Shown here piece after piece: positions 1-64,000 of a stretch of DNA of 64,000 bases (positions are counted from its first letter, which is position 1; each line of letters opens with the position of its first letter). The DNA is from Acinetobacter lwoffii (lineage in GTDB: Bacteria; Pseudomonadota; Gammaproteobacteria; Pseudomonadales; Moraxellaceae). The translations under genes and the position numbers were made by a program. The notes beneath the pieces are model-generated. The model saw nothing but the letters and a program-made list of their open reading frames with translations, searched no databases and had not been told where the DNA came from. The stretch is from NCBI RefSeq assembly GCF_019048525.1, contig NZ_CP077369.1, forward strand, positions 1,116,001 to 1,180,000. The letters run 5' to 3'.

Positions 1-309
1 AAAGACAAGACCAAAGAAGTGCGGGTGACGACGCGTCTGGTCGATTCTCCGGCTTGTCTGGTGACTGGCGAAGGTGAATTGTCTCCACAGCTGATTCGTA
101 TGCTGAAAGATGCGGGTCAACCTGTGCCAGATATCAAGCCGATTCTGGAAATTAACCCGGGACATCCGTTGGTGAAAAAACTGGATGGCTCAGCGCAGTT
201 TGATGATCTGGCCAATGTGATCTTCGACCAAGCGGTGATTGCAGAAGGTGGATTACCAGAAAATCCTGCTGAATATGTCAAGCGAATTAATAGCTTGTTG
301 CTTGCTTAA
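1..309 (+). CDS. htpG: Chaperone HtpG (Hsp90), C-terminal fragment
   Basis: The reading frame is open from the first base of the window, so this is the 3' end of a longer gene. The visible residues match the C-terminal dimerisation domain of bacterial Hsp90: a VRVTTRLVDSPACLV stretch, then LSPQLIRMLKDAGQ, then NPGHPLVKKL, which is the family's conserved end. HtpG is a cytosolic ATP-dependent chaperone that forms a homodimer through this domain. The ATPase and middle domains lie upstream of the window. The gene ends in a clear intrinsic terminator 20 bases after the stop. Confidence 0.93.
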   Translation, partial: KDKTKEVRVTTRLVDSPACLVTGEGELSPQLIRMLKDAGQPVPDIKPILEINPGHPLVKKLDGSAQFDDLANVIFDQAVIAEGGLPENPAEYVKRINSLLLA

Positions 310-330
310 CTGCTGATGTGTTGAATGAGA

Positions 331-355
331 AAATCCCTCTTCGGAGGGATTTTTT
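331..355 (+). terminator. Intrinsic terminator of htpG
   Basis: An AAATCCCTC / GAGGGATTT stem with a short TTCG-type loop is followed by a T run, directly after the htpG stop codon. Confidence 0.9.
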
Positions 356-503
356 ATGCCTGCTTCATTTTTCATTTCTAGAAATGATCTGGAAAAACGA
401 TAGAGAGAATAAAAAAATCCCTGCGGATTTTAAATCTGAATTTTAAATTAATACTGGTTTTTTGATTTATAATTACGATCATTAAGTAAGGAGAGAGAAT
501 GTT

Positions 504-767
504 ATGAAATCTAAGCTGATGATCAGTATGGGCGCTGTAATCCTGATGTCGATGAGCCAAGTTAGTCTAGCGGCACCTGCTGCAGAAAAAATGGTACGCA
601 CAGATCGAATCAGTTTTTATAAAGTTGCGAAAGTAGAGGCAGCAAAACTACAACGTGTGCAACATAGCGATCGTATTCGCTTCAATATGCCAGTGATGGA
701 GCAACCTTCATTACAGCAAAAACGAGTGCTACGCAGTGATCGTATTATCCTGAATAAAACCAGCTAA
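504..767 (+). CDS. Small secreted protein with three DRI repeats
   Basis: This 87-residue protein has a Sec-type signal peptide: K2 and K4, then a hydrophobic core, then a probable cleavage near SLAA-AP at residues 23-25. The mature part is basic and carries three copies of a short motif, [KR]-[VM]-x-[RH]-[ST]-D-R-I-x-[FL], with the DRI cores at residues 34-36, 56-58 and 79-81, spaced 22-23 residues apart. An AAGGAG ribosome-binding site at 488-493 supports this start, and a TATAAT hexamer lies at 468-473. It stands alone between htpG and a convergent gene, and a terminator follows. I do not recognise the family. Export to the periplasm is inferred from the signal peptide; function is unknown. 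Confidence 0.8.
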   Translation: MKSKLMISMGAVILMSMSQVSLAAPAAEKMVRTDRISFYKVAKVEAAKLQRVQHSDRIRFNMPVMEQPSLQQKRVLRSDRIILNKTS

Positions 768-801
768 TACTTACCGCGCTGATTGCCTCAGTAATATTGA
801 A

Positions 802-826
802 AAAAGCCCATGAATGATGGGCTTTT
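802..826. terminator. Terminator shared by convergent genes
   Basis: AAAAGCCCA and TGGGCTTTT form a stem around a 7-base loop, with A and T runs on both sides, so it can act in both directions between the 504-767 gene and the reverse-strand gene ending at 849. Confidence 0.88.
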
Positions 827-848
827 ATATTTTCTACCATCATTCAGT

Positions 849-1958
849 TTAAAATAACGCTTCTAAACGTACCAAAGCCCCAACATAGTGATCACGATCC
901 TCGCGATGATCATTCAAATAGTTCAGGTCAGTCTGGACAAAAAACCATTCACGTAAAAAAGGTTGTCTCCAGGACACATAAGGGCCCCAGCGATTAAGAC
1001 GCAGATCCTTGTCATTCAGATAACCACCGGTATAAATGCCGTAACTGAAACGGTTGTCCTGAAAAAACTGATGTTGCCTAAAGGTGTAGTTGTCCCAAGT
1101 GAGATCATCGTCTTGATCATCGGCATAAGTCAGACTGAGCTGATTAGAGAAAAAGGCCTGATTGGGACGGGCATGAATCAGTTCCAGGTTGGTCCGTAAA
1201 TAGTTTTCGCTTTGAATACCATAGCGATAAATCTGTTCGGCATGAAAAGAGTAGTCATTTTCTAGTGTCCAATCTTTACTGGCTTTGACACGCAGGTAAA
1301 TATCATCTCCAGAACGTAAGCCCAGATCCAGATCGGTTTCAAAAGGAATACGATCTGACCATTCAGACCAACGTAAGGCAAAAGAGCTGTTATCTTCACG
1401 GGCACGTTTAGTATCCAGACGCTTATTTCCGGAAGTGGCAGGATTTTCATTGGTAATCGCGACATTGCTGTCTAATTCATTGTCCAGACTGTCATCACCA
1501 AACACCACACTCAGCTTTTGTTCCAAGGTCGGAAGCTTGATCTTGCCGCGGATTCGGGGCTTAATCTCATAGCCTTCATATTCATCCCAGCGATTATCTA
1601 GAATGATCCGTAATGTAGCTGCAGCTGGCTGATCCGGATCGCTTTCACCAAACCAGTTATCAATTTTATGCGCAGTACGATCGGCCCATTCGCGGATGCC
1701 TTTCTGCTTTTGATCCGCCCATGAATAATTTTCTGTCTCTAGCGTGGATGGAACAATGGCGACATTTGATTGCTCCGGCAGAACCGTGGGTGTTGCATCG
1801 ATCAAACGTGGAATCTGATCCAGCAAGCCTGATCGGCTTGGCTCTATATTCGTTGGACTGACAGGAGCAGTTGTGACTGAATTGGCCCAAGACATGCTAC
1901 CACTCATTCCTAAGCCCAGAGAGAGCAGTAAAATTTGAGTAACCCTGTTTATTTGCAT
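849..1958 (-). CDS. Putative outer-membrane beta-barrel protein
   Basis: This 369-residue protein starts with a signal peptide (hydrophobic core at about residues 8-20, probable cleavage after SWA at about residue 25). A linker of roughly 80 residues rich in P, T and S follows. The remainder, from about residue 110, is dominated by alternating polar and aromatic residues of the kind seen in beta-strands (for example DIYLRVKASKDW and SFHAEQIYRYG). The chain ends in LEALF; a terminal Phe is the usual recognition signal for barrel assembly by BamA. The domain family was not recognised. Outer-membrane location is inferred from signal peptide, strand pattern and C-terminal Phe. A role in transport or surface structure cannot be assigned. 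Confidence 0.72.
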   Translation of the reverse strand: MQINRVTQILLLSLGLGMSGSMSWANSVTTAPVSPTNIEPSRSGLLDQIPRLIDATPTVLPEQSNVAIVPSTLETENYSWADQKQKGIREWADRTAHKIDNWFGESDPDQPAAATLRIILDNRWDEYEGYEIKPRIRGKIKLPTLEQKLSVVFGDDSLDNELDSNVAITNENPATSGNKRLDTKRAREDNSSFALRWSEWSDRIPFETDLDLGLRSGDDIYLRVKASKDWTLENDYSFHAEQIYRYGIQSENYLRTNLELIHARPNQAFFSNQLSLTYADDQDDDLTWDNYTFRQHQFFQDNRFSYGIYTGGYLNDKDLRLNRWGPYVSWRQPFLREWFFVQTDLNYLNDHREDRDHYVGALVRLEALF

Positions 1959-2050
1959 GAGATATTTGTTGCTCTTGTATTCTTATATTCAGCTGTAGTT
2001 TTCTAAAAAACGGCCTTAAAAAGCAAGTTAAAGCTACAAAATAACAGCAA

Positions 2051-3451
2051 TTATTCAATCATTTGAGCCTGAATTTCCCGATAAAGCTCTAATACCCGAA
2101 TGGGTTGTGGCATTGTTAAAATAATATTGTGAATATTCTGCCAATTTAGCTGTTTGTCGCGTTGCAGCAAGATGTATGGATAGGCCAGCTCATCCTCTGC
2201 GAGAGAGATGCGTTTTTCACCATGAATCACTCGGATTTTTTGATGTTCCTGTAGCAAAAGCACTGGGGTAGAAAAATCCGCAGCAGCTTCTTTAAACGAG
2301 ATAAATTTCTGCTTTTGAATGGACTGTGCGGGTATAAATGGATGGTAATCTGGCTGTGTCCAGACTGTTTCAGCCTGCTGCAAGTAAGCCGTTGAAAAAA
2401 ACTCGAGTTGCATGAACCTGGTGCTTATAACAGACCACGCCAGTGATTTAATCGCAGCAGCCTGATGTTGATGATGGCTCAGCCAATGTTGAATACAATA
2501 GTGAGCCTGCAACTGACTCGGTACCCCTAAGAGCATCAGATATTTAACAAACTGACCTTGCAGATTCAATTGCTCAACCAAATAAACCTGACGTGCCTGC
2601 CAGTTATCTTCTGCCGCATAATATAAGACAATATCCAGATAAACAGGGTGTTGTTCGACATCGGATTCTAGTTCTAAAGCACAGAGCCGCTGGATATTAG
2701 TTTCTTCTAAACCTAAAGGGTGTACATGAGCGTTTAGTTTGCCCAGTTGGATCTGTACAGGGAATTGAATCAATTCGGAGACTGTGATCTGTTCTTGCTG
2801 AATTGTCGTTTCAGTTTTTAACTGAGGATTTAACGCCTCGCGTTCAATTTGTATCTGATTGGTTGACTCATCTGAGCGATTTAATTCTAGTGCATGAATT
2901 CTTACGCGCGGCCGTCCCCGATGATATTTGGTTGTTTCCATAGAATTGCAGCTGGTTTCAGCTTCGTGTAAGGATAAGGCAGGAACGATCAAGGGTGGAT
3001 CCTGTTTCAGGCAAGAAAACCGCTGCTGTTGTTGTAACAGCCAGATATAACAGTGTTGCAGTTCAGCCCATTGGCTGTGCAGGGCAGGAGCTTGGGGAGC
3101 CGGAATCAGCCAGATTTGCCAGCCACGTTCAGGATGATGTAAAACTGCCCAGCCTGAATCCGGATGGGCATACAATGCTTGTTCCAGCGCCAAGATTTCG
3201 GTGAAATAGCCACGAAAGCTTAAATGATAAGACGTGTTAGCAGAAAATTGGTAGGTGACAAGTTCAGGCTGAGTGCGAACTTTAAATGCTGAAATCTGGG
3301 TTTTGAAAATAGGTTCATCACACAGATTAAAAATATCGCGTATTCTTTTTTTAGAACGGGCAATTTCATATAAAGGCAGGACTTTATGCTCCAGTTGCTG
3401 CGCCAGTCCATGTAGTTCTTTAATTAAGTGTGCTTTTTCTAAAGCATTCAT
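2051..3451 (-). CDS. Unknown protein with AT-hook-like motif and ParB-like C-terminus
   Basis: This 466-residue protein is rich in Q and H, has no signal peptide and no membrane segment. Two local features stand out. An RGRPR sequence at residues 178-182 matches the core of an AT-hook. The C-terminal stretch at about residues 396-430, with VIHGEKRISLAED followed by YPYILL, resembles the G-x-[RK]-R-x-x-A region of the ParB/Srx fold. Both are weak single-motif matches. The start is supported by AGAGATC ahead of ATG. The gene lies 10 bases downstream of a small reverse-strand gene, so the two are likely cotranscribed. DNA binding is a guess from these motifs; function is unknown. Confidence 0.68.
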   Translation of the reverse strand: MNALEKAHLIKELHGLAQQLEHKVLPLYEIARSKKRIRDIFNLCDEPIFKTQISAFKVRTQPELVTYQFSANTSYHLSFRGYFTEILALEQALYAHPDSGWAVLHHPERGWQIWLIPAPQAPALHSQWAELQHCYIWLLQQQQRFSCLKQDPPLIVPALSLHEAETSCNSMETTKYHRGRPRVRIHALELNRSDESTNQIQIEREALNPQLKTETTIQQEQITVSELIQFPVQIQLGKLNAHVHPLGLEETNIQRLCALELESDVEQHPVYLDIVLYYAAEDNWQARQVYLVEQLNLQGQFVKYLMLLGVPSQLQAHYCIQHWLSHHQHQAAAIKSLAWSVISTRFMQLEFFSTAYLQQAETVWTQPDYHPFIPAQSIQKQKFISFKEAAADFSTPVLLLQEHQKIRVIHGEKRISLAEDELAYPYILLQRDKQLNWQNIHNIILTMPQPIRVLELYREIQAQMIE

Positions 3452-3461
3452 TTTTTGATCT

Positions 3462-3641
3462 CTAGAGATGTTTCAGTACTTTATCCAGGGTTTGTGCCAG
3501 TACGAGGTTAACCGCCAGCTCGACCAGTCTGTATTCAGCAGAATTTGAGTCGGTATAGCTTTCTGCCATCTCAATTAAATAATCAATAGAAACGGAATGA
3601 GGCGGAATTTTGCCCTGTACCAATGCCTGAAGTTCATGCAT
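3462..3641 (-). CDS. Small hypothetical protein, first gene of a two-gene operon
   Basis: With the start at the MHELQ methionine this gives 59 residues; upstream alternatives (3698 GTG or 3659 ATG) would add 19 or 6. The protein is acidic and mostly helical in appearance, with no signal peptide and no recognised domain. Its stop is 10 bases from the start of the 466-residue protein, and the spacer holds that gene's ribosome-binding site, which argues that the pair is a real operon. A palindromic element lies about 50 bases upstream. Function is unknown. Confidence 0.55.
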   Translation of the reverse strand: MHELQALVQGKIPPHSVSIDYLIEMAESYTDSNSAEYRLVELAVNLVLAQTLDKVLKHL

Positions 3642-3691
3642 AAAAAATTTTCTTATCATTGATCTATTTATATTGCTGCAATTATAAGCAG

Positions 3692-3713
3692 AGATCACAT
3701 AAAATAGTGATCT
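3692..3713. promoter_or_regulatory. Operator-like inverted repeat upstream of the 2051-3641 operon
   Basis: AGATCAC (3692-3698) and GTGATCT (3707-3713) are perfect inverted copies separated by 8 bases, a spacing typical of a dimeric repressor site. The right arm is part of TGATCTATTT (3708-3717), which recurs in the same orientation at 3660-3669. Both copies lie just upstream of the small gene of the operon. That they are operators is inferred. Confidence 0.45.
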
Positions 3714-3846
3714 ATTTTGAGTATTTTATAAACAAATTTTTTAATTAAAAGTGATAAAAATCAATAGAAAAAATGAGAGTAGGAAATAGTCGATATTTTT
3801 TTAGAGTCGTGCATCTTTCACACTGAATGTGTTCAATATGATCAAA

Positions 3847-3876
3847 AAAAACAGGCTGAATCAATCAGCCTGTTTT
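3847..3876 (-). terminator. Terminator of the 55-residue secreted protein gene
   Basis: AAAACAGGCTGA and its inverted copy TCAGCCTGTTTT form a long stem with a very short loop. It sits 20 bases beyond the stop of the reverse-strand gene at 3896-4063. Confidence 0.88.
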
Positions 3877-3895
3877 AATGAAAAACAGCTTTGCA

Positions 3896-4063
3896 TTAAG
3901 CCGTTTTTTCAGTTACCACAGTCGCAGCATCTGTATTTACTGTTTCCGCAGGTGCTTTAGTCGCTGGAAAGTCTGGCAGATGAACCACTTGCGCCATTTG
4001 TGCAGACGCTTGAACAGAAAAAGCCATAACGGTTGCTGCGAAAGCAAATTTAAGAGCATTCAT
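3896..4063 (-). CDS. Small secreted protein, 55 residues
   Basis: A reverse-strand frame from ATG at 4063 to TAA at 3896 encodes 55 residues starting MNALKFAFAATVMAF and continuing SVQASAQMA, a typical signal peptide with probable cleavage after ASA at residues 19-21. The mature part is only about 34 residues, rich in A, T, V and E, without cysteines. An AAAGG ribosome-binding site lies ahead of the ATG, and a strong terminator follows the stop. These flanking signals on both sides make the gene convincing despite its size. No family is recognised and no function can be given beyond probable export. Confidence 0.75.
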   Translation of the reverse strand: MNALKFAFAATVMAFSVQASAQMAQVVHLPDFPATKAPAETVNTDAATVVTEKTA

Positions 4064-4473
4064 AGGATGACCTTTAATATCAGAGTGTTCAATGACTTGA
4101 ACAGAGGAGAATATTTAAACCTAATTCGGGTGAAATAATAGCAAATAAGACTTAATAGAAAATGATAGATTCGGCAAATTCAGGCAGTAAATTTTAGATA
4201 AATTACTCTACAAAACAATAAATTAGTATATTTACTCTAGTTTGATTTTTATGGTTTTACAGGGCTTTATACTTTATTTTAGCGATGAAAATCTGGACTT
4301 AATCGAGTGTTAAAATAAAAGGTCATGTGTTTTTGATCTGCCAATTTAAAACTAAATTTCGAGCTTTGTTCAATCCATGTAAGTTTTTGCTATCGCTTGT
4401 TTACGGGCTGCTGCAATCTTCTGAGAATGGACTAAGATGGAATTCCATTCATTTTCATGCTGAGAGTTTTATT
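4064..4473. other. AT-rich intergenic region ahead of dodecin
   Basis: These 410 bases separate divergent genes. The stretch is very AT-rich and has several possible -10 elements (for example TATACT at 4268-4273) but no -35 partner at good spacing. No convincing reading frame or structured RNA was seen. Confidence 0.5.
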
Positions 4474-4674
4474 ATGGCAATTGCAAAAGTGGTAGAAGTC
4501 AATTCAAGCAGCAATAAAAGCTTTGAAGATGCGATTCAAACGGGCATTCAAAAAGTCACAGAAACGGTCAAAAATGTACAAGGTGCTTGGATCAATGAAC
4601 AGAAGGTTGTCATTAAAGAAAATAAAATCACGGAATATCGTGTCAATTTAAAAATTAGTTTTCTGGTTGATTAA
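4474..4674 (+). CDS. Dodecin family flavin-binding protein
   Basis: This 66-residue protein matches the dodecin family along its whole length: MAIAKVVEVNSSS, then a helix with SFEDAIQTGIQKV, then the strand pairs VQGAWINEQKVVI and EYRVNLKISFLVD. Dodecins form hollow dodecamers of small three-stranded sheet and helix subunits that store or buffer FMN, riboflavin or CoA. The tryptophan in GAWI corresponds to the residue that stacks on the flavin ring. The start was placed at MAIAKV because family members begin there; the frame is open for 49 codons upstream. It is a single-gene unit with its own terminator. Confidence 0.92.
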   Translation: MAIAKVVEVNSSSNKSFEDAIQTGIQKVTETVKNVQGAWINEQKVVIKENKITEYRVNLKISFLVD

Positions 4675-4698
4675 GTGAATGCCATTCAATAACAAATA

Positions 4699-4727
4699 AA
4701 AAACCCCATTTGAAATGGGGTTTTTTA
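4699..4727. terminator. Bidirectional terminator between dodecin and the FrnE-like gene
   Basis: AAAACCCCATT and AATGGGGTTTT pair around TGA, flanked by A and T runs on both sides of the convergent gene ends. Confidence 0.9.
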
Positions 4728-4739
4728 TTGAACGTTGCT

Positions 4740-5432
4740 TTATTTAGCTTGGTCTGGGGTGTCACACGTTTCTGTTGAGCACTGTGCTGCCTGACTATTG
4801 GTTGATGTATCGAGCGCTTTTTCAAATACTTGCAAGAAAACTTCTTTAGGTTGCGCGCCTGCCAATGCCACACGTTGATCAAAAACAAAGAAAGGCACAC
4901 CAGTCACTTTGAGTTGTTCGTGTGCGACTTCCTGATCGAATTTGACAAAGTCGGCATATTCTTCCGAATCCAACAGGTCATCGACTTCGACCGGATTCAG
5001 GCCAATACGCGCTGCGACATCTTCCAGTGTTTCACGTTCTCCAATCGCCAGACCTTGGGTCATATAGCTATAGAAGAACGCTTCCTGTGCTTCATTGCCC
5101 AAACCTTTGCTTTGCGCCAGGTGAATCAGGCGATGCGCATTAAAGGTATTGCCTGAATTGGCACCTTCCCAGTTAAATTCAATACCTTCGGCTTTGGCCA
5201 TTTCAGCAATATTGCGCTGCATCTCTTCGACTTCTGCCACGGTGCGGCCATATTTTTGCGCCAGACGCTCAGAGTTGGAGACTTCCTGACGTACCGGTGC
5301 TTCAGGATCGAGCTGGAAACTGTGCCAATGTACTTCTAGCTCAATACCTGCTTCTTGTGCAGCAGCTTCTAAACGTTTTTTACCAATATAGCAGAAGGGG
5401 CAAACCACATCTGACCAGATATCTACGCGCAT
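4740..5432 (-). CDS. DsbA-family thiol oxidoreductase, FrnE type
   Basis: This 230-residue protein has the thioredoxin-fold plus helical-insertion layout of the FrnE branch of DsbA proteins. The active-site CPFC is at residues 11-14 (SDVVCPFCYIG), and the cis-proline loop TGVPFFVF is at residues 177-184. There is no signal peptide, so it should act in the cytoplasm, as FrnE proteins do. The C-terminal tail carries a second cysteine pair, C218 and C223 (CSTETC), a CX4C arrangement also described for FrnE of Deinococcus radiodurans, where FrnE is a disulfide isomerase linked to stress tolerance. Substrate and exact reaction cannot be read from the sequence. The gene appears monocistronic. Confidence 0.88.
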   Translation of the reverse strand: MRVDIWSDVVCPFCYIGKKRLEAAAQEAGIELEVHWHSFQLDPEAPVRQEVSNSERLAQKYGRTVAEVEEMQRNIAEMAKAEGIEFNWEGANSGNTFNAHRLIHLAQSKGLGNEAQEAFFYSYMTQGLAIGERETLEDVAARIGLNPVEVDDLLDSEEYADFVKFDQEVAHEQLKVTGVPFFVFDQRVALAGAQPKEVFLQVFEKALDTSTNSQAAQCSTETCDTPDQAK

Positions 5433-5623
5433 GTCATGTCTCTAATTTTGCTCTTGTGTTCAAGTATGAGGGTGAAGAATCAGAATTTAAAGCCCTTGAG
5501 CATCAGAAGTGTATTTCTACAGCAGATCGGCAGGATAAATAAAAGAAGAAAGAGTAGGTGATAGCCAGATGGCTTCCTTAATATAATCAGGTTCTGACTA
5601 TTCAAAAAAAATATAAAAATGCC

Positions 5624-5652
5624 ATAAAAAAACGCCCCGTAGGGCGTTTTGT
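5624..5652 (-). terminator. Terminator of the CoA-transferase gene
   Basis: AAAACGCCC and GGGCGTTTT pair around a short CGTA loop, 13 bases beyond the stop of the reverse-strand gene. Confidence 0.9.
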
Positions 5653-5664
5653 GAATGCAGTCAA

Positions 5665-7182
5665 TTATGCAGTTTTTACTGCAGCTTCAACAGCAAGCAT
5701 GTGACCATTTTCTTCGAAGTTTGAGTGCCAAGAAAGCGCTTCACGAAGAAGATGAGGGGTATGGCCGCCTTTTGCACATGCACGGTCAAAGTAATCATTC
5801 AACGCATCGCGGTACATTGGGTGCGCACAGTTATCAATTACTGCACGTGCACGCTCACGCGGAGCCAAACCACGAAGATCCGCAAGACCTTGTTCAGTCA
5901 CTAGGATATCAACATCATGTTCTGCGTGGTCGATATGTGAAGCAAACGGCACTACAGAAGAGATGTCGCCACCTTTCGCGATTGATTTGGTTACGAAGAT
6001 CGCCAAGTGGGCATTACGTGCGAAGTCACCTGAACCACCAATACCGTTCATCATTTTGGTACCACATACGTGAGTTGAGTTCACGTTACCGTAAATATCA
6101 AACTCAAGTGCAGTGTTGATGCCGATAATACCTAAACGACGTACCAGTTCAGGATGGTTTGAAATTTCCTGTGGACGTAATACCAGTTTGTCTTTGTATT
6201 GTTCTAGGTTGTTAAATACTTTCTCGCCGTACTTAGCAGAAAGCGTAATAGAAGAACCTGAAGCAAACTTCATTTTACCGGCATCGATCAATTCAAACGT
6301 ACAGTCTTGTAGTACTTCTGAGTACATGATCAAGTCTTCGAAGTTTGAATCTTTCAGACCCGTCAATACGGCGTTTGCAATTGAACCGATCCCTGCTTGA
6401 AGAGGTCCGAGGTTTTTCGGTAGACGGTCTTCAGCTACTTCTTTTTCAAAGAAAGCGATCAAATGGTTGGCAATGCTTTGAGTCTCATCATCTGGTGCAG
6501 TTACAGTAGATGGAGAGTCGTGCAATTCGCTGTTAAATACGATACCAACAATTTTAGATGGATCGATATTGATCGCATGCGTACCAATACGCTCATCAAC
6601 TTGAGTCAATGGAATCGCTTGACGCGTTGGACGATACGTCGGGATGTAGATATCGTGCAAGCCTTCAAATGCCGGGCTTAAATTCGTATTGATTTCTACA
6701 ATCACTTTTTCAGCAAAAATCGCAAAGCTTGCAGAGTTACCAACAGATGTTGTTGGAATGATGCCGCCATCTTCAGTAATTGCTACGGCTTCGATGATCG
6801 CAACGTCTGGTTTTTTCAACTGCAGGTTACGCATTTGCTCAACAGTTTCAGACAAGTGCTGGTCAATGAACATCACTTCGCCGTTGTTGATCGCTTTACG
6901 TAAAGTATTGTCTACCTGGAACGGTAAACGACGTGCCAATACACCAGCTTCAGTCAGTTGTTTGTCTAGATCGTTCCCTAGTGATGCACCAGTAATTAAC
7001 GTGATCTTTAATGGGTTTGCTTTTGCCTGTTGAACTAAAGCTAAAGGAACCGCCTTCGCTTCACCAGCGCGAGTAAAGCCACTCATGCCCACAGTCATGC
7101 CATCTTGGATGAATTCAGCCGCTTGTTCAGGGCTGATGACTTTGTTGTGTAGGGAGGCTAAACGGATACGATCTAAAGACAT
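5665..7182 (-). CDS. Succinyl-CoA:acetate CoA-transferase / acetyl-CoA hydrolase family
   Basis: This 505-residue protein belongs to the class I CoA-transferase family with acetyl-CoA hydrolases and AarC-type succinyl-CoA:acetate CoA-transferases. Visible landmarks are VGMSGFTRAGEAKAVP near the N-terminus, GIGSIANAV at residues 264-272, and MYSEVLQD around E289, which aligns with the catalytic glutamate that forms the enzyme-CoA thioester. The family moves CoA between succinyl-CoA and acetate, allowing acetate use or overflow handling around the TCA cycle. The start is at MSLDRIRLA because GAGAG sits 8 bases upstream; an earlier in-frame codon would add four residues. It is a cytoplasmic enzyme in a single-gene unit. 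Confidence 0.9.
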   Translation of the reverse strand: MSLDRIRLASLHNKVISPEQAAEFIQDGMTVGMSGFTRAGEAKAVPLALVQQAKANPLKITLITGASLGNDLDKQLTEAGVLARRLPFQVDNTLRKAINNGEVMFIDQHLSETVEQMRNLQLKKPDVAIIEAVAITEDGGIIPTTSVGNSASFAIFAEKVIVEINTNLSPAFEGLHDIYIPTYRPTRQAIPLTQVDERIGTHAINIDPSKIVGIVFNSELHDSPSTVTAPDDETQSIANHLIAFFEKEVAEDRLPKNLGPLQAGIGSIANAVLTGLKDSNFEDLIMYSEVLQDCTFELIDAGKMKFASGSSITLSAKYGEKVFNNLEQYKDKLVLRPQEISNHPELVRRLGIIGINTALEFDIYGNVNSTHVCGTKMMNGIGGSGDFARNAHLAIFVTKSIAKGGDISSVVPFASHIDHAEHDVDILVTEQGLADLRGLAPRERARAVIDNCAHPMYRDALNDYFDRACAKGGHTPHLLREALSWHSNFEENGHMLAVEAAVKTA

Positions 7183-7387
7183 TTTAACTCTCATTAATTC
7201 TTAAACTATGATACGGATTGTACCGCTCAAAAAATGTATTGTGCATAGGTGTTAGGCTAAGGTCTAATTTTTTAGCTAAATGTAGGTATAATAAAAAATG
7301 ATGATTTTTAAATGATTGAATTCGTGAACTATAAAATGAATTGTATAGAAAAACTAAAAAGTCATTTGTTGAATTACTGATCACTTA

Positions 7388-8848
7388 TTAAAAGTGCTCA
7401 GTCAAAGTTTGGCGAATTTTATCGAGTGTAGTGGCTGGGGGAAGTGTCTCAGGATTCGCCTGATTCACGGGTAGTGAAATGATAGCTTCCAGCCCACCTT
7501 CAGGACGATTATGAATACGCAATTGGCCATGGTGAATATCGACAATCCGTTTCACAATGGCCAGTCCTAAGCCACTGCCTTGTACTGTTCGTGCCGAATT
7601 GCCCCGAACAAAAGGCTGCATCAAGGCTTCAATCTGATCTTCCGGGATGCCTTCGCCATGGTCTGCGACACAAATCAACAGTTGATCTTCTTCAACATGC
7701 GCAGAAAGCTCAATTGGTTCTGAACCATAACGTTTTGAGTTGTTGATCAGATTGCCGATCAGTCTTTTTAGTGACATGCTGCGCGCCTGAATGGTCGGTA
7801 TATCTTGTGGTGTAAATCGGATATCTAGCGGTTTAAACTGCTTGACCAGTTCCTGTAGCAGTACATTGACATTGGTGTCCTGCGGTTCTTCATCGGAACC
7901 ATCGCGCATATAGGAAATGAACTGATCCAGAATCGCGTCCATATCTTCGACATCATAAATCAGGCCTTCTTTGAGAAAGTCTTCATCTGGCATCATTTCG
8001 GCACTGAGGCGGATTCGGGTTAAGGGCGTGCGCAAGTCATGTGAAATGCCGGCCAGCATGATTCGGCGTTCCCGCTCGGTCTGGTCCAGCGTATAAATCA
8101 TCTGATTAAAGGCATGATTGACCTGACGGATTTCCAGTGGACCATGATTGGTATCTAGATAGGGTGCTGAGCCGATTCGGCTATAACTGTTGGCGGCATT
8201 CTGCAAACGGCGTAAAGGACGGTTGAGCTGACGCACCAAGGTCAAAATAATGATGCCGACAATAATCGGCGTGCCAAGCAACCAGCCCAAAATCAGTTCA
8301 TTGCTATAATTGGCATAAGTCTTTAAAGGTTCCTGTACCCAGTGACCATTCATTTCAGGAGTCTGGATCCAGATACGTGGACTCGGCTTAAACTGGAAAT
8401 AGACTGTGGCTTGTTCGATGCGTAACTCTTTGGCGAGTTTGGTTTCGATCTGTCGGGTAAAAAATTCGGCAATCAGCTTTTCACGGACAGTGGGATATTC
8501 TGCCGGATTAGTAACGTATTCAATGCCGACCCGGTTTTTTAGCCAGTCATCGATATCGACTTCCTGCTGTTTATGATACAGGCGCAGATCGGGATTATTA
8601 AGAATTTCCAGTTCCATGGCCAGATAACGCGCATGTTGCTGGATTTCAGGTAAAAACAGGGTACGCCAAAAGAACCACAAGGACATGAACAGGCTAAAAC
8701 AGACCACAAAAACCACCAGTACCGTGGTACGCATGGCAGCAGAACGCGGCTTGATCTTGTCGAGAAAGCGTTCCCCGCGGGTACGCTTTTTTTCCGAGTA
8801 GCTGACAAAATCGGTAAATTTTTGTGGATCGATGGGGTCGAGTTTCAC
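7388..8848 (-). CDS. envZ: EnvZ-like sensor histidine kinase
   Basis: This 486-residue kinase has two membrane segments (about residues 41-60 and 186-205) enclosing a periplasmic sensor region, a HAMP linker, the phospho-acceptor box with H270 (GISHDLRTPL), and a catalytic domain with the N box (NLINNSKRYG, about 366-375), DHGEGIP (396-402) and GSGLGLA (424-430). It senses an envelope or osmotic cue and phosphorylates OmpR, encoded just upstream. A GTG start at 8848 is chosen because AGGGAG precedes it and family homology starts there; the frame is open 50 codons further, through repeat-like DNA. Unusually, 248 bases separate it from ompR. Confidence 0.9.
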   Translation of the reverse strand: MKLDPIDPQKFTDFVSYSEKKRTRGERFLDKIKPRSAAMRTTVLVVFVVCFSLFMSLWFFWRTLFLPEIQQHARYLAMELEILNNPDLRLYHKQQEVDIDDWLKNRVGIEYVTNPAEYPTVREKLIAEFFTRQIETKLAKELRIEQATVYFQFKPSPRIWIQTPEMNGHWVQEPLKTYANYSNELILGWLLGTPIIVGIIILTLVRQLNRPLRRLQNAANSYSRIGSAPYLDTNHGPLEIRQVNHAFNQMIYTLDQTERERRIMLAGISHDLRTPLTRIRLSAEMMPDEDFLKEGLIYDVEDMDAILDQFISYMRDGSDEEPQDTNVNVLLQELVKQFKPLDIRFTPQDIPTIQARSMSLKRLIGNLINNSKRYGSEPIELSAHVEEDQLLICVADHGEGIPEDQIEALMQPFVRGNSARTVQGSGLGLAIVKRIVDIHHGQLRIHNRPEGGLEAIISLPVNQANPETLPPATTLDKIRQTLTEHF

Positions 8849-8942
8849 ACCAGCTCCCTGTTGGCATTTTCCAAATTGAGCAGTAATAATAATTTGTAAT
8901 GGAATCTTACTGCTTGAACCTTCGATGGAAGGAGCTTGTTGT

Positions 8943-9047
8943 GTTACTTTTTTTGAAAAAGTAACCAAAAAACTTTGCCATTCGCTGAACTCGCGCATTT
9001 GTATACGAGCCTTTAAAGAAGGGGAGGCTCAGACAGCAGCGAATGGC
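8943..9047. repeat. Nested inverted repeats between ompR and envZ, possible dispersed element
   Basis: Within the 248-base spacer lie a perfect 10-bp palindrome (8943-8965, GTTACTTTTT around 3 bases), an 11-bp perfect inverted repeat (GCCATTCGCTG at 8977-8987 with CAGCGAATGGC at 9037-9047), and inside it GAGCCT (9007-9012) pairing with AGGCTC (9025-9030). This density of nested pairing is not expected in an operon spacer and resembles a small non-coding repeat element. Whether copies exist elsewhere in the genome cannot be seen here. Confidence 0.5.
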
Positions 9048-9096
9048 TTTTAGGGACAATAAATTGGGGTAATCTTTTATCCTAATAAGTTTTTCT

Positions 9097-9861
9097 TTAT
9101 TCAGCACCATCTGGAACAAAGACATAACCCACACCCCATACAGTCTGGATATAACGTGCACGCGCTGGGTTTTCTTCCACTAAACGGCGTAAACGTGACA
9201 CCTGAACATCAATTGAACGTTCCATGGCACCCCATTCACGGCCACGCGCCAGATTCATCAGCTTGTCGCGGGTTAATGGTTCGCGTGGATGTTGAACCAG
9301 TGCTTTCAGTACCGCAAACTCACCAGTAGTGAGCGTTACCACTTGGCCTTCACGGGTCAGAGTGCGGGTAGAGAGATCTAGCGACCATGGGCCAAAAGAA
9401 ACCACTTCCATCTGTTGGCTTGGTGCACCCGGCACTTCACGTACCTGACGGCGCAATACCGCACGAATACGTGCCAGCAGCTCATTCGGGTTAAACGGTT
9501 TAGGCAAGTAATCATCGGCACCTGCTTCTAAACCGGCAATACGATCCGAGTCGCTACCACGAGCGGTGAGCATAATGATAGGCGTATCGATATTGGATTG
9601 GCGTAAACGACGACAGATACTCAAGCCATCTTCGACCGGAAGCATAAAGTCGAGCACGATCAGAGAAAACAGTTCCCGCTGTAAAAGTCGATCCATCTGC
9701 GTGGCATCATGTGCAGTTTTAACCACAAAGCCTTTATCTTCGAGAAAACGCTGTAATAAGGTACGCAGACGAACATCATCATCAACCACCAGGATCCGTT
9801 CGACCCGGTCCGTTTCGGTATGTACGGCATCGGCTTTTTCAGCAGGTACAACTAAACTCAT
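9097..9861 (-). CDS. ompR: OmpR-like response regulator
   Basis: This 254-residue protein has an N-terminal receiver domain (acidic cluster DDD at 27-29, phospho-acceptor D71 in VLDFMLP, then LPKPFNPNELLARI with the conserved lysine) and a C-terminal winged-helix DNA-binding domain ending in RYIQTVWGVGYVFVPDG. The sequence is close to the OmpR branch, including the QVSRLRRLVEENPARARYIQTVWG stretch. It is phosphorylated by the EnvZ-like kinase encoded downstream and regulates envelope genes such as porins. AAAGGAG lies 7 bases before the ATG. The N-terminus carries about 20 residues more than E. coli OmpR. Confidence 0.93.
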   Translation of the reverse strand: MSLVVPAEKADAVHTETDRVERILVVDDDVRLRTLLQRFLEDKGFVVKTAHDATQMDRLLQRELFSLIVLDFMLPVEDGLSICRRLRQSNIDTPIIMLTARGSDSDRIAGLEAGADDYLPKPFNPNELLARIRAVLRRQVREVPGAPSQQMEVVSFGPWSLDLSTRTLTREGQVVTLTTGEFAVLKALVQHPREPLTRDKLMNLARGREWGAMERSIDVQVSRLRRLVEENPARARYIQTVWGVGYVFVPDGAE

Positions 9862-10196
9862 GAGATGCTCCTTTATTCTTTATTGTCGTCATAAACAAAA
9901 ATCAAATAGGCTTTGAGTATACGATTCATTGATATTAATTGACTATGCTCTAAAGCACCAAATATTGCAGTTAAAATCAAGACATAGATACTAAATATAT
10001 ACATCTAAATGAGCAAAAAATACGATTTTAAGCTGGATAAAAAGCAAAGTTCATACAAACTTTATCGGGAAAAGCTGAAAACTGTGGCACTTCATAATAT
10101 AAAGATGAGGTAAATTAATAAAAACAATGGTGGATTTTATAGACCCGGTCTTTATAATCATGCCATTTAGTACTTATCCTTGTGGGATCAAACACG
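9862..10196. other. Divergent intergenic region between ompR and tex
   Basis: These 335 bases carry the ribosome-binding site of ompR at one end and a TATAAT hexamer (10153-10158) about 40 bases ahead of tex at the other. No good -35 partner, reading frame, repeat or stable hairpin was found. Confidence 0.5.
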
Positions 10197-12551
10197 ATGA
10201 CTGACTTAGTTCAGCAGTTGGCAAAAGAACTTGCCGTACGTCCAAATCAAGTTGAGGCTGCCATCAAGCTTATTGATGAAGGTGCCAGTGTTCCTTTTAT
10301 TGCACGTTACCGTAAAGAAGTAACGCAAGGCTTAGACGATACGCAACTACGTCAACTCGATACGCGTTTATCATACTTGCGTGATTTGTATGAGCGCCGT
10401 GAAAAGGTGATTGAATCACTCAAAGAACAAGATAAATTATCTGATGATTTATTGGCGCGTGTGAATGCGGCCGAAACCAAAAATGCATTAGAAGAAATTT
10501 ACGCGCCGTACCGCCCAAAACGTACCAGTAAATCATTCAAGGCCAAAGAAGCCGGTTTAGGCCCGATTGCCGAAAAAATCTTTAATGAAGCCGTTGATCC
10601 AGCTGAAGCTTTGGCGGGCTTTAGCCATGAAGATTATCCAGATACTGAAAGCCAGCTTGATGCGATCCAGCACATCCTGATTGATGACTGGGCACAAAAT
10701 ATCGCACTGACCACTGAACTTAAAGCGACATTTGCAAAAACTGCCGTGCTGAAAAGTTTAGTTGCAAGTGATGAGAAAAAAGAAGTCGGTAAAAAATTCC
10801 GTGATTATTTCGATTTCTCTGAAAACTTGAATAAAGTGCCTTCACACCGTTTATTGGCGATGCTGCGTGGCCGTCAGGAAAACGTTTTAGGCCTGAAAGT
10901 TGATGGCGAAGATGATGCCCCGTTGGCGCGTATTGAAACTGAATACAATCTTGAAACTGTTCAGCCACAAGCTCGTCAGGATTTCTTGAAGCAAACTGCA
11001 AAATTGTTCTGGCTCGGTAAAGTTCGTCCAACGATTGAACATTCATTGCTGACTGAAAAACGTCTGGCTGCTGAAACAGAAGCGATGAACGTCTTTGCTG
11101 AAAACCTGCGTCATTTACTGCTGTCTGCACCTGCAGGCGCACGTACCACTTTGGGCGTGGACCCAGGTATCCGTACTGGTGTGAAACTGGCGGTGGTGAA
11201 CGAGTCTGGTGATGTACTGGCACATAGTACGATTTATCCATTTGCGCCAAAAGATGATAAAGATGGTTCATTAACTGAACTTGCACGTTTATGCCGCGAG
11301 TTCAATGTTGACCTGATCGCGATTGGTAATGGTACTGCAAGCCGTGAAACTGAAGCTTTAGTTGCTGAAATGATGGCTGCGAACAGTGATCTGAAAATGA
11401 CGCGTGTTTCTGTATCTGAAGCAGGTGCATCGGTGTATTCAGCATCTGAACTAGCTTCACAGGAACTGCCTGAACTAGATGTATCTATTCGTGGTGCGGT
11501 ATCGATTGCACGCCGTTTACAAGATCCACTAGCAGAACTGGTGAAAATCGATCCGAAATCGATTGGTGTGGGTCAGTATCAACATGACGTGAACCAGACC
11601 GGTCTGGCGAAAACCTTGGAAGCGGTCGTTGAAGACTGTGTGAACTCAGTGGGTGTGGATGTAAATACTGCATCAGCAGCAATTCTGGGTTATATCGCGG
11701 GTCTGAATAAATCGATCGCACAGCAAATTGTGGAATTCCGTAAGGAAAATGGTCGTTTTGACAATCGTCAGTCTTTGAAAAAAGTACCACGTTTAGGCGA
11801 GCGTACTTTTGAGCAGGCTGCGGGCTTCTTGCGTATTCAAGATGGTACAGAACCACTGGATGCGTCTGCAGTTCACCCTGAGTCATATGCTTTGGTGAGC
11901 AAAATTGTTGAAGCAAAAGCAACGACTGTAAAAGACATCATTGGCAATACTGAAATCATTCGCCAAGTGAATGCAGAAGAATTTGCAGACGAGAAATTCG
12001 GTCTGCCGACAATTCAAGACGTATTGGCTGAACTGGAAAAACCGGGCCGTGACCCGCGTCCAGAATTCCGCACTGCTAAATTCCGTGATGACATTACTGA
12101 AGTTGCGCAATTGTCTGAAGGCATGCAGCTGGAAGGTGTAGTCACTAACGTGACTAACTTCGGTGCATTTGTCGATGTGGGTGTGCATCAAGACGGTTTG
12201 GTACATATTTCTGAACTTGCCAATGAATTTGTCGCTGATCCGCATAAAGTGGTGAAACCGGGTCAAATCGTACAAGTCCGTGTTTTGAATGTGGATGCTG
12301 AACGTAACCGCGTGAATCTGTCGATGCGTCCTGAAGGTTCTGAAGCGCCGGCGAAAGCACCACGTCAGCCACGTCGCGAGAACAATGAGCCACGTGGTGA
12401 ACGTAAGCCTCAGGGTAAACGTCCACAGCAAGGACGTCCGCAAGGTGATCGCCCTGAGGGTAAGAAACCTCAAGCGGCTAAACCACAAGAGCAAAAAATT
12501 GGTGGTTTGGGTGCATTGCTATTGCAAGCAGGGATTAAAGGTTCTAAATAA
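10197..12551 (+). CDS. tex: Tex family RNA-binding transcription accessory protein
   Basis: This 784-residue protein shows the full Tex layout: the helical N-terminal region (PFIARYRKE and DTQLRQLD), an RNase H-like YqgF domain with LGVDPGIRTGVKLAVV, helix-hairpin-helix repeats (VDVNTASAAILGYIAGL and FDNRQSLKKVPRLGERTFEQAAGFLRI), and a C-terminal S1 domain (VVTNVTNFGAFVDVGVHQDGLVHISEL). Tex binds nucleic acid and affects transcription and stress fitness; it is related to eukaryotic Spt6. After the S1 domain comes a basic tail of about 60 residues with many P, R, Q and K, wound around repeated RPQ and KPQ units, likely adding RNA affinity. An ATG at 10197 was preferred to a GTG at 10182. A strong terminator follows. 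Confidence 0.95.
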   Translation: MTDLVQQLAKELAVRPNQVEAAIKLIDEGASVPFIARYRKEVTQGLDDTQLRQLDTRLSYLRDLYERREKVIESLKEQDKLSDDLLARVNAAETKNALEEIYAPYRPKRTSKSFKAKEAGLGPIAEKIFNEAVDPAEALAGFSHEDYPDTESQLDAIQHILIDDWAQNIALTTELKATFAKTAVLKSLVASDEKKEVGKKFRDYFDFSENLNKVPSHRLLAMLRGRQENVLGLKVDGEDDAPLARIETEYNLETVQPQARQDFLKQTAKLFWLGKVRPTIEHSLLTEKRLAAETEAMNVFAENLRHLLLSAPAGARTTLGVDPGIRTGVKLAVVNESGDVLAHSTIYPFAPKDDKDGSLTELARLCREFNVDLIAIGNGTASRETEALVAEMMAANSDLKMTRVSVSEAGASVYSASELASQELPELDVSIRGAVSIARRLQDPLAELVKIDPKSIGVGQYQHDVNQTGLAKTLEAVVEDCVNSVGVDVNTASAAILGYIAGLNKSIAQQIVEFRKENGRFDNRQSLKKVPRLGERTFEQAAGFLRIQDGTEPLDASAVHPESYALVSKIVEAKATTVKDIIGNTEIIRQVNAEEFADEKFGLPTIQDVLAELEKPGRDPRPEFRTAKFRDDITEVAQLSEGMQLEGVVTNVTNFGAFVDVGVHQDGLVHISELANEFVADPHKVVKPGQIVQVRVLNVDAERNRVNLSMRPEGSEAPAKAPRQPRRENNEPRGERKPQGKRPQQGRPQGDRPEGKKPQAAKPQEQKIGGLGALLLQAGIKGSK

Positions 12552-12572
12552 TTTTTAGATATCTTTAATTTA

Positions 12573-12602
12573 AAAAAACCTCCCGATCGGGAGGTTTTTT
12601 AT
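12573..12602. terminator. Terminator of tex, usable from both sides
   Basis: AAAAACCTCCCGATCGGGAGGTTTTT is a perfect palindrome with T and A runs on both sides, between the convergent ends of tex and the small membrane protein gene. Confidence 0.92.
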
Positions 12603-12609
12603 TGGATCA

Positions 12610-12927
12610 TTATGAGTTAATCATCGGAACAATCCAGCTAGTAACAATTAATAAAATACCGAGATGCCCCAGTTTTCGTGTCACATAGACCAGCTTAGAC
12701 GGTGGCTGTTCCAGTCTTTTTGCATATTCTTCCATGCTAATGCCGGGCTTGCCTTTACTGGTAAATAAAAACACCGCCAGGTCGATACAGATCAGAATCG
12801 TACCGATATCAGCGACCAGTTCCATCAGGACAAAATCCTGGCTATACAGCGACATGCTGACGCTATAAATCAGATAAATGGCAAAGGCCAGACACAGGTA
12901 TTGCAGGACAACTAAAAACTTCTGCAT
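12610..12927 (-). CDS. Small inner-membrane protein, three predicted segments
   Basis: This 105-residue protein has three hydrophobic segments (about residues 5-26, 34-53 and 86-102) separated by a basic, charged loop with SMEEYAKRLEQPPSKLVYVTRKLG. No family was recognised. The ATG at 12927 is preferred because GAG lies 6 bases upstream; a TTG three codons earlier is the alternative. Inner-membrane location is inferred from the hydrophobic segments. The gene shares the tex terminator and appears monocistronic. Confidence 0.72.
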   Translation of the reverse strand: MQKFLVVLQYLCLAFAIYLIYSVSMSLYSQDFVLMELVADIGTILICIDLAVFLFTSKGKPGISMEEYAKRLEQPPSKLVYVTRKLGHLGILLIVTSWIVPMINS

Positions 12928-12987
12928 AAATCTCAACAGTTCACAAAATTAAAGCAATTATACAAATAATCGGGCAGCTACGGCCAA

Positions 12988-14067
12988 TTACAAGGTCTGC
13001 ATTACCTCAGCAAAATTCTGCTTCTCGACCAGTTCCAGAAATTCATCGCCCAGACGCTGACTTTCCGCAATACATTGCTTCCAGAGCTGAATGCGTTGGG
13101 CCTGGTCCAAACCTTTTAAGTTAAAGTCTTTACGGTCAGGCAAACGACCCAAAGGCAAACTTTGCAGATATTGCTGCGAGGGAGAAAGCAGCAAAGTTCG
13201 TGCCTGATTTTCCGGATTTGAGGTACGTTTAAATAACTTGTCAAACCAGCCGGGGGTAATGCTATCGGTAAAATGTGGATACAGCACAATACCTTTGCTC
13301 TGAAAGGGCAGGTCAATGTGATAGTCAATCAGGCCACCATCGCGATAATAACCCTGCGGCGCATCCGGAATATTGTTCACCGCTGCCATCACCCCGGGAA
13401 TAGACGCTGAAGCCATCAACCAGGACAACACACTCTGTTCGGTTAGTGCATGATAATGCGTGGTAAATCCATCTTCAGCGATTTTAAACTGTTCACCGAT
13501 ATTGGGCTGGCTGATCACACGTTGCATGAAATAACGGCTGTGCCGGCGCGCGACTGCGGTCGTTCCAAGAATTCCAGCCACAGAAGCCAGCAACGGCAAT
13601 GCCTTGTCACTCTGGAAAATATGTTGGGCTTTAATTGAAATGACTGCGAGATGATAATCTGGATGATTGACCAGATCGTTTTCTTTGCCTTGTACCAGAT
13701 CCAGCAGCATGCCACGGCAAACTTCGCTGACATCCTGACGGGTCATTTTTTTATGAAAATAGAGGTTGGTATAGAGTTCAGCCAAGCGTTCGGTTCCCTG
13801 TTGAGCACCATGTGCAGCCATACTGGCAAAGCGCCAACTACCAATCGAAGAACCCACCAAAGTTCTACGCTGAGGTGCACGTGGAAAAAACTCACCAAAA
13901 ATCGCCTGATCCAGTCCCTGGATACCGATACCTTTGGGGCCACCTGCAGCACCAGGTACAATATCGACTTGTTCGGGTTGCAAACCTTGTTGCAGAATCA
14001 GCTCACGTGCCAGATGGCCGGCACGAATCGTCAGAGCAGGCGCACGTTTTTGTAAAATCTGTACCAT
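12988..14067 (-). CDS. Patatin-like phospholipase
   Basis: This 359-residue protein carries the patatin signature: a glycine-rich oxyanion segment GAAGGPKGIG at residues 39-48, the nucleophile elbow GSSIG at 72-76 with S74, and D243 in DGGLIDYH, giving the Ser-Asp dyad. Patatin-type enzymes hydrolyse acyl esters of phospholipids or other lipids. There is no clear signal peptide, so a cytoplasmic or membrane-peripheral location is likely. The start at MVQIL is supported by AGG 8 bases upstream; an earlier codon would add 7 residues. The substrate cannot be read from the sequence. Confidence 0.87.
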   Translation of the reverse strand: MVQILQKRAPALTIRAGHLARELILQQGLQPEQVDIVPGAAGGPKGIGIQGLDQAIFGEFFPRAPQRRTLVGSSIGSWRFASMAAHGAQQGTERLAELYTNLYFHKKMTRQDVSEVCRGMLLDLVQGKENDLVNHPDYHLAVISIKAQHIFQSDKALPLLASVAGILGTTAVARRHSRYFMQRVISQPNIGEQFKIAEDGFTTHYHALTEQSVLSWLMASASIPGVMAAVNNIPDAPQGYYRDGGLIDYHIDLPFQSKGIVLYPHFTDSITPGWFDKLFKRTSNPENQARTLLLSPSQQYLQSLPLGRLPDRKDFNLKGLDQAQRIQLWKQCIAESQRLGDEFLELVEKQNFAEVMQTL

Positions 14068-14177
14068 GGTTGAACCTATACTAGCCAAATGTGTGCTTAT
14101 TTTAAGCGATAGGTCTTAGGACCCAATGGCAAGATATGTCCTAAGGTGACTTTGGAGTCATGCGATGCCCAGAAAAT

Positions 14178-14207
14178 AAAAAACCTGAACAGTGTCAGGT
14201 TTTTTTA
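14178..14207 (-). terminator. Terminator of the ubiE-ubiJ-ubiB operon
   Basis: AAAAAACCTGA and TCAGGTTTTTT pair around ACAGTG, 14 bases beyond the ubiB stop on the reverse strand. Confidence 0.9.
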
Positions 14208-14220
14208 AAAGCTCATTTAG

Positions 14221-15840
14221 TTATTTCGCAATCCGCCAGACGGCCAGTACACTCGCCAGTACAATCAGAATCACCGACACAAACCACGGTGAAATAATCG
14301 CAATTGCCAGCAGAATGGCCATGACGCTGCCAAACATCCAGCTACGCTTCTGTTGATGTTCCATTTGCAGGCGCATGCTTTGTAATTCATTGAGCTGTTT
14401 GGCATGCCAGGCCGACTGATTTTTTAAACCGTTTAAGCTGTCGATCATCAGGGTCGGTAAATCCTGTGCCCCTAAAAGTAGATCCGGGATTTTCTGTCCC
14501 AGTTCTTTCAGGTTCTTTTGCGGATTCATCTGGGCCTTGATCCAGTCCGTCAGAATTGGTTTGGCCAGACTCCAGATATCCAGTTCCGGATAAAGATCGG
14601 TTCCCAGACCTTCGACATGGACTAATGTTTTTAGTAACAACATTAATTGAGGTGGAATTTCCAGATGGAAACGACGCGCGATATCCATGACTTCAATCAG
14701 AATGCCGGCAAAGTCCAGTTCATGCATCGGTTTTGAGACCATTGGCCCCACACTGCGGCGCATTTCACGAGCCAACGCATCCTGATCAGTTCCCGGTGGA
14801 ATCCAGCCGGCCTGATGCACCACCTGAATCAGCTGCATAAAGTCGCTGTTCATGACCGCCAGTAGCATGCGTGCTACGGTCATCTGGTCATGCTTGGACA
14901 GCTCGCCCATAATCGCGCAGTCCAGCGCAATAAAACGCGGATTGGCCGGATTGATGGTTTCTACAAAGACGTTGCCCGGATGCATATCGGCATGGAAAAA
15001 ATTATCGCGGAACACTTGAGTAAAGAAGATGGTCAGGCCTTTACGCGCCAGATCGGCACGATCCATGCCCAACCGGTCAAAGGTCGCGATATCTGAAATT
15101 GGTACCCCGGTAATACGCTCGGCCACCAGAACATCTTTGCTGTCCATGTAAATTTCCGGCACATACATCATGCTCGAGCCGGTAAAATGATGGCGCATGC
15201 GGCGGGTATTATCGGCTTCCAGCGTCAGATCCAGCTCATTCAGAATGATCTGTCGATAATCCTGAATGATTTCCGATAAATGTAGGGCACGTGCTGCTTC
15301 CAGACGTTTTTCCAGAAATTGACCGAGCCATTCCAGAATTTCAAAATCCTGCAAAATCTGCTGGCGAATATTCGGACGGGTGACTTTGACCACGACTTCA
15401 CGGCCATCATGCAGGGCAGCCGTATGTACCTGTGCAATCGAAGCCGCTGCCAGTGGCTGGGTATCGAAACGCGCGAACAGGGTATTTACATCAGCTTTCA
15501 GGGATTCCTGAATGCGCATCTTGGCCACGTCATTATCAAATGGCTTGACCCGGTCTTGCAGCAACACCAGTTGCTGTAAAACTTCAGGTGGAATCAGGTC
15601 ACGACGGGTCGAGAGTAGCTGGCCAAGCTTGATCGCTAACGGCCCCATTTCTTCTAAAGCCAGTTTCAGCTTGAGCGGATTTTTACGTTCACGACTGGAC
15701 CAGGCGGCCGGATGCATCCGGATGAGGGACAGCACATGCCGGGATTTTTCTGGTAATTCTTCCGCAGGAAACAACGTGTCGAGTCGATAGTGCGCGGCGA
15801 TGCGCCAAAGTTCGAGTAAACGTGAAACATGCGGAATCAT
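14221..15840 (-). CDS. ubiB: Ubiquinone biosynthesis protein UbiB (ABC1 kinase-like)
   Basis: This 539-residue protein belongs to the UbiB/ABC1 atypical kinase family. The KxGQ motif is visible in AIKLGQLLSTRRDLIPPE, followed by the alanine-rich loop AAASIAQVHTA, the VVVKVTRP lysine region, the catalytic loop FFHADMHPGNVFV and ALDCAIMGEL. Two C-terminal hydrophobic stretches (about residues 497-535) anchor it in the inner membrane. UbiB is an ATPase needed for ubiquinone synthesis, probably helping lipid-soluble intermediates reach the enzymes. It is the last gene of a ubiE-ubiJ-ubiB operon with 12 bases or fewer between genes, the same order as in E. coli. Confidence 0.95.
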   Translation of the reverse strand: MIPHVSRLLELWRIAAHYRLDTLFPAEELPEKSRHVLSLIRMHPAAWSSRERKNPLKLKLALEEMGPLAIKLGQLLSTRRDLIPPEVLQQLVLLQDRVKPFDNDVAKMRIQESLKADVNTLFARFDTQPLAAASIAQVHTAALHDGREVVVKVTRPNIRQQILQDFEILEWLGQFLEKRLEAARALHLSEIIQDYRQIILNELDLTLEADNTRRMRHHFTGSSMMYVPEIYMDSKDVLVAERITGVPISDIATFDRLGMDRADLARKGLTIFFTQVFRDNFFHADMHPGNVFVETINPANPRFIALDCAIMGELSKHDQMTVARMLLAVMNSDFMQLIQVVHQAGWIPPGTDQDALAREMRRSVGPMVSKPMHELDFAGILIEVMDIARRFHLEIPPQLMLLLKTLVHVEGLGTDLYPELDIWSLAKPILTDWIKAQMNPQKNLKELGQKIPDLLLGAQDLPTLMIDSLNGLKNQSAWHAKQLNELQSMRLQMEHQQKRSWMFGSVMAILLAIAIISPWFVSVILIVLASVLAVWRIAK

Positions 15841-15852
15841 AAAGTTGTGTAC

Positions 15853-16530
15853 CTAGTCTTGAGTAGAATTGTTTGAGGCATCGATTTGAGCCTGAAGCTG
15901 CTGGATTTTTGCTTCAACCCGATCTAAATTTTGATTCAGGATACGGGTGTCCTGATTCAGGTCATCCATTTGCCAGCGGGGGGCAAACAGACCGCTGTCT
16001 TCTTTTAAGGCATCTTCGGCAAAAAATAATTGACTTTGCAGGGTGCGTTTTAGCTGCTTGGGCAGCAGTTGCAATTTACCAATTTCATGCGCCAGTGTCG
16101 GGCCAACCCAGGGGCTTAAATGCGCCGCCAGATCCAGTTCCGCCTGTTGCATGATGCGCTGGATTTCCTGCAATAATTTGTAGTCGCCTTGCAATGGAAT
16201 ATTGCCGACTTCATCGGAAAGCAGCAGCTTGAGTAATTCCACCACATTGCTGACCTGCAAGGTTGCTGTCGCTTCGGTGATTGTCGCGGAACTTGCGTCA
16301 AATGGACGTTGTTCAAAGACCGAAGGTGTTTCGGTATGACCGGTTGCCGTTGGTTCCAGACGAACTTTGCCTTCATCAAAAAACACATCAACCGAAAGCT
16401 GCGGCGAGGCAATCACCACCCGCAGCATTTTACCGGACAGGGCATTCAGCTGGATGCGAGTAATGGCGTCCAGATCAAGAACATGATGAATCACGCGTTC
16501 AACAGCACCGAGTGCCAGAATTGACCACAT
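15853..16530 (-). CDS. ubiJ: Ubiquinone biosynthesis accessory factor UbiJ
   Basis: This protein of about 225 residues has an SCP2-type lipid-binding N-terminal part (MWSILALGAVERVIHHVLDLDAITRIQLNALSGK and later VDVFFDEGKVRLEP) and a C-terminal coiled coil (RILNQNLDRVEAKIQQLQAQID). This is the UbiJ/YigP layout. UbiJ scaffolds the soluble Ubi complex with UbiK and the hydroxylases and methyltransferases of ubiquinone synthesis. Position between ubiE and ubiB confirms the assignment. The start is either ATG at 16530 or TTG at 16536; an AAGG site is spaced better for the TTG. Confidence 0.92.
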   Translation of the reverse strand: MWSILALGAVERVIHHVLDLDAITRIQLNALSGKMLRVVIASPQLSVDVFFDEGKVRLEPTATGHTETPSVFEQRPFDASSATITEATATLQVSNVVELLKLLLSDEVGNIPLQGDYKLLQEIQRIMQQAELDLAAHLSPWVGPTLAHEIGKLQLLPKQLKRTLQSQLFFAEDALKEDSGLFAPRWQMDDLNQDTRILNQNLDRVEAKIQQLQAQIDASNNSTQD

Positions 16531-16542
16531 AGGCAAGGAACC

Positions 16543-17487
16543 TTAAAGTTTGAAACCGCGGTGAACCGCAACAATCCCGCCAGTCAGGTTGTGATAGTCA
16601 CAATTCTGGAAGCCGGCATTTTCCATCATGCCTTTCAGGGTGCGCTGATCTGGATGCATACGGATCGATTCAGCTAGGTATTTATAGCTTTCTGCATCAT
16701 TGGCAATGATTTTACCCATGATTGGCAATGCCGTGAACGAATAAAGGTCATACAGCTTGGAGAATGGCTCAAACACTGGTTTAGAGAATTCCAGAACCAA
16801 TAAACGGCCACCTGGCTTAAGGACACGATACATTGCAGCAAGTGCAGCATCTTTATCGGTCACGTTACGTAGACCAAAAGAAATCGTTAAAAGATCGAAG
16901 CTGTTGTCTGCAAATGGTTCTAAGGTTTCGGCATTGGCCAGAACGAAATCGACATTGGTACAGCCCGCATCAATCAGACGGTCACGACCGACATTCAGCA
17001 TCGATTCGTTAATATCAGACAGTACCACATGACCTGTCGGACCAACTTCACGGCTAAAGACTTTAGCCAAGTCGCCAGTACCACCCGCGATATCCAGCAC
17101 ATGCTGGCCACGGCGTACACCTGACATATTGATTGCAAAACGCTTCCACAGGCGATGAATACCAAAAGACATCAAGTCATTCATGATGTCGTATTTGCTC
17201 GCTACAGAGTGGAACACTTCTGCGACTTTCTGGGCTTTTTCTTCGCTGTTTACAGTTTGATAGCCGAAGTGCGTGGTTGAGCCGACGTTACCCGTATTGG
17301 CACCGCGTGGCAGATTATATTTGGGCACAGTACCCGTCACAGGCGTGTCAGTCAGACGTTGTTCTAAAGATTGTTGCTGACCTTGCGGGGTGCCTTGTGG
17401 AAGGGGTTCAGTTAAGAATGGGCTCACTTTGTCTGTCTGTTGTGCCGACTCGGGGGTAGGGGTAGGCGTTGTATTTTCATTCGACAT
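16543..17487 (-). CDS. ubiE: UbiE C-methyltransferase with N-terminal extension
   Basis: This 314-residue enzyme makes the C-methylation of demethoxyubiquinol and, in bacteria that make it, menaquinone. The UbiE core is clear: [22 protein letters not shown], the SAM-binding [12 protein letters not shown], the post-I region [11 protein letters not shown], and [20 protein letters not shown] motif IV. Before it lie about 70 residues absent from the 251-residue E. coli enzyme; they are low in complexity ([18 protein letters not shown]) and end in [10 protein letters not shown], where family similarity begins. The start at MSNENTT has AGGAG 8 bases upstream, so the extension is probably translated. 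It is the first gene of the ubi operon. Confidence 0.94.
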
Positions 17488-17633
17488 TGGAGTCACTCCT
17501 AACATATCAATCGGGTTAATCTTGCATTGTCTGCATCATGACAGATTCTAAAGGCTTATTCAGCAATCATGATGCAATTGTTATGAATAATATACAGAAA
17601 AATTCACGCTTGGCAGAAATACTCATCGGGTAT

Positions 17634-18338
17634 TTACTGAAACGGTAGCGGATCGCCAGAATGTACTTTCTCGATAATCTGGCGTTCGGTGGCAGTGAAC
17701 GTGCGTACAAATTTTTCTGCCGATTTGAGTGGCTTCATGGCCAGAAAACCATCCTGCATAAATTCATACATTACCTGAAAGTTATATTTATTCGCCGCGC
17801 CCTTACACATTTTAAAGGCGGTATAGACCACAAATGAACGCATGTATTTATCCAGACTCATACCGAGCTGATCCAGCAGAGCCAACTGTTTCAGGCGTGC
17901 TTCACCCTGATCCAGCTTCAAATAGGTCAGGCGCATCATCTCGTCAGTCAGCGGTTCATGTGGATGATAATCCTGTAATAACTGAATTGCGACCTGTTCA
18001 TCGAGCTGTACCGCCAGAATAGCCAGCTCTACACCTGAGGTGCCGGTTTTAATGGCATTTTCCGGAATAACTTTTTCTGCTTTATGCGCATATTTCATCA
18101 GCCGGGCAATCTGTTCTGCCAGCGCATCAAAGTCAGCGCCGCCGTAGAGACGGTTCAGGAAATACTCCGACATCAACAGGTTTTGTTTTTCAGCAAAATG
18201 GGCGCGATGGGTGCGCTGCATGCGGACTTTCTGCCAGGCCTGCACATCCTGTAAACGGCTTAAAATGTCAGGCCGGGTGTGATAAGCCAGTTGATAATAA
18301 TGCGCTAACAGATCATCGAGTACGGCAAGTTTGGACAT
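17634..18338 (-). CDS. FFLEELY-motif-like protein of unknown function
   Basis: This 234-residue, mostly helical protein has a SEYFLNRLYGGADF stretch near residue 57, which resembles the motif that names the FFLEELY family in Pseudomonas and Acinetobacter. It lacks a signal peptide and membrane segments. The N-terminal half contains many R, H and Q residues (TRPDILSRLQDVQAWQKVRMQRTHRAHFAEKQ). No reaction is known for the family. The gene is transcribed alone, on the reverse strand, upstream of pap on the opposite strand. Confidence 0.75.
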   Translation of the reverse strand: MSKLAVLDDLLAHYYQLAYHTRPDILSRLQDVQAWQKVRMQRTHRAHFAEKQNLLMSEYFLNRLYGGADFDALAEQIARLMKYAHKAEKVIPENAIKTGTSGVELAILAVQLDEQVAIQLLQDYHPHEPLTDEMMRLTYLKLDQGEARLKQLALLDQLGMSLDKYMRSFVVYTAFKMCKGAANKYNFQVMYEFMQDGFLAMKPLKSAEKFVRTFTATERQIIEKVHSGDPLPFQ

Positions 18339-18543
18339 GAGGCTTCAATTATCATTGGAGGATGCAAGAATCTTAGAGGCTGCCGGACAATCCTGCTATG
18401 ACAAATTGAACAGAGATCGGGCATTTGTATGTCAATCTGTTGTTTAAATAGCCAATTTAATCGTGTGAAAAACGTTGCCAGAGCTATTTTTGCGCTGAAA
18501 CTCCTCGCTATACTGCAAACAGAATAAAAGATCAGGGTTGAAG

Positions 18544-19962
18544 ATGCGTATGGAACAACCACAATTTCAGTTAATGGATGAAGATCAGCTGTCTGTCGAG
18601 CTGATTGATGCCCAATATAATTTAAAAAAGACCCGGGGCCAGAAAAATGCCAAAAGTCTGGTGATTCTGGTGAATGGCATTGAACTGGCCGGCAAGGGTG
18701 AAGCGGTTAAACAGTTACGTGAATGGGTCGATCCGCGCTATTTGCGTGTGAAAGCCGATAAGCCTCAGCTAGCCGGCCCGAAGCAGACCTTGTGGCAACC
18801 TTATGCACGTTTTATTCCTGCCGAAGGCCAGATCATGGTGCTGTTTGGCAACTGGTACAGCGATCTTCTCGGCAGTGCCATGCAAGCTGAAAGCCCGCTG
18901 AGTGATGCACAGTTTGATGAATATCTGCAAGAGATGCAGGCCTTTGAACAGGACCTGAAAAATAACCATGTCGATGTGATCAAGGTCTGGTTTGACCTGT
19001 CCTGGAAAGTCTTGCAAAAACGTCTGGATGCCATGGATCCGAGTGAAACTCACTGGCATCAACTGCATGGTCTGGACTGGCGCAATCGCAAAGAATATGA
19101 CACCTTGCAGCGCCTGCGTCAGCGCTTTACCGAGGACTGGTTCATTATTGATGGCGAAGATGAGCAGCAGCGCGACCAGCAATTTGCCCAGTATATCCTG
19201 AGTGCCTTGAAACATTGTCCGGATCATCCTGCCAGAGCCAAGGGAAGATGGAAACAGGCCAAGATTCCCGAGCAGTTAAAACATCCTTCCAAGACTCAAG
19301 CCCAGCCAGAAGATTACAAACCGGAACTAAAAAAATTAACCGCGAAGGTCGCCAAAGCCATGCGTTCCGATTCGCGTAATGTGGTGATTCTGTTTGAAGG
19401 TATGGATGCTGCCGGCAAGGGCGGCGCGATCAAGCGGATTGTCAAAAAACTTGATCCACGTGAATATGAAATTCATACCATTGCTGCACCAGAAAGATTT
19501 GAGCTGAGCCGTCCCTATTTATGGCGCTTCTGGACCAAGCTGCAAACCGATGATGATATCTGTATTTTTGACCGTTCCTGGTATGGGCGGGTATTGGTAG
19601 AACGGGTAGAAGAGTTTTCCAGTCCGGCCGCATGGCAGCGAGCTTATGCGGAAATTAACCGTTTTGAACAGAGCCTGGTCAAGCATCAAACGGTGATTGT
19701 GAAAATCTGGCTGGCCATTTCTAAAGAGGAACAGGCAGCACGGTTCAAGGCGCGTGAAGATACACCACATAAGCGTTTTAAAATTACTGAAGAAGACTGG
19801 CGTAACCGGGAACGCTGGGATGATTATCTGAAAGCGGCAGCCGATATGTTTGAACATACTTCGACTGAGGAAGCGCCTTGGCACATTATCGCGTCTGATG
19901 ATAAACATACCGCACGGGTCGAAGTATTAAAGGCTATTTTAAAACAGCTTCAGGCAGAATAA
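18544..19962 (+). CDS. pap: Polyphosphate:AMP phosphotransferase (two PPK2 domains)
   Basis: This 472-residue enzyme transfers phosphate from polyphosphate to AMP, making ADP. It has two PPK2 domains in tandem, each with a Walker A loop: GIELAGKGE at residues 45-53 and GMDAAGKGG at 286-294. The second domain has the complete catalytic set, with IFDRSWYGRVLVERVE and the lid RFKAREDTPHKRFKI; the first has a degenerate set and is thought to be structural in class II enzymes. This is the organisation of the Acinetobacter johnsonii 210A enzyme. The start at MRMEQP follows AGGG. The stop codon sits in the loop of a perfect 11-bp hairpin. Confidence 0.94.
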   Translation: MRMEQPQFQLMDEDQLSVELIDAQYNLKKTRGQKNAKSLVILVNGIELAGKGEAVKQLREWVDPRYLRVKADKPQLAGPKQTLWQPYARFIPAEGQIMVLFGNWYSDLLGSAMQAESPLSDAQFDEYLQEMQAFEQDLKNNHVDVIKVWFDLSWKVLQKRLDAMDPSETHWHQLHGLDWRNRKEYDTLQRLRQRFTEDWFIIDGEDEQQRDQQFAQYILSALKHCPDHPARAKGRWKQAKIPEQLKHPSKTQAQPEDYKPELKKLTAKVAKAMRSDSRNVVILFEGMDAAGKGGAIKRIVKKLDPREYEIHTIAAPERFELSRPYLWRFWTKLQTDDDICIFDRSWYGRVLVERVEEFSSPAAWQRAYAEINRFEQSLVKHQTVIVKIWLAISKEEQAARFKAREDTPHKRFKITEEDWRNRERWDDYLKAAADMFEHTSTEEAPWHIIASDDKHTARVEVLKAILKQLQAE

Positions 19963-19973
19963 TCTGCCTGAAG
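19948..19973 (+). other. Hairpin around the pap stop codon
   Basis: CTTCAGGCAGA (19948-19958) and TCTGCCTGAAG (19963-19973) pair perfectly over 11 bp; the loop contains the TAA stop at 19960-19962. No T run follows, so it is not a standard intrinsic terminator. An RNA-stabilising or Rho-related 3' end is possible. Confidence 0.6.
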
Positions 19974-20016
19974 TAAGAGTGTCTAGAGGGCTGCAAAAAT
20001 TCAGCTCACCCGGATT

Positions 20017-20517
20017 TTAACCTTGCGCCACCTGTTTTTGCTGGATATTTTTAGCTGCACGGTAGCATTCCTCTACATGTGCTTCAGCAATCTTTTTCAT
20101 GACAAAATAGCCCAGACTTGCCGCCACCAGTTGGCCGCCCAGCGGAATGAATTTTGTGACTTGCTTTGTGATCACTTTCGCTGCAACATTGTTCAAAGAT
20201 TTTTTAACTGCCGTACGTGCGACCACCAGACCAGAAAATTCTACGCCGCGTTTACGCAACTCATTCCAGTGCACCTGACGGGTTTTTGGATCATAGACAC
20301 TGATCTGGTCAGGCGCCAGGCCGAAGCGGGCATTGATCTCGGGAATCAATTGCGACAAGATACCGATATCAATGACCACGTCCATAAACGGCACTGGAAT
20401 AACCGCAGCACCGGCAGAATAATAGGCGCGTTTTTTGGTGAGTTCCAGGCACTCGGCGCGGATTTGTTCTAAATCTAGGCTCGGATCGAGACGTTCAGGA
20501 ATTTTATCTAATTTCAT
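20017..20517 (-). CDS. Hypothetical protein, possible membrane-associated EcsC/DUF697-like
   Basis: This 166-residue protein begins MKLDKIPERLDPSLDLEQIRAECLEL and contains a hydrophobic stretch SAGAAVIPVPFMDVVIDIGILSQLIPEI and a second near the end (FIPLGGQLVAASLGYFVMKKIAEAH). This layout, with small-residue and proline-rich hydrophobic segments of moderate length, is reminiscent of EcsC- or DUF697-type proteins, but no diagnostic motif was confirmed. AGG lies 8 bases ahead of the ATG at 20517. Function is unknown. Confidence 0.65.
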   Translation of the reverse strand: MKLDKIPERLDPSLDLEQIRAECLELTKKRAYYSAGAAVIPVPFMDVVIDIGILSQLIPEINARFGLAPDQISVYDPKTRQVHWNELRKRGVEFSGLVVARTAVKKSLNNVAAKVITKQVTKFIPLGGQLVAASLGYFVMKKIAEAHVEECYRAAKNIQQKQVAQG

Positions 20518-20694
20518 GGGCACTACCTAAGCTCTATGTTGTTTTTTTCTATTCAAGCATCTTTAAGATGCTTTTTTCAAAGAAATTTTTCGACTGAAGT
20601 GTGGTTTTAAAGTGTCATAGAGCGCTCGGGATGTATAGTAAATAATCTTTATCGTTTTGTAGTAAAAACCACATTCAGCAGTTCAGGGGAACCA

Positions 20695-23600
20695 ATGGCC
20701 ATTCATGTTATTCAGAGTCAACGTATTGATGTGCTTTTGGATAGTATGCTGCGTATTGTCAACCAGACTGCCCGGAATCCATTTGAGGTGTTACAAACCC
20801 GGCACTTTATTGTGCCATCTCCGGCAGTAGAAACTTGGCTGACCCAGAAAATTGCCGAGAAAAAAGGCATTAGCGCCAATACCCAGTTTCATCACCGGAT
20901 TCGCGCCTTTCAATGGACTTCCTATCAGTGGGTATTGAATGCGCCTAAAGAAGTGGAGCAGGTCCGTGAAGCCAATATTCCGCGCATTATCATCAAATGG
21001 CGCGTGTTTCAGGCGCTACGAAAATGCATTCTGCCTGAACAGATTCCTTTAGACGTCGATCATCCGCTGTATTCTATTGTGAAGCGGATTTATGACAGTG
21101 CTGACCGGCTGGAGCAGGGTACAGAGAAGCAGCTGAAAAAACAGAGCATGCTGTACTGGGTAGCCGAGCAGGTGTCGCGTTTGTTTAGCCATTATATGGA
21201 TTATCGCGGTTATTGCGCGCGTAACTGTCCTCCAAACAACTGTGGTTGTCCGAGTAACTGGTTAGAGTCCTGGGGGCAGGATATTGCGCTCGATATCGAG
21301 CAAATGATCTATAGCCCCAAAGATGAAAATGGTCATGAGATGCAGGTGGCGGATTTTGTCAAGATTCAGGCGCGTGAACTGGAAGCTTGGCAACGCTGGT
21401 TGTGGCAGCATGTATTTCAGGATGATTATGCCAAAATCCTGGAGATTGAACGCCTGTATTGGGAGCGGCTGGAGAATGCAGAAACCCGCGCCCAGGCTCT
21501 AAAACGACTGCCGGCCCAGATTGTGGTATTTAGCCTGCTGGAACTGCCACCCAGCCAGCTGGATTTTTTACGCCGTTTGGGGCAATACATTGATATCTAT
21601 ATTTTTCACTTCAACCCCTCGCAGGAATACTGGGCCGACAGTGTCGATCCGGACTGGAAAGCCAGGTTTGATTTGCAGCGGGAAGAGCGCTTTATTCAGC
21701 GTTTTGAAAAGACCCGTCAACGTAAACCGAATGATGCGGAAATAAAAGACTTCAGGATCAAGCAGCTGAACTTTAATGCCGAAGACCGGGAATCGCGGCA
21801 TCCGCTCCTGACCCGATTCGGCAAGCAGGCACGGGATCATTTTTCTCTACTCTCTAAACTGTCTTCGGGGGAAGAGGGTCTCTGGGCCGATGTCTTTGTC
21901 GATGAATATCAGGACAGGCTGCTGGCCAAAATCCAGTCGGATATCCTGTATTTATTGGAACCTGAACAGCATCAATATGCTTTAAGCCCTGATGATGATT
22001 CGGTACAGATTCATGTCTGTCATTCTTCATTACGTCAGCTGGAAGTCCTCAAAGAACAGCTGATTCACTGGCTGGCTCAAGATACGAATGACGTGCCGCG
22101 TCAGCCGAGTGATATTCTGGTGTTGACGCCAAGTTTGAAAGAACTCGAACCGGCAATTCGTAGTGTCTTTGCGCCACCACCGCGTGAGCGCGAAACCGGC
22201 AGCAAACGCCTGCAGAAAGATAACCTGTATTTACCGATCCAGATTGCCGGGGTGTCGCGTCTGGATGTCAGTAATGCCTGGCGCGCGGTACTGGGCCGGA
22301 TTCAGTGGGTACGGCGCCGTTTCAGTATTGAGGACTTCGCCGACTGGCTCAGCCTGAATGCCACCCAGCAGTATTATGGTCTGGACTATAGTCAGGTAGA
22401 ACGGATGTTGCAGTTGCTGACAGATGCTGGCTTCAAGCGTGGACTGGACCAGCAGCATTTACAGCAAAGCCTGAGCGCAGGCGATGAGGATTACCGGTTT
22501 AGCTTTAAATTCGCGCTGGACCGTCTGGCGTTGGGTCTGGCGATTCCTGAACATACCCTGTTTCAGGACACCTTGAGTTATGCCAAGGTTCTGACCAGTG
22601 ATTTTCCGCTGATATCCACCCTGATCCGGATTTATCAGGATCTGGTGCAGCGCCGTGACTGGCTGACTTTGCATGAAACTGGACAACGCACGCCGGTAAA
22701 AACCTGGCTGGAATATCTGCGTGCTGATCTGAATGAATTTCGTGATGCCGGGGTAGAATCACTCAAAACTGTTGCCGAGATTATCGACAAGCAAATGCGG
22801 ATGCTGACCTTGGCCGATTATCATGATCAGGATGATCCACATGCCAGTCAGGAGCTGGTGGCACTCAGTCTGCCTCTGCCTTATGTGCTGGAAGAAATTC
22901 AGAATACCCTGGAGATGCAGCTGGATCAGGCCGAACCGACTGGACAGATTACTTTTAGCCAGATTGGGCAGATCCGGCCATTGCCTTATAAACTGGTGGT
23001 GATGCTGAATCTGGATAGCGGTAAATTTCCGAGCCGCAATCAACAGGTTCCGTTTGACCTGATGCGCAGCCTGAAGCCGCAACTTGGTGACCGTTCCCGT
23101 CTGGATGACGAGCAGGGCGCTTTTCTGGATGCCTTGCTGCTGGCACAGGAAAATCTATGGCTGTTCTATAATGGCTTTGATCTGGAGGATGGTGAGGCTC
23201 GCGATCCATCCACTGCCTTGCAGGAACTGGTTCAGCATATCGCGCTGATCTGCCAGTCTGAACAGCCGGATGCCGAAATCGATCCGATGGTGGATATTCA
23301 TGGTCTATCGGTCGCTCAACATATTCGGCAGCTTTATCATGTGCATCCCTTGCAGCCTTTTGATCCGGCCGGATTTGCAGATATGCAGACACCACGGTTT
23401 CAGGATCAGTGGTTTGCGGTAGCAGAGTATATCCGCAGCGCCGAAGGCAAACGCAGCAGCTGGATCAATGCACATTATCCGGCACTAGAACAAAAAGAAA
23501 TCCGGGTACTCAAAGGCGATGAATGGATCCGCGATATGATTTTCCCGGCACGTCTATTCCTGAAAAGTGTCGGGGTTTCCACGATTCGCTATGCCGATTT

Positions 23601-24405
23601 GCCGAGTTCCCGGGAACCCCTATTACTGAACAAGCTGGAACAGTATCAGGTACGGGATTTCCTGTTACAACAAGAGCAGGAGATTGAGCCAAACCTGATG
23701 CTAGACCGTTTGCCGGTGGGCAAAACCCAGCAAGCCACCTGGCTGGGCAGCCAGCAGGAACAGCAGTTATTGCAAGAACGTTTGCTACAGTTGGGCAAAG
23801 AACTGACGCCAGTCACCCAACAATCCCTGCAGTTCAGTCCTGAACTGATCATTCATATAAACGTGCCTCAGGTTCCACACAGCAGCTACTGGCTGAGTAT
23901 GCAATCCTCTTCGGCCTCGGAAAAACGCCGTGCCCAGATCTGGCTGGAGTATCTGCTATGGCTGGCTTACTTGAATGACGATGCACGCTCACCAGAACTG
24001 GAGCGCATTGTCATTTTCAGTAATAAAACCCTGAAGTTTTCTGGCTTGAGTTCGAGCAAGGCACATGAGTATTTGCAGCTCTGGTTAAAGGCGTGGGAAA
24101 TTGGTCAACAGCAGCCGCTGGTCTTGCCGGCAGAATTACTGATGAAAAAAGAGTGGCAGTGGGCCGAGAATGAACAGGGTAAAATGACCATTGTGGAAAT
24201 GCAGGAATTGTTGGAAGCCTGGAACAACAGTTATAGTCCTAAAACAGCTAAGCCATTGACTTCGAATGAATCTAGTGTCTTGCATCAGGATTGGCAATTT
24301 ATTTTGCAAGATCAGGATCCGGATCTGGCCTTGCAAAACTGCTGTCATGATTTTGCCCATGGCCTGTATGCACCAATTCATCAACATCTGGAATGGGTGA
24401 AATAG
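20695..24405 (+). CDS. recC: Exodeoxyribonuclease V subunit gamma (RecC)
   Basis: This 1236-residue protein is the RecC subunit of the RecBCD helicase-nuclease that processes double-strand ends and hands the 3' strand to RecA. The N-terminal MAIHVIQSQRIDVLLDSML and FIVPSPAVETWLTQKIAE, the LEQGTEKQL and WLEYLRADLNEF regions, and the central PLPYVLEEIQNTLEMQLDQ match RecC, which is an inactive UvrD-like helicase that recognises Chi. RecC normally has no intact Walker A, and none is seen here. The gene starts a recC-recB-recD operon: recB begins 5 bases after its stop. Confidence 0.95.
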   Translation: MAIHVIQSQRIDVLLDSMLRIVNQTARNPFEVLQTRHFIVPSPAVETWLTQKIAEKKGISANTQFHHRIRAFQWTSYQWVLNAPKEVEQVREANIPRIIIKWRVFQALRKCILPEQIPLDVDHPLYSIVKRIYDSADRLEQGTEKQLKKQSMLYWVAEQVSRLFSHYMDYRGYCARNCPPNNCGCPSNWLESWGQDIALDIEQMIYSPKDENGHEMQVADFVKIQARELEAWQRWLWQHVFQDDYAKILEIERLYWERLENAETRAQALKRLPAQIVVFSLLELPPSQLDFLRRLGQYIDIYIFHFNPSQEYWADSVDPDWKARFDLQREERFIQRFEKTRQRKPNDAEIKDFRIKQLNFNAEDRESRHPLLTRFGKQARDHFSLLSKLSSGEEGLWADVFVDEYQDRLLAKIQSDILYLLEPEQHQYALSPDDDSVQIHVCHSSLRQLEVLKEQLIHWLAQDTNDVPRQPSDILVLTPSLKELEPAIRSVFAPPPRERETGSKRLQKDNLYLPIQIAGVSRLDVSNAWRAVLGRIQWVRRRFSIEDFADWLSLNATQQYYGLDYSQVERMLQLLTDAGFKRGLDQQHLQQSLSAGDEDYRFSFKFALDRLALGLAIPEHTLFQDTLSYAKVLTSDFPLISTLIRIYQDLVQRRDWLTLHETGQRTPVKTWLEYLRADLNEFRDAGVESLKTVAEIIDKQMRMLTLADYHDQDDPHASQELVALSLPLPYVLEEIQNTLEMQLDQAEPTGQITFSQIGQIRPLPYKLVVMLNLDSGKFPSRNQQVPFDLMRSLKPQLGDRSRLDDEQGAFLDALLLAQENLWLFYNGFDLEDGEARDPSTALQELVQHIALICQSEQPDAEIDPMVDIHGLSVAQHIRQLYHVHPLQPFDPAGFADMQTPRFQDQWFAVAEYIRSAEGKRSSWINAHYPALEQKEIRVLKGDEWIRDMIFPARLFLKSVGVSTIRYADLPSSREPLLLNKLEQYQVRDFLLQQEQEIEPNLMLDRLPVGKTQQATWLGSQQEQQLLQERLLQLGKELTPVTQQSLQFSPELIIHINVPQVPHSSYWLSMQSSSASEKRRAQIWLEYLLWLAYLNDDARSPELERIVIFSNKTLKFSGLSSSKAHEYLQLWLKAWEIGQQQPLVLPAELLMKKEWQWAENEQGKMTIVEMQELLEAWNNSYSPKTAKPLTSNESSVLHQDWQFILQDQDPDLALQNCCHDFAHGLYAPIHQHLEWVK

Positions 24406-24409
24406 CCGT

Positions 24410-27400
24410 ATGACTTTCTTAAAGCAGCAGACGCAAACAGCCATTTCTACCAATCCGATTCAGGACATGAAGTTTCGGGGCCTACACTGGATTGAAGCCT
24501 CGGCAGGCACCGGCAAGACCTATACGCTATCCAGTCTGATGGTGCGGATTTTTCTGGACCAGTATTATCCGCATCAGGTGATTGCGACCACATTTACCCG
24601 TAAGGCCACGGCTGAACTGAAAAACCGGGTACGGCTTCGCGTCGAGGAAACGCTGGCTTATATCCAGCGTCATCAGCAGCTCAATTCAGTTGAAATCGCA
24701 GCAAAAATCCAGAATGAAACCGATCCTTTATTTCAGCAGGTACTGAAAGATTATGGTTCACGGCTGGATTATGCCCGTCGCCGTTTACGTCTGGTGTTGA
24801 ACCAGCTGGATGAACTGTTTGTCGGCACCCTGGACAGCTTTAGCCAGAAACTGTTACGTGAATTTGCCTTTGAAAGTGGCAAGATTGAACGTGCAGAACT
24901 GACCGAAGATCAAGATCTGTATATCCAGCAGCTGATTCATGATGTGCTGCGTGACTGGATCCAGCAGCAGCCGCAATATATGGTCAATCATCTGTATGTC
25001 CAGAATCTGCTGAAACCGGTGGAGCATTATACCGGGCTGGTGCGTGATGCCCTGAATTTCAGCAAGCAGCATTTTCGGAAGATCGAACCGGCTGAATGTG
25101 ACCTGAACAAATTGGAAGCCTGCATCAGTCAATTAGTGAATATTCAGGAGCATGATCTTGCCGTCATGCGGCGTTATTGTCAGGAAAGTCCGAAGTATTT
25201 TCACAAGAGTTTTTTGACCAAGTTAACCGAAATTTGTGAAAACTTTATGACCTGGAGCGCAGCCCTGAAAACTCAAGGAACAATGAGTTTCTTTGATGCT
25301 GAATTGCAGCCGATTTTACTGAATCTGTGCCATTTGCGCCGCAAGAAAACCGATTTCCAGCCGACCACTCAGGTCTTTAACAAAAGCTGTCCGGATGCAG
25401 AGCAGCAGCTGATTTTGCAACATAGTCTGATCGTGGCAATTGATGCGCTGTGTGAGGTCAAACAGTATCTGGATGAGCAGCTGCAACAGCTTACGACCTA
25501 TCTGGAATTTCATATTATTCAAAGTGTGCAGACCCGTTTGCCACAAACCTTGCAGCAGCAGGGTGAAACCACTTTTTCCCAGCAAATTCGTACATTGGCG
25601 GAAGCATTGCAAGGCCAGCAGGGACAGCGTTTTGCCCAGTTTGTACAGGCACGTTATCCGCTGATTCTGGTCGATGAATTTCAGGACACCAATCAGGATC
25701 AGGATGATTTGCTGGCCAAGATCTGGCGTGATGCCAACCGGGTGCAGTCCGGCTGCATGATTATGGTCGGTGATCCGAAACAGGCAATTTACGGTTTCCG
25801 TGGCGGCGATATGCTCACCTATAACAAGGCACATGCCGATGTGCTGCATAAACAGGGCCGCGAATATACCCTGATGCAGAACCATCGGTCAGTCAAACCA
25901 CTCGTAGAAGTGGTTGATGCGCTGTTCCAGCGGCAAATGGATTTTGGCGAACAGGTGCAGTACACCTTGATTCAGGCCGGTAGTCGCCCGCATCCAGATC
26001 TGGTCGATATGGGCAGGATCAACCCGCAGCCTTTACGATGGATTCAGCTAGGTGAATCGGACCTGGAGGCAGACCAGGTGGCCTGGAAAATCCGTGCATT
26101 GCTGAATCAGTCTGCCCAGCAGCAACTGTACTTTCAGCAGCAAGAGCATCAGCAAAGCCTGAGCGCAGATGATATTGCCGTGTTGGGATTTGGGCATTTT
26201 GCTCTGGAACAGGTGAAGCAGCGTCTGCAGCGTATGGGCATTCCCTGCTATAAAGAATCCAAACAGAGCGTGTTTGCCAGTCCCATCGCTCAGGATGTCG
26301 CGGCCGTATTGACGGCGATTATGGATCCTTTCAATGAGGCCAAGGTCAAGCGGGCTTTACTAACCCGTCTGCTGGGCTTCAATCTGAAAAAACTGATTGA
26401 TTTGCAAAGCCAGAGTGAAGGCCTCAGTCGCTATATTGCGGATCTGGATATAATTCGGGAAATGTGGTTTGAGAAAGGCTTTTTGACCGCCTGGAATTAT
26501 GCACTGAACCTGTTTCAGGTCTGGACCAATCTGGTGGCCAGTCAAAGTCTGGACAATGAGCGGGTGGTGGTCAATCTGCGCCATCTGACCGAGATGCTGA
26601 GCCAGCAGAGTGAATATTATCAGGGGGCGCAAAAACTCTATCACTGGTATTTGCGCCAGCTTCAGTCACCTTCAGGCAAGGACAGCGAAAAAGAACGCAA
26701 GCTGTCTGGGGATCATGGGGTGCAGCTGATGACCATTCATGCCTCCAAAGGGCTGGAATTTAAAGTGGTGTTTTTATTGGGAGCAGATGCTGCTTTTGAT
26801 GTGAATAAAGGCAATCTGAATTTTTCCCTGTCTGCGCCTGAACAGGACAACATCCTGGAACAATCCCGGGTGATTGCAGTCAATCACAAGAATTTGCATG
26901 AGCAGGCGATTCTGCAGAATGCAGCGCGTAATGCTGCCGAAAACCACCGGCTCTGGTATGTGGCGCTGACCCGTGCCAGTCACCGGGTATATGCCATGCT
27001 GCAGGACCAGAACGCACAGTCCGATTCCGGGCTGGCCTTCTGGCGTGGTCAGGGAGATCAACTGTTTCAACATGCTTTAAGTCTGGTCGAGCAGCCGCTG
27101 TCTCAGGAACCACCGCGTCTGGTCGAGCAGTCGAGCCATCATCAGGTCGACATGCGGGCGCAACCTTTGCCAGAGCGGCAGTTTTATCCGCGAACCAAAA
27201 CCAGTTTTACGGCTTTGTCACAGCATCAGCTACATGGACATATCTTGCAGGATGACCTAGTCATGGCTTCAGAACAGCCCGATAGTGCCGCCGATGAAAT
27301 TCATTTTACCGGTCTGGAAGAACAGCCAGCAGCCGTGCCCTTAGACTGGATTAGGCTGAATTTTCCTAAAGGTACAGTGGCCGGAACTTTCTTGCACAGC

Positions 27401-28534
27401 ATTTTTGAACATATCGATTTTCAGGACAGCAGTTACTGGAATCTGGAAATCCGGCGCCGTTTTAAAAATACCGCACCGCAAATCTGGCAGGAACTGAAAG
27501 AAAAATTTGAACAGGCTTTTCATATACGTAGTGTACTGGAACAGGCCTTTTCCCTGCATTATCAGGCCGCTGTGGTGAATCTGCGAACCCTGTTTCAGGC
27601 CACAGCTCAGGCAGATTTCAAAGCCGAGGAATTGCGTCATAGTATGCAGCGCGTATTGTCCAGCCTGAACTATAAGTTATTGACCGGAATTCGCCTGCAT
27701 GACCAAAGCAAAGCTTATCGCCAGCAATGGCAGCAGCTGTTTCACTCGGCACAACAGCTCGATCGTTCGGGTCTGCTAGAATTTTTAGGTCAGTTTCAGG
27801 TGTATTTCGATGGGCTGGAGGATGACTCCTTTATCCAGTTTTTTGAACAGGAAGTGGCCCAGCTCACACGCTCTGCAAGCACTGAATCGCTGAATGTGGA
27901 CAGTATTTTCCAGACTGCTTTTGATGGCTTGCTGGACGAGATTACAGAAGATATTTTGCTGAACCTGATGCATGACTGGGTGCGTGATATTCTTATTACC
28001 CCGATTCAGGCAGATTTTGCTTTGGCGCAGCTGGAGGCTAAACAGTATCTGTCAGAATTTCCTTTTTATCTGTCCTTGACCGATGCCCCTTTGCAGATTC
28101 GGCAAATCCATCAGCTGTTTCTCGAACATGACATGGTCATGAGCGATTTTAATGAAGCCAAATCGGCGCGGTATCTGACCGGTTCCATCGATCTGGTGTA
28201 TTTCGATGGTCAGCGCTACCATATTGCCGATTATAAAAGTAACTTCCTCGGACCTGATCAGCAGCACTATAGTGCTGAGGCAATTCAGCAGAATATGAGC
28301 CAGTCCAGTTACTGGTTGCAGGCCGCTTTGTATCTGGTGGCGCTGCATCGGTACCTGAGTGCCAATATGCAGGGTTATTCGATTCAGCAGCAATTGGGCG
28401 GCGCGACCTATCTGTATTTGCGCGGGATGAATGGACAGGCGCAGCAAGGGGCTTATCATTGGCAACCGAGCCTGGAATTCATAGAAAAACTGGATCAAAT
28501 ATTGGGCTATTTTGAGCAGAAAAAATCAGCATGA
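24410..28534 (+). CDS. recB: Exodeoxyribonuclease V subunit beta (RecB)
   Basis: This 1374-residue protein is the 3'-5' helicase and nuclease subunit of RecBCD. The Walker A is EASAGTGKTYTL (residues 29-40), the UvrD-type motif II is LVDEFQDTNQDQ, and motifs GDPKQAIYGFRGGDM, MTIHASKGLEFKVVF and LWYVALTRASHR follow in order. The C-terminal nuclease domain shows GSIDLVYFDG and HIADYKSNF, the D-x-K catalytic core that cleaves DNA. The ATG at 24410 is only 5 bases after the recC stop, so translation is likely coupled. Confidence 0.96.
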   Translation: MTFLKQQTQTAISTNPIQDMKFRGLHWIEASAGTGKTYTLSSLMVRIFLDQYYPHQVIATTFTRKATAELKNRVRLRVEETLAYIQRHQQLNSVEIAAKIQNETDPLFQQVLKDYGSRLDYARRRLRLVLNQLDELFVGTLDSFSQKLLREFAFESGKIERAELTEDQDLYIQQLIHDVLRDWIQQQPQYMVNHLYVQNLLKPVEHYTGLVRDALNFSKQHFRKIEPAECDLNKLEACISQLVNIQEHDLAVMRRYCQESPKYFHKSFLTKLTEICENFMTWSAALKTQGTMSFFDAELQPILLNLCHLRRKKTDFQPTTQVFNKSCPDAEQQLILQHSLIVAIDALCEVKQYLDEQLQQLTTYLEFHIIQSVQTRLPQTLQQQGETTFSQQIRTLAEALQGQQGQRFAQFVQARYPLILVDEFQDTNQDQDDLLAKIWRDANRVQSGCMIMVGDPKQAIYGFRGGDMLTYNKAHADVLHKQGREYTLMQNHRSVKPLVEVVDALFQRQMDFGEQVQYTLIQAGSRPHPDLVDMGRINPQPLRWIQLGESDLEADQVAWKIRALLNQSAQQQLYFQQQEHQQSLSADDIAVLGFGHFALEQVKQRLQRMGIPCYKESKQSVFASPIAQDVAAVLTAIMDPFNEAKVKRALLTRLLGFNLKKLIDLQSQSEGLSRYIADLDIIREMWFEKGFLTAWNYALNLFQVWTNLVASQSLDNERVVVNLRHLTEMLSQQSEYYQGAQKLYHWYLRQLQSPSGKDSEKERKLSGDHGVQLMTIHASKGLEFKVVFLLGADAAFDVNKGNLNFSLSAPEQDNILEQSRVIAVNHKNLHEQAILQNAARNAAENHRLWYVALTRASHRVYAMLQDQNAQSDSGLAFWRGQGDQLFQHALSLVEQPLSQEPPRLVEQSSHHQVDMRAQPLPERQFYPRTKTSFTALSQHQLHGHILQDDLVMASEQPDSAADEIHFTGLEEQPAAVPLDWIRLNFPKGTVAGTFLHSIFEHIDFQDSSYWNLEIRRRFKNTAPQIWQELKEKFEQAFHIRSVLEQAFSLHYQAAVVNLRTLFQATAQADFKAEELRHSMQRVLSSLNYKLLTGIRLHDQSKAYRQQWQQLFHSAQQLDRSGLLEFLGQFQVYFDGLEDDSFIQFFEQEVAQLTRSASTESLNVDSIFQTAFDGLLDEITEDILLNLMHDWVRDILITPIQADFALAQLEAKQYLSEFPFYLSLTDAPLQIRQIHQLFLEHDMVMSDFNEAKSARYLTGSIDLVYFDGQRYHIADYKSNFLGPDQQHYSAEAIQQNMSQSSYWLQAALYLVALHRYLSANMQGYSIQQQLGGATYLYLRGMNGQAQQGAYHWQPSLEFIEKLDQILGYFEQKKSA

Positions 28535-28580
28535 TTTTGCAGTTTTATAAAATATATAAAGATTAAACAGAAAATTATCC

Positions 28581-28589
28581 TGTGGATAA
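28581..28589 (-). promoter_or_regulatory. Perfect DnaA-box sequence at the recD 5' end
   Basis: TGTGGATAA is the exact complement of TTATCCACA, the strongest DnaA box. It overlaps an imperfect inverted TTATCC (28576-28581) to form a small palindrome. A nine-base match is expected about once in two such windows by chance, so binding is only a possibility. Confidence 0.3.
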
Positions 28590-28605
28590 CTTTGAGGATA
28601 ACTGT

Positions 28606-30387
28606 GTGGAAAATGAGCAGAATCACGTGTCGCAGCAAGACTCCAATTTAATGGCCTGGATTGACTATTTGTGTCAGCCGCCGTTTAGTACGGCTACATT
28701 TGATCCGGCAGCAAAATTCTTGATCCAGCAACTGCTTGAGGCGATACAGGCAGGGGATAGCTGTATCGAAGTTGATCCTCAGCAGGTTGCCCTATTACAT
28801 AATCTGGTTCTAGACCGCCGTCAGCAAAGTACAGGAATTGCACCATTTATTTGTGCAGATCAGCATTTATATCTGTACCGCTATTGGCAACTGGAACAGG
28901 CGGTAGCCTCACATATTGCTCGGATTAAAGCCCAACCGGTTGCCGCTATTGATTTATCCGAACGTGATCGCAATTTATTGTCAGATCCACAGCAAAAATT
29001 GGCACTGGAAATGGTTGCGCGGCAGGCGCTGAATATTATTAGCGGCGGTCCGGGTACCGGTAAAACCTATACCTTGGCGCATATGATTGCGGTCCTGCAT
29101 GAAGCCTTGCCAAATATCCGGATTGCCATGGCAGCACCTACCGGAAAGGCCGCACAGCGCATGAAAGAAGCACTGCAAAAAGCCTTGCATAGTGAAGCGT
29201 TACAAGAGTTTGAGCTAGAACAATTAAAACAGTTACAACCGGTCACCCTGCATCGCTTATTGGGTCTGGGCACTCGCGGACAGCCACGCTTTCATGCCAA
29301 GCAGCCTCTGCCTTATGATGTGATCGTGGTCGACGAAGCCTCGATGCTGGATTTAAACCTGTCACAGATGTTACTGGCCTCCGTACCGTCTCATGCACGG
29401 CTGATTTTACTCGGTGATGCAGATCAGCTGGCCTCTGTGGATGTGGGAACGGTATTGGCAGATTTACAGCAAGTAGCGACTCTGGAAGATAACCGGGTCA
29501 ATTTAATCACCACGCGGCGTTTTGCGACTGGGGCCAAGATTGGCGCAATGGCGGAGTTTATCCAGCAGAATCATGAGCCTTCTCACGTCTTGCAGAAATT
29601 TGAGCAACAGATTCTAGCAGCCAGTGAGTTACAGGCGATCGATTTGGATCAGGTTGAGATCGACCATTTGCAGCTGCAGTACCTGCTCGCTGGCGCCGAA
29701 CAGACCGCGCATAACTTGAATCAGTATTATGACCAGCTGATGTATGGTTATCAGGCTTATATACAGGCCATAAAAACAGAACGAAACTCAGCTGATTTTG
29801 AGCAGTATGTGCAACAGGTAGTCAAAACTTTTGATGATTACCGGATTTTAACAGCAATCCGTTCTGGTGATCTGGGGCTGCTCAAGATCAACCTGCAGAT
29901 TGAGCAACGCTTTTTAGCAGCCCAAGGGCAGTTGAAACAGGGCGACTGGTATGTCGGACGCCCCGTCATGATGAGTTATAACGACTATCAGTTGGGGCTG
30001 TCCAATGGTGATATTGGCATCTGTTTTTTACGTGAGCAATCTGGTCAGCACCAGTTTGAAGTGTATTTTCCGAGTTTAGAAAAATGGGTGTTAGCCACCC
30101 GTTTACCTAAAAGTATTGAAACTGCTTTTGCACTGACCATTCACAAATCTCAAGGTTCAGAATTTTCCCATACCGCAGTGGTGCTGGATCAATATGCAAA
30201 AAATTTATTGAGCAAAGAGTTGATTTATACTGCAATTACTCGAGCCAAAAAAGTGGTCAGTTTATTGGTAGATTATGATGCTTTTACACAAGCACTTTGT
30301 GTCAGAACCACCCGGAAAAGTGGTTTGAGCCAAAAAATCATTGAAAAATCTAGTAATTTAATTGGCAAAAATAATCAAATCTTGTAG
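28606..30387 (+). CDS. recD: Exodeoxyribonuclease V subunit alpha (RecD)
   Basis: This subunit is the 5'-3' helicase of RecBCD, which drives fast unwinding and influences nuclease control. Superfamily 1B motifs are in order: IISGGPGTGKTYTL (Walker A), APTGKAAQRM, VVDEASMLDL (Walker B), LLGDADQLASVD, and near the C-terminus FALTIHKSQGSEF and LIYTAITRAKKVV. The GTG at 28606 is preferred because GAGG lies 8 bases upstream; a GTG at 28582 would add 8 residues (601 in total). The gene is the last of recC-recB-recD, 71 bases after recB. A gap of 894 bases follows before rpsO. Confidence 0.94.
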   Translation: MENEQNHVSQQDSNLMAWIDYLCQPPFSTATFDPAAKFLIQQLLEAIQAGDSCIEVDPQQVALLHNLVLDRRQQSTGIAPFICADQHLYLYRYWQLEQAVASHIARIKAQPVAAIDLSERDRNLLSDPQQKLALEMVARQALNIISGGPGTGKTYTLAHMIAVLHEALPNIRIAMAAPTGKAAQRMKEALQKALHSEALQEFELEQLKQLQPVTLHRLLGLGTRGQPRFHAKQPLPYDVIVVDEASMLDLNLSQMLLASVPSHARLILLGDADQLASVDVGTVLADLQQVATLEDNRVNLITTRRFATGAKIGAMAEFIQQNHEPSHVLQKFEQQILAASELQAIDLDQVEIDHLQLQYLLAGAEQTAHNLNQYYDQLMYGYQAYIQAIKTERNSADFEQYVQQVVKTFDDYRILTAIRSGDLGLLKINLQIEQRFLAAQGQLKQGDWYVGRPVMMSYNDYQLGLSNGDIGICFLREQSGQHQFEVYFPSLEKWVLATRLPKSIETAFALTIHKSQGSEFSHTAVVLDQYAKNLLSKELIYTAITRAKKVVSLLVDYDAFTQALCVRTTRKSGLSQKIIEKSSNLIGKNNQIL

Positions 30388-30493
30388 GTAAAAGCTTACA
30401 AGGATTCAGGAAATTGACGCATAGAGCTTTTGCTCGGTTTTTGAGAAGATTGGTTCTACAAAATAACTCAACACGGAAAGTTGAGCATAATCG

Positions 30494-30606
30494 TATAATG
30501 ATAATAATAATGTCGGTAGACAGCGAACTTACAGTGAAGTAAGTGAAAGAGGAAACTTACAGCCGCTAAGCCTTGTAGTTTTGGGAGAGACTACAAGGCT
30601 TTTTTA
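30494..30606 (+). ncRNA. Candidate structured small RNA with own terminator (unit 1)
   Basis: A TATAAT hexamer lies at 30494-30499 and a perfect terminator at 30568-30605, giving a possible RNA of about 95-100 bases. It contains one AAnAAnAA motif near the 5' end (30503-30510) and two direct copies of AACTTACAG (30526-30534 and 30554-30562) with a GTAAGT (30539-30544) between them that can pair with either. No reading frame of note is present. No -35 element at good spacing was seen, and the RNA could instead be a 3' portion of recD transcripts. Family not recognised. Confidence 0.45.
30568..30605 (+). terminator. Strong terminator of the small-RNA unit
   Basis: AAGCCTTGTAGT (30568-30579) and ACTACAAGGCTT (30590-30601) pair over 12 bp with a 10-base loop, followed directly by a T run. 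Confidence 0.92.
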
Positions 30607-30796
30607 TATCCTGATTTTTTTATAGGAAGCTTGCTGGATTTTTATCCTAATTTCTTAGCAAAAATTTTCAGCCCTAGCCAGTAAACTTAAGTAAATAGCG
30701 TTAAATAAAACGAGAGCTATGTAACATTATGCAAATTTTCACCCTGTGATGTACGAAATGGCTTACAGCAAAATGAGGCAAATACCTCTATTTGTC

Positions 30797-30812
30797 TGGT
30801 GGGAATATGGCA
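30797..30812 (+). promoter_or_regulatory. Possible sigma-54 promoter (GG-N10-GC)
   Basis: TGG at 30797-30799 and GCA at 30810-30812 have the GG and GC doublets separated by exactly 10 bases, the invariant feature of sigma-54 (RpoN) promoters; 7 of the 11 conserved consensus bases match by my count. A GTAACA half-site at 30721-30726 lies about 75 bases upstream, a usual enhancer distance. The predicted start is near 30823, just ahead of the A-rich RNA. Unsupported by any experiment. Confidence 0.35.
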
Positions 30813-30822
30813 AAATCTACCA

Positions 30823-30958
30823 CACAAGGAAGATGATTTTTCAACAGGATGTTTGAAAATAATAATAAGCGTAAAACGCCATAATAATAAAATAAATAAT
30901 AATGATAAGAGAAAGAACTACAGCGCCAAAAAGCCCGAGTTTACTCGGGCTTTTTTTT
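30823..30958 (+). ncRNA. Candidate Hfq/Crc-binding decoy RNA (CrcZ-like)
   Basis: Downstream of a sigma-54-like promoter lies a stretch with AAnAAnAA motifs at 30858-30865, 30861-30868, 30883-30890 and 30895-30902, at three separate sites, with a small GCG-TAAAA-CGC hairpin (30869-30879) between the first and second. It ends in a strong terminator. AAnAAnAA is the sequence bound by Hfq with Crc in pseudomonads, and the RNAs CrcZ and CrcY carry several copies to titrate the complex and relieve carbon catabolite repression. Acinetobacter has Crc-dependent repression, but to my knowledge no such decoy is established there. No coding frame is apparent. The homology is by analogy of motif and layout only. 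Confidence 0.4.
30931..30958 (+). terminator. Terminator of the A-rich RNA
   Basis: AAGCCCGAGT and ACTCGGGCTT pair over 10 bp around a two-base loop, with an A run before and eight T after. Confidence 0.92.
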
Positions 30959-31158
30959 ATCCATTTTCTATGGGGAGTAGCTGAAGATTCAAGCGAGCTA
31001 AAGGGTTTGCGGGCTTTTCAAAGGAGTTTCTATATTTAATTTATTCTGGATTTATTTCATTAAAATAATGCAAAACCTGAATCTTTAAGGAACAAGAGTC
31101 ATCGGATCTGAGCTGTATCAATGAGCAACCAAAACCATGCAAAAATCTGGATCTATTT

Positions 31159-31187
31159 TTGCAATTTGATGCGTTTTCCCTTAAAAT
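31159..31187 (+). promoter_or_regulatory. Sigma-70 promoter of rpsO
   Basis: TTGCAA (31159-31164) and TAAAAT (31182-31187) are separated by 17 bases, the best spacing for a sigma-70 promoter. They lie about 95 bases ahead of the rpsO start. No other good pair was seen in this gap. Confidence 0.65.
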
Positions 31188-31281
31188 ATGCAACTTGCTG
31201 TAGTGATGCACGGCAGTCAAGGTTTTGAATTCTCATCACTTTGATTTTTATCAAAATATACAAGCATCTCGGAGAAATCGA

Positions 31282-31551
31282 ATGGCTTTAACTAACGCAG
31301 ATCGCGCAGAGATCATGGCTAAATTCGCTCGCGCTGAAAACGACACTGGTTCACCAGAAGTTCAAGTAGCTCTTTTAACTGCTCAAATCAATGACTTACA
31401 AGGTCACTTCAAAGAGCACAAACACGACCACCATAGCCGTCGCGGTCTAATCCGTATGGTTAACCAACGTCGTAAACTACTTGACTACCTTAACGGTAAA
31501 GACCACGGTCGTTATGTAGCATTGATCGGTGCTTTAGGTTTACGTCGTTAA
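31282..31551 (+). CDS. rpsO: 30S ribosomal protein S15
   Basis: This 89-residue protein matches S15 over its whole length ([33 protein letters not shown] then [21 protein letters not shown]). S15 binds 16S rRNA early in small-subunit assembly, and in E. coli it also represses its own translation. GGAGAAA precedes the start. It is followed by pnp as in many proteobacteria; the spacer holds two hairpins. Confidence 0.97.
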
Positions 31552-31616
31552 TTCGATTTAAACTTTATTTTCGGGTGTATTGCATGCTTTGTGCTGTATT
31601 ACTGAAAACTAAAGTC

Positions 31617-31665
31617 GGCTTAGCTTTGCGCTGAGCCAGTGGAAGGGGCGAATGTTTCGCTCCTT
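31617..31665 (+). promoter_or_regulatory. Tandem hairpins in the rpsO-pnp spacer
   Basis: GGCTTAGC (31617-31624) pairs with GCTGAGCC (31630-31637), and AAGGGGCGAA (31643-31652) with TTCGCTCCTT (31656-31665), each with one G-U pair. In E. coli this spacer has a terminator-like stem and an RNase III processing site through which PNPase controls its own mRNA. A similar role is inferred by position only; the sequence does not settle which stem does which job. Confidence 0.5.
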
Positions 31666-31805
31666 CTTTGTGTTTAAAAATAGTATTTAATCTGGTGAGG
31701 TCGGCTTCTAAGCTTTGTCATTTACTCGTCCATATGGTCATGAATGCCAAACCTTAGGGGTCTCCACTAGAATAATTGTTCACAAGAACTAGGAAAAAAT
31801 AAAAC

Positions 31806-33899
31806 ATGTCAATGTTTAATATTATTCGTAAAGAATTCCAATTCGGTCAGCACAACGTTATCTTGGAAACAGGTCGTGTTGCCCGTCAGGCAAACACTGT
31901 TGTGATCACCATGGGCGGCGTACAAGTACTTGTTGCTGTTGTGGCACAGCCTAAAGCAAAAGCAGGTCAAGACTTCTTCCCATTGACTGTAAACTATCAA
32001 GAAAAGCAATATGCTGCTGGTCGTATCCCGGGTGGTTATGGCAAGCGTGAAGGCCGTCAGTCTGAAGCTGAAACTTTGATTTCACGTCTGATTGACCGTC
32101 CAATTCGTCCATTGTTCCCAGAAGGTTACTTCAACGAAATTCAAGTAACAGCCACTGTTATTTCTTCTGACAAAACGATGGATGCTGACATTGCTGCAAT
32201 GTTAGGTACATCTGCTGCATTGTCTATCGCTGGTACACCTTTCCGTGGTCCAATTGGTGGCGCACGTGTGGGTTTAATCAACGGTGAATACATCCTGAAC
32301 CCGAACCTTGAACAACTTAAAGAGTCTGATCTTGATCTTGTCGTTGCAGGTACGGAATCTGCAGTACTGATGGTTGAATCTGAAGCGAAAGAGCTTTCAG
32401 AAGACCAAATGCTGGGCGCTGTATTGTTCGGTCATGACGAAATGCAAATTGCGATCCAGGCGATCAAAGAATTTGCTGCAGCTGCAGGCGCGGTTGAGTC
32501 AACTTGGGTTGCTCCAGTTAAAAACGAAGAACTTCTTGGTAAATTGAAAGAAGCATTCGAAGCGAAAATCTCTGAAGCTTACACGATTGCAGTGAAACAA
32601 GACCGTTATGCGGCACTTGACGCGCTTTATGCAGAAGCAGTGGCACAGTTCGTTCCTGAAAATGACGAAACGGGCATTGCAGAAGAAGTAAATGAGCTGT
32701 TCGAAGACCTTAAATACCGTACTGTACGTGACAACATCCTGTCTGGTAAGCCACGTATCGATGGTCGTGATACCAAAACTGTTCGTGCAATCGACGTACA
32801 AGTAGGCGTATTGGATCGTGCTCACGGTTCTGCATTGTTCACACGTGGTGAAACTCAGGCCTTGGTCACAACGACTTTGGGTAATACACGTGATGCCTTG
32901 ATGGTTGATACCCTTGCTGGTACCAAAACTGACAACTTCATGTTGCACTATAACTTCCCTGCATACTCTGTAGGTGAAACAGGTCGTGAATCTGGTCCTA
33001 AGCGTCGTGAGATTGGTCATGGTCGTCTGGCACGTCGTGGTGTTCAAGCTGTACTTCCTGCGGCTGACCGCTTCCCGTATGTGATCCGTATCGTATCTGA
33101 CATCACTGAATCTAACGGTTCGTCTTCAATGGCATCTGTATGTGGTGCATCACTTTCTCTTATGGATGCCGGTGTTCCACTTAAAGCACCAGTTGCAGGT
33201 ATTGCGATGGGTCTAGTGAAAGAAGGCGAGCGTTTCGCAGTTCTTTCTGACATCTTGGGTGATGAAGATCACTTGGGCGACATGGACTTTAAAGTAGCGG
33301 GTTCTGCAAACGGTATTACTGCGCTACAAATGGACATCAAGATCGAAGGCATCACTGAAGAGATCATGGAATCTGCATTGAACCAGGCTTATGCGGGTCG
33401 TATGCACATCTTGAATGAGATGAACCAGGTGATTTCACGTGCGCGTCCTGAAATTTCGATGCACGCACCGACATTCCAGGTGATCAACATCAACCCGGAT
33501 AAAATCCGTGATGTGATCGGTAAAGGCGGCGCGACCATTCGTGCGATCACTGAAGAAACTAAAGCAGCGATCGATATCGAAGATAACGGTACAGTTCGCG
33601 TATTTGGTGAAACTAAAGCGGCTGCGCAAGCTGCAGTTGCCAAGATCCAGGCACTTACTGCTGAAATCGAGCCAGGTACAATTTATACAGGTAAAGTGAT
33701 TCGTATCGTTGAATTCGGTGCGTTCGTAAATATCCTGCCAGGTACTGATGGCTTGCTTCACATCTCTCAAATCTCAAACGAACGTATTGCGAACGTGGCA
33801 GATGTATTGAAAGAAGGTCAAGAAGTGAAAGTACAGGTTGCGGATGTTGATAACCGTGGCCGTATCAAATTGACGATGAAAGACATCGAACAAGTTTAA
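31806..33899 (+). CDS. pnp: Polyribonucleotide nucleotidyltransferase (PNPase)
   Basis: This 697-residue enzyme degrades RNA 3'-5' using phosphate and can also add nucleotides; it forms a trimer and joins RNase E in degradosomes. The two RNase PH-like domains are seen in [40 protein letters not shown] and in the second core [34 protein letters not shown]; the KH domain is [19 protein letters not shown], and the S1 domain is [27 protein letters not shown]. The catalytic [16 protein letters not shown] loop is present. The start follows AGGAAAAAA. A long terminator follows. Confidence 0.97.
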
Positions 33900-33941
33900 T
33901 TCTTAAAATATTCACATGGGAAAACTCATGTGAATAACAAC

Positions 33942-33997
33942 AAAAAAGCCCTGAGATTGGTCAAAGTGTTTACTTTGGCTGGCTCAGGGCTTTTTTT
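33942..33997 (+). terminator. Terminator of pnp
   Basis: AAAAAAGCCCTGAG pairs with CTCAGGGCTTTTTTT; the interior also has a CCAAAG-type stem, making a long bipartite hairpin followed by a T run. Confidence 0.9.
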
Positions 33998-34149
33998 ATG
34001 CCTTCAATAAGATTCTGCTACGCAAATAAAGACTGATTGGATTGCTTAAGTCTTCGGCTCGGCTCATAATTTTAAGACGGATAGATGGGGAAGGCCTAGC
34101 TCTATCCTGCAACAACAAAAAGCAGAATTGTGAATAGAGAATTGTCTTA

Positions 34150-35385
34150 ATGCAGGTTTATTATTTTTACCAACATCCGACCGAACATCATATTTTTGTA
34201 CAAAAAGAGCCTATTGCTCAAGCCGAACCTGAATTTATCTGGATCGACTATACCCGGGCAGATGTGGTTAATCGGGCTGAGACTTGGCAAAAAGAAATAG
34301 AACAGCAGACCCATTTATACCTAAACGAATTGCATGTAAACGATATTCTTAATTTAGAACATCCTTGTGTATTTGATAGCATGGATGACTATGAGTTGCT
34401 TATTTTTCGCAAGCTGATTACCCCGGATGATGACATCGAGAGCGGTGAGCAGGCGCTGGAACAGCATGAAAAAGTATTTGGTCTGGCGACTACTCCGATT
34501 AGTTTTATCATGACTCCTCAAGTGCTGATTACAGTACGTGAGCAAGGCAATAAAGCAATAAAAAATTATATTTCCCGTATTGAAACCCATGTGATCCGTT
34601 CCACTCAGGAACAAAATAAGTCACGAAAACTCCCGATGACCCCGCTGGATTTATCGTTACGTTTGCTGAATAGCATGGTGGATGGTTATTTGGATTTACG
34701 TGTGCCTTTAACCCGACGGGTTGAATTCTGGCAACAGGAGTTATTACAGGGGCATCGCCGCTTTACTAAATGGAACCAGTTATTGCAAGAAAGCATATCT
34801 TTTCAACAAGTGGAAAATCTCTGTGAAGAGCAAATTGATACCTTGCAAGAACTGCGAGATGAAATTATCGATAATTATCCACACTTGAAAGGCAAGAAGA
34901 AGTCGGAACGGCAGGATATTATGCTGGTCCGAATGAATGACCTGGTCAGCCATGTAGAGCGCATCCAAAAACACACTGTTCGTTTGCGTGCCTCGATTCA
35001 GGCGGCTATCGACCTGCATTTTTCAGCCATTGCCAATCAGACCAATGAAAATATGCGCATCTTGGCGATAATTACCGCTATTTTTGCACCGCTGACCTTA
35101 TTGACCGGGATTTACGGGATGAACTTTGAATTTATTCCGGGGGCGAAATCTCCTGTCGGGTTCTGGAGTATGTTAATGATCATGTTCATTAGCACGGTAT
35201 TGCTGGTGTATTATTTCTATCGCAGACATCTGGTCGGCCGAGGGGAGCGCAGTGTGATTGATCTACTGGCACAACAGCATAAGAATCAACACGTGAATCT
35301 GTTCTGGTTCCTGGACTATGAGCCGATTAAGCAATCAGTGAAAGAGACCATGAAAGAAGTTGAAAAGCTGACCAAATTAAAATAG
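34150..35385 (+). CDS. CorA-family metal ion transporter
   Basis: This 411-residue protein has the CorA design: a large cytoplasmic N-terminal domain, a long helix, and two C-terminal membrane segments with the signature GMN at residues 323-325 (TGIYGMNFEF). CorA-type proteins form pentameric channels for Mg2+ or, in the ZntB branch, other divalent cations. A tail of about 45 residues follows the second segment, whereas typical CorA ends shortly after it with a basic run; the tail contains RGERSVIDLLAQQHK. The cation cannot be settled by sequence. The gene follows pnp with its own upstream spacer that holds a CTGC-AACAACAA-GCAG hairpin. Confidence 0.9.
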   Translation: MQVYYFYQHPTEHHIFVQKEPIAQAEPEFIWIDYTRADVVNRAETWQKEIEQQTHLYLNELHVNDILNLEHPCVFDSMDDYELLIFRKLITPDDDIESGEQALEQHEKVFGLATTPISFIMTPQVLITVREQGNKAIKNYISRIETHVIRSTQEQNKSRKLPMTPLDLSLRLLNSMVDGYLDLRVPLTRRVEFWQQELLQGHRRFTKWNQLLQESISFQQVENLCEEQIDTLQELRDEIIDNYPHLKGKKKSERQDIMLVRMNDLVSHVERIQKHTVRLRASIQAAIDLHFSAIANQTNENMRILAIITAIFAPLTLLTGIYGMNFEFIPGAKSPVGFWSMLMIMFISTVLLVYYFYRRHLVGRGERSVIDLLAQQHKNQHVNLFWFLDYEPIKQSVKETMKEVEKLTKLK

Positions 35386-35499
35386 AGCTACCTTTATCAA
35401 TCGATATTTATAAAAGTTGTCCTATTTTTCAAGCACACGTAGATCAGTGGACTTCAATTTTAGATTAGCTCTGTAGAAATCAACACTCTGTTCTGCTGA

Positions 35500-35757
35500 T
35501 CACTCAACTTGAGCTGTTCGAGTCAGTATTTTATAGATTTCATCTTTTAATTTCAGTTTTTTACGCTTGATCGCCTCAATATCATTGTTGATATGATTGA
35601 CTGGATCAAGTTCAAGCTGGCTGATTTCTTTGTCCAGCTCATTATGTTCCTCGAATAACTTGGCAAAATAGGGATTTTCCTCGCGAAGTTGCACAATCAA
35701 GTCGCGGTATTCGGGAAACATGTATTTGATTTTCTTATTGCAATCTTTGGTTTTCAT
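35500..35757 (-). CDS. YdcH/DUF465-family small protein
   Basis: This 85-residue protein has the DUF465 pattern MFPEYRDLIVQLREENPYFAKLFEEHNELDKEISQLE followed by a helical region with KRKKLKLKDEIYKIL, the same layout as E. coli YdcH. It looks like a short coiled coil. The family has no established function. The start is MKTKDC at 35757; family similarity begins at residue 13 (MFPEY), which is an alternative start. Confidence 0.8.
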   Translation of the reverse strand: MKTKDCNKKIKYMFPEYRDLIVQLREENPYFAKLFEEHNELDKEISQLELDPVNHINNDIEAIKRKKLKLKDEIYKILTRTAQVE

Positions 35758-35846
35758 AGGGATTCTTATACTCTAATCATAAAATTAAATATAAATATGT
35801 TCTGATCTGCACTTGAAAATGCAGATCGACAGAACATGAAAATGAT

Positions 35847-36176
35847 TTACTTGAAGTGCAAGTGTTTGACCTCGCGGCGTAACTCCTGCACCTCATCAAT
35901 GAGGTCGAGCATCATAGCAACGGCGCTAAATGAGGCATCAAAATCACGTTGCAGGCGATAGGCGCGTTGTGCACGCGAGATATCTTCGCCGAGGAAAGTG
36001 CTGGTCGGGGTTGTGGAACGATTGGGTAAAATTCCATGTTCAATTAACTGCATGACCCATTCGGGGCTTTGTCCACATGCTTCTGCAAAGTGGATCAAGT
36101 CAAATGAACGATCGTCCATAATTTCTGAGGGGGTATAACCGTGGGAAAAACTTTCTTGGTACTGAATCGTAGTCAT
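35847..36176 (-). CDS. cbpM: Chaperone modulator CbpM-like protein
   Basis: This 109-residue protein matches the MerR-like CbpM fold: a helical N-terminus (FDLIHFAEACGQSPEWVMQLIEHGILPN) and a C-terminal YRLQRDFDASFSAVAMMLDLIDEVQELRREVKHL. CbpM binds the J-domain protein CbpA and inhibits its DNA-binding and co-chaperone activity. AAGGAG is placed ideally ahead of the ATG. In other bacteria the gene lies directly after cbpA, but here the upstream gene is not a J-domain protein, so the partner is missing locally. Confidence 0.85.
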   Translation of the reverse strand: MTTIQYQESFSHGYTPSEIMDDRSFDLIHFAEACGQSPEWVMQLIEHGILPNRSTTPTSTFLGEDISRAQRAYRLQRDFDASFSAVAMMLDLIDEVQELRREVKHLHFK

Positions 36177-36187
36177 GGGTTTACTCC

Positions 36188-36520
36188 TTAAACAGCCAAG
36201 TGTGCAAAATCCGGAGAGTGGGAAGGTGCTAAAATAGAACGCTTTCCAACCCTTGGACCTGCAGACTCAGAGTGATGGCTCAAATGATCATGAGTGAAGA
36301 GTCGGGATGTGCTGGTAGTTGATGAATCAGTCGGTCTGACCGGATCTTTATCAGCAGCATGCGAGGCAAAGAAGGTTAAAGCTGAAGTGGTTTTTATAAT
36401 TTTATGTGTTATCGACAAAGCGTATTCAATCACTTTCCTGTGTTGAATAGAGGGTGCCATATCAGGGCTGCAAAGCAGACCAAAGGGCAAAATTGAACGA
36501 GGCTGAAGATTGATCATCAT
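36188..36520 (-). CDS. Hypothetical frame upstream of cbpM
   Basis: A 110-codon frame ends 11 bases before cbpM, and its TAA overlaps the AAGGAG ribosome-binding site of cbpM. It is rich in S, H, T and P (TDSSTTSTSRLFTHDHLSHHSES), with a weakly hydrophobic centre, no clear signal peptide and no recognised domain; it has none of the J-domain HPD motif. The stop overlapping the ribosome-binding site suggests a real, coupled gene; the odd composition suggests chance. I give it low confidence. Confidence 0.35.
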   Translation of the reverse strand: MMINLQPRSILPFGLLCSPDMAPSIQHRKVIEYALSITHKIIKTTSALTFFASHAADKDPVRPTDSSTTSTSRLFTHDHLSHHSESAGPRVGKRSILAPSHSPDFAHLAV

Positions 36521-36621
36521 AAATGGATAAAAAATAACCGTCTTCGATCCATTATTATGACTTTACTTGCCCCAAAACAGTTTTTATTTGTACCTTATTG
36601 TTTCAAATCATGACAAAGAAA

Positions 36622-36644
36622 AAAGCCCCTGATATAGGGGCTTT
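36622..36644 (-). terminator. Terminator of the DUF2147 gene
   Basis: AAAGCCCC and GGGGCTTT pair around TGATATA, 17 bases beyond the stop of the reverse-strand gene. Confidence 0.85.
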
Positions 36645-36660
36645 GAAAATCTTTCTGAAA

Positions 36661-37122
36661 TTAATATTTTACCCAGGTTACACTGCGGCCAATTACCGAT
36701 ACCCCCACATAACCACGCAAGGTCAGACGTTTACCATTAGCACTTAAGCGTGCTTTACCTTTGTAAACTTTGCCACTGATCGGATCAAGCACTTTGCCAT
36801 CATGGTATTCACGTGGCTTTTTCGGATCTGCCTTAAAATCCCAGATAAACGGCAGGCCTAGAAAAGGCTTGTTCTTAAGCTGACCTGGACATTTATGACA
36901 AATTCCCATTTTTTCTGCGCCAGGCAAGCTGCGTGTTTCGACAATCACTCCTTCATAACTGCCATCTGCTTTCTTGCGAATTTCCACATCCGCACGAGAA
37001 TAACCAGACTGATCATCGATGGTTTTCCATTTACCCAATAACGGATCTTCATAGGCAAAGGCCAGGCTAGAGACTGCGGCCAAACTTATCCCCATTAGTA
37101 GAGTATTCAATAATTTTCTCAT
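36661..37122 (-). CDS. Secreted DUF2147-domain protein
   Basis: This 153-residue protein starts with a signal peptide (MRKLLNTLLMGISLAAVSSLAFA) and continues with DPLLGKWKTIDDQSGYSRADVEIRKKADGSYEGVIVE, the DUF2147 pattern, ending in ANGKRLTLRGYVGVSVIGRSVTWVKY. Two cysteines lie in MGICHKCPGQ (CxxC spacing), uncommon in exported proteins of this size. The family is predicted to be periplasmic with a beta-rich fold; no function is established. It is a single-gene unit. Confidence 0.85.
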   Translation of the reverse strand: MRKLLNTLLMGISLAAVSSLAFAYEDPLLGKWKTIDDQSGYSRADVEIRKKADGSYEGVIVETRSLPGAEKMGICHKCPGQLKNKPFLGLPFIWDFKADPKKPREYHDGKVLDPISGKVYKGKARLSANGKRLTLRGYVGVSVIGRSVTWVKY

Positions 37123-37400
37123 AACATACCTGTTAAATTGATGATGTATTCATTTTAGAATTATTGCTCTAATTTATTTTAAAAGCATAATTAAATCAAG
37201 AGCATGAACTGTGCGGTCTTTCTCATAATTTTTTGAAAATGATGAATATTCAGGTTTTGTTAGTGTGAATAATCTTATAATTTAAAAGGGATTCTTAGAT
37301 TGGATTTACAGGAGAGTTTGATTCAGGAGGTAGACAGGTTTTCTACTGTAGGGGAGAATACGCTTTGTTGAGCTCAGTCACCTAGATTTTAAAACATAAA
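37123..37400. other. Intergenic region with a possible short remnant frame
   Basis: The gap to hslO is 323 bases on this side of the terminator. A TATAAT sequence sits at about 37275 and a 23-codon frame from TTG at 37300 to TGA at 37371 (LDLQESLIQEVDRF then STVGENTLC) has a GGGA ahead. It reads like the truncated N-terminus of a helical protein, but it is too short to call a gene. Confidence 0.3.
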
Positions 37401-37424
37401 AAAAGCATTCCTGGGAATGCTTTT
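37401..37424 (-). terminator. Terminator of hslO
   Basis: AAAAGCATTCC and GGAATGCTTTT pair perfectly around two bases, 21 bases beyond the hslO stop on the reverse strand. Confidence 0.88.
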
Positions 37425-37445
37425 AAACTTAAGGATTCGAACTGC

Positions 37446-38321
37446 TTAGCTCAGGTGTTTACCAAATAGGCCCAAGGCTTCTTCAGCAGTAAAAGTATAT
37501 TGGCTATTACAGAACTGACAGTCCATCTCGATCGGATTCTGGAATTCCAGCGTTTCACGGATCGACTCTATTCCGATTTGCTGTAAAGCGACTGCACAAC
37601 GCTCTTTAGAGCAGGTACAACCAAACTTCAACACTTCCGTATCTGGCAGACGCACTTCTTCTTCGTTATATAAACGGTACAGAATATCAGTGGCTTGCAA
37701 ACCGACTAACTCTTCAGTTTTTAGAGTCTCTGTGAGCATGGTCAGACGTGGCCATAGATCTTCATCTACCCGGCGTTGTTCTTCTTCACTATTACGTGGT
37801 AATAACTGAATCAGTAAACCACCTGCACGCTGATGGTCACTTGCCAGTACAATACGCGTCGGAATCTGTGCAGACAGGTCATAATACTGCATCAGACAGC
37901 CCGCCAGATTTTCTTTATCAAGGGGTACAATCCCCTGATAACGCTCACCAAATTCTGGTTCGATATTGATAAACAGCACTGGAGAAACCAGTGACTTTAA
38001 GATGGTGCTGCTATCTTCACCCACCAGAAAGTGCGGATCTTCTTCATAGTCCGCCAAAGCGCGAACTTCACCCAAGTGGTTGCATTCAGCCATTGCCCAT
38101 TTAAATGTGCCTGATGCCTGAATTTGCAGGCTGATACGCCCTTTAATCTTCAAGGTGCTGGCAAGCAGTGCAGTCGCAGTGAGCATTTCACCCAACAGAA
38201 TCTTGACCGCAGGTGCATAGTCACGTTGCGCTAAAATGGTTTGTAAAGCTTCTTCAAGATGCACCACTTCACCACGAACAGGGCTATCTTCAATAAAAAA
38301 GCGTTGGCGTAAATCAGACAT
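37446..38321 (-). CDS. hslO: Redox-regulated chaperone Hsp33
   Basis: This 291-residue protein is the Hsp33 holdase that becomes active when oxidised. The C-terminal zinc site has CTCSKERC followed after 27-32 residues by CQFC, matching the C-x-C...C-x-x-C family pattern. The N-terminal half matches the Hsp33 core (RGEVVHLEEALQTIL, LMQYYDLSAQIPTRIVLAS). It is cytosolic. The ATG at 38321 with GGAGAATTTT ahead is preferred over a start four codons earlier. It forms a single-gene unit with its own terminator. Confidence 0.95.
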   Translation of the reverse strand: MSDLRQRFFIEDSPVRGEVVHLEEALQTILAQRDYAPAVKILLGEMLTATALLASTLKIKGRISLQIQASGTFKWAMAECNHLGEVRALADYEEDPHFLVGEDSSTILKSLVSPVLFINIEPEFGERYQGIVPLDKENLAGCLMQYYDLSAQIPTRIVLASDHQRAGGLLIQLLPRNSEEEQRRVDEDLWPRLTMLTETLKTEELVGLQATDILYRLYNEEEVRLPDTEVLKFGCTCSKERCAVALQQIGIESIRETLEFQNPIEMDCQFCNSQYTFTAEEALGLFGKHLS

Positions 38322-38371
38322 AAAATTCTCCATAACCCTGCTTTAATGGTGTCATTATTGTAAAACACAAG

Positions 38372-40225
38372 TTATGACAGATCATCTCTTAACGCATCAA
38401 TTCCTGCGCCGTTTGTATCCTGTTGCGGCTGTGTATCTGTTTTTTGAACTTTGTTGCGTTGATCCTGGGTAAACAGATGCTCCAGTTCAGCCAAACTGCT
38501 GCGCTGATTTTCATAATTTGGATGTTCATCCGGATCCAGATGATATTGACTATTGAGCAACTTTTCATCCTGTTCACGGAAGTTTTGAATCTGTTGCAGG
38601 CTTTCTTCCGGGTCAGGATTGAGCTGGGTTAATAAGGCTTGACTGAGTTCCAAGGCGGAAAGATAAGTTTCACGCCAGATATGTTTCACGCCCAAATCCT
38701 GCAATAAATGCACATGATGTCGATCACGGGCGCGGACCCATAAACAGGTTTCAGGATAATTCAGCCGCAGATGCCGCACGATCAGCATTGAGTCTTCAAT
38801 ATCGTCAATCGCCACAATCACCTGTTGTGCTGTGGCAATACCGGTCTGTATCAAGGCTTCGGGTTCTGTTGCATCCGCCTGATAGAAAGGGATATCGTAC
38901 TGCGCCAGAAGTTCAGTGGCTGGCACATTGCTGTCCATGACACTAAAGGCATGTTGCTGCTGCAGTAAAATCCGGGCGATAATTTGCCCGAAGCGGCCAA
39001 AGCCAATCAGCAGAATCGGTGTACTGGTTTGAGGATTGAGATCAGTTTCGAAGGTCGCTGCCAGATGATTGTGACGATCCAGATGCGGTAGGATCTGACT
39101 GTGCAATAACCAATAAAATGCTGGCGTCAGCAGCAAGGAAAAACTCACCATCCACAGCAAGGGAGAGAGTAGATCGGCCGTAATAATCTGGTCGGATACC
39201 GCAATCACCAGTGCGAGTAAGGCAAATTCGCCACCTTGTGCCAGACTGGCTGCTAGCCAGGTACTATTGCGCCAGCTATTTTGATGATAACGCGCCAATG
39301 CTAGACTGATTGCAAACTTGACCAAGATTAAAGTGAGGGTGCCGCCGAGAATGATCCAGGGGAAATTGCGTAGATCAGGTAAGTGCAGTGACATGCCCAG
39401 ACTGATGAATGCCAGGCCCATCAACAAGCCCTGAAAAGGCCGAATCGTGCTTTCTACTGCAGGCCGGAAATCTGAATCTGCCAGTAAAATTCCGGCAAAT
39501 AAAGCACCGAGAAATAGATTCAGTCCGAGGGTGTTCATCAACACCAACAGTGCCAAGGTTACCGCAATCGCTACAATCGCATGCAGTTCGTGACTGCCAC
39601 TTTGAGCAATCCAGCGATACAACGGTTGCATCAGGTAACGATTACACAGGAACAGACCGCTCAACGTTGCGATGAGGGCAGCAAAGTAGGCCACGCCATG
39701 TTCGGTCGAGCGAATTCCGGCAAATAATGGAATGGCTGCAATCACCAGAATGGCCAATAGGGCATGAATCAGCAGGATCGAATAGGTCTGCTGACCATAG
39801 CTGGTGGCGAACTGTTCCTGATGATTGAGATGTTGGACCACTAAAGTCATGGCGGACAAACTGCCGGCGAGTCCAATCACAATGCTGGCGAGTAGACTTT
39901 GCTGAAGGAAAACCCAGGCCATAAGCGTAAAAATCAGGGCGCTGATTAGTACCTGTAAAGCAGCCATCATCCAGAGGGATGGGCTGATCTGGAGGATACG
40001 TTGTGGTTTGAGTTGCAGGCCGATCCAGAACATGAGCGCCATCAGGCTGACTTGCATGAAGCTGTTTAAAACTTCGGGTGCCTGAATCAGATGCAAAAGG
40101 CTTGGACTTAAGATGATCCCTGTTAACAGATAGCCCAACACACTTGGCAACCTGAGCCTTTTACTCAGTGGCACCATCAACAGTGCAATGACCAGAACCA
40201 GTGTTATTTGTAACAGTATCGACAT
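38372..40225 (-). CDS. CPA2-family cation/proton antiporter, KefB/KefC-like
   Basis: This 617-residue membrane protein has about 12 hydrophobic segments in its N-terminal 375 residues, followed by a soluble TrkA-N/RCK domain with the Rossmann start ILLIGFGRFGQIIARILL at about residues 400-420. The membrane part matches the Na+/H+ exchanger family (GYLLTGIILSPS and FWIGLQLKPQRI). The layout is that of KefB/KefC, potassium efflux proteins gated by nucleotide or glutathione adducts, but the ancillary KefF or KefG partner is not nearby. It lies 76 bases downstream of the priA stop on the same strand. The exact substrate is unproven. Confidence 0.88.
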   Translation of the reverse strand: MSILLQITLVLVIALLMVPLSKRLRLPSVLGYLLTGIILSPSLLHLIQAPEVLNSFMQVSLMALMFWIGLQLKPQRILQISPSLWMMAALQVLISALIFTLMAWVFLQQSLLASIVIGLAGSLSAMTLVVQHLNHQEQFATSYGQQTYSILLIHALLAILVIAAIPLFAGIRSTEHGVAYFAALIATLSGLFLCNRYLMQPLYRWIAQSGSHELHAIVAIAVTLALLVLMNTLGLNLFLGALFAGILLADSDFRPAVESTIRPFQGLLMGLAFISLGMSLHLPDLRNFPWIILGGTLTLILVKFAISLALARYHQNSWRNSTWLAASLAQGGEFALLALVIAVSDQIITADLLSPLLWMVSFSLLLTPAFYWLLHSQILPHLDRHNHLAATFETDLNPQTSTPILLIGFGRFGQIIARILLQQQHAFSVMDSNVPATELLAQYDIPFYQADATEPEALIQTGIATAQQVIVAIDDIEDSMLIVRHLRLNYPETCLWVRARDRHHVHLLQDLGVKHIWRETYLSALELSQALLTQLNPDPEESLQQIQNFREQDEKLLNSQYHLDPDEHPNYENQRSSLAELEHLFTQDQRNKVQKTDTQPQQDTNGAGIDALRDDLS

Positions 40226-40300
40226 TTTCCTGCCCTAAATTTATTCTTGATCCAGACTGGGAGTCTTGTATTCCAGACCGATCCTCAGGCGCAATATCTT

Positions 40301-42523
40301 TTAGCTCAGTTCCTGAGGGTCGATGTCCAGCGTGAGCTTCATGCTGGAAGGTTTGTCCTGCAGCATATTTTGCCACCAGCTGCGCACATAGTAATGCAGA
40401 CGTGGACGATCCGCTGACAATAGCACCATATGTGACTGATAGCGTCCCGCCTTACGTTCCATTGGCGCAGGAATCGGTCCCCAGATGTCTAGCGCCAGAT
40501 CAGGATATTGCCTGAGGAGAGCTGCATGTTTCTGTAAGAATTCGGTATTTTGTGCTTGATCTTTGGATTCACAACGAATCAGGATGGCATAACGGTAGGG
40601 CGGCATTCTGGCTATCTGCCGTTCTTTTAAAGTCTGCTGGGCAAACACGCGATAATTTTCATTGACCAGGGTATTCAGCAGGGCATGATCAGGCCTGAGC
40701 GTTTGTAGATAGACATCACCCTTATGTTCACCGCGGCCTGCCCGGCCAGCCACCTGCACGATCAGTTGCGCAGTCCGCTCAGTAGCACGGAAATCCACAC
40801 TGAGCAGACCGGAATCGATATCCAGAATCGCCACCAGAGTGACATAAGGAAAATGGTGTCCCTTGGCCAGCATCTGGGTGCCGAGCAAAATGGCAGGTTC
40901 GCTTTTCTGAATCTTGTCATAAATTTTTTGCCAGCTGCCGACCCGACTGGTGGAATCGCGATCGACCCGAATCACCTCAAAATCCGGAAAGAGTTCATTC
41001 AGATGTTCTTCGACTTTGCCGGTGCCCATACCCAGTGTAACCAGTTCCTGATGCTGACATTGCGGGCAGTGTTCCGGCATGCGGTGAATAGTACCGCAGT
41101 GATGGCAATGCAGATGCTGATAAGGCTGGCGGTGTACAGTGAAGTTGGCATCACAGTGCGGACATTGCGCCTGCCAGCCACAGCTGCCACAAAGCAAGAC
41201 GGGGGCATAGCCACGGCGGTTTAAAAAAATCAGTACCTGTTCTTTTTTCTCCAGACGCTTTTTGATGTCCTGAATCAATTGCAGGCTAATTCCATGCTTT
41301 TTTTGCGCAACTTTTAAATCCAGAATATGGATTTTGGGCATCAAGGCCGTGCCGGCACGTTGATTCAGCTCCAGCACCTGCATCTTGCCATGTTCAACCA
41401 GTGCATAACTGTCAATGCTTGGCGTCGCTGACCCCAGCAGCACTGGACATTGCTGTAAATGGCCGCGGTACAGGGCGACATCACGGGCATGATAGCGGAA
41501 GCCTTCCTGCTGTTTAAAGGACAGGTCATGTTCTTCATCCAGAATGATCAGGCCCAGATTCGGCATTGGCGTATAAATGGCGGAACGTGTACCAAGCACA
41601 ATTGAGGCTTTGCCAGTTTCTGCCGACTGCCAGGCCTGTAGCCGTTTGGAATCATTCAAACCGGAGTGCAGCAACGCAATATGGCAATGAAAACGGGACT
41701 GAAAACGGCTGATGGTTTGCGGCGTCAGGCCGATTTCCGGCACCAGCACCAGCACCTGTTTGCCCTGTTTTAGTACCTGTTCCATGATCTGCAAATACAC
41801 TTCAGTTTTACCGCTACCGGTCAGACCATCCAGTAAAAAAGCTTGATATTGATTGCTATATTTTAATACCTGTTCGACTGCATGTTTTTGTTCAGGATTG
41901 GCGGTCAGCGGCATCTGTGCCAATTGCACTGGCTGTGGACTGAAATCTTGTGGCTCCAGTACACAGGCGCAAATCTCTTTTTTCTCCAGTGCTTTTAAGG
42001 TCGCGGTTTCAATCCCGGCCATATTCAGCACATTTTCAGTAGTCCCGACCGGATGCAGTTTTAAAATCCGGTAGGCTTCCTGCTGCTTGTCCGAACGGCG
42101 TACTTTGGCCTCGGCATCAGGGTCCAGTAATTTCCAGGTACGGGCCAGCAGGTTATAAGGCTTGCCCTGACGCAGCAGGGTCGGCAGGGCACTGTGGACG
42201 ACTTCACCGATCGGGAACTGATAATACTGCGCTGACCATGTCAACAAACTTAAAACTTTGCTATCTATAATGGCACGTTCATCAAGTAGTTCGGTCACTG
42301 CCTTAAGTTTAAAGCGCGGATCGAGAGGAGTGTCTGCGGACAGTTTTTCGATAATCACCCCGACCAGATTCTGACGTCCAAATGACACCATTACACGTGC
42401 GCCAATCTGCGCCTGTTTAAATTGTTCTGCACTCATCGTGTAATCAAAACAATCAAATACATGCACAGGTACAGCAACGCGTACGCGATAAATTGGACTT
42501 AAATCGGTGTGGGAATTTTGCAT
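40301..42523 (-). CDS. priA: Primosomal helicase N' (PriA)
   Basis: This 740-residue protein restarts stalled replication forks. The N-terminal DNA-binding part reads VRVAVPVHVFDCFDYTMSAEQFKQAQIGARVMVSFGRQN; Walker A is LDGLTGSGKTEVYLQIM, the DEAH motif is LIILDEEHDLSFKQQEGFRY, and motif VI is RTAQLIVQVAGRAGRGE. Between them lies the zinc-binding region, with CGSCGWQAQCPHC and HCHHCGTIHRMPEHCPQC, matching the eight cysteines of PriA. The start is at the ATG of MQNSHTD. It is transcribed divergently from gspF. Confidence 0.95.
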   Translation of the reverse strand: MQNSHTDLSPIYRVRVAVPVHVFDCFDYTMSAEQFKQAQIGARVMVSFGRQNLVGVIIEKLSADTPLDPRFKLKAVTELLDERAIIDSKVLSLLTWSAQYYQFPIGEVVHSALPTLLRQGKPYNLLARTWKLLDPDAEAKVRRSDKQQEAYRILKLHPVGTTENVLNMAGIETATLKALEKKEICACVLEPQDFSPQPVQLAQMPLTANPEQKHAVEQVLKYSNQYQAFLLDGLTGSGKTEVYLQIMEQVLKQGKQVLVLVPEIGLTPQTISRFQSRFHCHIALLHSGLNDSKRLQAWQSAETGKASIVLGTRSAIYTPMPNLGLIILDEEHDLSFKQQEGFRYHARDVALYRGHLQQCPVLLGSATPSIDSYALVEHGKMQVLELNQRAGTALMPKIHILDLKVAQKKHGISLQLIQDIKKRLEKKEQVLIFLNRRGYAPVLLCGSCGWQAQCPHCDANFTVHRQPYQHLHCHHCGTIHRMPEHCPQCQHQELVTLGMGTGKVEEHLNELFPDFEVIRVDRDSTSRVGSWQKIYDKIQKSEPAILLGTQMLAKGHHFPYVTLVAILDIDSGLLSVDFRATERTAQLIVQVAGRAGRGEHKGDVYLQTLRPDHALLNTLVNENYRVFAQQTLKERQIARMPPYRYAILIRCESKDQAQNTEFLQKHAALLRQYPDLALDIWGPIPAPMERKAGRYQSHMVLLSADRPRLHYYVRSWWQNMLQDKPSSMKLTLDIDPQELS

Positions 42524-42673
42524 ATCTTGGGGTGGAGATCCTGAAGAAATTTCGTCGTGCTTAAAGTTCGATTATGTTAGAGTGAGTAGATAATTTATAT
42601 CAAAGAATATGAATGATTTCGGTGGTCTGACGCAACAGCGTTGAGCAAAATTTTGGAAAATTAGAGCATTACA

Positions 42674-43879
42674 ATGCCTGCATATCAGTTTATTGCGCTT
42701 GATGCTTCAGGAAAGCAGCAAAAAGGCGTGCTGGAGGGGGATTCTGCACGTCAGATCCGGCAACAATTACGGGATAAAGCACTTATTCCTGTCTCTGTTG
42801 ATCCTGTTGAAAAAAAAGACCAACAGCATCGTCGAAAATGGTTTGAAAAAAGCATCACCGCCTACGATCTGGCTCTGATGACCCGGCAGTTATCCGTGCT
42901 GGTCGCTGCTGCAATTCCGCTAGAAGAAGCCATCCGCGCCGTCGGCAAGCAAAGTGAAAAAGTCCATGTACAAAACCTGCTGATGTCGGTGCGCTCCAAA
43001 GTGCTGGAAGGGCATAGTCTGGCGCAGGGCTTGCAACAATCCGGACGTTTTCCCGAGCTGTATATTGCCACAATTGCCGCCGGTGAACGTTCCGGGCATT
43101 TAGACTTGATTCTGGACCAACTGGCAGACTATACCGAAAACCGCTTTGCCATGCAGAAAAAAATCCAGGGTGCGATGGTCTATCCTATTATCCTGATGCT
43201 GATGTCCTTTGCGATCGTGATGGGGCTGATGACCTATGTGGTGCCAGATATCGTCAAGACCTTTGACCAGAGTAAAGATGCCTTGCCGTGGATTACCGTG
43301 GCCTTGATGAAAGCCAGTGATTTTATCCGCATTGCCTGGCCATTTATATTGATCGGTGGTGCTTTGGGGATTTTCCTGTTGGTCCGGTTTTTAAGAACCA
43401 CCGCCGGACATTATGCCTTTGACCGTCTGACCTTAAAATTACCTTTATTCGGCAAATTGTCACGCGGGATTAATGCCGCACGTTTTGCTAGTACTTTATC
43501 CATTTTGACTCAGTCTGGCGTGCCGCTGGTCGATGCATTGCGGATTGGTGCCGCAGTCAGTAATAACTGGGTGATCCGTGATGCTGTCAATCTGGCAGCG
43601 GAAAAAGTCACTGAAGGTGGCAACCTGGCAACGCAACTGGAACGCAGTGGTTATTTTCCGCCGATGATGGTACAAATGATCAAAAGTGGTGAAGCATCCG
43701 GTGAACTGGACCGCATGCTGGAACGTGCTTCACAGATGCAGGATCGCGAAGTGACCACCCTCATTTCAACTTTACTGGCTTTGCTGGAACCTTTAATGCT
43801 GGTCCTGATGGCCAGTATTGTTCTGGTCATTGTGATAGCAGTGATGCTGCCAATTGTGAATATGAATAATATGATTTAA
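42674..43879 (+). CDS. gspF: Type II secretion inner-membrane protein GspF
   Basis: This 401-residue protein is the inner-membrane platform subunit of the type II secretion system. It has three hydrophobic segments (about residues 168-190, 218-240 and 372-395), GspF repeats, and the family start MPAYQFIALDASGKQQKGVLEGDSARQIRQQLRDK. It is near identical in design to type IV pilus PilC, but the pairing with gspG and its length favour GspF. The gene precedes gspG by 75 bases. Other gsp genes are absent from the window, so the system is split over several loci. Confidence 0.92.
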   Translation: MPAYQFIALDASGKQQKGVLEGDSARQIRQQLRDKALIPVSVDPVEKKDQQHRRKWFEKSITAYDLALMTRQLSVLVAAAIPLEEAIRAVGKQSEKVHVQNLLMSVRSKVLEGHSLAQGLQQSGRFPELYIATIAAGERSGHLDLILDQLADYTENRFAMQKKIQGAMVYPIILMLMSFAIVMGLMTYVVPDIVKTFDQSKDALPWITVALMKASDFIRIAWPFILIGGALGIFLLVRFLRTTAGHYAFDRLTLKLPLFGKLSRGINAARFASTLSILTQSGVPLVDALRIGAAVSNNWVIRDAVNLAAEKVTEGGNLATQLERSGYFPPMMVQMIKSGEASGELDRMLERASQMQDREVTTLISTLLALLEPLMLVLMASIVLVIVIAVMLPIVNMNNMI

Positions 43880-43954
43880 ACAGTAACTAGTTAGAATTTT
43901 GCTGTGATCAAGATTCAAGTGGTCTGAATAATGCAAATAAGTGAGAGAGATTGA

Positions 43955-44389
43955 ATGAAAAGGAATGAATTAAATAAACAGACAGGCTTTACGTTAATCG
44001 AAGTCATGGTGGTGATTGTTATTCTCGGTGTGCTTGCTGCGCTGATCGTTCCGAACGTGATGGGACGCGGTGAAAAGGCCAAAGTCGATACCACCGTGAT
44101 CAAGTTGCAGAGTATTGCGGGTTCACTGGATCAATACAAGCTGGACAATGGCAAGTATCCAAGTATGCAGGAAGGTGGTCTGGATGCACTGGTGAACCAG
44201 CCAGCGACTGCAAAAAACTGGGTGCCGGGCGGTTATGTTAAAGGCGGTTTTCCAAAAGACAGCTGGGATAATGAACTGCAATATGTGATTCCGGGTACCG
44301 ATGGTCGCAGCTTTGATCTGTATTCATTTGGTGCAGATGGTCAATCGGGTGGTGAAGGAACAGATGCCGATATTTATTATCAGCCTTAA
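43955..44389 (+). CDS. gspG: Type II secretion major pseudopilin GspG
   Basis: This 144-residue prepilin has the type IV leader: KRNELNKQTG then FTLIEVMVVIVILGVLAALIVPNVMG, with cleavage after G11 and F12 as the first mature residue, N-methylated by PilD. The mature domain carries DNGKYPSMQEGGLDALV and GQSGGEGTDADI, the calcium-binding end of the family. GspG builds the periplasmic pseudopilus that pushes substrates through the GspD secretin. It is 75 bases after gspF and has no clear own terminator. Confidence 0.96.
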   Translation: MKRNELNKQTGFTLIEVMVVIVILGVLAALIVPNVMGRGEKAKVDTTVIKLQSIAGSLDQYKLDNGKYPSMQEGGLDALVNQPATAKNWVPGGYVKGGFPKDSWDNELQYVIPGTDGRSFDLYSFGADGQSGGEGTDADIYYQP

Positions 44390-44673
44390 TTGAGAATCAT
44401 TATAAATTCTCGATAGATGGTATATATCACTTCACTTAATAAGCTATTTCAATACGAAGTGAAGTGATAATAACTATTAATTATTAAATGTAATGTAAGT
44501 TAATGATATTTATAATAATGAATTAATAAAAACGATATGCGAGTTATAATAAGAATTATTCCCATATTTATCTATTACAATTCTCGTAAAATATGAATAA
44601 ACATACACTTTCTATTTATTTAAAAAAGCTCATAATGATCTGAATGGCACTTGACTCGCCAACGGAGAAGCAC

Positions 44674-45009
44674 ATGAAAGCATTTATCTTGGGAGATGAA
44701 ATCAATCAATTTCATTGGTCGATGCTGAAATCTGTTCTTCTGGTTTTAAGCATGCTGCCGATCAGTCAGGGAATCGTCCATTTATGGCAGAGCACCGAAG
44801 GCAGCAGCCAGATTGTGGTGGCCTTTTTTGCTATCAGCTTGATGAGCAGTTTATTGGCCCTATGTTTCTGGTCCGCATTAAACGCGAGTGTAGTTCGCAT
44901 TCAAGCCGAACAAGGTTCAGTATTTGAGCAGACACTGGTTCAGATCTATCGTCATGTGCCGATGCTGTCTCTTGCCAGCATGTTATGTTATCTGGCTATA
45001 CAGTTTTAA
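44674..45009 (+). CDS. Small membrane protein, three predicted segments
   Basis: This 111-residue protein has three hydrophobic segments (about 16-37, 46-72 and 89-110). No family was recognised. ATG at 44674 has CGGAGAAG ahead; a longer frame upstream starts at 44644. A terminator follows. Inner-membrane location is inferred. Confidence 0.7.
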   Translation: MKAFILGDEINQFHWSMLKSVLLVLSMLPISQGIVHLWQSTEGSSQIVVAFFAISLMSSLLALCFWSALNASVVRIQAEQGSVFEQTLVQIYRHVPMLSLASMLCYLAIQF

Positions 45010-45022
45010 GTTTTAAAGAAAT

Positions 45023-45052
45023 AAAAAACCGAGGCATTGACCTCGGTTTTTT
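45023..45052 (+). terminator. Terminator of the 44674-45009 gene
   Basis: AAAAAACCGAGG and CCTCGGTTTTTT pair around CATTGA. Confidence 0.9.
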
Positions 45053-45069
45053 ATTGCCTTGAGTGTTCC

Positions 45070-45157
45070 TTCCTTTCGTAAAGGGAGCTTAGGAGGGATT
45101 GATAAAATGCTATATTCAGGAATCCCCCTAAGTCCCCCTTTGTAAAAGGGGGGACTT
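45070..45157. repeat. REP-like element with two small hairpins
   Basis: CTTAGGAGGGATT (45088-45100) and AATCCCCCTAAG (45121-45132) are near-perfect inverted copies. Each is flanked by an internal hairpin: CCTTTCGTAAAGG on the left, and CCCCCTTTGTAAAAGGGGG on the right. This paired layout in a gap between gene ends resembles the dispersed G/C-rich repeats common in Acinetobacter intergenic DNA. Copies elsewhere could not be checked. Confidence 0.55.
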
Positions 45158-45164
45158 GAAGAAA

Positions 45165-46724
45165 TTATCTTCGTGACTTAAAGCTGACATCCACTTTACG
45201 TGGGCGAAAACGCCATCCTATAAGCAAAAGCAGAACCGAGAAGATCATCACTGGCCAATCGCTGAGTTTCATATACAGCGTTTCGCCCTGCATGGCTGGC
45301 AGTTCGCCACGTAATACGGCTTCCTGATCCATCGGGGCTTTTTTCACAATATGGCCATTATGGTCAATAAAGGCGGTCACACCGGTATTGGTCGCCCGAA
45401 TAAACCAGCGCCCATTTTCTTTAGCACGCATTTGCACCATTTGCAGATGCTGTAACGGTCCTGCCGTGCCAGTAAACCAAGCATCATTAGACACGGTCAC
45501 CAGAAAATTACTTTGGCTGGCATTGCGACGGGTCAAATTCGGGTAAGCTACTTCATAGCAAATTGCAGAACCCAATGGATGATTTTTCACATTCAATGGT
45601 TTTTGATGATCTGCACCCCGGGTAAAACCGCTCATGGATGGATCATTCTGCAGACCTGGCAAGACCCAGCTCAACCAGCCAGATAAAGGAATATATTCAC
45701 CAAAAGGAACCAGTCGTTGCTTCTTGTATAGCCCATCAGAATCATCGCCGCTGGCCATAATGCTGTTGTAATATTTTGGATAACCCGCAGCCTGTGATTC
45801 TGCTAAATCCCAATACGGAATGCCGGTTACCCAGGCCGTACCCGATTTTTCAGCCTGTACTTTCATGGCTTCCAGAAAGGCTTCAATATCAGTCTGGAAC
45901 ATGGGAATCGAAGATTCTGGCCAGACAATCAGATCGCGGCCCCATTCGGTTTTACTCAAATTGGCATAAATCAATAAGGTCTTCACCTGATATTCAGTCA
46001 GCCATTTCAAGTCTTGCGGAATATTGCCCTGAATCAGGGAAACCGTTAAAGGCTTCTGATTTTTTTGCTCAACAAACGTCAGCTGTGCTGCGCTCCAGGC
46101 ACCGAGTAATAAAACTGCCGAAGGAATAACCCAAAACAGGCGTCTATTCAGGATTTCAACCAGCGCACAGGCCAGAATGATCACCACGAAAGATACCCCA
46201 AACACCCCGAATAAGGGCGCATAAGCATCTAGGTAGCGTTCGGTAAAGGCATAGCCAGCAAACAGCCACGGGAAACCGGTAAAGACCCAGGTCTTGGACC
46301 ATTCAAACAGCACCCACAGCGGAGCAAAAGTTAAAGGAGTTTCTGGGAAAAAGCGGCGATAGACAAACGTTTGAACGGCACTAAACAGACCCATCACTAG
46401 CGCCATAATCAGGATCATCACGACGCTGAGAAATGCACTGGTATCGCCATAGACATGAATTGAGGTATACAGCCAGAATGCGCCGACAAACCACAAGCCA
46501 ATCCCATAAGCCCAGCCAATGCCAAAGGCCTGTTTTGCGCTACGTCCGCGCAGGCAAGCATAGAGCAGTGCTGGAGACAGAATCGCCAGCCACCAGTAAT
46601 GATAAGGGGCTAGTGCCAAACTAAAGATAGCACCTGCAAATAAGGCAATTAAAACAGGATAGATTAGCGGCAAAGGTTTTTGCTGTTGAGACGAACTCAA
46701 CAGCTTATCGAAATATGCTCTCAT
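45165..46724 (-). CDS. lnt: Apolipoprotein N-acyltransferase
   Basis: This 519-residue inner-membrane enzyme adds the third acyl chain to lipoproteins. Six or more hydrophobic segments precede the nitrilase domain. Its Glu-Lys-Cys triad is visible: E in WPESSIPMF, K in KKQRLVPFGEYIP, and C in GSAICYEVAYPN. The start overlaps the stop of corC by 4 bases (ATGA), so the two are translated together, a familiar arrangement. Confidence 0.95.
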   Translation of the reverse strand: MRAYFDKLLSSSQQQKPLPLIYPVLIALFAGAIFSLALAPYHYWWLAILSPALLYACLRGRSAKQAFGIGWAYGIGLWFVGAFWLYTSIHVYGDTSAFLSVVMILIMALVMGLFSAVQTFVYRRFFPETPLTFAPLWVLFEWSKTWVFTGFPWLFAGYAFTERYLDAYAPLFGVFGVSFVVIILACALVEILNRRLFWVIPSAVLLLGAWSAAQLTFVEQKNQKPLTVSLIQGNIPQDLKWLTEYQVKTLLIYANLSKTEWGRDLIVWPESSIPMFQTDIEAFLEAMKVQAEKSGTAWVTGIPYWDLAESQAAGYPKYYNSIMASGDDSDGLYKKQRLVPFGEYIPLSGWLSWVLPGLQNDPSMSGFTRGADHQKPLNVKNHPLGSAICYEVAYPNLTRRNASQSNFLVTVSNDAWFTGTAGPLQHLQMVQMRAKENGRWFIRATNTGVTAFIDHNGHIVKKAPMDQEAVLRGELPAMQGETLYMKLSDWPVMIFSVLLLLIGWRFRPRKVDVSFKSRR

Positions 46725-47560
46725 TGGCGCACGGCTCGAATTAGATGAATAGAGCGTGAATCCGCCTCAAGAATGGTAAATTGCCAGTTTTCCAGTTCAA
46801 TGGTTTGACCTTCAAGGTCACTCACCAGACCAATTTCCTGTAATAACAAGCCGCCCATGGTTTCCACTTCATCATCAGGGAAAGTCGCATCCAGCATATT
46901 ATTGAAATACTCAATCGGAGTCAGGGCTTGGACTACCCAGGTATTGGCGGTAGTCGGGTCGTTATCCGGAACAATGTAGTATGCTTCTTCGTCAGCATTG
47001 TCATGTTCATCTTCAATTTCACCGACAATTTCTTCCAGAATATCTTCCAGTGTCACCAGACCCGAAGTCGTACCGTATTCATCAATCACTACGGCAATAT
47101 GCGTCTGGGTATTTTTCAGCATGCGCAGCACCTGATCGGAGCGGGCACTTTCCGGAACAAACAAAGGCTGACGCATAAGCGCGCGAATATCGACCTTGGC
47201 CGTCGGCTCAGTCAGAAAAGGCAATAGATCCTTGGCCAATAGAATGCCGACTACATTGTCGGTCTGATCGGAAGAAAATACCGGAAAACGTGAATGCGCA
47301 GATTCGACCAGTACATGCAGGATATCCAGCAGCTGGTCATCTTCCTGTAAGCTGATCATAGACGTGCGAGGCGTCATGACTTCACGAATTTTGGTTGCCG
47401 GGAGGTCAAGAACGCCCTCAAGCATGGCAACAGTATCGGGTTCTAAAAATCGACGTGAATCTTGTACTAATTTTAGCAGTTCGTCGCGAGTTTCGGGTGC
47501 AGTTCCCAGCCATTTGCGTAAGCCGCGCATACCCCACGACGGGCCTGATTCCTCGTGCAT
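46721..47560 (-). CDS. corC: CorC/HlyC-type CBS-domain protein
   Basis: This 279-residue protein has two CBS domains (VMTPRTSMISL and later LMRQPLFVPESARSDQVLRML, ending HIAVVIDEYGTTSGLVTLEDILEEIVGEIEDE) and a C-terminal transporter-associated domain with TMGGLLLQEIGLV. It is the soluble CorC branch without a membrane domain, associated with magnesium and cobalt efflux. It is directly upstream of lnt and overlaps it by 4 bases, the same order as in E. coli (ybeX-lnt). Confidence 0.93.
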   Translation of the reverse strand: MHEESGPSWGMRGLRKWLGTAPETRDELLKLVQDSRRFLEPDTVAMLEGVLDLPATKIREVMTPRTSMISLQEDDQLLDILHVLVESAHSRFPVFSSDQTDNVVGILLAKDLLPFLTEPTAKVDIRALMRQPLFVPESARSDQVLRMLKNTQTHIAVVIDEYGTTSGLVTLEDILEEIVGEIEDEHDNADEEAYYIVPDNDPTTANTWVVQALTPIEYFNNMLDATFPDDEVETMGGLLLQEIGLVSDLEGQTIELENWQFTILEADSRSIHLIRAVRQ

Positions 47561-47761
47561 GATTTTTCCTGAAGACTCTTAATATCTAAAAAAACGTGGT
47601 TTTATCATACCGCAGAAAATACGCTTGTCTATTGTAAATATGATGCAGAGTCTTGATCGTACGAGTCAGGCCTGATTTTGAAACTGGCCACGTATGCAAA
47701 GCAGCAATGTAATCGCAGCTTTATGCTAAAATATGACGGTCTTTCCATCCTGAGTCTATAG

Positions 47762-48022
47762 ATGTCCCCAACTGAAATTATTCCAAGTCTGCAATTGAAT
47801 ACCCGAGGTTTGCGTTGTCCTGAGCCAGTGATGATGTTGCATCAGGCGATCCGTAAATCCAAGGCAGGTGATGTAGTTGAGGTGTTTGCCACGGATAATT
47901 CAACGTCGTGGGATATTCCAAAATTCTGTATGCATTTGGGGCATGAGTTGCTCTTGCAGGAAGAACGTCTGGATGAAAATGGCAATAAAGAATTTCATTA
48001 TTTAGTGAAGAAAGGTGGCTAA
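47762..48022 (+). CDS. tusA: TusA-family sulfurtransferase
   Basis: This 86-residue protein has the TusA motif LNTRGLRCPEPVMMLHQAIR with the catalytic C19, and a GHELLLQEE and FHYLVKKGG end. TusA carries persulfide sulfur from IscS to TusBCD for tRNA 2-thiouridine and to other acceptors. The gene is divergent from corC, with no operon partner seen. Confidence 0.93.
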   Translation: MSPTEIIPSLQLNTRGLRCPEPVMMLHQAIRKSKAGDVVEVFATDNSTSWDIPKFCMHLGHELLLQEERLDENGNKEFHYLVKKGG

Positions 48023-48142
48023 AAATACCAAGGGCTGATGAGCTCAAACATTTGTCTTATTTAGAAAATAAAATTTCAAAAATCTGCTTAATTAAATAGA
48101 TGAATGGACAGGAACTGAAATTATTAATATTTATCCATAAAT

Positions 48143-48170
48143 AAACCCACTTAAAAGCGGGTTTATTTTT
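48143..48170 (-). terminator. Terminator of the ETF-QO gene
   Basis: AAACCC-A-CTT and AAG-C-GGGTTT form a stem with a mismatch, followed by T-rich sequence, beyond the stop of the reverse-strand gene. Confidence 0.75.
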
Positions 48171-48185
48171 TATCTGATGATTACC

Positions 48186-49898
48186 TTACATATTCGGGTA
48201 ATTTGGACCACCACCACCTTCCGGTGTTACCCATGTGATGTTCTGGGACGGATCCTTGATGTCACAGGTCTTGCAGTGCACACAGTTGGCTGCATTGATC
48301 TGGAAGCGTTTTGAACCGTCATTATTTTCCATGATTTCATAGACACCCGCCGGGCAGTAACGCTGTGCAGGCTCATCCCATTTCGGTAGATTGACTTCCA
48401 CCGGAATTGAAGCATCGGTCAGTTTCAAGTGCGCTGGCTGGTTCTCTTCATGGACCGTATTCGAGACAAACACTGAAGACAGACGGTCAAAGGTCAGCTT
48501 GCCATCCGGTTTTGGATAGGTCGGCTTGAAGCTTTCAGCTGCCTGGGTTTTTAGCGCAGCATGGTCCTGAACCAGATCATGCAAGGTAAAAGGCACTTTA
48601 AATACGTTCTGGTCGATAAAGTTGAATGCACCACCGATCCATTGACCGAACTTGTGCATGGCCGGGCCAAAGTTACGCGAGTTATAGAGTTCTTCTTTTA
48701 GCCAGCTGTTGTTAAACTTGTCGGTATAAGCGGTCAGTTCCTTGACAAAGAAATCTTCACCCTCTACAACACGTGCCACCGCCAGATCACCGCCTTTTTC
48801 TACACCGGCAGCAATCGCTTCAAACACCGCTTCACCGCAGAGCATGCCGGATTTCATCGCCGTATGTGAGCCTTTGATCTTGGCAAAGTTCAGGAAGCCT
48901 GCATCATCACCAATTAAAGAGCCACCCGGGAAGGTGAATTTTGGTAGTGAGTTAAAACCACCTTTGGTCACAGCACGGGCACCATAAGAAATACGCTTAC
49001 CGCCTTCCAGATACTGCTTGATCAGCGGATGGGTTTTCCAGCGCTGCATTTCCATGAATGGATACATATGCGGGTTGGTGTAAGACAGATCCACGATCAT
49101 GCCCAAGGTCACCTGGTTGTTATCGGCATGGTACAACCACCAGCCACCTGAAGAACCGGTTTCAGAAAGTGGCCAACCGGCACCATGCATCACCAGACCC
49201 GGTTTGTGCTTGGCAGGATCGATTTCCCACAACTCTTTAATGCCGATACCGTAGTGTTGCGGATCAGCGTCCTTGTCCAGGTTGAACTTCTGGATTAAAC
49301 GCTTACCTAAGTGACCGCGGCAACCTTCAGCAAATAACGTGTATTTGGCATGCAGTTCATAACCCGGGGTAAAGTTATGCGTCGGTTCGCCATCTTTACC
49401 AATGCCCATGTCACCGGTCTGGATGCCTTTGACTGTGCCATCGGCATGATACAGAATTTCCGAGGCTGCAAAGCCTGGGAAGATCGACACTTCCAGTTCT
49501 TCGGCTTTCTGGCCTAACCAGCGCACCACGTTGCCGAGCGAGATGACATAGTTGCCATCGTTATGCATGGTTTTAGGTACCATCCAGTGTGGTGCTTCCT
49601 GTGATTTTTCATCTGACAGCAGGAAGAAGGTTTTATCTTCAGTCACTGGGACATTTAGCGGGGCACCCTGTTCTTTCCAGTCCGGGAACAGCTCGTTCAT
49701 GGCACGCGGTTCAAGTACCGCACCAGACAGAATATGTGCACCGACTTCGGAGCCTTTTTCTACGACACAAACGGACAAATCGTTTAAGTTGTTTTCAATT
49801 GCAAGTTGACGGATTTTGATCGCAGCAGAAAGACCCGCAGGGCCTGCGCCTACGATGACGACGTCAAACTCCATCGATTCACGTTCGATGTGTTCCAT
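48186..49898 (-). CDS. Electron-transfer flavoprotein-ubiquinone oxidoreductase
   Basis: This 570-residue enzyme takes electrons from electron-transfer flavoprotein (beta-oxidation and amino acid dehydrogenases) to ubiquinone. The FAD-binding N-terminus is FDVVIVGAGPAGLSAAIKI, and the C-terminal 4Fe-4S ligands are seen in ANCVHCKTCDIKDPSQNITWVTPEGGGGPNYPNM, with the earlier Cys in RYCPAGVYE. GAGG and AGGAG precede the ATG at 49898. It associates with the inner membrane. ETF subunits are not in the window. Confidence 0.95.
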   Translation of the reverse strand: MEHIERESMEFDVVIVGAGPAGLSAAIKIRQLAIENNLNDLSVCVVEKGSEVGAHILSGAVLEPRAMNELFPDWKEQGAPLNVPVTEDKTFFLLSDEKSQEAPHWMVPKTMHNDGNYVISLGNVVRWLGQKAEELEVSIFPGFAASEILYHADGTVKGIQTGDMGIGKDGEPTHNFTPGYELHAKYTLFAEGCRGHLGKRLIQKFNLDKDADPQHYGIGIKELWEIDPAKHKPGLVMHGAGWPLSETGSSGGWWLYHADNNQVTLGMIVDLSYTNPHMYPFMEMQRWKTHPLIKQYLEGGKRISYGARAVTKGGFNSLPKFTFPGGSLIGDDAGFLNFAKIKGSHTAMKSGMLCGEAVFEAIAAGVEKGGDLAVARVVEGEDFFVKELTAYTDKFNNSWLKEELYNSRNFGPAMHKFGQWIGGAFNFIDQNVFKVPFTLHDLVQDHAALKTQAAESFKPTYPKPDGKLTFDRLSSVFVSNTVHEENQPAHLKLTDASIPVEVNLPKWDEPAQRYCPAGVYEIMENNDGSKRFQINAANCVHCKTCDIKDPSQNITWVTPEGGGGPNYPNM

Positions 49899-50084
49899 GT
49901 AGGACTCCTCATATTACTATTCGGTGGCAACCATAACCGGATGGTTGGGTGCTGCCATAAGTGTTCTTGGTTCCTAGACACAAAAATGCTGGTGTCTTTG
50001 ATAATCTGGGCTAGTATAGTTTTAAAGCCGGTTTTAGCCAATTGGCTGAAACATATTATTTTTCCGTCATTAAGGTCTTCTTTT

Positions 50085-50696
50085 ATGGATAAGCCAGTAC
50101 CCAGCACAAATCCGACGAAAAAAGTAACTTATCCCGATGATAAAAATTTAATGGATATCGCACAATACTTAAAAGATGCACAGGGCAGTCACAAAAGGTC
50201 AATTCCCCCTTTGGAGCAATGGCAGCCAAAGCATTGTGGCGTCATGGATCTGAAGGTTTTAGCCAACGGCGAATGGTGGCACGAAGGTCAATTGATCAAG
50301 CGTCAGCCGATGATTGACCTGTTTGCAACGGTACTCTGGAAAGAAAACGATAAATTCTATCTAAAAACACCGGTAGAAATGATTGAAATTGAAGTTGAAG
50401 ATGAACCTTTATTTGTCAATCAGGTCGATCAGGTTGAAATTAATGGAAGGATTTATCTGCAACTGGGCACGACCACGCAAGACCTGATTGTTGTTGATGC
50501 TGAACATCCAATCTTTATGCGTGAATACAAAGGTGAGTTGCGGCCTTATGTGCATGTGCGTTTTGGGATTAATGCCCTGATTCAGCGTGCGGCATTTTTA
50601 CATCTGGTCGAGATGGGAGAGCTTGATGAAAATCCGGCAGGCGAAACCGTTTTAAGTTTGAAAAGTGGTGATTTAGACTTGCATTTGAGCACCTGA
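50085..50696 (+). CDS. DUF1285 protein
   Basis: This 203-residue protein matches DUF1285 (LEQWQPKHCGVMDLKVLANGEWWHEGQLIKRQPMIDLFATVLW then HPIFMREYKGELRPYVHVRFGINALIQRAAFLHLVE). No signal peptide or membrane segment is present; the family is predicted to form a small beta-rich fold. Function is unknown. The start at MDKPVPS was chosen because the upstream frame overlaps the divergent ETF-QO gene. It precedes murI by 48 bases. Confidence 0.88.
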   Translation: MDKPVPSTNPTKKVTYPDDKNLMDIAQYLKDAQGSHKRSIPPLEQWQPKHCGVMDLKVLANGEWWHEGQLIKRQPMIDLFATVLWKENDKFYLKTPVEMIEIEVEDEPLFVNQVDQVEINGRIYLQLGTTTQDLIVVDAEHPIFMREYKGELRPYVHVRFGINALIQRAAFLHLVEMGELDENPAGETVLSLKSGDLDLHLST

Positions 50697-50744
50697 GGTT
50701 TAAGCTTGATCGCTAGAAATTTCAAACAAGCTACCTGCAACGTT

Positions 50745-51617
50745 ATGAGCGCTATTCAACCAATTTCCCAGTTATTAGATCCGATGCCCAATGCCACGGC
50801 AGATGCGCCTATTGGCATTTTTGACTCAGGCGTAGGCGGCTTGTCAGTCGCCCTGGAAATTGCCCGCCATTTGCCTAATGAACGCTTTGTCTATTATGCG
50901 GATACTGCGCATGTGCCTTATGGCCCGAGAGATGATCAGGAAATTCGTGCCTTGACGGCTCAGGCGATTGAATGGCTTTATCGTCAAGGTTGTAAAGTTG
51001 CGGTGGTGGCTTGTAATACCGCTTCCGCTTTTAGTCTGGATTATTTGCGTGACTATTATGGTGAAAACTTTCCGATTATCGGTTTAGTACCCGCACTTAA
51101 ACCGGCCGTCCTGAATACCCAGTCGAAAACTGTGGCGGTATTGGCCACGCCTGCAACCTTCCGCGGCCAGCTGATTAAAGATGTCATTTCCCGTTTTGCC
51201 GAACCGGCTCAAGTCAAAGTCCTGCCTGTGACCAGTCTGGATCTGGTGCCTTTTGTTGAGGCTGGAGAGCAGATGAGTGCAGCCTGTTTGCAGACATTAA
51301 AAGAGATTTTACAACCAGTTGTAGATCAGGGCGCTGATTATTTAGTATTAGGATGTACACATTACCCCTTCCTAAAATCGTCAATTCAGTATATTTTTGG
51401 TCAAAAGCTGACATTAATTGACTCAGGATTCGCGGTTGCAAGACAAACGGCCCGAATTTTAATTAAAAATGGGTTATTATTTGAGCATGAGTCTAAAGAA
51501 AGCGTGAAAATTGAATTGGTGGTGAGTGGGCAGAATGCTGAACAGCTCCGACCGATTTTGCAGCACCTGATTCCGGCCGATTTAAAATGGCAGGTCAGTA
51601 ATATGAGTGCAGTTTAA
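50745..51617 (+). CDS. murI: Glutamate racemase
   Basis: This 290-residue enzyme makes D-glutamate for peptidoglycan. The catalytic elements are FDSGVGGLSV (D27-S28), VVACNTASA with the first Cys, and VLGCTHYPF with the second Cys. The fold is the Asp/Glu racemase superfamily. Start at MSAIQP: the frame is open 13 codons upstream with a TTG, and ribosome-binding signals are weak for both. It follows the DUF1285 gene on the same strand. Confidence 0.94.
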   Translation: MSAIQPISQLLDPMPNATADAPIGIFDSGVGGLSVALEIARHLPNERFVYYADTAHVPYGPRDDQEIRALTAQAIEWLYRQGCKVAVVACNTASAFSLDYLRDYYGENFPIIGLVPALKPAVLNTQSKTVAVLATPATFRGQLIKDVISRFAEPAQVKVLPVTSLDLVPFVEAGEQMSAACLQTLKEILQPVVDQGADYLVLGCTHYPFLKSSIQYIFGQKLTLIDSGFAVARQTARILIKNGLLFEHESKESVKIELVVSGQNAEQLRPILQHLIPADLKWQVSNMSAV

Positions 51618-51733
51618 AACTCATTTTTATAATTTAAAAAGAAAGATATTTTGATTCTGGGGTGGCCATATTGGGTAAAGAAGCATGTGATGATGCATTT
51701 TTTACGCAAATGTACAGGAGAAGAGGATAGCCC

Positions 51734-52762
51734 ATGCTGGATAAACGGTACCAAGTGTTCATCTCAACCTCGGGGGCAGAAATGCAACCGGAGCGTATCA
51801 TTCTGTCTCAAACACTGGTAGGAATGGGGTTTTTCTCGTGGGGACTGGAACAGCGTACACCGCTGAATACTGCATTTGCACGCCGCCAGATTGATGACTG
51901 TGATTATGTCGTGATTCTGCTGGGAAGCCAGTATGGGGAGCAGTCGGTATCGGGTGTCGGCTATATGCATCTCGAATATATTTATGCAGTGACCAAGCAA
52001 AAACCGATTATTGTGTTTATGCATGATGATCCGGCATCACGTGAAAGTGCATTGCATGATGCCAAACCGGAATTACAGGAAAAATTCAAGGAATTCCGTC
52101 AACTGTTACAGCAGGAAGTGGATCAGGTTTTTACTTACCGCAGCCTGCGCGATCTGGAAATGGCAGTGCGTTTTAACATGCCACAAATGCTGGAGCGCTA
52201 TCCGGTGACCGGCTGGGTGCGTCCGCAAAACACCCAGGCGCTGCATGACGAGATTGATCAGCTGAAAGCTAAAGTGGCGCAACTGGAACGCGATGGCGGA
52301 ACTGCAGAAGTCGATCCATTCCTGAGCCTGCCCAAAGTGGCGATGCATGAAATTTTTTCTTTTGAATACCGGATGCATGCTTATCAGGATGGTAATTTTA
52401 AAGAAATCAAAGTCCATAAAAAACTGACTTGGGCACAATTGTTGGCGTTATTGGGTTCAACTTTTGTCAATCCGACCCCTGAAGAGTTTTTCTCGAAGCG
52501 CATGAATGAATATCTGAATGAAACCGGTCTGCAGGATGCACGGGTGCAGATGCCGCGTGCGCATGCTGTCGCGCGTGCCCAGATGAATATTCGTGCCTTG
52601 CATAGTTTAAAAATTCAAATGCGCCAGAATGACTGGATTGTGCCATCCGGTCGTGATGACCGACAGCGCATGCTGTGGCAGATCACGCCAAAAGCGCAAA
52701 AGTTGCTGGACAGCAGCTTGCTGGATTTAGATCGCACTTTTCAATATAAGTCAGCGTATTAA
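51734..52762 (+). CDS. DUF4062-domain protein
   Basis: This 342-residue protein begins KRYQVFISTSGAEMQPERIILSQTLVGMGFFSWGLE, the DUF4062 pattern, a TIR/SLOG-like fold often N-terminal to NTPase domains in signalling or defence proteins. Here it is followed by QIDDCDYVVILLGSQYGEQSVSGVGYMHLEYIYAV (strand and helix pairs), a coiled-coil spacer (about 172-190, LHDEIDQLKAKVAQLERDG) and a C-terminal basic, DNA-binding-looking domain. No NTPase motif is present. ACAGGAGAAGAGG precedes the ATG. It sits between murI and hemH without obvious transcriptional link. Function is unknown. Confidence 0.82.
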   Translation: MLDKRYQVFISTSGAEMQPERIILSQTLVGMGFFSWGLEQRTPLNTAFARRQIDDCDYVVILLGSQYGEQSVSGVGYMHLEYIYAVTKQKPIIVFMHDDPASRESALHDAKPELQEKFKEFRQLLQQEVDQVFTYRSLRDLEMAVRFNMPQMLERYPVTGWVRPQNTQALHDEIDQLKAKVAQLERDGGTAEVDPFLSLPKVAMHEIFSFEYRMHAYQDGNFKEIKVHKKLTWAQLLALLGSTFVNPTPEEFFSKRMNEYLNETGLQDARVQMPRAHAVARAQMNIRALHSLKIQMRQNDWIVPSGRDDRQRMLWQITPKAQKLLDSSLLDLDRTFQYKSAY

Positions 52763-52827
52763 TCCATAGAGAGAATAAATAAAAAGCTGTTAAAGTACAG
52801 GGGTTGATATCCTGACGGACGAACTGA

Positions 52828-53841
52828 ATGTATTCTCCTGCTAAAGCGAAAGTGACGATTATATTGGCAAACTTGGGCACACCAGATGAGCCTACGATTC
52901 CAGCGGTACGCCGTTTCCTCAAGCAGTTTTTATCTGATCAGCGTGTGATTGAAATTCCCAAACCGATCTGGCAAATCATTCTGCGCTTATTCATTTTGCC
53001 TTTCCGTCCAAAGCGGGTATCACAGGCCTATGCGCAAGTATGGGGACAGGATTCGCCGATGCGTGAAATTCTGTTTGAGCAGGTCGCAGCAGTCAAGACG
53101 CATCTCACCCAGCTTTATCCGCAGTTTGAACTGAATGTGGTACCTGCAATGACCTACGGCAATCCGAATATTCAGGATGTCTTGGCACAGGTCTCAGCGC
53201 AGCCACAGGAACACATGATTCTATTTCCCTTGTTTCCACAATATTCTGCCACTTCGACCGCACCTCTATACGATGCAGTGGCGAAATGGGTGGTGAAACA
53301 GCGCAATTTACCCGGTTTGACAGTGATCCGGGATTATTATCAACATCCTTTATTTATCCAGTCGCTGGCTCAAAGTGTACGTGATTATCAGGCAATTCAT
53401 GGTCAACCAGAGAAATTGTTGATGTCTTTCCACGGCATTCCACAGCCATATGCCGATAAAGGCGATCCTTATGCCGACCGTTGTCGCATCACGGGTAAAT
53501 TGGTGGCGGAAGTACTAGGTTTAAATGAAGATCAATACGCGATCAGCTTCCAGTCGCGGTTTGGTAAACAGGAGTGGATCAAGCCCTATACCGATGTTTT
53601 ACTTGAAGATTGGGCGAAGCAGGGGGTGAAATCCATTCAGGTGATGAGTCCTGCATTTTCTGCGGACTGTCTGGAAACGCTTGAAGAGCTGGCAATCGAA
53701 AATGCCGAGACTTTTAAAGCACTAGGCGGAGAAAGCTATAGTTATATTCCGGCATTAAATAGCCGTGAAGATCATTTGCGATTGCTCAACAGTCTGCTAC
53801 AGGCTAATCTGGATGCATTGACACAGACACTTGCCCATTAA
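52828..53841 (+). CDS. hemH: Ferrochelatase
   Basis: This 337-residue enzyme inserts Fe2+ into protoporphyrin IX as the last step of heme synthesis. The family motifs [44 protein letters not shown] (active-site His) and [17 protein letters not shown] are present, as is [15 protein letters not shown] near the C-terminus. The start is placed at MYSPAKAK. It is followed after 22 bases by an MBL-fold gene. Confidence 0.95.
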
Positions 53842-53863
53842 CTTGCCCGAGGTTTTTCACCCC

Positions 53864-54508
53864 ATGTTACAAGTCAAAATTGTTCCAGTTACTGCATTTC
53901 AGCAAAACTGTTCCATCGTTTGGGATGCGGACACTAAAGAAGCCATTTTGATTGATGCAGGGGGCGAACCTGAAAAACTGAAAGCTGAAGTTGACGCGCT
54001 GGGTTTAACGGTTAAAGCCTTATGGCTGACCCATGGCCATCTGGATCATGCGGGTGCTGTGGGCGCGTTAAAAAAGGCTTGGGATATACCAGTAATCGGA
54101 CCACATAAGGAAGATGCATTCTGGCTTGATATGATTCAAGAAGTTTCGGCACGTTATGGTTTTCCGATTCCGGAAAAAGTTGAAGTGACCCAGTGGCTGG
54201 AAGGTGGTGAAGTGCTCAAACTCGGCAATGAGGAGTTCGAAGTGCGTTTTGCTCCAGGCCATACGCCGGGTCACGTGATGTTCTATAACAAAAATTATGA
54301 CTTGTTATGGACAGGTGATGTCTTGTTCAAAGGCTCAATTGGCCGGACTGATTTCCCGCGTGGCAATCATCAACAGCTCTTAGATTCAATTCAGCGTGAA
54401 TGTTTCAGCCTGCCAGATGAAACTCAATTCATTTCAGGACATGGGCCGATCAGCACCATTGGTTTTGAAAAGCAGCATAATCCGTTTGTTGCAGGTAAAG
54501 CGGGTTAA
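53864..54508 (+). CDS. MBL-fold metallo-hydrolase (GloB/YcbL-like)
   Basis: This 214-residue protein has the metallo-beta-lactamase fold: THGHLDHAG metal motif, then FAPGHTPGHVMF, TGDVLFKGSIGRTDFPRG, and FISGHGPISTIGFEKQHNPF. Length and motifs are those of glyoxalase II-like YcbL proteins, which hydrolyse thioesters, but the exact substrate cannot be read. Start at MLQVKI follows GAGG about 14 bases upstream. It is closely behind hemH. Confidence 0.88.
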   Translation: MLQVKIVPVTAFQQNCSIVWDADTKEAILIDAGGEPEKLKAEVDALGLTVKALWLTHGHLDHAGAVGALKKAWDIPVIGPHKEDAFWLDMIQEVSARYGFPIPEKVEVTQWLEGGEVLKLGNEEFEVRFAPGHTPGHVMFYNKNYDLLWTGDVLFKGSIGRTDFPRGNHQQLLDSIQRECFSLPDETQFISGHGPISTIGFEKQHNPFVAGKAG

Positions 54509-54518
54509 AAGCGTAAAT

Positions 54519-54544
54519 AAAAGACCAACATAGTTTGGTCTTTT
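54519..54544. terminator. Bidirectional terminator between MBL-fold gene and small membrane protein
   Basis: AAAAGACCAA and TTTGGTCTTTT pair around CATAG, with T and A runs on both sides of convergent genes. Confidence 0.85.
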
Positions 54545-54548
54545 ATCT

Positions 54549-54731
54549 TTATTCTGAAAAGGGATTATTGCGAAGTTGTCGCGTTTGCATGTGTATGAGC
54601 CAAGCGGCAAAAGCAAAAAGCACACCCAATACAATAAATAAACTATCTTGTTGGAAAATGCCGACTCCCAACGAAAGAAGTGCGAGTAGACCAACCCCAA
54701 TTAATATGACTCTTAAAATAATATAACCCAT
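54549..54731 (-). CDS. Small membrane protein, 60 residues
   Basis: Two hydrophobic segments (about residues 3-25 and 29-46, LFIVLGVLFAFAAWLIHM) are followed by a short basic tail. The frame begins at ATG 54731 with a GAG 9 bases upstream. No family recognised. It fits the small two-helix proteins frequent in Acinetobacter but cannot be proven to be expressed. Confidence 0.55.
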   Translation of the reverse strand: MGYIILRVILIGVGLLALLSLGVGIFQQDSLFIVLGVLFAFAAWLIHMQTRQLRNNPFSE

Positions 54732-54906
54732 ATTATTGCTCTAAAAATAATGTGAAAATTTAGGGTAGAACAATAATACTAAGGCTTTATGAAAGATGTT
54801 AATTCGTGTTGCTTTATCTAAGTAATTTTATAAAATTCATATGATTTATTTACTTAATTTCGACAAGATTCTGCTTTCAGACAGAATTTTCGACAAGGAA
54901 GACATT

Positions 54907-55080
54907 TTATTCTTCGCTATTATCGGCTTGTGGTGCATCCTGAGTAGGCAGGCTATATTCTTCATTGGCCCAAGCCCCTAGATCAATCATCTTGCAACGT
55001 TCTGAACAAAAAGGACGGAATTCATTATCTTCCCATGTGGTCAGCTTGCCACAGCGCGGACAGTTTAAAGTGGTAGGCAT
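54907..55080 (-). CDS. yacG: DNA gyrase inhibitor YacG
   Basis: This 57-residue zinc protein has the YacG pattern: CPRCGK near the start, then [24 protein letters not shown]. YacG binds GyrB and inhibits DNA binding by gyrase. The start at MPTTLNC has GGAG ahead; an upstream start would add 17 residues without family similarity. The acidic tail QADNSEE is of variable length in the family. Confidence 0.93.
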
Positions 55081-55170
55081 GGGACGACTCCAAAGAAAAA
55101 TAAAGGTTCGATTAGGCAAATATAGCCGCACTTGTTAGACTTATACGGTTTTTATTAGTTTGATCTGATT

Positions 55171-55809
55171 ATGCCGATTCGTCAATTTCAAGCACAGCGT
55201 ATGCATGCGCCCCGTGATTTTCAAAGCATTAGTCCTGAACCGGTCTGCGTCGAAGTGGGAGCGGGTAAAGGTAAACATGCCTTGTTATTCAGCAAGAATA
55301 ATCCCGACACTCAACTGATTGCAATTGAACGTACCCGTGAAAAATTTCTGGCGATGCAAAAACAGCATGCGGTTGAGGGTCAAACTAATTTACAAACCGT
55401 TCATGCCGATGCTTTACCGTGGATCGTGCATGCACTGTATCCGCAGCAGGTAGAACAATTCTTTATTTTATATCCAAATCCTGAACCGCATAATCCGACA
55501 CAGCGCTGGGTCAATATGCCATTTTTTGAGTTCCTGCTTTCCCGCCTGAAAATCGGTGGAACGATTACGCTGGCCAGTAATATTCCTACTTATATCGAAG
55601 AAGCAGAAACACAGGTGCGAGAGCTCTGGAAGCTGCCTTCTGTCAAAGAAGTGATTGCTGCAGATTCGGCGCGTACCCATTTTGAAATTAAATATCTGGA
55701 ACGTGGCGAATTATGCCAGCAACTGATCATCAGCAAGCCTGAAAGTTATGTAACGCGCTTTGATGATTTCCAGCCTTTACAAGGGCAGAATGCCACCGTC
55801 GCGGAATAA
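55171..55809 (+). CDS. TrmB-like SAM-dependent methyltransferase
   Basis: This 212-residue protein resembles tRNA (guanine-N7) methyltransferase TrmB: CVEVGAGKGKHALLFSKNNPDTQLIAIERTREK is the SAM-binding part and FEIKYLERGELCQQL resembles the TrmB C-terminal end. The usual DPWPKKRHHKRR segment is replaced by YPNPEPHNPTQRW, so RNA contacts differ. It is best viewed as a TrmB paralogue of unknown substrate. The start at MPIRQF lies just downstream of the divergent yacG. The next gene begins 4 bases after its stop. Confidence 0.8.
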   Translation: MPIRQFQAQRMHAPRDFQSISPEPVCVEVGAGKGKHALLFSKNNPDTQLIAIERTREKFLAMQKQHAVEGQTNLQTVHADALPWIVHALYPQQVEQFFILYPNPEPHNPTQRWVNMPFFEFLLSRLKIGGTITLASNIPTYIEEAETQVRELWKLPSVKEVIAADSARTHFEIKYLERGELCQQLIISKPESYVTRFDDFQPLQGQNATVAE

Positions 55810-55813
55810 GCAG

Positions 55814-57013
55814 ATGAGCAAACGCATTGCTATTGTGGGCGCAGGCCCCGCAGGCTTAATGGCGGCAGAAGTGCTCAGTCAGTTTGGTTATGAGCTGCAT
55901 GTCTATGAGCAAAAACCGTCTGCTGCGCGTAAATTCCTGATGGCAGGCAAAACCGGTCTGAATATTTCCCATGCCGAGCCTGTGCCACAGTTTGTACAAC
56001 GTTATGATCAGGTGGAGTGGTTGTCTCCCTGGATCAAACGCTGGGATGCGCTCTGGATTCAAGACTGGATGAAACAGCTCGGTATTGAACCTTATATCGG
56101 TTCATCCGGCCGGGTATTCCCGACTGAAATGAAAGCCGCGCCCTTACTGCGTGCCTGGCTCAAACGTTTAGCCAGTGATGGCGTTCAGTTTCATTACCGG
56201 CATAAAGTCAGCCAGTTGCAGCAGCAACAGCTTGAGCTGCATGATCTGAAAAATAATGAACATCGCACTGAATATTTTGATGCCATTATTCTGGCTTGTG
56301 GTGCAGTGTCTTGGTCAGCGTTGGGCAGCGATGGGGCATGGCAAGCTTGGTTAAAGCCGGACGAAATTGAGCCATTTCAAGCCAGTAATGCCGGGGTGGA
56401 ATATCCGTGGTCTCGGTTTATGCAACCGGTCTTTGGTCAACCTCTAAAGCGGGTTGAGGCATGGGTTGGTCAAGGTGAAAAGACCATCGGCGATATCGTG
56501 ATTAGTCATTATGGTCTGGAAAGCGGCCTGATCTATAAGCAGGGTCGTGGCTTACGCGAGCAACTAAAACAAGGACAGCCGATGCAGCTGCATCTGGACT
56601 TATTCCCAAATCAAAGCACTGAACAGCTTACGCAAAAATTACAGCCAAGCAAGAAGCAGTCTTTAACTAATCTCTGGCGTAAAGCTGGATTGGATGGTGC
56701 CAAGGCGGCACTGGTACGAGAACTAGTGGCCAAAGCGATATGGCAAGACGCTGCTGCATTAGCCAAGCAGATGAAGCATTTAACCATTCCACTCACAGGT
56801 TTCCGTCCGATTGAAGAGGCCATCAGCTGTGCAGGTGGTGTTAAGCGTGAAGTGTTGTCAGAACAGCTACAATTGAAATCTAACCCACATGTATTTCTGT
56901 GTGGAGAAATGCTGGACTGGGATGCACCGACGGGTGGCTATCTGCTGACCGCTTGCTTCGCCACTGGTCGCGCGGCAGGTGAAGGTGTGCATCAGTTTCT
57001 GACAGCAGATTAA
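55814..57013 (+). CDS. HI0933-like FAD-dependent oxidoreductase
   Basis: This 399-residue flavoprotein begins MSKRIAIVGAGPAGLMAAEVLSQFGYELHVYEQKPSA, the FAD-binding Rossmann fold, continues with KFLMAGKTGLNIS, and ends ETDWDAPTGGYLLTACFATGRAAGE-like (MLDWDAPTGGYLL). This is the HI0933/TIGR03862 family, whose reaction is unknown. The start is 4 bases after the TrmB-like gene with GGAATAAG ahead, so the two are coupled. Confidence 0.87.
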   Translation: MSKRIAIVGAGPAGLMAAEVLSQFGYELHVYEQKPSAARKFLMAGKTGLNISHAEPVPQFVQRYDQVEWLSPWIKRWDALWIQDWMKQLGIEPYIGSSGRVFPTEMKAAPLLRAWLKRLASDGVQFHYRHKVSQLQQQQLELHDLKNNEHRTEYFDAIILACGAVSWSALGSDGAWQAWLKPDEIEPFQASNAGVEYPWSRFMQPVFGQPLKRVEAWVGQGEKTIGDIVISHYGLESGLIYKQGRGLREQLKQGQPMQLHLDLFPNQSTEQLTQKLQPSKKQSLTNLWRKAGLDGAKAALVRELVAKAIWQDAAALAKQMKHLTIPLTGFRPIEEAISCAGGVKREVLSEQLQLKSNPHVFLCGEMLDWDAPTGGYLLTACFATGRAAGEGVHQFLTAD

Positions 57014-57149
57014 GTTATTTCTGGCGCTTATACTGAGATTCAGGCTCAGCAGAATAGGCCTTGCTCATCTACGTTGTTTTAAAGCTGCCGGTTCAGCTCA
57101 GGTAATGACTTTCGTATTTAATCTAAGCTGTGTGCAAACTTAAAATGCT

Positions 57150-57740
57150 TTACGGTTCCTTCACTTGCCGGGAAGCGGGTTCTTTCTTGGCGAGATCTGG
57201 ATACTGCGAACGCCAGCGTTCCAGTTGTTCTTGGGCGTGTAGATATTTCCCTAGACCTTTGACATTCTCACTGGCTTCATTCACGGGTGTAGCTTGAGTC
57301 TTGGGAGTATTGAGTAATTTGTCCTGATGTTCCCAGTATTGATACATTAAGCCCTGAATATAACGGCCCTGTTCGGTTTTCAGTTCTAAAGCCTTCAACA
57401 TATTCAATGCTGACTGGACATGATCACGCTGACGTTGCTGGACAAATTCTTCTGTCATATTTTCATCATCGCGCATGCTGTTTAATTCTTTTTCCAGGTC
57501 GCTGCTCATTTCCTGAAAGCGCTGTTCATAATCCGTCAATGCAGCAATATCATGTGGATCATCGGCAGTTTTAGGGAAGTCTTTCAGTGGCTCGGTTTTC
57601 AGTTCCTGCATGACTTGATCTGAAGCCGTATTATCTGTTGTCGCTTCAGTCGGAGTTTCGGTCGTTTTCTGGTCACATGCCATCAACAGCATGGCCGCAG
57701 CGAACAACAGCGTTCGTGTCATTCCTGGTATTTTATGCAT
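57150..57740 (-). CDS. Putative lipoprotein
   Basis: This 196-residue protein has a lipobox: TRTLLFAAAMLLMAC, with C22 as the likely lipidated residue, followed by DQKTTETPTEATTDNT. The mature part is helical and charged. AGGAGG precedes the ATG of MHKIPG, an ideal site. It is downstream of a methyltransferase gene by 15 bases on the same strand. No family recognised. Confidence 0.78.
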   Translation of the reverse strand: MHKIPGMTRTLLFAAAMLLMACDQKTTETPTEATTDNTASDQVMQELKTEPLKDFPKTADDPHDIAALTDYEQRFQEMSSDLEKELNSMRDDENMTEEFVQQRQRDHVQSALNMLKALELKTEQGRYIQGLMYQYWEHQDKLLNTPKTQATPVNEASENVKGLGKYLHAQEQLERWRSQYPDLAKKEPASRQVKEP

Positions 57741-57755
57741 GATCGCCTCCTGTTT

Positions 57756-58532
57756 TTAATTACTTTTCTTGAACACATAGATATGGGTGACATAAGGAAA
57801 ATCGATCATTTCCTCTGCGCTTTTGGCTGTATATTGCTGGATGATCTGTTCAAATTGTTGTTTTAACTGTGCCTGCTGCTGTTCAGGCATGGCTGCAATA
57901 AAACTAGTCGAGAGCAGCCGCTTGGATACCACCTGCTCGACACTGCCATGCTGTTGCTGGGTCATTGTGGTTTCTGCATAGGGCTGAAATAGCGTTTGCT
58001 GTGCAAAGACCTCGCGCCAGGTGCCGCTATGATAGCGCGGCGTATCGCCTTCCAAGGGGGCAATACAATCGGCCAAGGCCTGAACCCAGTCGATCCGAGT
58101 ATCGCGCTGATTCCAAATTAACACCAGATAACCCTGCGGTTTGAGTACCCGATCTAATTCTTGTAAGGTAGCAGAATCGGCAAACCAGTGAAATGACTGT
58201 GCACAAAATACCGCATTCAGGCTATGATCAGGCAGGGGAAGTTGATGGCTAACGCCTTCAATTGCATGAATGTCCGGATGCGCCTGTTTTAATTGAGCCA
58301 GCATTTCCGGGACAGGATCAATTGCGATAATGTGCTTACTGAGCGGGCGTAAATAGGGGATAAACTTGCCGGTGCCGCTGCCCAAATCCAGAAGATGCGC
58401 ATCTACAGGCAAAGCCAGCGTTTCACTCAGCCATTGGCTGATTTCTGCCGGATAGTCGGGACGCACTTGCTGATAGAGCTCAGCCGACGCACTAAAACCC
58501 CGTTTTGCTGCAGGATGTAATGATTGTGTCAT
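57756..58532 (-). CDS. Class I SAM-dependent methyltransferase
   Basis: This 258-residue protein has LLDLGSGTGKFIPYL (motif I), AIDPVPEML (acidic loop), HSLNAVFCAQSFHWFAD and LDRVLKPQGYLVLIWNQRD, the Methyltransf_11 layout. The substrate is unknown. It is followed by the lipoprotein gene on the same strand. The start is at MTQSLHPAAKRG. Confidence 0.88.
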   Translation of the reverse strand: MTQSLHPAAKRGFSASAELYQQVRPDYPAEISQWLSETLALPVDAHLLDLGSGTGKFIPYLRPLSKHIIAIDPVPEMLAQLKQAHPDIHAIEGVSHQLPLPDHSLNAVFCAQSFHWFADSATLQELDRVLKPQGYLVLIWNQRDTRIDWVQALADCIAPLEGDTPRYHSGTWREVFAQQTLFQPYAETTMTQQQHGSVEQVVSKRLLSTSFIAAMPEQQQAQLKQQFEQIIQQYTAKSAEEMIDFPYVTHIYVFKKSN

Positions 58533-58645
58533 ATTTTGCGCTTTTTAATCTTTTTGATCGATATAAAATAGCATATTCACTTTTTTGACAGCGTTCATTG
58601 ACTGAATTGTTGTGGAAGGGTTCGATTTACCAGCACGGGAAAGTT

Positions 58646-59917
58646 ATGGACAAGCAGATTGTTTTTGAAGATGAACATATACGCGCGATTTTTATGCCGG
58701 GATCTTCTTCAGAACTGATTTTTTCATTTGGCGATTTGATTACCCGTGCCAAGGGCCTCAACATCAATGCAGAAAAGTCACTGGCGAAATTCGAGTTTAA
58801 TGTACTTGGCATTATGCCCAAGCATAAATCCTGGTTTCCGCAAGGTTCCATGTGGAACATGTTGCAAGCCATCGCTGAACTGATTGCGCCTTTTCAGCAG
58901 CGTATTGCTTATGGCGGCTCGATGGGCGGCTATGCCGCGATTAAATATTCCCGTGCCTTGGGTGTGCAACGGGTGGTGGCGATGGTGCCACAATATTCAA
59001 TTGATCCTGAAGATGTGCATGATGCCCGCTATAACATGTTCTATCAGCCAGAGCTGAATGCAAATATGCGGGTTGTAGCCGAAGATATCGACAACGCCTG
59101 CGAATATATTATTGTCTATGATCCTTACTGTGCCGAAGATCGTGCCCATTATCTGAAATTAGAGGCACTGATTCCGCATCATCATGTGCTGCATTTGCCT
59201 TTTACTGGACATGATGCGATCGCAGTTCTGGCCAGTTCCGAATTGCTCTATGACTTTTTGGTACATGAATATGAGCCAAGCTATTTCTACCAGAAAATGC
59301 GCCGGGTCAAGAAAAACAGCAAGTTCTATTATCGCAAGGTGATTGAAAATGTCTTGCCACGACACCGCATGGCTTTGGGACACATTCTGAAAAATAACGA
59401 TCTGCAACTGGATAACCAGTTTTTTGATGCCAGCCAGAAACAGGTGATTTTGCGGGAACTGTTACGCAATAAACAGGTTGATCAGCATGACCTGCTCAAG
59501 CTCGGCATTCATGTGAATTTGCCGCAGGAAAATCGTCAGCTGTTATTGGACCAGTATGGACATGGTTTGGTATTTAATGTCATCAGCCATAAAATCGAAA
59601 GTTATGCCGAAGGTGCAATTGCCCTGAACCATAAATTCCTGATTCCGATTTATGCCAAAGGTAATGGTTTATTGAGCATTAACCTGAATGATGAACGTTA
59701 TCTGGTGGTGATGAATGACCGGCATATCATGAAACTGATCAAGGAACAGGATGAGCTCAGTCTGGGCATGCACCCGATTTTAATGAAGCGCTATAGTGAT
59801 TTTTATATGTTTAGCTATAAGCAGCTGAATCTGAGTACTAATGAGTATGGTGCTGCTGCTTTTATAGACGATAGTGACAAAAATACGCAGTTTGTGACGC
59901 ACAGTGAGATAAATTAA
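58646..59917 (+). CDS. Alpha/beta-hydrolase-like protein, hypothetical
   Basis: This protein of about 423 residues has a nucleophile elbow, YGGSMGGYAAIKYS with S92, and a plausible His at residue 189 (LPFTGHDAIA) and Asp at 159 (VYDPYCAED), which fits an alpha/beta hydrolase. About 200 further C-terminal residues (from FYQKMRRVKKN) are not part of that fold. ATG 58646 has ACGGGAAAG ahead; a TTG at 58598 would add 16 residues. No signal peptide. Substrate and pathway are unknown. Confidence 0.72.
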   Translation: MDKQIVFEDEHIRAIFMPGSSSELIFSFGDLITRAKGLNINAEKSLAKFEFNVLGIMPKHKSWFPQGSMWNMLQAIAELIAPFQQRIAYGGSMGGYAAIKYSRALGVQRVVAMVPQYSIDPEDVHDARYNMFYQPELNANMRVVAEDIDNACEYIIVYDPYCAEDRAHYLKLEALIPHHHVLHLPFTGHDAIAVLASSELLYDFLVHEYEPSYFYQKMRRVKKNSKFYYRKVIENVLPRHRMALGHILKNNDLQLDNQFFDASQKQVILRELLRNKQVDQHDLLKLGIHVNLPQENRQLLLDQYGHGLVFNVISHKIESYAEGAIALNHKFLIPIYAKGNGLLSINLNDERYLVVMNDRHIMKLIKEQDELSLGMHPILMKRYSDFYMFSYKQLNLSTNEYGAAAFIDDSDKNTQFVTHSEIN

Positions 59918-60044
59918 CTAAAAATTTTTATAAAAAAAACAATTACTTGACTTGTTATGAGCTTGGCATAATATAGAGATAAGCGGTATAAATAATAAAC
60001 CAAATATATCATTCCCGATGGTTGAAACGAAGAAGGGGATCTCT

Positions 60045-60242
60045 ATGATGCAAGCGACTTGGATGATGCAAGTATGTTTTATCTTCGGTTTGGTTCTGCC
60101 CAATCTGGCGCATGCAGAAACTGTGCATCCTGCAGTGATCATGGTCAGTGCGTCCATCATCTTTATGATTATTCTGTCCGTGTATGTGGTGTATCGAATC
60201 CGCAAGTCACTACGTAATCATATGGATAAACCGCTGGATTAA
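60045..60242 (+). CDS. Small membrane or secreted protein
   Basis: This 65-residue protein has an N-terminal hydrophobic segment with a signal-like cleavage (FIFGLVLPNLAHA) and a second membrane segment (about 28-50), ending in a basic tail. AAGGGG precedes the ATG at 60045. No family recognised. It sits between two unrelated genes. Confidence 0.65.
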   Translation: MMQATWMMQVCFIFGLVLPNLAHAETVHPAVIMVSASIIFMIILSVYVVYRIRKSLRNHMDKPLD

Positions 60243-60331
60243 TTGCATCAGGCTGGAAACAGGTTGAAAAGCCTCAATGACTTGTTTTAAATGACAGACA
60301 TAAATTGTCAAACAGGATTGAGGGAACAGCC

Positions 60332-61285
60332 ATGAAAGCCGTTTATTTAGACTATGCTTCTTTAGACCAGCAGGATTTGGACTTTCAGGCACTGCATGCA
60401 GTATTTGATTCACTAGTTTTGTATCCGGCGACCTCGGCTGCCGAGATTGCATCCCGTGTAGCTGGTTTCGATGTCATCATTACGAATAAGGTGATGATCG
60501 ATGCAGCTACGATTCAGCAATGCCCTCAACTCAAACTCATTTTAATCTCTGCAACCGGCACCAATAATGTCGACCTTGAGGCGGCCAAAGCGCAAGGGAT
60601 CGTCGTGTGTAACTGTCAGGCTTATGGCACTTCGGCAGTCGCGCAGCATACCATCATGTTGATGCTCAATCTGGCGACTTCATTCCTGTCTTATCAACGT
60701 GCATTAGAACAAGGCGAATGGCAAAAAGCCAGTCAGTTCTGTTTGCTGGATGCGCCAATTGTCGAGCTGGCCGGAAAAACATTGGGCATTGTGGGTTATG
60801 GCGAACTGGGCCATGCGGTGGCGAAACTGGCCGAAGCCTTTGGCATGAAAGTGCTTATTGCCGCGCTGCCAAATCGTCCGGCGGATGCATCTCGTGCGCC
60901 ATTTGCCGAGCTACTTCCTCAAGTCGATTTTTTAACTTTGCATTGTCCACTCACTGAAGATACCCACCATTTAATCAGTCATACTGAGCTGGATGCAATG
61001 AAAAGCAGCGCATTTTTAATTAACTGTGCGCGTGGCGGAATTGTCGATGAAGCGGCATTGGCTGAGGCTCTGCGTGCAGGCAAGATTGCCGGTGCAGCGA
61101 CAGATGTTCTAACGGTAGAACCACCGAAACAGGGCAATGTGCTGCTCGACTCTACGATTCCCAACCTGATTGTGACACCGCATAATGCCTGGGGCAGTGT
61201 CGATGCAAGACAACGGATTGTGGATCAAATGGTCGAAAATGTAGCAGCATTTAAACAGGGTCAGCCGATTCGACAGGTCAATTGA
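60332..61285 (+). CDS. D-2-hydroxyacid dehydrogenase (glycerate dehydrogenase-like)
   Basis: This 317-residue enzyme has the D-isomer-specific family layout: GIVGYGELGHAVAKLAEAFGMKVL (NAD binding, GxGxxG), NCARGGIVDEAAL (Arg), DVLTVEPP (Glu) and TPHNAWGS (His), which together form the catalytic triad. The sequence is closest in design to hydroxypyruvate/glycerate dehydrogenases. It could reduce hydroxypyruvate or glyoxylate; the substrate is not shown. GAGGGAA precedes the ATG. A terminator follows. Confidence 0.9.
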   Translation: MKAVYLDYASLDQQDLDFQALHAVFDSLVLYPATSAAEIASRVAGFDVIITNKVMIDAATIQQCPQLKLILISATGTNNVDLEAAKAQGIVVCNCQAYGTSAVAQHTIMLMLNLATSFLSYQRALEQGEWQKASQFCLLDAPIVELAGKTLGIVGYGELGHAVAKLAEAFGMKVLIAALPNRPADASRAPFAELLPQVDFLTLHCPLTEDTHHLISHTELDAMKSSAFLINCARGGIVDEAALAEALRAGKIAGAATDVLTVEPPKQGNVLLDSTIPNLIVTPHNAWGSVDARQRIVDQMVENVAAFKQGQPIRQVN

Positions 61286-61329
61286 TAGATCGCGTCGATA
61301 CAAGGTAATAGTTTTATTTTCTAAAAATT

Positions 61330-61354
61330 AAAAAAGCCCATCACGGGCTTTTTT
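61330..61354. terminator. Terminator between the dehydrogenase and the following gene
   Basis: AAAAAAGCCC and GGGCTTTTTTT pair around ATCAC. It lies at the convergent ends of the dehydrogenase and the reverse-strand secreted-protein gene, overlapping that gene's stop codon. Confidence 0.85.
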
Positions 61355-61827
61355 TATAAATCGGTTACCGCATAACTGGTAGCTGATCCTGACTGGGGTT
61401 GAGTCTGTGGTGTATTTGGGTTTTGCGTCGCACTCGACTGGCTTAAAGGCTGCTGCACGATAGGTGCCTGTTGTGAATTTCCACGCCAGACTTCTTTGGT
61501 CTGCTGGATTTTCTGACCGGTTTGTTGGGCTGCCTGAGTTGCACCCTGATCTACTTTTTGCAGTGTATCAGAGGTTGCAGATTTGGTATTGCTCCAGGCC
61601 CGGTCTACCCCCGGCTTGATTTTGGCAATGCCTTTTTCCGTTGCTTCACCGACTTTCTCAGCAGTATTAATCACGCCTTCCTGTGCTTTATAAGCAAAGA
61701 CATGCAGCAGGTTCGGATTTTCACCATAAGGCTTAACCGGTTTAGCAGACTGAGTCGTGGTTTGTGCGAATGCTGGAACAGAAAGCATTAAAGCTGTCGT
61801 TAAAATAATTGGGGTTTTGATATTCAT
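61354..61827 (-). CDS. Secreted hypothetical protein
   Basis: This 157-residue protein has a signal peptide (MNIKTPIILTTALMLSVPAFA) and a Q-, T- and S-rich mature chain with helical heptads (WSNTKSATSDTLQKVDQGATQAAQQTGQKIQQ). GAGG precedes the ATG. No family recognised. Periplasmic location is inferred. Confidence 0.75.
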   Translation of the reverse strand: MNIKTPIILTTALMLSVPAFAQTTTQSAKPVKPYGENPNLLHVFAYKAQEGVINTAEKVGEATEKGIAKIKPGVDRAWSNTKSATSDTLQKVDQGATQAAQQTGQKIQQTKEVWRGNSQQAPIVQQPLSQSSATQNPNTPQTQPQSGSATSYAVTDL

Positions 61828-62018
61828 TATGGATCGACCTCGAATTCGTCTAAGTGCGGTCTGAGTTTGTTTTTCAGTGTAACGGATAATGGGTCAAAAA
61901 CAATGAATATCCTGTGAAGAGTGCAGAGCTTTCAGGTTGATCTGTGCCGAAATATTGTAATTTTTAAAGAAAGGGCAGTAGAAATTAGCCCAAGTGTCGA
62001 ATTGATTTTTAGCAAAAT

Positions 62019-62052
62019 AAAAGCCCTGTTCTTAGACTAGAAACAAGGCGAT
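62019..62052 (-). terminator. Terminator of the small lipoprotein gene
   Basis: GCCTTGTTTC and GAACAGGGC form a stem with a bulge, followed by TTTTATTTT on the reverse strand, just beyond the stop. Confidence 0.7.
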
Positions 62053-62056
62053 TTTT

Positions 62057-62446
62057 TTAGTCACATTGTGTCAGGGCATCTTTGGCGAAATGTTCGCGTA
62101 AGCTGACAAAGTTCTTTTGTACGCCTGCATCGTGCAGGTCAAATTTTTGTGCAGTGCTAGTACCGTCGCGCTGGAAAGTCGCTGAGCCGGCATCGATTAG
62201 AGTCATGCCTTTAAATGACCATTGTTCAATGGCACGATTATTGCCAATATCACCGGTGAATTCAATCACGCATTTATCGAGGAATTTGGTCAGTTTGGCC
62301 TTGTTGTTGGTTGTGGCTGGAACCACTTCGAGGTTTTGGACTTCTTGCAAGACGCCAACCTGAAGCTGTGGGATTTTTGGTGCAGATGTACAAGCTGTAA
62401 CTGCGATACTCGCAAGACCCGTCAAAATAAGAGCTTTAAATTTCAT
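62057..62446 (-). CDS. Putative small lipoprotein
   Basis: This 129-residue protein has MKFKALILTGLASIAVTAC, a lipobox with C19 as the likely lipidated residue, then about 110 residues with no recognised domain. It looks periplasmic or outer-membrane bound by lipid. GAAAGAATC precedes the ATG. Function unknown. Confidence 0.78.
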   Translation of the reverse strand: MKFKALILTGLASIAVTACTSAPKIPQLQVGVLQEVQNLEVVPATTNNKAKLTKFLDKCVIEFTGDIGNNRAIEQWSFKGMTLIDAGSATFQRDGTSTAQKFDLHDAGVQKNFVSLREHFAKDALTQCD

Positions 62447-62513
62447 ATGATTCTTTCTTGTTGAGTGTTGTTAGGGTGAGTATAGGGATTTGAATGAAAA
62501 ATGGCTATAAAAA

Positions 62514-63350
62514 CTAGTTTTCAATTAATTCAAATATCGCTTCACCATTGTTTACCTGAATTAGTATTCTTTCACCTTTAAGTGTAGGTTCGATTTTAAG
62601 TAAGAATAGCCCTGTATTAATAATTAAATCATTAAGATTTTTAAATCCGTATTCCATTTTGATTTTTTGATTAGCATCAGGAAATTTTTTATTAATCGAT
62701 ATGCCTACGGTTGTCAGTGAAATCCAACCATCATTTTTTTTATTATTAATGATTAAGCTTTCAATTTCTTTATAAATTTCATCTGCAGGGAAGAGGAAAC
62801 GTGTTTTAAACAGATTGGATTTTAAAAAATTAATTTGAGTCTCTAAGCTTTTTTGAGCCGTCAAACAATATTGATCAAATTGATCTAAAAAAGGCTTATG
62901 CTTTTTCTCCAAAGTTAATAAAAAATCAACAGCTGCTTTGGATTCATCGAGATTGGATAAATTATATTTTTCTTGAAAGTGATGTGTTATGAAATTTCGA
63001 TCTTTAACAAATTCTTGTAGGTGGCTGTTTAGCTTATGATGACTGTGTTCACATAAATTAAAAGATACTTTCATATCTAGACGAAGAGCATCTTCAGGTT
63101 CAGGAATGATCGTATCTTCCTCTGAGGGATTCACGAGAAACAATGAGTTTAAAGCTTTTGTAGTTAAACCACCTAATGTTTGATTTTGTACAGATGGTTC
63201 TATAATCAGTGGTAGATTATTGGGTTTAGAAATAATAGTTCTATTCATCTTCACGAGGCTTTTTAGTCCCATCTCTATTGTTTGAAAACGAATAAGGTGT
63301 TTTCCAAGTAAGGAATAAATTCTTTCTCTAATTTCGTCGATATTTTGCAT
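62514..63350 (-). CDS. Predicted HEPN-LOTUS (OST-HTH) protein
   Basis: This 278-residue protein is more AT-rich than its neighbours. C-terminal residues about 192-268 match the OST-HTH/LOTUS pattern (EIESLIINNKKNDGWISL, TVGISINKKFPDA, YGFKNLNDLIIN), an RNA-binding fold. In the N-terminal part, VKDRNFITHHF places R118-N119 and H123 in an R-N-x3-H pattern as in the HEPN RNase active site (Rx4-6H). So the protein may bind and cut RNA, the chemistry of many toxins and defence effectors. No antitoxin-like partner is adjacent. The start follows a terminator by only a few bases. Both domain calls are from motifs and unverified. Confidence 0.7.
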   Translation of the reverse strand: MQNIDEIRERIYSLLGKHLIRFQTIEMGLKSLVKMNRTIISKPNNLPLIIEPSVQNQTLGGLTTKALNSLFLVNPSEEDTIIPEPEDALRLDMKVSFNLCEHSHHKLNSHLQEFVKDRNFITHHFQEKYNLSNLDESKAAVDFLLTLEKKHKPFLDQFDQYCLTAQKSLETQINFLKSNLFKTRFLFPADEIYKEIESLIINNKKNDGWISLTTVGISINKKFPDANQKIKMEYGFKNLNDLIINTGLFLLKIEPTLKGERILIQVNNGEAIFELIEN

Positions 63351-63363
63351 TCTAAATATATTA

Positions 63364-63395
63364 AAAAAACCCCACTAATTTATAGCGGGGTTTTC
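63364..63395 (-). terminator. Terminator of glyS
   Basis: AAAACCCC and GGGGTTTT pair, with CTA and TAG extending the stem, on the side downstream of glyS on the reverse strand. Confidence 0.85.
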
Positions 63396-63418
63396 TTTAA
63401 CTTACAAGAAGTTATGGA

Positions 63419-64000
63419 TTAGTGCTGAAGCACCGAAATATCAGCCACTTTGGTAAACAAATCACGAAGCTGAGCAAGCATTCGTAAACGGTTTGCTTTC
63501 AGGTCAGCATCATCAGCCATCACCATGACGCCGTCAAAGAACGCATCCACTGGCGCACGAAGTGCAGCAAGTGCAGACAACGCAGCAGTATAGTCTTTAG
63601 CAGCAAATAACGGCTCAACCACAGGCGTGATTTTCGCAAGTTCAGCGAACAATGCTTTCTCAGCATCTTCAACCAGATTCGCTTCAACCACAGCACCTTC
63701 AGGTGTTGCTTCTTTTGCAAGAATATTCGCAACACGCTTGTTGGCAGCAGCAAGCGCAGCCGCTTCAGGCAAGGCACGGAAGTGGTTGACTGCATTTACA
63801 CGCTTGTCAAAATCAAGCGGAGATTTTGGTGAAAGCGCTTGAACAGCTTGAATCACATCAACCGCAACGCCTTGGTCTTCGTATTTCGCACGGTAACGAC
63901 CTTCAAGGAATGCAACAGCATCTGCCAAAGTCTTGTCGTGATCTTTCAATACATCGCCATAAGCAGCAAGTGCAAGTTTGATCAAATCTTCAATTGAAAC
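63419..64000 (-). CDS. glyS: Glycyl-tRNA synthetase beta subunit, C-terminal fragment
   Basis: The reading frame runs off the window end, so the upstream part of the gene is missing. The 194 visible residues match the C-terminal anticodon-binding part of the beta subunit: [23 protein letters not shown] and [39 protein letters not shown], the conserved family end. GlyS with GlyQ charges tRNA-Gly in bacteria of this type. Confidence 0.95.

Follow-up and report, generated by a model that had tools for sequence, protein, structure and literature searches.

A conserved Hfq-type small RNA upstream of rpsO in Acinetobacter appears to carry a GacS/GacA-type promoter and CsrA-type sites

The RNA encoded at positions 30823–30958 of the window (the whole 64,000-nucleotide stretch of Acinetobacter lwoffii DNA analyzed here) is a real small regulatory RNA, conserved in a large part of the genus Acinetobacter. 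Judged by position and sequence, its A. baumannii orthologue is ABUWs076, also called Art70 and sRNA99, and we use the name Art70 below. The RNA is most likely mainly an Hfq-binding RNA that has CsrA-type sites in many species, while its neighbor Art71 is most likely of the CsrA-binding type. Our main reading, to which we assign a probability of about 0.5, is that the RNA is Gac-activated and occupies Hfq and, in many species, also CsrA; the parts of this reading that we infer are GacA control, CsrA binding, titration and the link to Crc. The Gac/Hfq model is based on conservation, promoter geometry, motif enrichment and the presence of genes for GacA, CsrA and Hfq.

Gene order in the window is recB, recD, an 894-base gap, rpsO and pnp (names read from the translations), RpsO being the same protein as in an A. 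lwoffii genome, and the recD–rpsO gap contains two terminated small RNAs, both on the + strand, of which Art70 is the second (Table 1). In predicting the span of Art70, we placed its 5' end 73 bases past the first base of the upstream site and its 3' end where the T-run of the terminator stops. This gives 136 nt in the window and 149–150 nt in A. baumannii-complex relatives, compared to a published 160 nt, so that the inferred 5' end may be off by about 10 bases. The strong terminator ending near 30958 and the hairpin between the first two A-rich sites, both described by the first-pass annotation, were borne out. No Rfam family matched the window at the gathering threshold; at a lax threshold there were 29 sub-threshold matches (best E 0.012–0.03), far below gathering scores and mostly resting on the terminator. 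A seven-codon open reading frame from 30833 was discarded, its start codon not being kept in relatives (judged by eye). In A. baumannii-complex regions (L040, L045 and L150, for example), Art70 and rpsO lie ~1.3 kb farther apart than in the window, with room for an extra gene.

Table 1. Positions of the predicted elements in the recD–rpsO gap and at the end of recD, in window coordinates
Feature	Position	Strand	Basis or remark
UAS-A, GacA-type site TGTAGGTAAAAGCTTACA, overlapping recD end	30383..30400	+	11/12; predicted
Art71-type small RNA (A. baumannii ABUWs077), own terminator, directly after recD	30456..30605	+	conservation; probe match
Art71 GGA hairpins	30467-30485 and 30539-30560	+	folding
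UAS-B, GacA-type activating site TGTACGAAATGGCTTACA (TGTACG-N6-CTTACA)	30750..30767	+	12/12 to TGTAMG-N6-CTTACA; predicted
Extended -10 element TGGCAAAAT	30808..30816	+	pattern at UAS-B +58 in 60/73 and +59 in 1/73 regions
Art70/sRNA99-type small RNA	30823..30958	+	conservation; Northern probe match and spacing point to A. baumannii ABUWs076 as orthologue
First GGA, near 5' end (AAGGAAG)	30828..30830	+	GGA at RNA position 3-6 (from 0) in 52/68, ~7% expected from GGA density
Hairpin TTTTCAACAGGATGTTTGAAAA, second GGA (30847-30849) in loop region	30838..30859	+	GGA at position 22-28 in 45/68
A-rich site 1, two overlapping AAnAAnAA	30858..30868	+	motif match
Short hairpin GCG-TAAAA-CGC	about 30869..30879	+	minimum-energy fold
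A-rich site 2, AAnAAnAA	30883..30890	+	motif match
A-rich site 3, AAnAAnAA	30895..30902	+	motif match
Conserved 3' element AACTACAGCGC, 5' of terminator	30916..30926	+	AACTACAGCGC in 44/68, TACAGCG in 51/68
Intrinsic terminator of Art70	30928..30958	+	computed; strong

Weiss and colleagues list ABUWs076 (Art70, 160 nt) and ABUWs077 (Art71, 154 nt) in A. baumannii AB5075, a strain for whose sRNAs Northern sizes are reported to agree with RNA-seq (PMC5320573). The published Art70 Northern probe matched 24/25 letters in an A. baumannii-like genome (G105) and 19/25 in the window, where the last 14 letters are unbroken; the Art71 probe matched 25/25 in G105, and the distance from the end of Art71 to the start of Art70 is 295 bases in both G105 and AB5075. 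The window RNA thus agrees with sRNA99/Art70 in locus, in order and spacing with Art71, in the sequence of the probed region and in its A-rich motifs, although it is shorter and has diverged in sequence. In Hfq RIL-seq of A. baumannii, no sRNA is reported to appear more often in chimeras than sRNA99, which mostly takes the RNA1 position and has three A-rich motifs; its behavior was likened by the authors to that of CrcZ (PMC12802169). It also makes up 13.4% of chimeric reads in Hi-GRIL-seq, a method without Hfq selection (PMC11472050). The transcript, its Hfq association and its likeness to CrcZ are therefore already published for A. baumannii; what the first-pass annotation proposed for Hfq holds but is not new. 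What looks new is the GacS/GacA-type promoter together with the CsrA-type sites: the main text of the RIL-seq, Hi-GRIL-seq and sRNA-catalogue papers does not mention GacA (PMC12802169, PMC11472050, PMC5320573), and our literature search found no statement of GacA control, CsrA-type sites or genus-wide conservation in the texts it reached, with an earlier (2006) prediction of the locus being possible. Art70 has been described as an RNA that only A. baumannii possesses and that A. baylyi lacks (PMC5320573), whereas our synteny-based search recovered it from a much broader set of Acinetobacter genomes, in regions none of which bears the name A. baylyi.

Conservation was assessed in 97 regions upstream of rpsO, made up of the window, 36 named loci and 60 further genomes chosen from 148 with an rpsO match; after eight duplicates were dropped, 89 distinct regions were left, of which L036 is shorter. 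A site pair was defined as two GacA-type sites, each at least 11/12 to TGTAMG-N6-CTTACA, 230–480 bases apart, with matches inside Art71 (TGAAAGAGGAAACTTACA, 11/12) left out. The pair was present in 73 of the 89 distinct regions but in 0 of 1780 first-order Markov shuffles, and the mean number of GacA-type sites per region, here including those within Art71, was 1.92 vs. 0.014 in shuffles. Several of the 16 regions lacking the pair had one site or a weaker second one, while L058, L061 and L160 had no GacA-type site at 10/12. None of the 44 rpsO loci outside Acinetobacter (of 80) had a site of at least 11/12 within 2.9 kb, L066 and L086 offering less upstream DNA. Genome-wide, TGTANG-N6-CTTACA occurred at six distinct places (eight strand matches) in the window's genome, compared to two matches for the reversed control.

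The upstream site characteristic of the Gac/Rsm system, TGTAAG-N6-CTTACA at a set distance, was found ahead of Art70 (UAS-B, 12/12 with M at position 5), and in 61/73 regions an extended -10 of the form TGn[CT]AN[AG]AT lies at a near-fixed distance from this second site. The promoter of Art70 therefore appears to be GacS/GacA-controlled, as far as the site allows GacA binding to be predicted. The first-pass annotation had instead proposed a sigma-54-like promoter. The letters CTGG-N10-GC are indeed present at 30796–30811, where TGGCAAAAT overlaps them, but GG-N10-GC is kept at the corresponding place in only 4/73 regions (the window, L031, L032 and L123). We set sigma-54 control aside mainly on this comparison, and RpoN/CbrB control of the kind described for CrcZ is not supported either, CbrAB being called unique to the Pseudomonas family in a review (PMC8871633).

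We then considered the A-rich motifs, counted in the 68/73 regions where the script located a terminator (in the remaining five, one is visible on inspection). In the window, the four AAnAAnAA matches at three sites claimed by the first-pass annotation were confirmed, with starts at 30858, 30861, 30883 and 30895. Taken alone, this number is mildly unusual (mean 1.19 in 5000 dinucleotide shuffles; P(≥4) = 0.048). Across the genus, we counted 4.37 AAnAAnAA per RNA compared to 1.81 in dinucleotide shuffles, a sum that 0 of 100 shuffles reached (n = 68), where the shuffle statistics, as elsewhere, treat regions as independent and the RNAs come from related species. At least two separate A-rich sites, the multiple-motif feature of CrcZ and CrcY, were present in 59/68. 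The first n of the motif was variable (T 118, C 87, A 53, G 39), as expected if the A pairs alone matter. The short Hfq-type RNA with several conserved AAnAAnAA that the first-pass annotation proposed is further supported by the A. baumannii orthologue being Hfq-bound in RIL-seq (PMC12802169).

In addition to A-rich motifs, Art70 appears to carry candidate CsrA-type sites in many species, with CsrA binding suggested by the placement of GGA. Both position-conserved GGA were present in 44/68 Art70. GGA itself was little enriched (2.04 per RNA vs. 1.55 in dinucleotide shuffles), and A(N)GGA/AGGA more so (2.76 vs. 1.51). Our CsrA reading of these sites is shaped by the CsrA SELEX consensus and by CsrA bridging distances. 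A consensus fold of Art70 (MAFFT alignment, n = 68) gave an energy of about zero and no fold was obtained, and this attempt was replaced by pair counts around the anchored GGA. Among 37 distinct flanks of the second GGA, 113/185 positions pair, whereas re-dealing the partners 500 times gave 86 on average and never more than 101; when the flanks were slid, an offset of +2 gave 94/185, not far under 113, and an offset of +1 gave 73. A GGA loop on a stem of at least 4 pairs was found in only 27/68 Art70 (12% in shuffles), which speaks against a Csr role, as does the lack of the 5' GGA in 16/68. In these 16 Art70, AAnAAnAA numbered 5.69, compared to 3.96 in the rest. The A-rich motifs are therefore the steadier feature, being kept and even more numerous where the 5' GGA is lost.

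Stronger CsrA-type signatures were found in Art71, which was present in 73/73 regions with a median length of 151 nt. A GGA loop with a stem occurs in 71/73 of these RNAs, compared to 11% in shuffles, and the terminator loop TTTTGGGAGAGA is identical in 73/73 relatives. Art71 (ABUWs077) is likely a Csr-type RNA. Elsewhere in the window's genome, two further loci, L113 (G000 C1:970503) and L116 (G000 C1:1243813), have the upstream site followed by an RNA with about six GGA each and are probable Csr/Rsm-type decoys. At L111 and L112 the site is present with no clear multi-GGA RNA after it; at L112 (G000 C1:827346) the site is palindromic and is followed by a stretch containing AGAAACTACAGCG, a sequence also present at the 3' end in numerous Art70 copies. 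In three other genomes (L191 in G133, L192 in G061 and L193 in G104), three + strand RNAs, each headed by the site and with many ACAGGA hairpins, cluster within a few kilobases. Their nine + strand sites lead to RNAs with 3 to 5 GGA, some also with AAnAAnAA stretches; no Art70-type -10 follows the sites of these clusters, and the - strand site matches there do not have the look of a multi-GGA-type RNA. L113, L116 and L191–L193 share the upstream site pattern of Art70 and an RNA start ~73 bases on, but have 3 to 7 GGA. Csr-type RNAs have also been predicted at two other loci of strain ADP1 (PMC5568370).

As to the regulators that such a model requires, a UvrY/GacA homologue (47–50% identity), one per genome, was found in 148/149 genomes and CsrA in 147/149, both misses being incomplete genomes; an hfq gene was found in the window's genome. 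The sole genome of the 149 with no UvrY/GacA match at E ≤ 1e-40, G136 (L180), has both sites upstream of rpsO, and its gacA may be defective, absent from the assembly or overlooked by the search. With a homologue in 148/149 and both sites kept in the exception, comparing site presence with gacA presence is uninformative.

In the mechanism that we propose, phosphorylated GacA bound ~64 bp upstream of the predicted start would turn on a sigma-70-type promoter of Art70, and the neighboring Art71 would be switched on together with it. Art70 would load Hfq by its U-tail and, at the distal face, by its AAnAAnAA stretches, and would compete with A-rich mRNAs for Hfq, while two GGA sites ~20 nt apart would, in many species, hold a CsrA dimer. 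A GacS/GacA signal could in this way relieve both CsrA repression, through Art71 and other Gac-type RNAs, and Hfq repression, through Art70. A more specific proposal, which we put forward only tentatively, is that the Gac regulon of Acinetobacter includes, in Art70, an Hfq decoy resembling CrcZ beside a CsrA decoy, such that one two-component signal frees CsrA and Hfq together, whether Crc is involved or not.

Alternatively, Art70 could be an Hfq sRNA under Gac control whose main activity is base pairing with numerous mRNAs, the A-rich stretches serving only as its docking sites for Hfq. We consider this rather unlikely, and the chimera data fit titration and base pairing alike: the prominence of sRNA99 in RIL-seq and in Hi-GRIL-seq, as well as the conserved element AACTACAGCGC, favors pairing, but sRNA99 is reported mostly as RNA1 in chimeras, as CrcZ is. 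Moreover, GCGCTGTAGTT, the complement of that element, occurs at three places in the window's genome, one of which is the RNA itself, compared to five for the reversed control. A search for a pairing target via AACTACAGCGC, covering perfect matches only, yielded no convincing site, the two other GCGCTGTAGTT places having no clear target. It is improbable, in our view, that Art70 is nothing more than a CsrA decoy similar to RsmY or CsrB, with Hfq only as its stabilizer. Such a decoy would account for the GacA-type site and the position-conserved GGA, and P. aeruginosa RsmY is said to be Hfq-stabilized (PMC8395346); however, GGA is only modestly above its shuffled level, the 5' GGA is gone from 16/68 Art70 in which A-rich motifs are nonetheless numerous, and Art71, L113 and L116 fit a decoy role better than Art70 does. 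The 18-base upstream site does resemble those of P. fluorescens rsmY (TGTAAGCATTCTCTTACA) and rsmZ (TGTAAGCATTCGCTTACT), and GGA motifs are shared, but RsmY and RsmZ are described with eight GGA (PMC4353343), whereas Art70 has about two and more A-rich Hfq motifs.

The model of the first-pass annotation makes Art70 an Hfq/Crc decoy of the CrcZ type, controlled by sigma-54 together with an activator like CbrB. In its favor are the several A-rich motifs, the CTGG-N10-GC letters and the published likeness to CrcZ. Like CrcZ and CrcY of Pseudomonas, Art70 is a stand-alone RNA and has several A-rich motifs for the Hfq distal face. CrcZ, however, is reported as a 407-nt RNA in the cbrB–pcnB gap driven by RpoN and CbrB (PMC8395346), while Art70 is ~150 nt long, lies in the recD–rpsO gap and has a GacA-type site and a -10 in place of the rarely kept sigma-54 motif, and we regard this model as very improbable. 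Art70 can work like CrcZ without being CrcZ, as it has the A-rich feature and not the promoter. Overall, the A-rich Hfq-type RNA of the first-pass annotation stands and its RpoN/CbrB promoter does not, and the GacA-type site, the neighboring sRNA and the GGA motifs had been missed. That the stretch is chance A-rich spacer DNA, its terminator belonging to something else, would be in keeping with the mildly unusual motif count of the window alone, but is scarcely credible given a Northern-confirmed A. baumannii orthologue (PMC5320573) and conservation with fixed promoter geometry.

Together, these results bear on one of the busiest sRNAs of A. baumannii, for which the literature, as far as the texts consulted extend, names no regulator or function; the accounts of sRNA99 among these texts likewise give no activator and no CsrA sites. 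The GacA site, if real, would give sRNA99 a regulator and a testable role joining CsrA and Hfq, both of which are reported to be critical for A. baumannii growth. If the joint release of CsrA and Hfq is true, Acinetobacter joins in one signal what Pseudomonas splits between Gac-RsmY/Z and CbrAB-CrcZ.
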